25,458 nucleotides of DNA from a virus, in the IMG/VR virus record IMGVR_UViG_3300006919_000392, positions 1-25,458 of that record. One strand, 5' to 3'. Both the position numbers and the translations under genes were made by a program. A model generated the notes under the pieces. The model worked only from the letters and a program-made list of their open reading frames with translations, was not told where the DNA came from and made no database searches. Each line of letters starts with the position of its first letter. Position 1 is the stretch's first letter. Shown piece by piece: positions 1-25,458 of the stretch.

Positions 1-149
1 GGGAAAACAACTCCGTCAGTTGCTATTAAGGGTTTCAGAATGCCAGGCACGTTTGCGTTCTTATAAAGATAATAAGCATCATCGCCTAGTTTCATTCTTA
101 CACGCCAATCAGCGGCGGCGTTAAAGCCAGTTGTGTTATCTCCAGACAC
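1..149 (-). CDS. Partial virion structural protein (5' end only)
   Basis: The minus strand is open from a GTG at 149-147 to the window edge, about 49 codons, beginning MSGDNTTGFNAAADWRVRMK. A GGAG ribosome site lies about nine bases upstream of the GTG, while in-frame stops lie further upstream, so this start is the best choice. The segments DWRVRMKLGDDAYYLYKN and PLIATDGVVFP have the look of tail or baseplate structural proteins of marine T4-like phages. That is recognition from memory, not a motif proof. A GATAAATA late-promoter-like element reads toward it at 221-214. The rest of the gene is outside the window, so the exact role cannot be decided. Confidence 0.55.
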   Translation of the reverse strand, partial: MSGDNTTGFNAAADWRVRMKLGDDAYYLYKNANVPGILKPLIATDGVVF

Positions 150-213
150 TTGATAAATCTCCAGTCATTTTTATCCCAATATTCATGTGTGATAAATAGT
201 TTGCTACATGATA

Positions 214-221
214 TATTTATC
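214..221 (-). promoter_or_regulatory. Late-promoter-like GATAAATA
   Basis: On the minus strand 221-214 reads GATAAATA, one base from the T4 late consensus TATAAATA. It lies about 65 bases upstream of the GTG start of the minus-strand structural gene. A second GATAAATA on the plus strand at 191-198 has no obvious late gene to serve and may be chance in AT-rich DNA. Confidence 0.4.
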
Positions 222-256
222 GAAAGTGAAAAACCACTATTTTTTACCCGTTATAC

Positions 257-285
257 TTGCTACACACGTTAGCAATCTGTATAAT
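257..285 (+). promoter_or_regulatory. Sigma-70-like promoter for gp55
   Basis: TTGCTA (257-262) and a perfect TATAAT (280-285) are separated by exactly 17 bases, the classical host sigma-70 arrangement. The late sigma gene begins 51 bases after the -10 box. A host-type promoter makes sense, because the late sigma factor must be made before late promoters can work. Confidence 0.6.
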
Positions 286-336
286 AATCTCATACCAATC
301 TTGCAATAAGATTAACAACAACAAAGAGGAACTTTA

Positions 337-1278
337 ATGGCAGTTGCAAAAAAACCAGTTAACTATTTAAATAACAAAGACATACTAAAAGAAATTCACG
401 CAAGCAAAACTTCATATTGCTCGTTTACAAAAAAGGAATATCATCAATATGACATGATCATTGATGTCACTCCAGAGACTCCATTAGAGAAGTCTCTGCC
501 CATGTGTCTTAAGAAAACAAATATACAACAAGCAAAAGAAAATAAAGCGGCTAGGTTATCAGCAGAGCAAGGCCTGACAGGACAAAACAAAATTGACCCA
601 AAGACTATTGAAACCGACGGATTAATTTTTAGGGTAATGACCTGGGATCATATTCCATTGTCTAAAAAACAACCTAGAAAGGTTGTCAAAAAGAAAACAG
701 TAGTAGACATTATTGATTTTGAAGATGAGTTAGATCCAGCAGACAACTTGTTTGATGATTTAGAAGACAAGAAAACAAAGAAGGAAATCGATGATTTAGT
801 CCATGTTAAAGTTAATTTTCCTCCTTTTCAACATTATCGTTTAGATGCAGAAACTAACTCTTTAGTGTTAGTTGGCAAATCGCACTGGAAAGGTGGAGTC
901 AAAACTGGTGAGTTTACTACTAAAGCAGGTAACATCACTGACAAACTAGCACGTATGTATATTATGTTATGTGAAAAGTACGCCATGAAATTCAATTGGC
1001 GCGGTTACACATACAACGATGAAATGCGACAAAGTGCTATTCTTCAGTTGACTTATGTAGGCTTGAGATTTAATGAAGCCAAGTCAGCAAATCCATTCGC
1101 ATATTATACTGCGGCAATTACAAATAGTTTCTGTAGAGTTCTTAACTCTGAAAAACGCAACCAAAATATCAGAGACGATATTTTAGAAATGAACGGGTTG
1201 AATCCTTCATTTACTAGACAAATGTCTGGTATGAGTTTTGACAGTGCTACCAATCTAGCAGAGCAGGCAGAATATTAA
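337..1278 (+). CDS. 55: Late-transcription sigma factor, T4 gp55-like, with large insertion
   Basis: This is likely the phage sigma factor that directs host RNA polymerase to late promoters. The N-terminus KPVNYLNNKDILKEI matches the T4 gp55 start (KPKYNYVNNKELLQAI, from memory). From about residue 200 the protein resumes gp55-like sequence: CEKYAMKFNWRGYTYNDEM, then KSANPFAYYTAAITNSFCRV, matching the gp55 core with its NPxAYxT signature. Between these blocks lie about 150 residues absent from the 185-residue T4 protein, including a lysine-rich stretch, an acidic stretch (residues about 125-150) and an SHWKGG motif. An AGAGGA ribosome site precedes the ATG. The late-promoter motifs further along the window are its expected targets. 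Confidence 0.85.
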   Translation: MAVAKKPVNYLNNKDILKEIHASKTSYCSFTKKEYHQYDMIIDVTPETPLEKSLPMCLKKTNIQQAKENKAARLSAEQGLTGQNKIDPKTIETDGLIFRVMTWDHIPLSKKQPRKVVKKKTVVDIIDFEDELDPADNLFDDLEDKKTKKEIDDLVHVKVNFPPFQHYRLDAETNSLVLVGKSHWKGGVKTGEFTTKAGNITDKLARMYIMLCEKYAMKFNWRGYTYNDEMRQSAILQLTYVGLRFNEAKSANPFAYYTAAITNSFCRVLNSEKRNQNIRDDILEMNGLNPSFTRQMSGMSFDSATNLAEQAEY

Positions 1279-1292
1279 TTTATCCGTTTTGT

Positions 1293-1321
1293 TTGTATTA
1301 CGTTCTATTGTAAGTTACAAT
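1293..1321 (+). promoter_or_regulatory. Weak sigma-70-like promoter before gp47
   Basis: TTGTAT (1293-1298) and TACAAT (1316-1321) are 17 bases apart in the 68-base gap before gene 47. The -10 box is good (5/6) but the -35 box is poor (3/6). Genes 47, 46 and the radical SAM gene could be transcribed from here or by read-through from the gp55 promoter. Confidence 0.3.
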
Positions 1322-1346
1322 ATAGTATTAATATGGGTAAGTAGTT

Positions 1347-2363
1347 ATGGCTAATCTTTTTGATAAAGCGGCAGTTTTTACAGACATACACTTTGGTTTA
1401 AAAAGTAACAGTTTGGTTCATAACCAAGATTGTTCTAATTTTGTTGACTGGTTTATAGAAAAAGCAAAAAAGAACGATTGTGAGACATGTTTCTTTTTAG
1501 GTGACTGGAATCATCATAGATCCAGTATCAACATGCACACTATGCAGTTTGGTCTCAAAGCATTAGAGAAACTAAATGATGCATTTAACAAAGTGTATTT
1601 TATTCCGGGCAATCATGACCTTTATTATAGAGACAAAAGAGACATTCACTCAGTAGAATGGGCTACCCATTTACCAAACATTACAATTGTTAATGATTGG
1701 TTCGAAGAGGGAGATTGTGTTATTGCCCCGTGGTTAGTCAATGATGATTACAAGCAACTTAAAAAGAAAAAAGGCAAATATCTTTTTGGTCATTTAGAAT
1801 TGCCCTATTTCTATATGAATGCTATGATCGAAATGCCGGATCACGGAGAACTTAACACCGATTATCTATCACAGTTTGAATGGGCATTCTCTGGTCACTT
1901 TCATAAAAGACAATCACGCAAAAACGTTTGGTACATAGGTAATGCTTTCCCACACAACTATGCAGACGCAGGTGACGATGCCAGAGGTATGATGATTTTA
2001 GAGTGGGACAAAGAACCTGAATTTCATTCATGGCCAAATCAACCCAAATATAGAGTATACAAATTAAGTGAGGTTTTGGATAACCCAGAAGGCTTGCTTT
2101 TACCTGACAGTCATGTTAGAGTTCATTTAGATATTGACATTTCTTATGAAGAAGCCAACTTTATTAGAGAAACGTTAATACCAAAACACCAGTTGCGAGA
2201 AATGGCATTGATTCCGATTAAGTCAGATGAACATGCTAATGATCTTGCACCTGGTGAACTATCATTTGAAAGTGTGGATAGCATTATCATTGATCAAATT
2301 AAAAACATAGAAAGTGAATTCTATGATAAAGGTGTGCTATTAGAGATATATCAAAGCCTATGA
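1347..2363 (+). CDS. 47: Recombination endonuclease subunit gp47 (Mre11/SbcD family)
   Basis: This is the metallophosphoesterase subunit of the phage Mre11-Rad50-type complex, which processes DNA ends for recombination-dependent replication. The family metal-binding motifs appear in order: D13-x-H15 in FTDIHFG, G52-D53 in LGDWNHH, G88-N-H-D91 in IPGNHD, an FGH motif (FGHLELP), and G183-H-x-H186 in SGHFHKR. The length of 338 residues matches T4 gp47 closely. The stop overlaps the start of gene 46 as ATGA, so the two subunits are translationally coupled, as fits a fixed-stoichiometry complex. The ribosome site is weak (GGGTAAG). The family assignment is secure; activity is inferred from the family. 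Confidence 0.95.
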   Translation: MANLFDKAAVFTDIHFGLKSNSLVHNQDCSNFVDWFIEKAKKNDCETCFFLGDWNHHRSSINMHTMQFGLKALEKLNDAFNKVYFIPGNHDLYYRDKRDIHSVEWATHLPNITIVNDWFEEGDCVIAPWLVNDDYKQLKKKKGKYLFGHLELPYFYMNAMIEMPDHGELNTDYLSQFEWAFSGHFHKRQSRKNVWYIGNAFPHNYADAGDDARGMMILEWDKEPEFHSWPNQPKYRVYKLSEVLDNPEGLLLPDSHVRVHLDIDISYEEANFIRETLIPKHQLREMALIPIKSDEHANDLAPGELSFESVDSIIIDQIKNIESEFYDKGVLLEIYQSL

Positions 2364-4129
2364 TACAACTAAAGAATATTACACTAAGAAATTTTTTAAG
2401 TGTTGGGTCGGTCACACAAGCAATCGACCTGCACAACCAAGAACTTACCCTTATATTAGGTGAGAACTTAGACTTAGGTGGAGACGGTGCAAGAAACGGC
2501 ACAGGTAAAACTACACTAATTCAAGCCATTAGTTATGCACTATATGGTACTGCCTTAAACAACATCAAACAAAACAATCTTATTAATAGAACTAACGGTA
2601 AAGGCATGTTAGTGACATTAGATTTTGTTGTTAACGGTATAGAATATCGTATTGAACGTGGTCGTAAACCACACAGTTTAAAATTCTTTATTAATGGTCA
2701 CAATAACGAAGAAGATAATGAAGCCCAAGGTGAAAACAAAGAAACACAGGGTGTTATAGACAAGATTATTAATATTTCTCCTACAATGTTTAGAAACATT
2801 GTAGCACTAAACACATATAGTCAACCATTCTTAAGCATGACTCAAGGACAACAGCGTGATGTTATTGAGCAGTTGTTGGGTATTACATTATTGTCTGAAA
2901 AAGCAGAACAAATTAAGATTAAAATTAAAGCAAATAAAGAAGATTTGCAACAAGAAGAATTTAAAATCAAAGCCATAGAAGAAGCAAACAAAAGAATACA
3001 TGAACAAATTGATTCTTTAGTTAAACGTGCTAAACTATGGGATGCCAAGAAAAATGAAGATATTTTAAAGTTAAAAGAAGAACTAGAAGTACTCAAAACT
3101 TTGGATATTGAAGCCGAATTACTTGGCCACAAAGAACTTAGTACATACAATCAACGTAAGAAAGAACACGAAGATATCGATAAAACGATGCAAAGAACTA
3201 GGTCAGATTTAGATAAAGAATCTAAATCTGTTACTAAATTAGAAAAAGAAATTGAGACATTACGTACTAATAAATGTTATGCTTGTGGTCAAGATTTCCA
3301 CGATGATAGTCATGCTAACATATTGGTAGACAAAGAAAAATTACTAGAAGAAGCCAATGAACGCACAGTTGATTTAGCAGAATTTTATGTCGAATGTGAA
3401 AAAGAAAAAGAAAAGATCGGGGATATCGGGTCTTTGCCAAAACTATATTATGATACAGAACAAGAAGCCTTTGAACATAGAAATAAAGTAGATAATTTAT
3501 TACAACAAATCGATCAAAGAGAGAATGATACGAATCCGTATACAGATCAAATCGAAGATATGCAATCACAGGCGTTACAAGAAGTTAATTTTGATAAAAT
3601 AAACGAATTATCACGCATTGGTGATCATCAAAAATTCTTATTGGACTTGTTAACAAGTAAAGATTCATTTGTGCGTAAAAAGATTATTGATCAAAACTTA
3701 TCTTATCTAAATGGTAGGCTTACACATTACTTAGATAAGATGGGTCTACCACATCAAGTTGTATTCTTAAATGATTTGAGTGTAGAAATTACAGAGTTAG
3801 GCAGAGAACTAGACTTTGATAACTTGTCAAGAGGTGAGCGAAATAGACTGATCTTAGGATTGTCATTTGCATTCAGAGACGTGTGGGAAAACTTATATTT
3901 CCCAATCAATACTTTGTTTATTGACGAGTTAATTGACTCTGGTTTAGATACTATCGGTGTTGAGAATGCTATGGCTATTCTTAAAGATATGTCACGTAGA
4001 CGTAACAAGTCAATTTGGCTTGTATCTCACAGAGAAGAACTTGCAGGTCGTGTTCCAAGTGTTTTGCAAGTTGTTAAAGAAAACGGGTTTACTACATATA
4101 ACACTTCTAGGGAAATGGAACACTTATGA
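2360..4129 (+). CDS. 46: Recombination endonuclease subunit gp46 (Rad50/SbcC family)
   Basis: This is the SMC-like ATPase partner of gp47. The Walker A motif GARNGTGKTT is at residues 43-52. Two long coiled-coil arms flank a zinc hook CYAC with C306 and C309, followed by GQD. The ABC signature LSRGERNR starts at L489 and Walker B TLFIDELID includes D522-E523. The length of 589 residues is close to T4 gp46. It overlaps gp47 by four bases upstream and the radical SAM gene by four bases downstream, forming a tight three-gene unit. Together with gp47 it would resect DNA ends in the infected cell. Confidence 0.96.
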   Translation: MIQLKNITLRNFLSVGSVTQAIDLHNQELTLILGENLDLGGDGARNGTGKTTLIQAISYALYGTALNNIKQNNLINRTNGKGMLVTLDFVVNGIEYRIERGRKPHSLKFFINGHNNEEDNEAQGENKETQGVIDKIINISPTMFRNIVALNTYSQPFLSMTQGQQRDVIEQLLGITLLSEKAEQIKIKIKANKEDLQQEEFKIKAIEEANKRIHEQIDSLVKRAKLWDAKKNEDILKLKEELEVLKTLDIEAELLGHKELSTYNQRKKEHEDIDKTMQRTRSDLDKESKSVTKLEKEIETLRTNKCYACGQDFHDDSHANILVDKEKLLEEANERTVDLAEFYVECEKEKEKIGDIGSLPKLYYDTEQEAFEHRNKVDNLLQQIDQRENDTNPYTDQIEDMQSQALQEVNFDKINELSRIGDHQKFLLDLLTSKDSFVRKKIIDQNLSYLNGRLTHYLDKMGLPHQVVFLNDLSVEITELGRELDFDNLSRGERNRLILGLSFAFRDVWENLYFPINTLFIDELIDSGLDTIGVENAMAILKDMSRRRNKSIWLVSHREELAGRVPSVLQVVKENGFTTYNTSREMEHL

Positions 4130-5139
4130 GTTTAGCCCTGTGGCACTGGCACATTGAAATTAGTAGCAAGTGTACACTAAAGTGCCCTAGATGCCCTAGA
4201 CAAGAAGTACCAGATACACTTGTCAATACAGAATTAGATTTAGAGTTCTTTAAGAGAAACTTTCCAAAAGGGTTCATTACTAGAAATGTTGAAAAATTGA
4301 CATTTTGTGGTGATGACGGTGACCCGATCTATGCACATGATTTTATCCCTGTCATTAGATATTTTAAAGAAATTAAACCCACTATCGCAATTATTATAGT
4401 TACTAACGGGTCGTACAAAGCAGACGGTTGGTGGCAAGAACTTGCTGAATTACTAGATGAACAAGATCAAATACATTTTAGTATAGATGGATGGAACCAA
4501 GAAAGCAATAACAAATATAGAATAAATTCAAATTGGTCTAGTATTATCAGTGGTGCTACTATTATGGCACAACAATCAAATTGTTGGACTGTTTGGGACG
4601 CAATAGGTTTTAAATTTAACGAAGACATGTTAGAAGAAATGAAAACCTATGCTAAAGAAATAGGTTTCGACTCATTTCAATTAACAAAGAGTACAAAGTT
4701 TGGTGAAGTCTATGATCACTATGGGAAAGACGACCCTTTACAACCATCTGAAAAACTGATAGCATCTAGTCACCGATTTGAAAGAGAAGTATTTAAATTG
4801 TCTGACAGAAAGTTATTAGAGCCTTGGATGCGTACTAATTTAACTTTATTAAAAGTTGCACCTACAATAGGAAATGAGCGACCTTTATGTCACATAGGCA
4901 ACAAAGGCGCATACATAAATGCCAGGGGCGAATTTTATCCCTGTTGTTGGGTAGCAACACGATATGGTCACAATAACAAATGGCAAGATGTAGGCAAGAA
5001 ATATAGTCTACACAAAAAGAATTTACCCGAAGTTGTGAAGGAAGAATTTTGGAATGCCGAGTTTATACACGGTTCTTTTGAGTGTCAAACAAAATGCGCC
5101 CATTATCGTGTGACAAAAAATTATGCCACTGAGTGGTAG
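4126..5139 (+). CDS. Radical SAM protein with SPASM-like C-terminal cysteines
   Basis: The radical SAM CxxxCxxC motif is C16, C20, C23 in SKCTLKCPRCPRQ, near the N-terminus as usual. It is followed by a GDDGDPIYAHDF segment in the position of the family GGEP motif. Cysteines C255, C273-C274, C320 and C324 near the end suggest a SPASM or twitch domain carrying a second iron-sulfur cluster, as in enzymes that modify peptides or proteins. The start overlaps the gp46 stop as ATGA, so it is co-translated with the recombination nuclease genes. The substrate cannot be read from the sequence. It is much longer than the anaerobic ribonucleotide reductase activase NrdG of T4 (about 156 residues) and carries the SPASM part, so I do not call it NrdG. 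Confidence 0.85.
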   Translation: MSLALWHWHIEISSKCTLKCPRCPRQEVPDTLVNTELDLEFFKRNFPKGFITRNVEKLTFCGDDGDPIYAHDFIPVIRYFKEIKPTIAIIIVTNGSYKADGWWQELAELLDEQDQIHFSIDGWNQESNNKYRINSNWSSIISGATIMAQQSNCWTVWDAIGFKFNEDMLEEMKTYAKEIGFDSFQLTKSTKFGEVYDHYGKDDPLQPSEKLIASSHRFEREVFKLSDRKLLEPWMRTNLTLLKVAPTIGNERPLCHIGNKGAYINARGEFYPCCWVATRYGHNNKWQDVGKKYSLHKKNLPEVVKEEFWNAEFIHGSFECQTKCAHYRVTKNYATEW

Positions 5140-5156
5140 GGAGATAATTAATAGTA

Positions 5157-5738
5157 ATGCCATCACCATCTAAGAATAAAGGATCAGGATTTGAAAGAGA
5201 AGTTGCAAAATTTCTTAGTGATCTTTATGGAGAAAGTTTCATAAGGGCGCCCGGATCTGGTGCTTATGTCGGTGGCAAAAACCAAAATCGAACAGAGATT
5301 TTACACGAAGGACAGATCAGAAGTTTTAAGGGAGACATTGTTCCTGGACAAAGTTTTGATGCACTAAACATTGAGTGTAAATTCTATGCAGATTTCCCTT
5401 TTCATCAAGTTCTGTCAGGTTCTTGCAGACAACTTGAAGAATGGCTCGACCAGTTAATGGACGTGCATGAAGAGGGAGACTTTGACGTTCTCTTTATGAA
5501 ATTTAATCGTAAGGGGCGTTTTGTATGTGTGCCTAGTCGGTACACATTTGTAAGTGATCAATTCATGTACTATACCTCAGACAACCATGCTGACTGGGTT
5601 ATATTCAGTTTTGATCACTTTTTTGAATTTAACAAAGAACTATTTAAATCATACTCAAATAAAAGCACAGCAGACACCACGTCAAACGAAGCCGACACCA
5701 AGTCTATCTCAATAAAAACTACACCAGTAGATTATTAA
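5157..5738 (+). CDS. PD-(D/E)XK nuclease, Holliday-junction-resolvase-like
   Basis: The N-terminal KGSGFEREVAKFL with E13 and E15, then D60 in FKGDIVP and E73-C-K75 in LNIECKFY, spell the PD-(D/E)XK nuclease core in the order seen in archaeal Hjc-type resolvases. The final 35 or so residues are Ser/Thr-rich and probably disordered. A GGGAG ribosome site lies just after the previous stop. The gene follows gp47, gp46 and the radical SAM gene. In T4 a resolvase (gp49, endonuclease VII, an unrelated fold) trims branched DNA before packaging, so this enzyme may fill that place. That replacement is inference; the fold assignment is fairly firm. Confidence 0.75.
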   Translation: MPSPSKNKGSGFEREVAKFLSDLYGESFIRAPGSGAYVGGKNQNRTEILHEGQIRSFKGDIVPGQSFDALNIECKFYADFPFHQVLSGSCRQLEEWLDQLMDVHEEGDFDVLFMKFNRKGRFVCVPSRYTFVSDQFMYYTSDNHADWVIFSFDHFFEFNKELFKSYSNKSTADTTSNEADTKSISIKTTPVDY

Positions 5739-5754
5739 AACTTACATATAGTAT

Positions 5755-6196
5755 GGTCGTAATTTGTACTCGACCCTTCTTGAGGAACCCTATACGGGTA
5801 ACGGATCTGAAGTAGTGTGTTACACACAATATACCGAGGAGGCAATCGTTATGGTAGCGAACCTTCAATGAGTCTATATCTACTTTGTCTTGAGGATATA
5901 GAACATGCGTTGCTGAGAGATCATGTTTATTAATATGATTGGCTCAACTACAGCCCAGTAAACTTTACAGAGCAACCGGTAGCGATTGATTATAGTAACG
6001 TAATCAATCGGGGACAGACAACATGGATGACAGGGGGTAATGACCTGAACCGTGGTAGTGTTTGAATAGCACTACCATGGCTTCTAAAAGGTAATAAGAC
6101 TTCTTAAAGAACTGTTTAACACTGTATCCTAATAATATACCAAAAAGAAATTACGAATGAGCGAAGCGAATGAGTAATTAGGTCTCTTTAGAGACC
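5755..6196 (+). ncRNA. Candidate large structured RNA (no known family recognised)
   Basis: No gene-sized reading frame covers this stretch, yet it is crowded with perfect hairpins: GGTCG/CGACC (5755-5775), ACCC/GGGT (5787-5799), GTGTG/CACAC (5815-5827), TCTATATC/GATATAGA (5873-5902), AACATG/CATGTT (5902-5927), GGCT/AGCC (5941-5955), a 10-bp stem CGATTGATTA/TAATCAATCG (5983-6010), an 11-bp stem with one G-U pair (6050-6080), AATTAC/GTAATT (6149-6179) and GGTCTC/GAGACC (6181-6196). Two short motifs recur: TCTTGAGGA (5778, 5888) and GGTAGCGA (5853, 5978). It lies between convergent genes, so it is not an mRNA leader. The plus strand is assumed because the single G-U pair and the possible -10 box TATAGT (5747-5752) fit it. 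I did not recognise tRNA, tmRNA, RNase P or group I intron core motifs. Confidence 0.6.
6181..6196. terminator. Hairpin between convergent transcripts
   Basis: GGTCTC TTTA GAGACC forms a perfect 6-bp stem. It sits at the end of the structured region and 20 bases past the gp51 stop, so it may end transcripts from both sides. Neither strand has a proper T run after the stem, so it may instead be only the last helix of the RNA. Confidence 0.35.
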
Positions 6197-6216
6197 TCTT
6201 AATGAAATAATAAGAT

Positions 6217-6498
6217 TTAAAAGAATGGTAATTGGGTTTTCTTAGTTGTTTCCAAGTGATCTTCTATTAGTTTATTTATGGATTCTCTTTCATGTTGAGA
6301 CATGTTAAGGATATCTTCATAGGTAGCACCGCCACGCATATACCAGGACATAGTCAGAGCATTGGCTCTGATCGCCCTGACTTGTTCTTCATATCCTTTT
6401 AGTAACTTCCTAATCCCCTCAGGGTCGAGAGAAAGAAGCCTTACACGAAAAAATCTGAAGCGTTTAGTGTGAAAGGTTGCTCGTATTGATGTTGACAT
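6217..6498 (-). CDS. 51: Baseplate hub assembly protein gp51-like, probably made as a gp26-gp51 frameshift fusion
   Basis: The conserved part is YEEQVRAIRANALTMSWYMRGG followed by YEDILNMSQHERESINKLIEDH, which resembles gp51 of T4-like phages and, more loosely, the C-terminal half of frameshifted tail-assembly chaperones. T4 has gene 51 directly after gene 26, as here. The frame overlaps gp26 by 58 bases. The only upstream ATG (6498) lies inside gp26 with a poor ribosome site, and no ATG follows until the conserved MSWYMRGG. The frame is -1 relative to gp26 and passes through a slippery T TTT TTC. I infer that the main product is the fusion, with about 76 gp51 residues added after gp26 residue 276. 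Confidence 0.72.
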   Translation of the reverse strand: MSTSIRATFHTKRFRFFRVRLLSLDPEGIRKLLKGYEEQVRAIRANALTMSWYMRGGATYEDILNMSQHERESINKLIEDHLETTKKTQLPFF

Positions 6499-7274
6499 TC
6501 TTCACAAGTAATTTGTAGAGGCTTTATAGTGCTATCTGCTTTAATCTTGCTATGCCAATCTCTGATAGATTCATAAGTTTTAGTATCACAATTAGACAAG
6601 AAATCTTCAATATATTCAGGTTCTGTTACTTGTGCTGTGGGAGTTTCTACATATGCTATAGCCAATGCCAATACTTTCATTGTTAATGCAGTAATTTCTT
6701 TTAATGCAGATTGGCTCATTTTCATACGTTCATCAGGGTCTTTGATATCAGGCATGTTTTTGTATTTTGCTTGAATTTCAAATTGACCTAGACCTGCAAT
6801 ATTCATTTCTTTATACTTAAGTGGCTTAAATTTGATTTTTAGATCACCTAATTCTAGCAACGTATCATAGTCCCCTGGTTGAAGAGATCCTAATAGCATT
6901 TGCATGTTTACGCCATATGTTCCTAATGCGTTGCATTTAGTGCATTCAGATTCTACATCAATAGTATCTTGTCCACCTGCCGCTTTAATAGAAATAAGAA
7001 CAGTATCTAAATCATTACTCAACAGTTCCCACGGGTCTTTAATTGCTGGAATACAACTTCTAATGATTTCTACCATAGCCTCACCGTTAAACAATGAATC
7101 AGGTGTTTTAGTAGTAATTTCATCAATAGCAGTCATTGGATAAACGGGTAGTTCTCCTGATTCTGTCTTTTCGATAATATCATCAGGATAATTTTCAACC
7201 CCTGATGGTAACTTAATAAAAACAGCAGGTCTTCTAAAGTACTGTCTTAAGGGATTGTTATCAATTGTGGCCAT
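6441..7274 (-). CDS. 26: Baseplate hub / tail assembly protein gp26-like
   Basis: The 277-residue protein begins MATIDNNPLRQYFRRPAVFIKLPSG and resembles the gp26 baseplate protein family of T4-like phages. It has two paired-cysteine sites, ECTKC near residue 112 and CEEC near residue 258, which could bind zinc. A GAGGAA ribosome site stands six bases before the ATG. The gene is transcribed away from the large tape-measure candidate, and its late promoter would be CTAAATAC on the minus strand at 7336-7329. The last codons before the stop, GAT TTT TTC GTG TAA, contain a -1 slippery heptamer leading into gp51. By analogy with G/GT of lambda-like phages, the pair may act as tail-assembly chaperones; this is inference. 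Confidence 0.78.
   Translation of the reverse strand: MATIDNNPLRQYFRRPAVFIKLPSGVENYPDDIIEKTESGELPVYPMTAIDEITTKTPDSLFNGEAMVEIIRSCIPAIKDPWELLSNDLDTVLISIKAAGGQDTIDVESECTKCNALGTYGVNMQMLLGSLQPGDYDTLLELGDLKIKFKPLKYKEMNIAGLGQFEIQAKYKNMPDIKDPDERMKMSQSALKEITALTMKVLALAIAYVETPTAQVTEPEYIEDFLSNCDTKTYESIRDWHSKIKADSTIKPLQITCEECQHQYEQPFTLNASDFFV
6447..6453 (-). promoter_or_regulatory. Candidate -1 ribosomal frameshift site T TTT TTC
   Basis: Read on the minus strand, 6453 to 6447 is T TTT TTC in the gp26 frame, a textbook X XXY YYZ heptamer placed two codons before the gp26 stop. Slipping back one base gives TTT TTT CGT GTA AGG, which continues into gp51. A short CCCT/GGGG pairing lies downstream but no strong stimulatory structure is obvious. 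The predicted fusion has about 352 residues. Confidence 0.65.
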
Positions 7275-7308
7275 ATATGTTCCTCAAAAAATTATGGTAA
7301 TTTAAAAA

Positions 7309-7338
7309 TACTAAATACAATTAGCATAGTATTTAGTA
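7309..7338. promoter_or_regulatory. Face-to-face late promoters in an inverted repeat
   Basis: TACTAAATAC (7309-7318) and its exact inverse GTATTTAGTA (7329-7338) are separated by 10 bases. Each arm contains CTAAATAC, the late-promoter-like motif found upstream of other virion genes in this window. The plus-strand copy would serve the tape-measure gene at 7384 and the minus-strand copy would serve gp26 at 7274. With late start sites about six bases past the motif, both transcripts would begin in the 10-base centre and run outward through the opposite element. Confidence 0.65.
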
Positions 7339-7383
7339 GACCGAAAAACCGGCTATAAAAAACTTAAAGAGACTCATTAATAT

Positions 7384-10300
7384 ATGGCTATGGATGATTT
7401 TGACCCAGAAGTAATGCGAGAACTGCTTGGTAATTTAGAAGCATTAAGTGCCTCTTTGGGCCCATTGGCTGTAAAAATGGGACAAATGAGTGGGAGTATA
7501 GATCAAACAGGAGCCGCTGTCAATAAAGAAGGCGAAGCAATAAAAGCAAACGTCAAAGTTAGAGAAGGTGAATCTAAAGCAGTACAGGCTTCTCGTCAGG
7601 CTCAACAAGAACTAACCGCAGCCAGTGAAGCATTACAAGCCGGCTTTACTAACCTTAAAGGAGCTACAGTATCTTTTGCTGATGCTCTTTTAAAAGGCGA
7701 AGGACAGTTTGCATCTTATAACAAAGCAATAGATGGATTAGGTAATGCCGCTTTTGAAGCAGGTAAAGCCTTTGGTCCACTTGGTATGGCCATCGGCGGC
7801 GCAATAAAAGTCATTAGTAAAGTTGCACAAGCATTTACTGAACAAGCAGACGCACAAAATCAATTTGTTACTAGAATGTATGAGATGGGTGCGGTTTCAG
7901 GGCAGAACAGTGAAACACTTACTGACATGGCTAGAGCCGCAGGTTACGCCGCAGAAGATTTGGAAAGATTGGGACCAATCTTTAAAGCCGCAGGTCAAGG
8001 CTTAACTACATTAGGTGGCACAACTGGCGAAGGTACAGAAGCATTTGGAAGATTACTCAAAGCCGCTAATGAAAATGAACGTGCATTCTATAGAATAGGT
8101 TATTCTTTAGAAGAACTGCAAGAAACGCAGGGCGCATATGTAGAACTTCAAAGACAATCGGGTATTAATTTACAACAGCGTGGGTTTGATGAAGCAAAAC
8201 TTGCCAAAGACTCTTTAAACTATGCTAAAAATTTAAGAATGTTGTCAGACTTAACAGGTAAGTCTGCTGAAACATTGCAAGCCGAACAACAAGCCGCTAG
8301 AAATGCATACGAAAACGTTATTGCTAACCGTAGAGACGAAGCAAATCTACGTAACCTACAAAATGAATTAGCACAAGAAACTAATGCAGAAAGAAGGGCA
8401 CAACTACAAGCAGAAATCGATGAGATGGAAAATGCATCTCAAGTTAGAAACGAAGCCATTGGTCGTATGGCTAACGATTTCGGTGATGAGTTTGGTCAGC
8501 AATTTGGTAAAGTATTACGTACAGGTGCGTTTGACGAATCAACTAAAGGTCTTGCAGTCTTAGGATTATCAGCCGCTGATCTTAAAAAGAAATTTGAGGG
8601 CGTAGAAGCAGGAACTCCTGAGTTTGATCGATTAATGGCTGAAACAGCACAAGAGATCAGACAAAAACAAGATGAAAGAATAGGACAGTTTGGTACATCA
8701 TTGCAATTTGGTGGTGAAGAATTAGGTAGACAATTAGGTCTTGCTAAAGAAGCAGTGATGGAAGGGGGCAAAATTGATCCTCAAGACGAAGTAGGTAGAC
8801 GAGAAGCCGCACAACGAGAAATCGATGAAAGAATGCAAAGTGGTGACGCACAGCGTGATGCAGCCGCGGCATTAATTGATACTGAACGTAATGTAAGAAC
8901 AGCCGCAGATGCCGCATTAGATGCACTTAACCCACTTACTAATGGATTTGATAAAGGTACAATAGCGTTAGAAGCACTAACTGTAGCCGCAGGTGTAGCC
9001 GCAGCCGCTATGGGCATGAGTGCCTTCTCTGGTGCAGGTGGTGCTGGCGGAATGATGAGCAAACTAGGCGGTTTGTTTCGAGGTGGCGGAGCAGCCGCAA
9101 GTGCAATGTCTGGTGCAGGTGGCGCCTTAGGGTCAGCAGGAGTTAAAGCATTAGGTGCAGTAGGAAAATTAGCAGGTCCTCTAGCCGCAGTAGTCGAAGT
9201 TGGTAAAGGTGTTTATTCTGCTATGGAAGGCAGAGAACGTGCGGAAGAAAATTTAGCCGAAGGCAAGATTTCAGAAGAAGAAGCAGACAGAAGAAAGACA
9301 CAAGCAACATCTGAAGGTGCAGGCCAAGCAATAGGTGGTGCAGGTGGTGCTTTAGCAGGCGCAGCCGCTGGTGCCGCAATTGGATCAGTTGTCCCTGTTA
9401 TCGGTACTGCTATCGGTGGTATTATAGGTGGTATTGCAGGCGCCTGGTTAGGTAGTGAAGGCGGTGAAGCAATCGGTGGTGCATTAGGCGAAGCAATGAC
9501 CATTACTCCAGAAATGGAAGAATACAATAGAGCCAACTTAGACTTAGTTTCACAAATGGGTATCTACAATGAAAATTGGTTAGGTGCTAGTGAAGTTAAT
9601 ATGGAAGCGTTACGTGCAGGTATTGAAGAAGGCACAGTAACTAAAGACATGGTCCAAGCAATGATGATGGACAATGATCTAACTGACCAGCAACTACAAG
9701 AACTTACAGATATAGCCGCAGGCATGGAAGGACCCGGTGTTGATGCATTAACAGCAGGCGCCAGTGAAGAAGAAATGGCTGCTATGCTTGCTGAAAGAGA
9801 GCAACGACAATCAGACCTTATCGCAGAACAACAACAAGCAGTCGCTGACCAAATAGTAGCAGAAGAACAAGAACGTGTAGAAAGAGAACGTTTGCTTGCA
9901 GAACAAAGAGAAAACGAAGCAGAACAAGCACAGTTAATAAGAGAACAGCGTCTTGCTGATGCTGAAAGAAAACGCCAAGAAGAAGCACTTGCTCAAGGTG
10001 CGGAAGAAGCAAACGCCGCTCTAGCCGCTTTATCAGGTCAAGCAGGAGATGCTATTGAAACTGCATCTGAAAGTATGGTAACTGCCGCGGGAGAACTAAC
10101 GTTAGAAGGCGCTGAGGGAGAATTAGGGGGAGAAGTAGGCAAAACTATGACGCCTATAATGGCTGCCATGTTTCCTGGTTTTGGCGTATTACCAAATCTA
10201 TTTGAAAAAGTCAGTAATTACTTAAATCCTGAAAGCGAAGAAGGTGAAACAGAAAAAGAAAGTTCTATTATGGACTTAGCCAAGAAAGCAACAATGGCTA

Positions 10301-11145
10301 TTCCAGGTGTAGGATTGTTAGCAAGTGCCGGTGAAGGCTTAATGAGTCTATTTAACCAAGAACCTGACTTAGAAACAGTAGAAGGTAGACGAGAACTATT
10401 TGCTGAAGGCACCGATGAAGAATGGGCACAACAAACAGGCGGTGCATTAGGTGGTTACTTACAACATCTACAAAATGAATTAGAAATAATAGGGCTTGAT
10501 GCTACTACAGCCACTGAAGAACAAATGGCTGTTGTTAAAGAAAATGCTAAACGTGCATTCTTAGATGACAAATATGGTCAGGAAATCACATCAGAACAGT
10601 CAATGGTAACAGAAAGTTCAGATGATGCATATTCTAAACAATTTGACGATTATATTAAATCTGTTAACGCATTGGGTGAAGTATTAATTACTAAAACTCG
10701 GTCAACAACAGACGATGATGGCAATTATATTTCAGAAAAAATTATGGAGTATGCCAATACTGTAGAAGGGTCATTAGATCGTGCAGATGGCAACATCAGA
10801 GATTATTATAACGAAGCGACCGGTGAAGAATCATATGAAAGAACCGGTGACCTAGCAACACATGAATTTGTTGACGTATGGAATACTTCAACTGAAGCAT
10901 TAACAACTGCATCTACAGCAATTGCTGATGCTATTAAAGCACAAGAAGAAGTAGTAGAAGAAAAAACAACTAGCGAAACAGCCGCAGGAACAACACCAGG
11001 TGCAACAGATCAGTACATAGAACAGTTACTTGCCCAAAATCAACAACTAATGGGATTGATGGAAAACCGTTTAGGATCAATAGCCGGCAAACTGGAAGAT
11101 GCAAATGACATTAACAATAAAATCTTACAGTATGGTAGGGTGTAA
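7384..11145 (+). CDS. Large tape-measure-like virion protein
   Basis: This is the longest gene of the window (1253 residues). The first 150 residues are helical and Ala/Gln/Lys-rich. A conserved-looking segment with YEMGAVSGQNSETLTDMA follows (about 160-280), then charged helices, a first Gly/Ala-rich part (about 525-600), and a glycine-zipper stretch GGAGGALAGAAAGAAIGSVV plus TAIGGIIGGIAGAWLGSEGG (about 645-700) that could insert into a membrane. A strongly charged coiled coil rich in EQ and ER repeats covers about 797-882. Length, coiled coils and hydrophobic zipper fit a tail tape measure or ejected internal protein, and the gp26/gp51 neighbour supports a tail role. It is about twice the length of T4 gp29 and I see no clear gp29 signature. 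Confidence 0.5.
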   Translation: MAMDDFDPEVMRELLGNLEALSASLGPLAVKMGQMSGSIDQTGAAVNKEGEAIKANVKVREGESKAVQASRQAQQELTAASEALQAGFTNLKGATVSFADALLKGEGQFASYNKAIDGLGNAAFEAGKAFGPLGMAIGGAIKVISKVAQAFTEQADAQNQFVTRMYEMGAVSGQNSETLTDMARAAGYAAEDLERLGPIFKAAGQGLTTLGGTTGEGTEAFGRLLKAANENERAFYRIGYSLEELQETQGAYVELQRQSGINLQQRGFDEAKLAKDSLNYAKNLRMLSDLTGKSAETLQAEQQAARNAYENVIANRRDEANLRNLQNELAQETNAERRAQLQAEIDEMENASQVRNEAIGRMANDFGDEFGQQFGKVLRTGAFDESTKGLAVLGLSAADLKKKFEGVEAGTPEFDRLMAETAQEIRQKQDERIGQFGTSLQFGGEELGRQLGLAKEAVMEGGKIDPQDEVGRREAAQREIDERMQSGDAQRDAAAALIDTERNVRTAADAALDALNPLTNGFDKGTIALEALTVAAGVAAAAMGMSAFSGAGGAGGMMSKLGGLFRGGGAAASAMSGAGGALGSAGVKALGAVGKLAGPLAAVVEVGKGVYSAMEGRERAEENLAEGKISEEEADRRKTQATSEGAGQAIGGAGGALAGAAAGAAIGSVVPVIGTAIGGIIGGIAGAWLGSEGGEAIGGALGEAMTITPEMEEYNRANLDLVSQMGIYNENWLGASEVNMEALRAGIEEGTVTKDMVQAMMMDNDLTDQQLQELTDIAAGMEGPGVDALTAGASEEEMAAMLAEREQRQSDLIAEQQQAVADQIVAEEQERVERERLLAEQRENEAEQAQLIREQRLADAERKRQEEALAQGAEEANAALAALSGQAGDAIETASESMVTAAGELTLEGAEGELGGEVGKTMTPIMAAMFPGFGVLPNLFEKVSNYLNPESEEGETEKESSIMDLAKKATMAIPGVGLLASAGEGLMSLFNQEPDLETVEGRRELFAEGTDEEWAQQTGGALGGYLQHLQNELEIIGLDATTATEEQMAVVKENAKRAFLDDKYGQEITSEQSMVTESSDDAYSKQFDDYIKSVNALGEVLITKTRSTTDDDGNYISEKIMEYANTVEGSLDRADGNIRDYYNEATGEESYERTGDLATHEFVDVWNTSTEALTTASTAIADAIKAQEEVVEEKTTSETAAGTTPGATDQYIEQLLAQNQQLMGLMENRLGSIAGKLEDANDINNKILQYGRV

Positions 11146-11152
11146 CTAAATA
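11146..11152 (+). promoter_or_regulatory. Late-promoter-like CTAAATA before portal gene
   Basis: CTAAATATA begins two bases after the stop region of the tape-measure candidate and 26 bases before the portal ATG. It shares the CTAAATA core with elements before 7384, 13351 and 19573. Confidence 0.5.
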
Positions 11153-11171
11153 TAATATAAGAGATAAAAGA

Positions 11172-12953
11172 ATGCCTTTAACTAAGAAATTTACAAACAA
11201 AAGCGGTCAGTCAAGTCCGATATCAGGAGCCAATAGCAATTCACGTGCTTGGAACGGTGTTGGGCCTAGTGAAACGCCTTATGTAAGTACAGACTTCGGT
11301 TATAAGAATTACATGAGTAGACTTCCAGAAGTTTACACAGGTCACCCTAACAGAATCGAAAGATACAATCAATACGAAATGATGGATGTCGATGCAGAAA
11401 TTAATGCATGTTTAGACATCATTGCAGAATTCAGTACACAGAGAAATGAACATAACAAAACGCCTTTCTCTTTTGAGTTTAAAGAAGATCCAACTCCACA
11501 CGAAGTAGAGTTACTTGCAAAACAGTTACAACAATGGTGTAAACTTAATGAGTTTGACACTAGAATGTTTAAGATTTTTAGAAACACAATTAAGTACGGA
11601 GATCAAGTTTTTGTAAGAGATCCAGAAAACTTTAAACTGTACTGGGTTGATATGGTTAAAATCATTAAAGTTATTGTCAATGAAAGTGAAGGTAAATTGC
11701 CTGATCAATATGTTATTAAAGACATTAACATTAACTTACAAAATCTCACAGTAGCACAAAAAACAAACACAGACTTTGCCGCTAATCCAACAACTGGATT
11801 AGGTGGTACAGGTGGCGGTGGTGGTGCAGGCGGCGGCGGTTATACTGTACCATCGATGCCTTACAACACATCAGGAAGTAGATTTACTTTAGGTCAAGCA
11901 GAGTCAGCAATTGATGCAAAGCATGTTGTTCACTTATCGTTGACTGAAGGATTAGATCGATTTTGGCCATTTGGACAATCTATCTTAGAAAACATCTTTA
12001 AAGTATATAAGCAAAAAGAATTACTAGAAGACGCTATTTTAATCTATCGTGTACAACGTGCACCAGAACGTAGAATGTTTAAGATTGACGTAGGTAACAT
12101 GCCTAGTCACCTAGCAATGGCGTTTGTAGACAGAATTAAAAATGAGATTCACCAAAGACGTATTCCAAGTGTTCATGGTGGACAGTCTGTAGTTGATGCT
12201 ACATACAATCCACTATCAATGAATGAAGATTACTTTTTTCCAGTTACAGCAGAAGGTAGAGGATCGTCTATTGAAGTTCTTCCAGGCGGACAGAACTTAG
12301 GTGAGATTGATGACTTAAAATACTTTAATAATAGACTAGCACGTGGTTTGCGTGTCCCAAGTTCATATTTGCCCACAGGCCCAGATGACAACACAACACC
12401 TCTAAACGACGGTCGTGTTGGCACTGCTATGATACAAGAATTTAGATTTAATCAATATTGCGAAAGACTACAAAATTATATTTGTAGCAAACTTGACGAA
12501 GAATTTAAAATGTTTTTACGTTGGAGAGGATTCAATATTGATACTGGATTATTCAACTTAACATTTAATCCACCTCAAAACTTTGCCGCTTATCGTCAAA
12601 GCGAATTAGATACGGCAAGGGTATCTACATTTGCATCAATGGAAGCGTTTCCTTATATTAGTAAGCGTTTTGCGTTAGAAAGATTCTTGGGATTAACTGA
12701 AGAAGAACTTAAACGCAATGAAGAACTTTGGGGTGAAGAAAACACTGAAGCAAATGATCAGGATCCTGAAGGGTCTGACCTCAGAAATGTTGGTGTTTCT
12801 ACTGGTGACTTTGACTCAGATATTGAGACTAATGATGAAATAGAAGCAGGTGATGAATTAGAAGATGCTGGAGCAGAAGGATTAGATGTTGCAGGCCCAG
12901 TTGCAGGACCAGAAGCCGCACCTGCAGGCGGAATGCCTCCCCCGGTCACCTAA
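11172..12953 (+). CDS. 20: Portal vertex protein gp20
   Basis: This is the dodecameric portal through which DNA enters the head. Highly characteristic gp20 segments are present: MMDVDAEINACLDIIAEFST, EGLDRFWPFGQSILENIFKV with RVQRAPERRMFKIDVGN after it, MNEDYFFPVTAEGRGS with EVLPGGQNLGEIDDLKYF, and LRVPSSYLPTG. The length of 593 is somewhat longer than T4 gp20 (about 524). A glycine-rich run (GLGGTGGGGGAGGGG, residues about 211-225) interrupts the middle of the protein, and the tail is acidic then Ala/Pro/Gly-rich. It heads the classical 20-21-22-23 head gene order. The ribosome site is AAGAGA. Confidence 0.96.
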   Translation: MPLTKKFTNKSGQSSPISGANSNSRAWNGVGPSETPYVSTDFGYKNYMSRLPEVYTGHPNRIERYNQYEMMDVDAEINACLDIIAEFSTQRNEHNKTPFSFEFKEDPTPHEVELLAKQLQQWCKLNEFDTRMFKIFRNTIKYGDQVFVRDPENFKLYWVDMVKIIKVIVNESEGKLPDQYVIKDININLQNLTVAQKTNTDFAANPTTGLGGTGGGGGAGGGGYTVPSMPYNTSGSRFTLGQAESAIDAKHVVHLSLTEGLDRFWPFGQSILENIFKVYKQKELLEDAILIYRVQRAPERRMFKIDVGNMPSHLAMAFVDRIKNEIHQRRIPSVHGGQSVVDATYNPLSMNEDYFFPVTAEGRGSSIEVLPGGQNLGEIDDLKYFNNRLARGLRVPSSYLPTGPDDNTTPLNDGRVGTAMIQEFRFNQYCERLQNYICSKLDEEFKMFLRWRGFNIDTGLFNLTFNPPQNFAAYRQSELDTARVSTFASMEAFPYISKRFALERFLGLTEEELKRNEELWGEENTEANDQDPEGSDLRNVGVSTGDFDSDIETNDEIEAGDELEDAGAEGLDVAGPVAGPEAAPAGGMPPPVT

Positions 12954-12955
12954 AA

Positions 12956-12963
12956 GATAAATA
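12956..12963 (+). promoter_or_regulatory. Late-promoter-like GATAAATA abutting the next start
   Basis: GATAAATAC lies between the portal stop and the ATG at 12969. A T4-type late start about six bases downstream would fall on or next to that ATG, giving a leaderless message for the small gene or an mRNA start for the acidic core gene downstream. Confidence 0.35.
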
Positions 12964-12968
12964 CTATT

Positions 12969-13199
12969 ATGAAATTAACTGAAATGTTTGATGCGCCCGT
13001 TCCCGGATTCCAAGATGTTGAAACAGACAACTCTAAACCTATCTGGAGAACCTCACGTAAAACAAAACTTACATTGCATCAAATTCGTAAATTACGTAAA
13101 ATGTTAGATGTAAGAAATTATGAAAAGGCAAAACATTTAGCAAAAGTTAGAAAACAGTATGGAGCAAAGCCGGAAGCAGAAGGCGCTCCTAGCATTTAA
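12969..13199 (+). CDS. Small basic protein between portal and prohead core genes
   Basis: The 76-residue protein has a middle rich in Lys and Arg: WRTSRKTKLTLHQIRKLRKM, then DVRNYEKAKHLAKVRKQYG. I do not recognise a named domain. The position directly after gp20 is where T4-like phages carry small prohead core genes (gp67 and gp68 in T4), and similar small basic proteins occur there in marine relatives, by memory. A role in the prohead core or DNA binding is possible but unproven. There is no ribosome site before the ATG. Only 15 bases separate it from the portal stop, so it is either coupled to gp20 or translated from a leaderless late transcript. Confidence 0.6.
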   Translation: MKLTEMFDAPVPGFQDVETDNSKPIWRTSRKTKLTLHQIRKLRKMLDVRNYEKAKHLAKVRKQYGAKPEAEGAPSI

Positions 13200-13222
13200 A
13201 ACTCTCCCGAAAACAGCCTAAA

Positions 13223-13310
13223 ATATGTGGTTGATACCATATATTACCGAAAATCTACCAAAAACGCAAAAAAGTAGCACTTAAAACGTACTTTTTATGA
13301 CTACGTGCTA
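13223..13310 (+). other. Hairpin cluster between small gene and acidic core gene
   Basis: The 150-base gap holds a 9-bp stem with one G-U pair (13223-13231 with 13236-13244), a stem AAAAAGTA/TACTTTTT (13269-13276 with 13289-13296) that resembles a terminator with its own T run, and a competing pairing TAGCAC/GTGCTA (13275-13280 with 13305-13310). The last arm overlaps the late-promoter motif CTAAATA. These could terminate the portal transcript before a fresh late promoter restarts transcription. Confidence 0.45.
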
Positions 13311-13314
13311 AATA
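13308..13314 (+). promoter_or_regulatory. Late-promoter-like CTAAATA before acidic core gene
   Basis: GCTAAATAAC lies 37 bases upstream of the ATG at 13351, with a good AGGAG ribosome site between them. The spacing matches the other CTAAATA elements of the window, and the preceding terminator-like hairpin supports a new transcription unit here. Confidence 0.55.
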
Positions 13315-13350
13315 ACTTTACAAAGCCATTTTTAAATCAGGAGACATATA

Positions 13351-14166
13351 ATGGACAATAAGAAATTTGATCAATTAATTGACCTCATTATTAATGAAGA
13401 TGAGGAGCAAGCAAAAGACCTTTTCCATGAAATCGTAGTAGAAAAATCTAAAGAGATTTACGAGTCAATCATGGAAGAAGAAATGATGGACGATGACCTC
13501 GAAGAAGGCATGGGCGGTCAAGTAGGTGATTTACTTGATGAGATCAATGCTGAAGAAGAAGGAGTCTCCGAAGAAGAAGAAGCAGAAGACGAAATTGACG
13601 TTGATTCTGAAGAAATTTTCGACATCGAAGGTGACGAAGATGAAGGTTCTTCTGAAGAAGTAGAAGATGCAGTTATTCGCATCGAAGACAAACTAGACGA
13701 ATTAATGGCTGAGTTTGAAGAAATGATGGGCAAAGAAGACGACCTAGAAGGTCGTGACGATGAAATGGACGCTGACCTAAAAGACATCGAAGATGAAGGC
13801 GGCGAAGAAGTTGACGTAGAAGTTGACGATGAAATGGTTGCTGAAGCAGATGACGAAGACGAAGAATTAGTCTCTGAAGCAGTAACTTTAAATAAAGTTC
13901 CAGTTCAATATCCACATGGTGGAGACAATGGTGAAAACACCAAAAGCCCAGTTGACGCTAACTCAGGCAGTGCAGGCATGGACAGCAAGCCCGTAGATTT
14001 TGCTAAAGGTGACGAGAAAGGTCGTTCAGCACCCCAAGCAAAAGACGTAGACGGTGCTTCTAGTTTCCAAAACAAGCCTGGACAAAAGAGTGTAAAACTC
14101 GGAAGTGCGCCTAAGCCCGTGACAGCACAGGCTTCTGGTGTTAATACTAAATCTGTTATAGACTAA
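13351..14166 (+). CDS. Highly acidic protein, candidate prohead core component
   Basis: Residues about 16-185 are dominated by Glu and Asp, with methionines in runs such as MEEEMMDDDLEEGMGG. The N-terminus FDQLIDLIINEDEEQAKDLFHE followed by IVVEKSKEIYESI forms amphipathic helices, and the last 85 residues are a Gly/Ser/Lys-rich tail. The location between gp20 and gp21 is that of the acidic prohead core proteins gp67/gp68 of T4, and the composition fits an internal scaffold protein later destroyed by gp21. It is much longer than T4 gp67, so I give no symbol. A strong AGGAG site and a late-promoter motif upstream suggest high expression. Confidence 0.6.
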   Translation: MDNKKFDQLIDLIINEDEEQAKDLFHEIVVEKSKEIYESIMEEEMMDDDLEEGMGGQVGDLLDEINAEEEGVSEEEEAEDEIDVDSEEIFDIEGDEDEGSSEEVEDAVIRIEDKLDELMAEFEEMMGKEDDLEGRDDEMDADLKDIEDEGGEEVDVEVDDEMVAEADDEDEELVSEAVTLNKVPVQYPHGGDNGENTKSPVDANSGSAGMDSKPVDFAKGDEKGRSAPQAKDVDGASSFQNKPGQKSVKLGSAPKPVTAQASGVNTKSVID

Positions 14167-14179
14167 GGAACTGATACAA

Positions 14180-14821
14180 ATGGCTTTGTATCTTAAGGAA
14201 CACTTAACATTCGACCGTGCAGAATTGGTGGTCGAATCTGTTAAAGAAGAAGGCAGTGATTTAAAAACTTTGTATATGCAAGGTATTTTTATTCAGGGTG
14301 GGGTAAAAAACGCTAATGAACGTGTTTACCCCGTTTCTGAAATTGAAACCGCTGTTGACACCCTTAATAGTCAAATCAGAGAAGGACATTCGGTCCTAGG
14401 CGAAGTAGATCATCCAGATGACTTAAAGATCAATTTAGATCGTGTATCACACATGATTACTAAGATGTGGATGGATGGTCCAAACGGGCTAGGAAAATTA
14501 AAGATTTTACCAACTCCAATGGGTAAGTTAGTTCAGACCATGTTGGAATCAGGGGTAAAACTTGGTGTTTCAAGTCGTGGTTCAGGTAATGTAAACGATT
14601 TGGATGGCCGAGTAAGTGATTTTGAAATAATCACAGTAGACATTGTTGCCCAACCCAGTGCTCCAAATGCATATCCCAAAGCAATTTATGAAGGTCTTAT
14701 GAATATGAGACACGGTCATAAAGTGTTAGAGATTGCAAGAGAAGCAAGAGGCAACAAGCAAGTAGAGAGGTTCTTAGGAGACGAAATTAAACGTCTCATT
14801 AAGGACTTAAAAATAGACTAA
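14180..14821 (+). CDS. 21: Prohead core protease gp21
   Basis: This serine protease matures the T4-type prohead by cutting scaffold and capsid proteins after (I/L)-x-E. The candidate catalytic His is H78 in GEVDHPD and the Ser is S131 or S132 in GVSSRGSG, spaced as in the T4 family. D154 in TVDIVAQPSAP may be the acid. The segment GGVKNANERVYP near residue 40 is also typical of phage prohead proteases. The length of 213 residues matches T4 gp21. It sits in canonical order between the acidic core protein and gp22, with an AAGGA site overlapping the end of the preceding gene. Confidence 0.93.
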   Translation: MALYLKEHLTFDRAELVVESVKEEGSDLKTLYMQGIFIQGGVKNANERVYPVSEIETAVDTLNSQIREGHSVLGEVDHPDDLKINLDRVSHMITKMWMDGPNGLGKLKILPTPMGKLVQTMLESGVKLGVSSRGSGNVNDLDGRVSDFEIITVDIVAQPSAPNAYPKAIYEGLMNMRHGHKVLEIAREARGNKQVERFLGDEIKRLIKDLKID

Positions 14822-14844
14822 ACTTTATTAGAGGGGAAATCAGC

Positions 14845-15951
14845 ATGTTAGATGCTATCAAACCATTAATTGATTCAGGTCTCATTAACGAAGACGTTGC
14901 AGGAGAAATTGATTCTGTTTGGAACGACAAGTTAAATGAAGCCAAAGATCAAGTTCGAGGTGAACTCCGTCAGGAATTCGCACAAAGATACGAACATGAC
15001 AGAAATGTGATGGTTGAAGCCCTTGATAAGATGATAACTGAGTCTCTAAGTGAAGAAATTAAAGAATTTCACGAGGAGAAGAAGGCAATCAACGAAGACC
15101 GCGTTAAAGCCAAAGTAAAACTTTCTGAGCAAGCAACAAAGTTTAATGAATTCATGGTTACTAAACTAGCCGAAGAAATCAAAGAACTACGTGCTGATCG
15201 CAAAGTTCAAATGGAAAACCAAGATAAACTTCAAACATTTATCGTGCAAGCACTAGCAAAAGAAATTAAAGAATTTGCTCAGGACAAGCAAGCAGTGGTT
15301 GAACAACGTGTTAAGTTGGTCGCAGAAGGTCGTGAAAAACTTGAAGCACTCAAACAGAAGTTTGTTGCTGAAAGTTCTAAGCGAGTTTCTAGTGCAGTTG
15401 CATCACATCTCAAAGGTGAATTGTCACAACTTAAAGAAGACATTCAAATTGCTAGAGAGAACTCATTTGGTCGTAAGATTTTTGAGACATTCGCATCAGA
15501 ATTCTCAACAACTTATTTAAATGATAAGGCTGAGACACGTAAAATTGTCAAGGCTTTTGAAGCAAAAGAGAAAGAACTAGCGGATTCAAAAGCCCAACTT
15601 GCGGAAGCAATGAAGGTAATTGAATCAAAAGACAGTGAAGTTCGCATTATTAAAGAGTCCACTCAGCGTGAAAAAGAACTAGATTCACTTTTAGAATCTT
15701 TGAACAAAGAAAAGGCTCATGTAATGAGAAGTTTGCTAGAAAGCGTCCAGACACCAAAATTGAAGGCCGCTTTTGATAAGTATTTACCAGCCGTACTAAA
15801 CACTGGAAGTGAAAAGAAAGCGAAAGCTCCTTTAACTGAAAGCGTTTCAGTAGCAGACGGTAATAAATCTGCCAAGAAGATTGAAAAAGAGACCGCTGAC
15901 GAGTCTTCAAACGTCATCGATCTCAAGCGTCTGGCAGGGCTTGCAAATTAA
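14845..15951 (+). CDS. 22: Prohead scaffolding core protein gp22
   Basis: This 368-residue protein is almost wholly charged helix with long coiled-coil character (for example SEEIKEFHEEKKAINEDRVK and similar repeats of EEIKE and KEIKEF), as expected for the main internal scaffold of the T4-type prohead. It lies between the protease that destroys it and the capsid gene, the usual place for gp22. Several I/L-x-E sites suitable for gp21 cleavage are present. The C-terminus NVIDLKRLAGLAN is hydrophobic and resembles the capsid-interacting tail of scaffolds in related phages. A GAGGGG ribosome site precedes the ATG. Confidence 0.87.
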   Translation: MLDAIKPLIDSGLINEDVAGEIDSVWNDKLNEAKDQVRGELRQEFAQRYEHDRNVMVEALDKMITESLSEEIKEFHEEKKAINEDRVKAKVKLSEQATKFNEFMVTKLAEEIKELRADRKVQMENQDKLQTFIVQALAKEIKEFAQDKQAVVEQRVKLVAEGREKLEALKQKFVAESSKRVSSAVASHLKGELSQLKEDIQIARENSFGRKIFETFASEFSTTYLNDKAETRKIVKAFEAKEKELADSKAQLAEAMKVIESKDSEVRIIKESTQREKELDSLLESLNKEKAHVMRSLLESVQTPKLKAAFDKYLPAVLNTGSEKKAKAPLTESVSVADGNKSAKKIEKETADESSNVIDLKRLAGLAN

Positions 15952-15983
15952 TTAATACGAAGACATATTAGGAGAAATAAACC

Positions 15984-17183
15984 ATGTCACAAGTACTCTT
16001 AGAAAGCCGTTGGGACGAGACCAAAGACGCCCTGTTAGAAGGCTTAAAAGGTAATCGCCGCTCAACAATGGGTGTAATCCTTGAAAACACCCGCAAGAGT
16101 CTCTTAAACGAGAACGCTACCGCTGGTAGCACCTCTGCAGGAAACATTGCTACACTTAACCGTGTGATTCTTCCAGTAATCCGTCGTGTTATGCCAACTG
16201 TTATCGCTAACGAACTCGTTGGTGTACAGCCCATGACCGGCCCTGTTGGACAAATCCACACATTACGTGTACGTTATGCTCAGTCTTTGACTGACAATTC
16301 AGCAGCCGCTACTTCTGTAACTGCTGGTGAAGAAGCATTATCACCATTCAAAATTGCACAGGCTTACTCACGTACAGCCCAAGCAACTGCGACTGCAAAC
16401 TCCTATACTGGTGCTGATACAGCAACTTTAGAAGGAAACGGTGGTAAGCAAATCAGTGTGCAAATCTTACGTCAGGCTGTAGAAGCCAAATCACGTAAGT
16501 TGCAAGCACGTTGGACATTTGAAGCCGCTCAGGACGCTCAGTCTCAGCATGGTATCGATGTAGAAGCAGAAATTATGGCTGCTCTTGCACAAGAAATCAC
16601 TGCTGAAATTGACCAAGAGATTCTTTTATCTCTACGTACCTTGGCAGCAACTGAGTTCACATACAACCAGGCAACAGTTTCTGGTACAGCAACATACGTT
16701 GGTGATGAGCATGCCGCTTTAGCAGTTCTTATCAACAGAGTTGCAAACTTAATCGCACAGAGAACACGTAGAGGCGCAGGTAACTGGGCTGTTGTGTCTT
16801 CTGCCGCATTAACTGTACTACAATCTGCTACTACATCAGCATTTGCACGTACAACAGAAGGTACATTTGAAGCACCTACAAACACTAAGTTTGTTGGTAC
16901 ATTAAATGGCTCTATGCGTGTATTCGTTGACTCTTATGCTCCTGACACTCAAGCAGTGTTAGTTGGTTATAAGGGTTCTTCTGAAACTGATGCAGCCGCT
17001 TTCTACTGCCCATATATTCCATTAATGAGCAGTGGTGTTGTACTAGATCCATCAACATTCGAACCAGTCGTATCATTTATGACCAGATACGGTTATGTCG
17101 AATTAACAAACACTGCGTCATCGTTCGGTAACGCGGCTGACTACGTTGGTGAGATCGCAGTTCAAAACTTAACTTTCCAATAA
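15984..17183 (+). CDS. 23: Major capsid protein gp23
   Basis: This is the hexamer-forming head protein. The family hallmark is VIRRVMPTVIANELVGVQPM followed by TGPVGQIHTLRVRY, and the C-terminal VVSFMTRYGYVELTN also fits. The length of 399 residues is short for the family (T4 about 521). The likely gp21 cut is after E43 in LLNE, an L-x-E site just before the Gly/Ser/Thr segment that precedes the conserved core. This gives a propeptide of about 43 residues against 65 in T4. A strong AGGAG ribosome site precedes the ATG and a strong terminator follows the gene, as befits a very highly expressed product. Confidence 0.97.
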   Translation: MSQVLLESRWDETKDALLEGLKGNRRSTMGVILENTRKSLLNENATAGSTSAGNIATLNRVILPVIRRVMPTVIANELVGVQPMTGPVGQIHTLRVRYAQSLTDNSAAATSVTAGEEALSPFKIAQAYSRTAQATATANSYTGADTATLEGNGGKQISVQILRQAVEAKSRKLQARWTFEAAQDAQSQHGIDVEAEIMAALAQEITAEIDQEILLSLRTLAATEFTYNQATVSGTATYVGDEHAALAVLINRVANLIAQRTRRGAGNWAVVSSAALTVLQSATTSAFARTTEGTFEAPTNTKFVGTLNGSMRVFVDSYAPDTQAVLVGYKGSSETDAAAFYCPYIPLMSSGVVLDPSTFEPVVSFMTRYGYVELTNTASSFGNAADYVGEIAVQNLTFQ

Positions 17184-17229
17184 GCCGATTATCGTCTTAC
17201 GAAAGTAACGAGTTAATAACTCACAACCT

Positions 17230-17258
17230 GGGAGAGTCTTTTGACTCTCCCTTTTTTT
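17230..17258 (+). terminator. Strong intrinsic terminator after gp23
   Basis: GGGAGAGTC (17230-17238) pairs perfectly with GACTCTCCC (17243-17251) across a TTTT loop and is followed by seven T residues. It closes the head gene block 47 bases after the capsid stop. Confidence 0.95.
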
Positions 17259-17285
17259 ATGGGCAACCAAATACTCATTAAATAC

Positions 17286-17314
17286 TTGACACAGCCTTAA
17301 ATGAATGTTATTAT
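17286..17314 (+). promoter_or_regulatory. Sigma-70-like promoter after the capsid terminator
   Basis: A perfect TTGACA (17286-17291) and TATTAT (17309-17314, 5/6) are 17 bases apart, 28 bases before the next ATG. This host-type promoter sets the following three genes apart from the late capsid unit and suggests earlier expression. Confidence 0.75.
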
Positions 17315-17342
17315 ATGAACATTAATACTATAAGAGGAAGTT

Positions 17343-18104
17343 ATGGCAAAATATAGAATATTTGGTGGCAGATACGGTGGAGAAGTTGCGATAGGCAAAG
17401 TCTCACACGAATTTGCTGAATATTGGGCTCCTAGAATCGAAGACGAAGGAGATAGTGACTGTATCGAATTTGTCACTAGTGTTGAATGGGACGATGAGCC
17501 TTCAGACACAGAATCGCCTGCAATGACACTAGAAGGAAATAGACCTTGGTATGAACTAGACGATATCGAACATATCAATAGTTACAGTGCTGACGGTGGG
17601 TTTAGAGTCGTAAAAGTCGATGATGATGACAAAGAAGATTGGGATACTGAAGTTGAGATAGAAGGCCATCACCAATTATACGGCAGAGAAGCATACCATG
17701 ATGTAGAGTTTCCTGAACCTACCGAATACATAACTGAAGAAGATATAGAAAACTATGTTCCAGTTATGACTTTTCACAGTTTTGAGAAAGGTCAGTTTGG
17801 TACGTGGGAAGTTGAAATTGATGGAGAGTTTGATCCAGACAAATTTGCTTATAGCATTGTAGAAACAATGGTTGGTGAATTTGTAGATAAAGTATTCTAT
17901 GACAAAAAAGAATTAGAACAAAATTTTGATTGGGCAGACTCAACTGGCAAAGGTTATTATGCTAAAGTTGGTTGGATGAATCCTAAATACCATGACAAAA
18001 GTGAAGTGTACACAGATGAATATCTAGTTGACAACGGCTTTTGGGAAGATTTAGAAGATTCAATTGCTTATGATAAAGAACAAGCAGAGGAAAATAATGA
18101 CTGA
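17343..18104 (+). CDS. Acidic protein of unknown function
   Basis: The 253-residue protein begins MAKYRIFGGRYGGEVAIGKV and is rich in Asp, Glu, Tyr and Trp throughout, with no signal peptide or membrane segment. A repeated style of short beta-prone blocks (for example FEKGQFGTWEVEIDGEFDPD) suggests a soluble beta-rich fold. I do not recognise a named family, though similar openings occur in other marine T4-like phages as far as I remember. A GAGGA ribosome site and a sigma-70-like promoter stand directly upstream, and a terminator separates it from gp23. Expression before the late stage is likely. An acidic early protein could act on host proteins, but nothing in the sequence proves this. Confidence 0.75.
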   Translation: MAKYRIFGGRYGGEVAIGKVSHEFAEYWAPRIEDEGDSDCIEFVTSVEWDDEPSDTESPAMTLEGNRPWYELDDIEHINSYSADGGFRVVKVDDDDKEDWDTEVEIEGHHQLYGREAYHDVEFPEPTEYITEEDIENYVPVMTFHSFEKGQFGTWEVEIDGEFDPDKFAYSIVETMVGEFVDKVFYDKKELEQNFDWADSTGKGYYAKVGWMNPKYHDKSEVYTDEYLVDNGFWEDLEDSIAYDKEQAEENND

Positions 18105-18414
18105 AGAAAACGAAAATAAAACTATAACAGAACCATTAAACATCTTTGCGAACACTGAAACCGGTGAGGTAGGTACAATCGAAGATGCTAAAAAAGTAGA
18201 CGAGACTATTATTCCGAGGCAAAGTCCTCCTGTCGTTTCTGATGAAGAAGCAGAAACATATAAGGGTTTTGAAGAACAATTAACGTCTCGACCTGATGAA
18301 CTTGATTGGGAAACTGAAGCAATCGAAAGATCAACTGAAGCAACCATGACAGAGGGTGAAGAATCTAATTCGGATGAGATTCCACCGGTAAGCGAATACG
18401 AAGATAGACTTTAA
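18097..18414 (+). CDS. Small acidic protein of unknown function
   Basis: I place the start at the ATG at 18097, which has a GAGG ribosome site seven bases upstream and overlaps the previous gene by eight bases; the more upstream in-frame ATG at 18064 lacks one. The 105-residue product begins MTEENENKTITEPLNIFANT, is acidic, rich in Glu, Thr, Pro and Ser, and is probably disordered. It has no recognisable domain. It is coupled on both sides: the stop shares one base with the start of the next gene (TAATG). The three genes therefore form one transcription and translation unit. Confidence 0.65.
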   Translation: MTEENENKTITEPLNIFANTETGEVGTIEDAKKVDETIIPRQSPPVVSDEEAETYKGFEEQLTSRPDELDWETEAIERSTEATMTEGEESNSDEIPPVSEYEDRL

Positions 18415-19121
18415 TGAAAATCCCTGCACAAGAGTGCAACCTAGATAATCCTAATCTTACTATCATTTGGTATCATAACTATTCTGGTGGTAAATTTATG
18501 GTTAATTGTTTGGGATTAAATGACTTAACACTGTTCCCGCACGATAAACTTGCGTTACTTCAAATGGAAGGCAACTTTACTGTAGAAGACAAGTTAGATT
18601 ATTTGTTGGCACAACTTAGTGGCATTAAAAAGGGTGATTTTTGGAATGATCTTAACTTGAGTGATAATCTTTTCTTTGGGTTTGATAAACGACAGTATAT
18701 TGATCCTTGGAGAGGCATACATTATAACTCTTTTGTTAAAGACGTGTCCAATAGTGACTATAGATTCTTTAGAGCATCACATGATATTAGAGAAGTCCTT
18801 GCTATAAAAAAACTTTGGAAAAATGCTAAAATTGTTCTTTTTACGCATCCTCATGCGTATGTAGAAAAACGTGCAAAGAAAGATATTAAAATTAAAGTTT
18901 ACTACGATTCCTTAAAGTACCATGAAGAACACTTAGAAGAACTAAGGAAACTTTCTAATGTCATTTATGAATTTGATGTACGAAGATACGAATCTGAAAC
19001 GGAAACACTAGATTCTGTAAAAGATTTGTATGAAATATTGGATTTGCCAAATTATGACAGAGAAAAACTTGCAACTTATTACAATGCTTGGTATAATAAA
19101 ATCGAAGAAATCAAATTGTAA
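18414..19121 (+). CDS. Sulfotransferase-like P-loop protein (tentative)
   Basis: The start LTIIWYHNYSGGKFMVNCLG (residues about 15-34) has a beta strand followed by SGGKF, placed like the phosphosulfate-binding loop of sulfotransferases. The middle has FFRASHDIREVLAIKKLW and AKIVLFTHPHAYVEKRA, a second strand-helix unit. The end, DSVKDLYEILDLPNYDREKL then ATYYNAWYNKI, resembles the C-terminal helix pattern of sulfotransferases, in which a tyrosine-rich helix follows a short Leu-Asp-Leu turn. The usual GxGxxGKS P-loop is absent. The assignment is by pattern memory only. It is coupled to the acidic gene upstream, and its 3' end overlaps the convergent HNH gene by 11 bases. Confidence 0.5.
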   Translation: MKIPAQECNLDNPNLTIIWYHNYSGGKFMVNCLGLNDLTLFPHDKLALLQMEGNFTVEDKLDYLLAQLSGIKKGDFWNDLNLSDNLFFGFDKRQYIDPWRGIHYNSFVKDVSNSDYRFFRASHDIREVLAIKKLWKNAKIVLFTHPHAYVEKRAKKDIKIKVYYDSLKYHEEHLEELRKLSNVIYEFDVRRYESETETLDSVKDLYEILDLPNYDREKLATYYNAWYNKIEEIKL

Positions 19122-19473
19122 TATCCGAGTCTACAGACAAATCTAGTATTTTTTTATTCCTTCTAATCTTTTTATTATACAATCTGCTACAATTAGCACA
19201 CAGCGTCATTAAGTTGTCTGTTGATTTATCTTTAGTATTTCCGTTTTTATATACAACATCTAACTGAATCAAATCTTCTGGGACAAAACCACAATTATCA
19301 CAGTGTGTGGTTTTATGTTGTAAATGTCTGAAACGTTTATTGTACATAGCCTTAGCACAATCTACACAATATCTATGCCACTTTTGAAAACCGTGTTTGC
19401 TTTTGCCATTGGGTTTCGCCAACGCAAATTTGCATTTTTTACAAAAGGGTCTGTGAGGCTGTGATGTTATCAT
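19111..19473 (-). CDS. HNH-type zinc protein with degenerate active site
   Basis: The 120-residue protein has four CxxC pairs: C11/C14, C36/C39, C58/C61 and C92/C95. The second half, CDNCGFVPEDLIQLDVVYKN then TDNLMTLCANCSRLYN, follows the HNH endonuclease layout. The usual D-H is D72-V73, and the His normally following the last CxxC is S96; N87 is kept. It may therefore be a DNA-binding relic of a free-standing homing endonuclease, or a subfamily using other metal ligands. It is the only minus-strand gene in its neighbourhood and its 3' end overlaps the upstream gene. The start is uncertain: the AGGAG site lies about 21 bases upstream, with a TATAAATA in between. Confidence 0.72.
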   Translation of the reverse strand: MITSQPHRPFCKKCKFALAKPNGKSKHGFQKWHRYCVDCAKAMYNKRFRHLQHKTTHCDNCGFVPEDLIQLDVVYKNGNTKDKSTDNLMTLCANCSRLYNKKIRRNKKILDLSVDSDITI

Positions 19474-19478
19474 ACAAA

Positions 19479-19486
19479 TATTTATA
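19479..19486 (-). promoter_or_regulatory. Perfect TATAAATA before the HNH gene
   Basis: On the minus strand 19486-19479 is the exact T4 late consensus, but it ends only six bases before the HNH ATG. If active it would give an almost leaderless message and exclude the AGGAG site upstream. It could be a chance match in AT-rich DNA. Confidence 0.35.
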
Positions 19487-19536
19487 AAAAAGATCTCCTA
19501 AGTGCTTTATTCTGTAAAAATAAATTAGGATAAATG

Positions 19537-19543
19537 CTAAATA
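19537..19543 (+). promoter_or_regulatory. Late-promoter-like CTAAATA before fibre gene 1
   Basis: GCTAAATATA stands 36 bases upstream of the ATG at 19573, followed by an AGGAG ribosome site. The arrangement repeats that of the acidic core gene at 13351. Confidence 0.55.
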
Positions 19544-19572
19544 TATTATTATAATAGGAGAATATTTCCGGC

Positions 19573-21114
19573 ATGGCAGCAGAAAAATTTAACGCACTTA
19601 AGGGCTTTTCAGTCGGAATCCCTGCAATCGATGTCATTGATTCTAATGGTAATATTGTTACCAATGTTGTAGTTCCTAGTGGTAATGTTACTGCAAACAA
19701 AGTCTACGCAAATCACTATTATTATGCGAACGGAACACCTTTTAGTAGCGATCCTGCAGGAACGAATACAGAAGTTCAGTTTAATAATAATGGTGTACTT
19801 GGAGCATCTGCTAACTTTACATTTAACACAACTACACAAACAGTAAGTGTAAGCAACTTTTCAGCCTCAGGAAATTTAGTTAATTTAGGAAACGTAGATA
19901 ATTTACAGATTGATGGCGGCCTAAATGGGTATGTATTACAAACTGACGGTGCAGGTAACTTAAGTTGGACAGCACAAACAGGAAATGGCGGTGGTGGTAA
20001 CGGCGTACCAGGTGGCTCTAATACACAAGTTCAGTTTAATGACGCTGGAGCATTTGGAGGAGACTCTGGATTTATATATGACAAAGATACAAATCTTTTG
20101 TCTGTTGACTACATCGGTGGAGACGGTAGTAATCTTTCTAACATAACATATGCAAACATTACCGGTATCGGTAACATTTCTTCAATTGACTTAGACGGCA
20201 ATGCTCAACATGTTTTGTATGGTAATGGAGTGTTTGCAGAAATTGATACCGGAACAATATCAAACTATGCCAATTATGCAGGCAATGTAACTATTTCGGC
20301 ACAACCAAACATTACAAGTGTTGGCACATTAACATCTTTAAATGTTACAGGAACAACACAAACTGGTAACTTATCAGTAAGCGGAGACATTGGTGCCGAC
20401 GGTCTTATTGTCACGGGACCATCGCAATTTATAGGTAACATAACACTAAACAGTATAGGTACTTTTACTGGGTCCGGACCAGTAAATCTCGCTAGTTCAC
20501 CAAATGTTAATTTAACTTTAGCAAATTTACACATTGATGGTGGCATAAACGGATATGTGCTTTCTACTGATGGCGCCGGAAATTTATCATGGACTGCCGG
20601 AAGCGGCGGTGGTAACGGCGTACCAGGCGGCTCTAACACGCAGATTCAGTTTAATGATTCAGGATCATTTGCTGGTTCTCCGTATATGACATTTAACAAA
20701 TCTGATAACAAGGTCAATTTTGCAGGCGAAGTAACTGCTAACGTTTTTACAATGGGATCAGGGTCATTTGAGTTTAGAACTAGTGAAATTTGTATAGCAA
20801 ACACTACATCAACATCTAACATAGAACTCTGTCAGACGCCCGTAGAAGACCTGGCTGCACTTGATTACGTTATCATAGCAACTGATGAGTTTTCAGGCAA
20901 AAGACAGTACTTAAACATTAATGCGGTGTATTACAATACGGATGTAGTATACAACGAAACCAGTGCTTTGTATATAGGTGGATTAGTAACAGATTATGAT
21001 CTAACATATGTGCCTGGAGACGTGTTTCTTCCAGCCAGAATAGTATTATGGGTCACGCCGGCAACCACTAATCAAATCACGTATAAAATTATGGTTCAAA
21101 GGTACAGAGATTAA
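19573..21114 (+). CDS. Tail-fibre-type structural protein 1
   Basis: The 513-residue protein is rich in Asn, Gly, Thr and Ser, with repeated short beta-strand units typical of trimeric phage fibres. A module of the form PGGSNTQVQFNDAGAFGG occurs three times (near residues 62, 148 and 350), and the unit IDGGLNGYVLQTDGAGNLSW occurs twice (near 113 and 321). The N-terminus MAAEKFNALKGFSVGIPA resembles that of the next gene, so both may attach to the same virion site. The last 100 residues (from EDLAALDYVIIATDEFSG) form a different, more compact domain likely to be the tip or a trimerising end. The ribosome site AGGAG lies 12 bases upstream. The receptor cannot be inferred. Confidence 0.75.
   Translation: MAAEKFNALKGFSVGIPAIDVIDSNGNIVTNVVVPSGNVTANKVYANHYYYANGTPFSSDPAGTNTEVQFNNNGVLGASANFTFNTTTQTVSVSNFSASGNLVNLGNVDNLQIDGGLNGYVLQTDGAGNLSWTAQTGNGGGGNGVPGGSNTQVQFNDAGAFGGDSGFIYDKDTNLLSVDYIGGDGSNLSNITYANITGIGNISSIDLDGNAQHVLYGNGVFAEIDTGTISNYANYAGNVTISAQPNITSVGTLTSLNVTGTTQTGNLSVSGDIGADGLIVTGPSQFIGNITLNSIGTFTGSGPVNLASSPNVNLTLANLHIDGGINGYVLSTDGAGNLSWTAGSGGGNGVPGGSNTQIQFNDSGSFAGSPYMTFNKSDNKVNFAGEVTANVFTMGSGSFEFRTSEICIANTTSTSNIELCQTPVEDLAALDYVIIATDEFSGKRQYLNINAVYYNTDVVYNETSALYIGGLVTDYDLTYVPGDVFLPARIVLWVTPATTNQITYKIMVQRYRD
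19909..20658 (+). repeat. Long direct repeat inside fibre gene 1
   Basis: Segments 19909-20043 and 20533-20658 encode the same module (IDGG-NGYVL-TDGAGNLSWTA, a glycine linker, then GVPGGSNTQ-QFND). They share the exact 20-base run GGTGGTAACGGCGTACCAGG at 19992-20011 and 20608-20627. This points to internal duplication or recombination between fibre modules. Confidence 0.75.
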
Positions 21115-21123
21115 AGAAAAAAA

Positions 21124-21131
21124 TATAAATA
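21124..21131 (+). promoter_or_regulatory. Perfect late promoter TATAAATA before fibre gene 2
   Basis: TATAAATA is the exact T4 late consensus, 25 bases upstream of the ATG at 21156, with a GGAG ribosome site in between. Confidence 0.7.
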
Positions 21132-21155
21132 CATTTATTAACGGAGCAATATCAG

Positions 21156-23324
21156 ATGGCAATTAAACCATTCAATTCAGTAGCAGGATTTTCCGTAGGA
21201 GAAGATCCCGCTAATATTATTTTAGGTAACGGTTATATCACTACAAACGGCGCAACGTTTACAGCAAACATTGCGGCACTTGGAGTATTAACAGACAACC
21301 TATATTACGCAAACGGTCAACCTTGGGACTTACAATTACCGGCAGGCTCAAACAATCAAATTCAATTTAATGATGATGGTTCTTTTGGTGCTAGTGGTAA
21401 TTTAGAATTCGACCCTTCAACAAATATTTTAACAGTTGGTGGCAATGTCGATATCGGATCAAATTATTATTTAGGTAATGGTGCATTATTAGACGGCATC
21501 GACACTTCAGTAATTTCTAATGGTACTTCAAACGTAAGTATACCAACCGTAGACGGTAACATTGAATTAAATGTTGACGGTAATTTAATTGCTAACATAA
21601 CTGCTACAGGTGCCAATATTGATGGTACTTTAGATGTAACAGGTATTGTAACTATTCCAAGTACAACAGGTGCTATTGACATAGCATTGGGTACTCCTAC
21701 TCAAGGTAATTTAACAAGTAATGCATTAACACTAACTACAGCGTCATCTGTTTCTAATTCTATTGCCCAATTAAATGAAGTATTAGGAAAATTAGTTCCT
21801 CCTTCACCAAGTGATTTCCCAGGCGGAACAACTTTAGCAATAGATTCATTGTCATCTTATCGTATGGCAAATGGTTTTACGCAACCAGACAATACATCAG
21901 GAGGAAGCGCCGCAGTTCCAGCAGGGACTACGGTTTCATCTGTAAGACGTTCTGCATCCTACACAACAAATGCAGTTGCAAATGTTGGTCCTGGTGATTC
22001 AGGTACCATAACATGCTACCTAAATGGTGCAGATGCAGGTAGCGTGACATTAACATCTGCACTCACTGGTAACGGAACATACGGCAACTTAATTATTAGC
22101 AACAACGTAGATTACTCAGTTATTGATGCAAACGTAGCCGCAGGTTTTTGGTCAGTGTTTACAGCAGACCTATCAGGCTCTGTATCAGATGGTTGGAACG
22201 AAGTCTATATTGCTGATTCTGCAACTAGCAACACAAATACTCCTCTTTGGTACTACGACTCAAGTAATCCAGGTACCCCACAGTTTACATCAGTAACGTT
22301 TACAGCACCTGCGGTTCCAAGTTATACATATACTTCAACTGTACCTCACTACAACAATACTAACATTTTTGATGCACAGTTTGATGTCAATAGATTATCA
22401 GGTAACATGTATCCAACAAGTGATACGTTTATTACTGGTTCAGGAGCAGGAGCATTTGGAGCCCCAGCAAGCAGAACATATGCACAAGCATCTATTGCAA
22501 CGCCACTACAGCAAAACTTATATGTAAGTTCAGGCAACGCAACAGTTAGTACAACATCACAAATTATTTCTGGGTTTGGTTCTAGTACTACAGGCCCATC
22601 AGTAACAGCATTTAACTCTTACACTTCAGGTGTGCAAGCATTATCACCTGGAGCAACAGTTCTTTATAAAACAGGGACTACTTCAAGTTCTAGCAGAATT
22701 GAAGAAGCAAACGTCTATATTGGATCATCTATCGGTTCAGGAACAGGATTAGCATCAAGGATTGTAAACCCGGGTTCAACCGATACTCCTAGTTTCAGTG
22801 CAGGAGCATCTTTATTTGATAGTCAAAATGGACCGCTTCAAACTTATGATGCAACAGTAGTTGCAGATGTGTTAAAAAATGACACAACAGATTATTCAAC
22901 TGGATATTTACCAGTTGGTCCTGACTTGAGCGGACAAGACGCAAGTCAGTATTTTACATTTAGAGTAGTAAGAACATCAGTATCAAAATTCGATGTTAAA
23001 TGGTCAGGCACATTAGCAGGTTTATGGGTAGGTTTACCCGGGTCAACAATTGATTCTACATCAGGATTAAATGGTTGGCTAGATATGTCAACTGCATATG
23101 CAGGAGCAGGTGTTCCCGGATCAGGTGTCGGAGGAAACGGATCAGACGGATGTGCTTTAGGAGGAACAGCGCCATTAAACAGTAGCCAAACTAATAAATC
23201 AGTTACAGCAACATTTGGTACAGTGAGTTCATCTAGCACAGCAACGAATGAAATCTATGTTCGTATTAAACTAACATCAGGACAAACTATATCAGCACTA
23301 TCATTAGAGGCGGCGAGTAATTAA
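21156..23324 (+). CDS. Tail-fibre-type structural protein 2
   Basis: The 722-residue protein opens MAIKPFNSVAGFSVGEDPAN, similar to fibre protein 1, and carries one copy of the shared module PAGSNNQIQFNDDGSFGASG. Residues about 215-600 are a distinct Ser/Thr/Gly-rich beta region containing YTYTSTVPHYNNTNIFDAQF. The final 110 residues hold WVGLPGSTIDSTSGLNGWLD then AYAGAGVPGSGVGGNGSDGC, a tip-type domain that I remember from other marine T4-like phages. It has its own late promoter and ribosome site. A host-recognition or decoration role is likely. The module sharing with its neighbours suggests evolution by domain swapping. Confidence 0.72.
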   Translation: MAIKPFNSVAGFSVGEDPANIILGNGYITTNGATFTANIAALGVLTDNLYYANGQPWDLQLPAGSNNQIQFNDDGSFGASGNLEFDPSTNILTVGGNVDIGSNYYLGNGALLDGIDTSVISNGTSNVSIPTVDGNIELNVDGNLIANITATGANIDGTLDVTGIVTIPSTTGAIDIALGTPTQGNLTSNALTLTTASSVSNSIAQLNEVLGKLVPPSPSDFPGGTTLAIDSLSSYRMANGFTQPDNTSGGSAAVPAGTTVSSVRRSASYTTNAVANVGPGDSGTITCYLNGADAGSVTLTSALTGNGTYGNLIISNNVDYSVIDANVAAGFWSVFTADLSGSVSDGWNEVYIADSATSNTNTPLWYYDSSNPGTPQFTSVTFTAPAVPSYTYTSTVPHYNNTNIFDAQFDVNRLSGNMYPTSDTFITGSGAGAFGAPASRTYAQASIATPLQQNLYVSSGNATVSTTSQIISGFGSSTTGPSVTAFNSYTSGVQALSPGATVLYKTGTTSSSSRIEEANVYIGSSIGSGTGLASRIVNPGSTDTPSFSAGASLFDSQNGPLQTYDATVVADVLKNDTTDYSTGYLPVGPDLSGQDASQYFTFRVVRTSVSKFDVKWSGTLAGLWVGLPGSTIDSTSGLNGWLDMSTAYAGAGVPGSGVGGNGSDGCALGGTAPLNSSQTNKSVTATFGTVSSSSTATNEIYVRIKLTSGQTISALSLEAASN

Positions 23325-23326
23325 TT

Positions 23327-25458
23327 ATGAGTATACCAGTAGATCAAAAAGTCGACCTGCTCTATAAACAGGCATTTGGCGTAACAAAAACAGACACGGA
23401 AGACAATAAAAGTCCGTCTAACGAATCTATTCCGAGTCCTCTTCTTATTCGTGGAGACACGATGTGGACACAAGCGGATCAGATTCCCGGCACTGCATCA
23501 GCAGTTGCAAATCTTGTTCAGGCATATACAGGATCAAATGCAGTAGAATGTACAGCAGATAATACAACAGTACCGATAGGTAGTGTTTACCCCACATGGA
23601 AAACTGATTTAACTTATTGGATTCCAGCAGAATTTGGCGCTACTTACCAAGTTCAAATTTGGGTAGATAGTTCAGGAGTTGCTGATCCTACAGCAACAGG
23701 TACACAAATCTTCGCCGCAGGCTCAGGTGGAACAGGTGAATGGTACTTTAACTATCAATCAGGTGTACTTAACTTTATTGGAGAAACAATTCCAACTGCA
23801 CTTACATCAGGCAAAGTTCTTTATGTAGTTGGTTATAGATACATTGGTTTAACAGGTGTTACAAACTTACCCGGCAACACAAATATTGGCGATCTAAACT
23901 TTGATGGTACTACAATATCAAGTACAACTACAGATGGCAATATTAATTTACAACCAGATGGCAATGGAGTAGTCACTTCAACAGCAAACATTATAGCACC
24001 TAATTTTATAGGTAACATTTCTGGTAACTTAACAATTTCTGCTCCTAATAAAGCAGTCATTTATAGTGCTAACGGTTCTGCTGTTGGTAGTAACGCATTT
24101 ACTTGGGACTATGTATCTAATATTCTAACATTAACAGGCAATGTAATATTAGATAATGCTGATTTAGGTAACTTAGCAACCGCTAATTACGTCAATGTTG
24201 CTAATGACACTAATGTTATAGGTAATGTTAGTGCAGGTAATTTAGTAGGCCCACTAGCGAACGGTAACAGCAATGTTTTAGTATACACAGACGGCAACAT
24301 CGGTATTACTGCTACAGGCAATGCAAACGTATTATTAATTACAGATACTGGCATTGTAGTTACTGGCACAGGAAATACTATTCAGTCAGGCGCCATTCTT
24401 GCTAATGGTACAGTAACAGCAAATGGTAATATCGACGGTGCGAATGCAAACATTTTAGGTAAAACTACGACAGGTAACTTAGTAACTGACACTATTACTG
24501 CTCCTACTGGAAATCTCACAATTAGTGCAGTAGGCACAAACGAAGATATCGTACTTGCACCCAGTGGTACAGGTAACGTAGACGTTACAAATCACAGAAT
24601 TACATCTCTTGCAACTCCAACAGCATCAACCGACGCCGCTACTAAGCAGTATGTTGATGATATTGCACAAGGATTACACGTACATGCACCTTGTATCGTA
24701 GCATCGACTGATACTCTTGCAACTATGTCAGGTGGTACTGTTGCTTATAATAACGGTTCGTCAGGTGTCGGCGCTACTTTAACAATTTCAGGATCTACTA
24801 TTACAGCAATTGACGGAATTACATTATCTTCAAGTGATAGAATTTTGATCAAAGATGAATCAAATCAAGCACATAATGGTATCTATGTTTATACAAGTTC
24901 AACCGTTCTAACAAGAGCAGATGATTTTGATACACCAACTGAAATGGCAGGTGGTGACTTTACATTCATTCAACAGGGTACATTATATAATGACACAGGC
25001 TGGGTAATGACCGACCCAGTCACAACTGTTGGTACAGATCCAGTTAATTGGGTACAGTTCTCAGGTGCTGGTACATTTACAGCAGGTCCAGGTCTTACAT
25101 TAAACGGCACAGAATTCTCAGTTAACGTAGATGAAATCACAACAACTATCACAGGTGGTAACGTTGTAGTTAAATCTGGCGCAGTATTTACAACACCAAA
25201 CATCGGCGCAGCCACTGGTACAAGTTTAGAAGTATCAGGTAACTTAACTGCTAATAATTTAAGCGTTTCAAATCTTGCTAATATTGACGGTAACTTAACA
25301 GTAGCCGCAAATATTGTAGCAAGTAATAATATTACAGCAAACGGAACTGTATTTGGTAATAATGCAAACATTACTAACTTATTAACAGTTCCAACTGCAA
25401 ACATTACTAATGTCAATGTTTCTACAAACATTATTAGTAACACAATCACAATCAACAC
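23327..25458 (+). CDS. Tail-fibre-type structural protein 3 (partial, 3' end missing)
   Basis: An open frame starts at ATG 23327, two bases after the previous stop, and continues without a stop to the window end (710 codons). It begins MSIPVDQKVDLLYKQAFGVT and then IPSPLLIRGDTMWTQADQIP, a non-repetitive N-terminal domain likely to attach to the virion. From about residue 190 it becomes Asn/Gly/Thr-rich strand repeats such as LTLTGNVILDNADLGNLATA. A conserved segment DAATKQYVDDIAQGLHVHAP near residue 440 is common in phage tail fibres. The ribosome site is poor, so translation is probably coupled to fibre gene 2. The C-terminal tip lies outside the window. Confidence 0.8.
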   Translation, partial: MSIPVDQKVDLLYKQAFGVTKTDTEDNKSPSNESIPSPLLIRGDTMWTQADQIPGTASAVANLVQAYTGSNAVECTADNTTVPIGSVYPTWKTDLTYWIPAEFGATYQVQIWVDSSGVADPTATGTQIFAAGSGGTGEWYFNYQSGVLNFIGETIPTALTSGKVLYVVGYRYIGLTGVTNLPGNTNIGDLNFDGTTISSTTTDGNINLQPDGNGVVTSTANIIAPNFIGNISGNLTISAPNKAVIYSANGSAVGSNAFTWDYVSNILTLTGNVILDNADLGNLATANYVNVANDTNVIGNVSAGNLVGPLANGNSNVLVYTDGNIGITATGNANVLLITDTGIVVTGTGNTIQSGAILANGTVTANGNIDGANANILGKTTTGNLVTDTITAPTGNLTISAVGTNEDIVLAPSGTGNVDVTNHRITSLATPTASTDAATKQYVDDIAQGLHVHAPCIVASTDTLATMSGGTVAYNNGSSGVGATLTISGSTITAIDGITLSSSDRILIKDESNQAHNGIYVYTSSTVLTRADDFDTPTEMAGGDFTFIQQGTLYNDTGWVMTDPVTTVGTDPVNWVQFSGAGTFTAGPGLTLNGTEFSVNVDEITTTITGGNVVVKSGAVFTTPNIGAATGTSLEVSGNLTANNLSVSNLANIDGNLTVAANIVASNNITANGTVFGNNANITNLLTVPTANITNVNVSTNIISNTITIN

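Follow-up and report, generated by a model that had tools for sequence, protein, structure and literature searches.

Genomic context of the intergenic region

The window, that is, the whole stretch of 25,458 nucleotides analyzed here, represents about 25 kb from the genome of a T4-like phage whose portal protein is nearest to those of the jumbo phages Phosso, Atu_ph07 and PA5oct (49–55% at the amino acid level). Genes for the late sigma factor gp55, gp47, gp46, a radical SAM protein and a PDDEXK/RusA-like nuclease are followed by a gap, and 3′ of the gap by convergent baseplate genes, a tape-measure-like protein, the portal, the prohead protease and gp23. The nuclease gene (PDDEXK_15 or RusA-like, D14-type; phrog_244, PF24608) occupies 5157–5738 on the plus strand and faces, on the minus strand, a gene for a small protein of unknown family (93 aa; 6217–6498), homologs of which occur at the same place, and the T4 baseplate hub gene (6441–7274; PF12322, phrog_150). 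The gene-free gap reported in a preliminary description of this DNA is real and reaches from the end of the nuclease gene at 5738 to that of the small convergent gene at 6217. The 93-aa protein overlaps the hub gene, is conserved together with the RNA described below and has no Pfam or PHROG match.

The 478-nt interval between these genes (5739–6216) was more stable than its dinucleotide shuffles on both strands (z = −4.0 on the plus and −3.0 on the minus strand), and the three stems named previously at 5873–5902, 5983–6010 and 6050–6080 are present there and correspond to P3, P5 and H6 below. On the other hand, the statement that the stem density was unlike the rest of the window was not supported: in MFE z-scores of 230-nt windows, 17039–17498 was lower (−5.2 and −4.1) than the interval (−3.3). 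Folding energy alone does not single the interval out in the window, and the case depends on comparison. The strongest structure anywhere in the window, by MFE z-score, is an intrinsic terminator, a strong one, after gp23 (17229–17262, GGGAGAGUC-UUUU-GACUCUCCC-UUUUUUU), on the 3′ side of which lies a sigma70-like promoter, TTGACA-17-TATTAT, at about 17287–17316.

Homologs and their distribution

A scan with the nuclease protein yielded 80 loci, 77 of them with a complete interval (mostly 420–560 nt), and nearly all matched the RNA by blastn. In a second scan with a single 19-base pattern from the RNA, all 119 viral stretches matched carried the family as judged by nhmmer, some of them cut by a contig end; the homologs were thus found without using structure. 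Altogether the RNA was present in 181 fetched loci, which represent 113 unique sequences, or 97 after collapse at 97% identity, and at least a hundred related uncultured phages from water hold it at the same place and in the same pseudoknotted shape. The PDDEXK nuclease lay upstream in 178 of the 179 loci with room for it, and the convergent baseplate hub gene downstream in 164 of 164, although some contigs were counted twice because the loci of the two scans overlap. The RNA starts within approximately 0–40 nt of the nuclease stop codon, and the order of the genes hardly varies; the 5′ hairpins of the RNA lie inside the nuclease gene, near its 3′ terminus. Six contigs of 230–525 kb carried it once per genome, solely at this site, as judged by the H0 motif (see below). 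The phage had been considered compact, which is not so, since homologs were located on contigs of up to 525 kb belonging to marine and other jumbo T4-like phages.

Outside this group, three more distant hub relatives (L003–L005) lacked the RNA, and in L003 and L005 other genes were seen at that place. No homolog was found among cultured phages by blastn with this RNA and that of locus L071 as queries, and SCTP-2, Paride, Phosso and F336 gave no convincing match when searched with the model. A 13.8-bit match in Atu_ph07 was rejected because it lies within a coding gene and misses most helices, and a weak 9.4-bit model match in L214 was regarded as chance. A one-pattern scan of GTDB genomes returned 11 chance matches, none of them homologous by nhmmer. 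As it is lacking in the three distant hub relatives and no convincing match was found in five cultured jumbo or related phages, the RNA marks one clade. As a separate observation, hub and nuclease are separated in Pseudomonas phage Paride (L088) by about 1.5 kb (2479–3991) with only tiny annotated ORFs, which might hide another RNA; model R1 (see below) gives no match there.

A conserved pseudoknotted core

An initial model was built with RNAalifold on an alignment of the 97 sequences, and its helices were found again, along with two pseudoknots, by a helix search that was blind to the model. The resulting core (model R1; 5828–6030, plus strand; 166 bits, E = 1e-55) is supported by pair counts and by a tree-aware test. 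On the plus strand it comprises P1 (5832–5836/5977–5981), P2 (5838–5842/5862–5866), P3 (5873–5880/5895–5902, with an outer part at 5868–5870/5904–5906), P4 (5909–5913/5972–5976), a P4b hairpin at about 5915–5945 and P5 (5983–5992/6001–6010). In PK1, the strand TTGTCT in the P3 loop (5885–5890) pairs with AGACAA (6016–6021); both-side changes occurred in six of its seven pairs, and it was significant under the tree-aware null. In PK2, CCC (5954–5956) pairs with GGG (6011–6013); this helix was recovered without prior structure, was 98.6% paired and showed both-side changes at all four consensus pairs, and its pairs remained individually below significance because they are too conserved.

In a second alignment (A1), the nine core helices, including the two pseudoknots, were 91.5% paired, compared with 77.2% in column shuffles and 33–44% when slid, and compensatory double changes were present in 46 of the 57 pairs of the named structure. 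The covariation score of the nine helices was 0.429, against 0.168 after shuffling. A covariation analysis had been proposed in the preliminary description, and our own versions of the R-scape approach did reveal covarying pairs among the homologs. When all column pairs were compared with sequences simulated along the tree under no structural constraint, 21 pairs reached E ≤ 0.05 (15 in predicted helices, three adjacent, one in PK1 and two unexplained). Under a stricter null that kept both the tree and the column rates, 12 of 19,110 column pairs were significant: nine were in the named structure, two formed the outer P3 extension and one was a diagonal neighbour. Eleven of the 12 fit the structure, PK1 included. 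G-U pairs exceeded A-C pairs among the homologs (245 vs 96), so the plus strand is favored. The core was rigid across the homolog alignments and the flanking hairpins were variable; the model may miss pairings of some conserved segments. Chance folding or a repeat artefact, which the unexceptional MFE within the window would by itself permit, is refuted by this covariation and by conservation over 97 sequences, and we give it practically no weight. It is almost certain that the interval holds a conserved structured RNA.

Two repeated short motifs had also been reported. Both copies of GGTAGCGA, one in the P2 loop region and the other at the P1/P5 junction, are conserved, each for its own reasons. 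The first copy of TCTTGAGGA turned out to be peculiar to this phage, since 96 of 97 homologs have CTCC instead of CTTC there.

The 3′ arm

Downstream of the core, the H6 hairpin (GGTAGTG/CACTACC, 6050–6080, plus strand), followed by a conserved ATGGCT, was almost invariant across the 97 homologs. Its invariant strand GGTAGTG (within 6053–6077) could alternatively form pairs with (C)ACTAC, a conserved segment of the core at 5946–5951, which suggests a possible switch. H7 (6149–6179, plus strand), which has tandem GA mismatches, was seen in the alignments. The last hairpin, AGGTCTC-TTTA-GAGACCT (6180–6197, plus strand), is supported by covariation (98.2% paired, 140 double-changed cells and two significant covarying pairs) and is likely a terminator, with a weak U tract.

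The 5′ arm and the probable start of the RNA

Upstream of the core on the plus strand are H1 (GGTCG/CGACC, 5755–5775), which has significant covarying pairs (alignment columns 19–27 and 20–26), H2 (5776–5812), defined by homolog comparison, in which the stem CTTC (5776–5779)/GAAG (5809–5812) encloses an inner hairpin, and H3 (5815–5827; 81% paired, 191 double-changed cells, G-U 49 vs A-C 5). The H2 stem is CTCC/GGAG in 96 of 97 homologs and compensatorily CTTC/GAAG in this phage alone; reading its CUCCUU as an anti-Shine-Dalgarno mimic is therefore doubtful.

The preliminary description had placed the structured RNA at 5741–6200. It is indeed there, but extends 5′ into the nuclease gene, where two mini-hairpins are found at 5673–5704 on the plus strand: H0a, GAC[ACCAC]GTC (5673–5683), and H0b, GAC[ACCAA]GTC (5694–5704), the second copy, identified in a hairpin survey of upstream regions. 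The H0 12-mer GACACCNNGTCA mostly lies 42–64 nt 5′ of the model start, in nearly invariant codons. A hairpin with a 3-bp stem and a 5-nt loop was present in 104 of 105 unique upstream regions, compared with 2.35 in shuffles; the pattern was defined after seeing the data, so the compensatory variation of the stem (GAC/GTC, GAG/CTC, GTC/GAC and GGC/GCC) carries more weight than this ratio. H0 is in a different reading frame in L051, and in L181, where the nuclease is absent and replaced by another ORF, it is kept and non-coding. H0 is thus kept independently of the nuclease gene, and on these three grounds the RNA gene most likely starts within the nuclease gene in most members. The ORF found in L181 between the gp46-like gene and the RNA (147 aa; 2156–2599, reverse complement) resembles by eye a GIY-YIG-type endonuclease.

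Because its stem has compensatory changes, H0 was rejected as a promoter box. Hexamers resembling a −10 box were enriched 14–20 nt upstream of H0 in the homologs (35 of 95 at −17), and a weak, inferred −10 box for the RNA might be CATACT at 5650–5655 (plus strand); it remains unproven, since the enrichment overlaps constrained coding sequence. In L181, a clear extended −10 sequence, TGTTATACT, is located 13 nt upstream of H0. Consensus promoter scans beside H1 in the homologs detected no conserved standard promoter.

Such observations bear on two cis or neighbor-linked explanations. Foremost among the rivals is that the RNA acts in cis as a 3′ UTR element: it would form the end of the gp55-47-46-radical SAM-nuclease transcript, and its fold would stabilise this mRNA or shield it from the convergent baseplate transcript. 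This explanation agrees with the short distance to the nuclease stop codon (approximately 0–40 nt), the almost fixed gene order and the lack of a standard promoter beside H1, but a stability element would need far less than a core that is pseudoknotted and contains dozens of invariant bases, and L181 has a different upstream gene and still keeps the RNA and H0 with its own promoter-like sequence; we consider a cis-acting element possible, though rather unlikely. That the RNA guides the neighboring PDDEXK nuclease is suggested only by the nearly constant presence of that neighbor. Hundreds of cultured phages have a nuclease of this family, and the four of them that were searched lack the RNA; L181 retains the RNA although the nuclease is missing there, and no variable guide segment was seen. 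A guide function is hence highly improbable.

Coding potential and search for known RNA families

No conserved ORF was found in the RNA among the homologs, in which the longest ORFs differ in size and strand. A short MASKR-like ORF in the ATGGCT frame after H6 was rejected, as neither its length nor its sequence is conserved. Using cmscan against Rfam, a search that had been suggested for this interval, neither the window nor any of L071, L046 and L181 contained a family at the gathering score, and at E ≤ 10 four homologs gave only inconsistent chance matches, with no GOLLD or ROOL even weakly. Both of these, previously left open as candidates, are now excluded as families. The window and 32 homologous loci (33 sources in all) contained no tRNA. 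The earlier failure to recognize a tRNA, tmRNA, RNase P RNA or group I intron was borne out: neither ARAGORN nor Rfam matched a tmRNA or tRNA (the ATGGCT frame that might have suggested one is unconserved), Rfam gave no RNase P RNA in the window or the homologs searched, and for a group I intron there was no Rfam match and no interrupted gene, the flanking genes being complete. The order of P4, PK2 and P5 recalls a group I-like topology, which was also dismissed for want of a J8/7-like segment, an Rfam match and an interrupted gene.

A ribozyme with a catalytic pseudoknotted core, acting for example in self-processing of the transcript, would fit the compact double-pseudoknot core and its invariant unpaired bases; with no ribozyme family match and no evidence of a cleavage site, and an intron ruled out by the absence of an interrupted gene, we regard it as very unlikely. 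The RNA meets the general criteria for a large structured phage non-coding RNA, being non-coding with a conserved fold backed by covariation. The original reading of an unrecognised large structured RNA is supported, since the homologs covary strongly and Rfam offers no family that reaches its gathering threshold. We did not find it described in open-licence literature; an earlier report elsewhere is possible.

Proposed nature of the RNA

On the basis of current results, we favor a new family of phage non-coding RNA that is independently transcribed and acts in trans, with a probability of roughly 0.5. Its conserved structure, strand, single copy and fixed location are observed; its transcription and function are inferred. 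The RNA gene would be about 500–530 nt on the plus strand, running from ∼5660–5670, just 5′ of H0, to the terminator hairpin at 6197. The predicted fold consists of a 5′ arm (H0–H3), a rigid core and a 3′ arm (H6, H7 and the terminator), in which the core pseudoknots would tie the P3 loop and a P4 strand to sequence 3′ of P5. An independent transcript is likely, although no transcript data are available and the strand bias and terminator hairpin are indirect evidence; against it, the RNA adjoins the nuclease stop codon, so that read-through plus processing is possible.

From the conserved unpaired core bases, the single copy, the near-fixed place and the survival of a change of upstream gene, we infer a trans-acting RNA with a protein partner. 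A protein may bind to a surface formed by the invariant unpaired core stretches AGCGAACC, TGTGCG, ACTACA and ACTTTACAG, with the repeated ACCNN mini-hairpins as another site for protein, and the RNA would serve a core infection step common to the clade, not the regulation of one neighboring gene. The own promoter, the action in trans and the protein binding are all inferred; the weak U tract of the terminator, the lack of an identified protein partner and the lack of a standard promoter at H1 speak against this explanation. There is about an even chance that it represents a new class of large trans-acting RNA that binds a phage or host protein through the core and the ACCNN mini-hairpins and is needed for a central infection step in a widespread uncultured clade of jumbo T4-like phages.

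Comparison with known phage RNAs

Few large structured phage RNAs are known, and we know of no ornate phage RNA with an established function. The RNA described here is unusually well defined by evolution, with a near-fixed neighborhood, a single copy, a constrained core and a structure backed by 97 sequences, and is therefore well suited to structure determination and to finding out for what purposes giant phages use RNA. It also shows that conserved RNA genes, even ones that overlap protein genes, go unnoticed when jumbo phage genomes are annotated.

Like GOLLD, an ornate RNA of phages and prophages, it is large, phage-encoded, structured and of unknown function; unlike GOLLD, it is about 500 nt rather than more than 800 nt, has no Rfam match, is not near tRNAs and is known here from jumbo T4-like phages only. 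With ROOL it shares phage encoding, several pseudoknots and the absence of a known partner protein, and it differs from ROOL in its helices, in having no Rfam match and in not lying near tRNA islands, where GOLLD and ROOL are often found. The T4 species I/II stable RNAs (RNA C and D) are stable non-coding RNAs within the T4 tRNA cluster; our RNA is similarly a non-coding RNA of a T4-type phage, but has no tRNA near. An ornate structural role of the GOLLD or ROOL type, in which many copies form an RNA-only particle during infection, is suggested by a large, phage-encoded, pseudoknotted, single-copy RNA without known protein partner, to which GOLLD and ROOL are nearest in kind (PMC12286853). Its length of about 500 nt, compared with 659 and over 800, the absence of nearby tRNAs in 33 sources and the lack of a family match make such a particle quite unlikely.

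The manA and wcaG RNAs of T4-like cyanophages are conserved structured RNAs (PMC2864571), and wcaG, apparently manA too, has been described as a gene regulator. Our RNA, by contrast, lies between convergent genes with a terminator-like hairpin at its end, and it has no family match. None of the tested families is related to it in sequence or structure; in a broader view, in which it joins GOLLD and ROOL among the large structured phage RNAs of unknown function, only the family would be new, not the kind.
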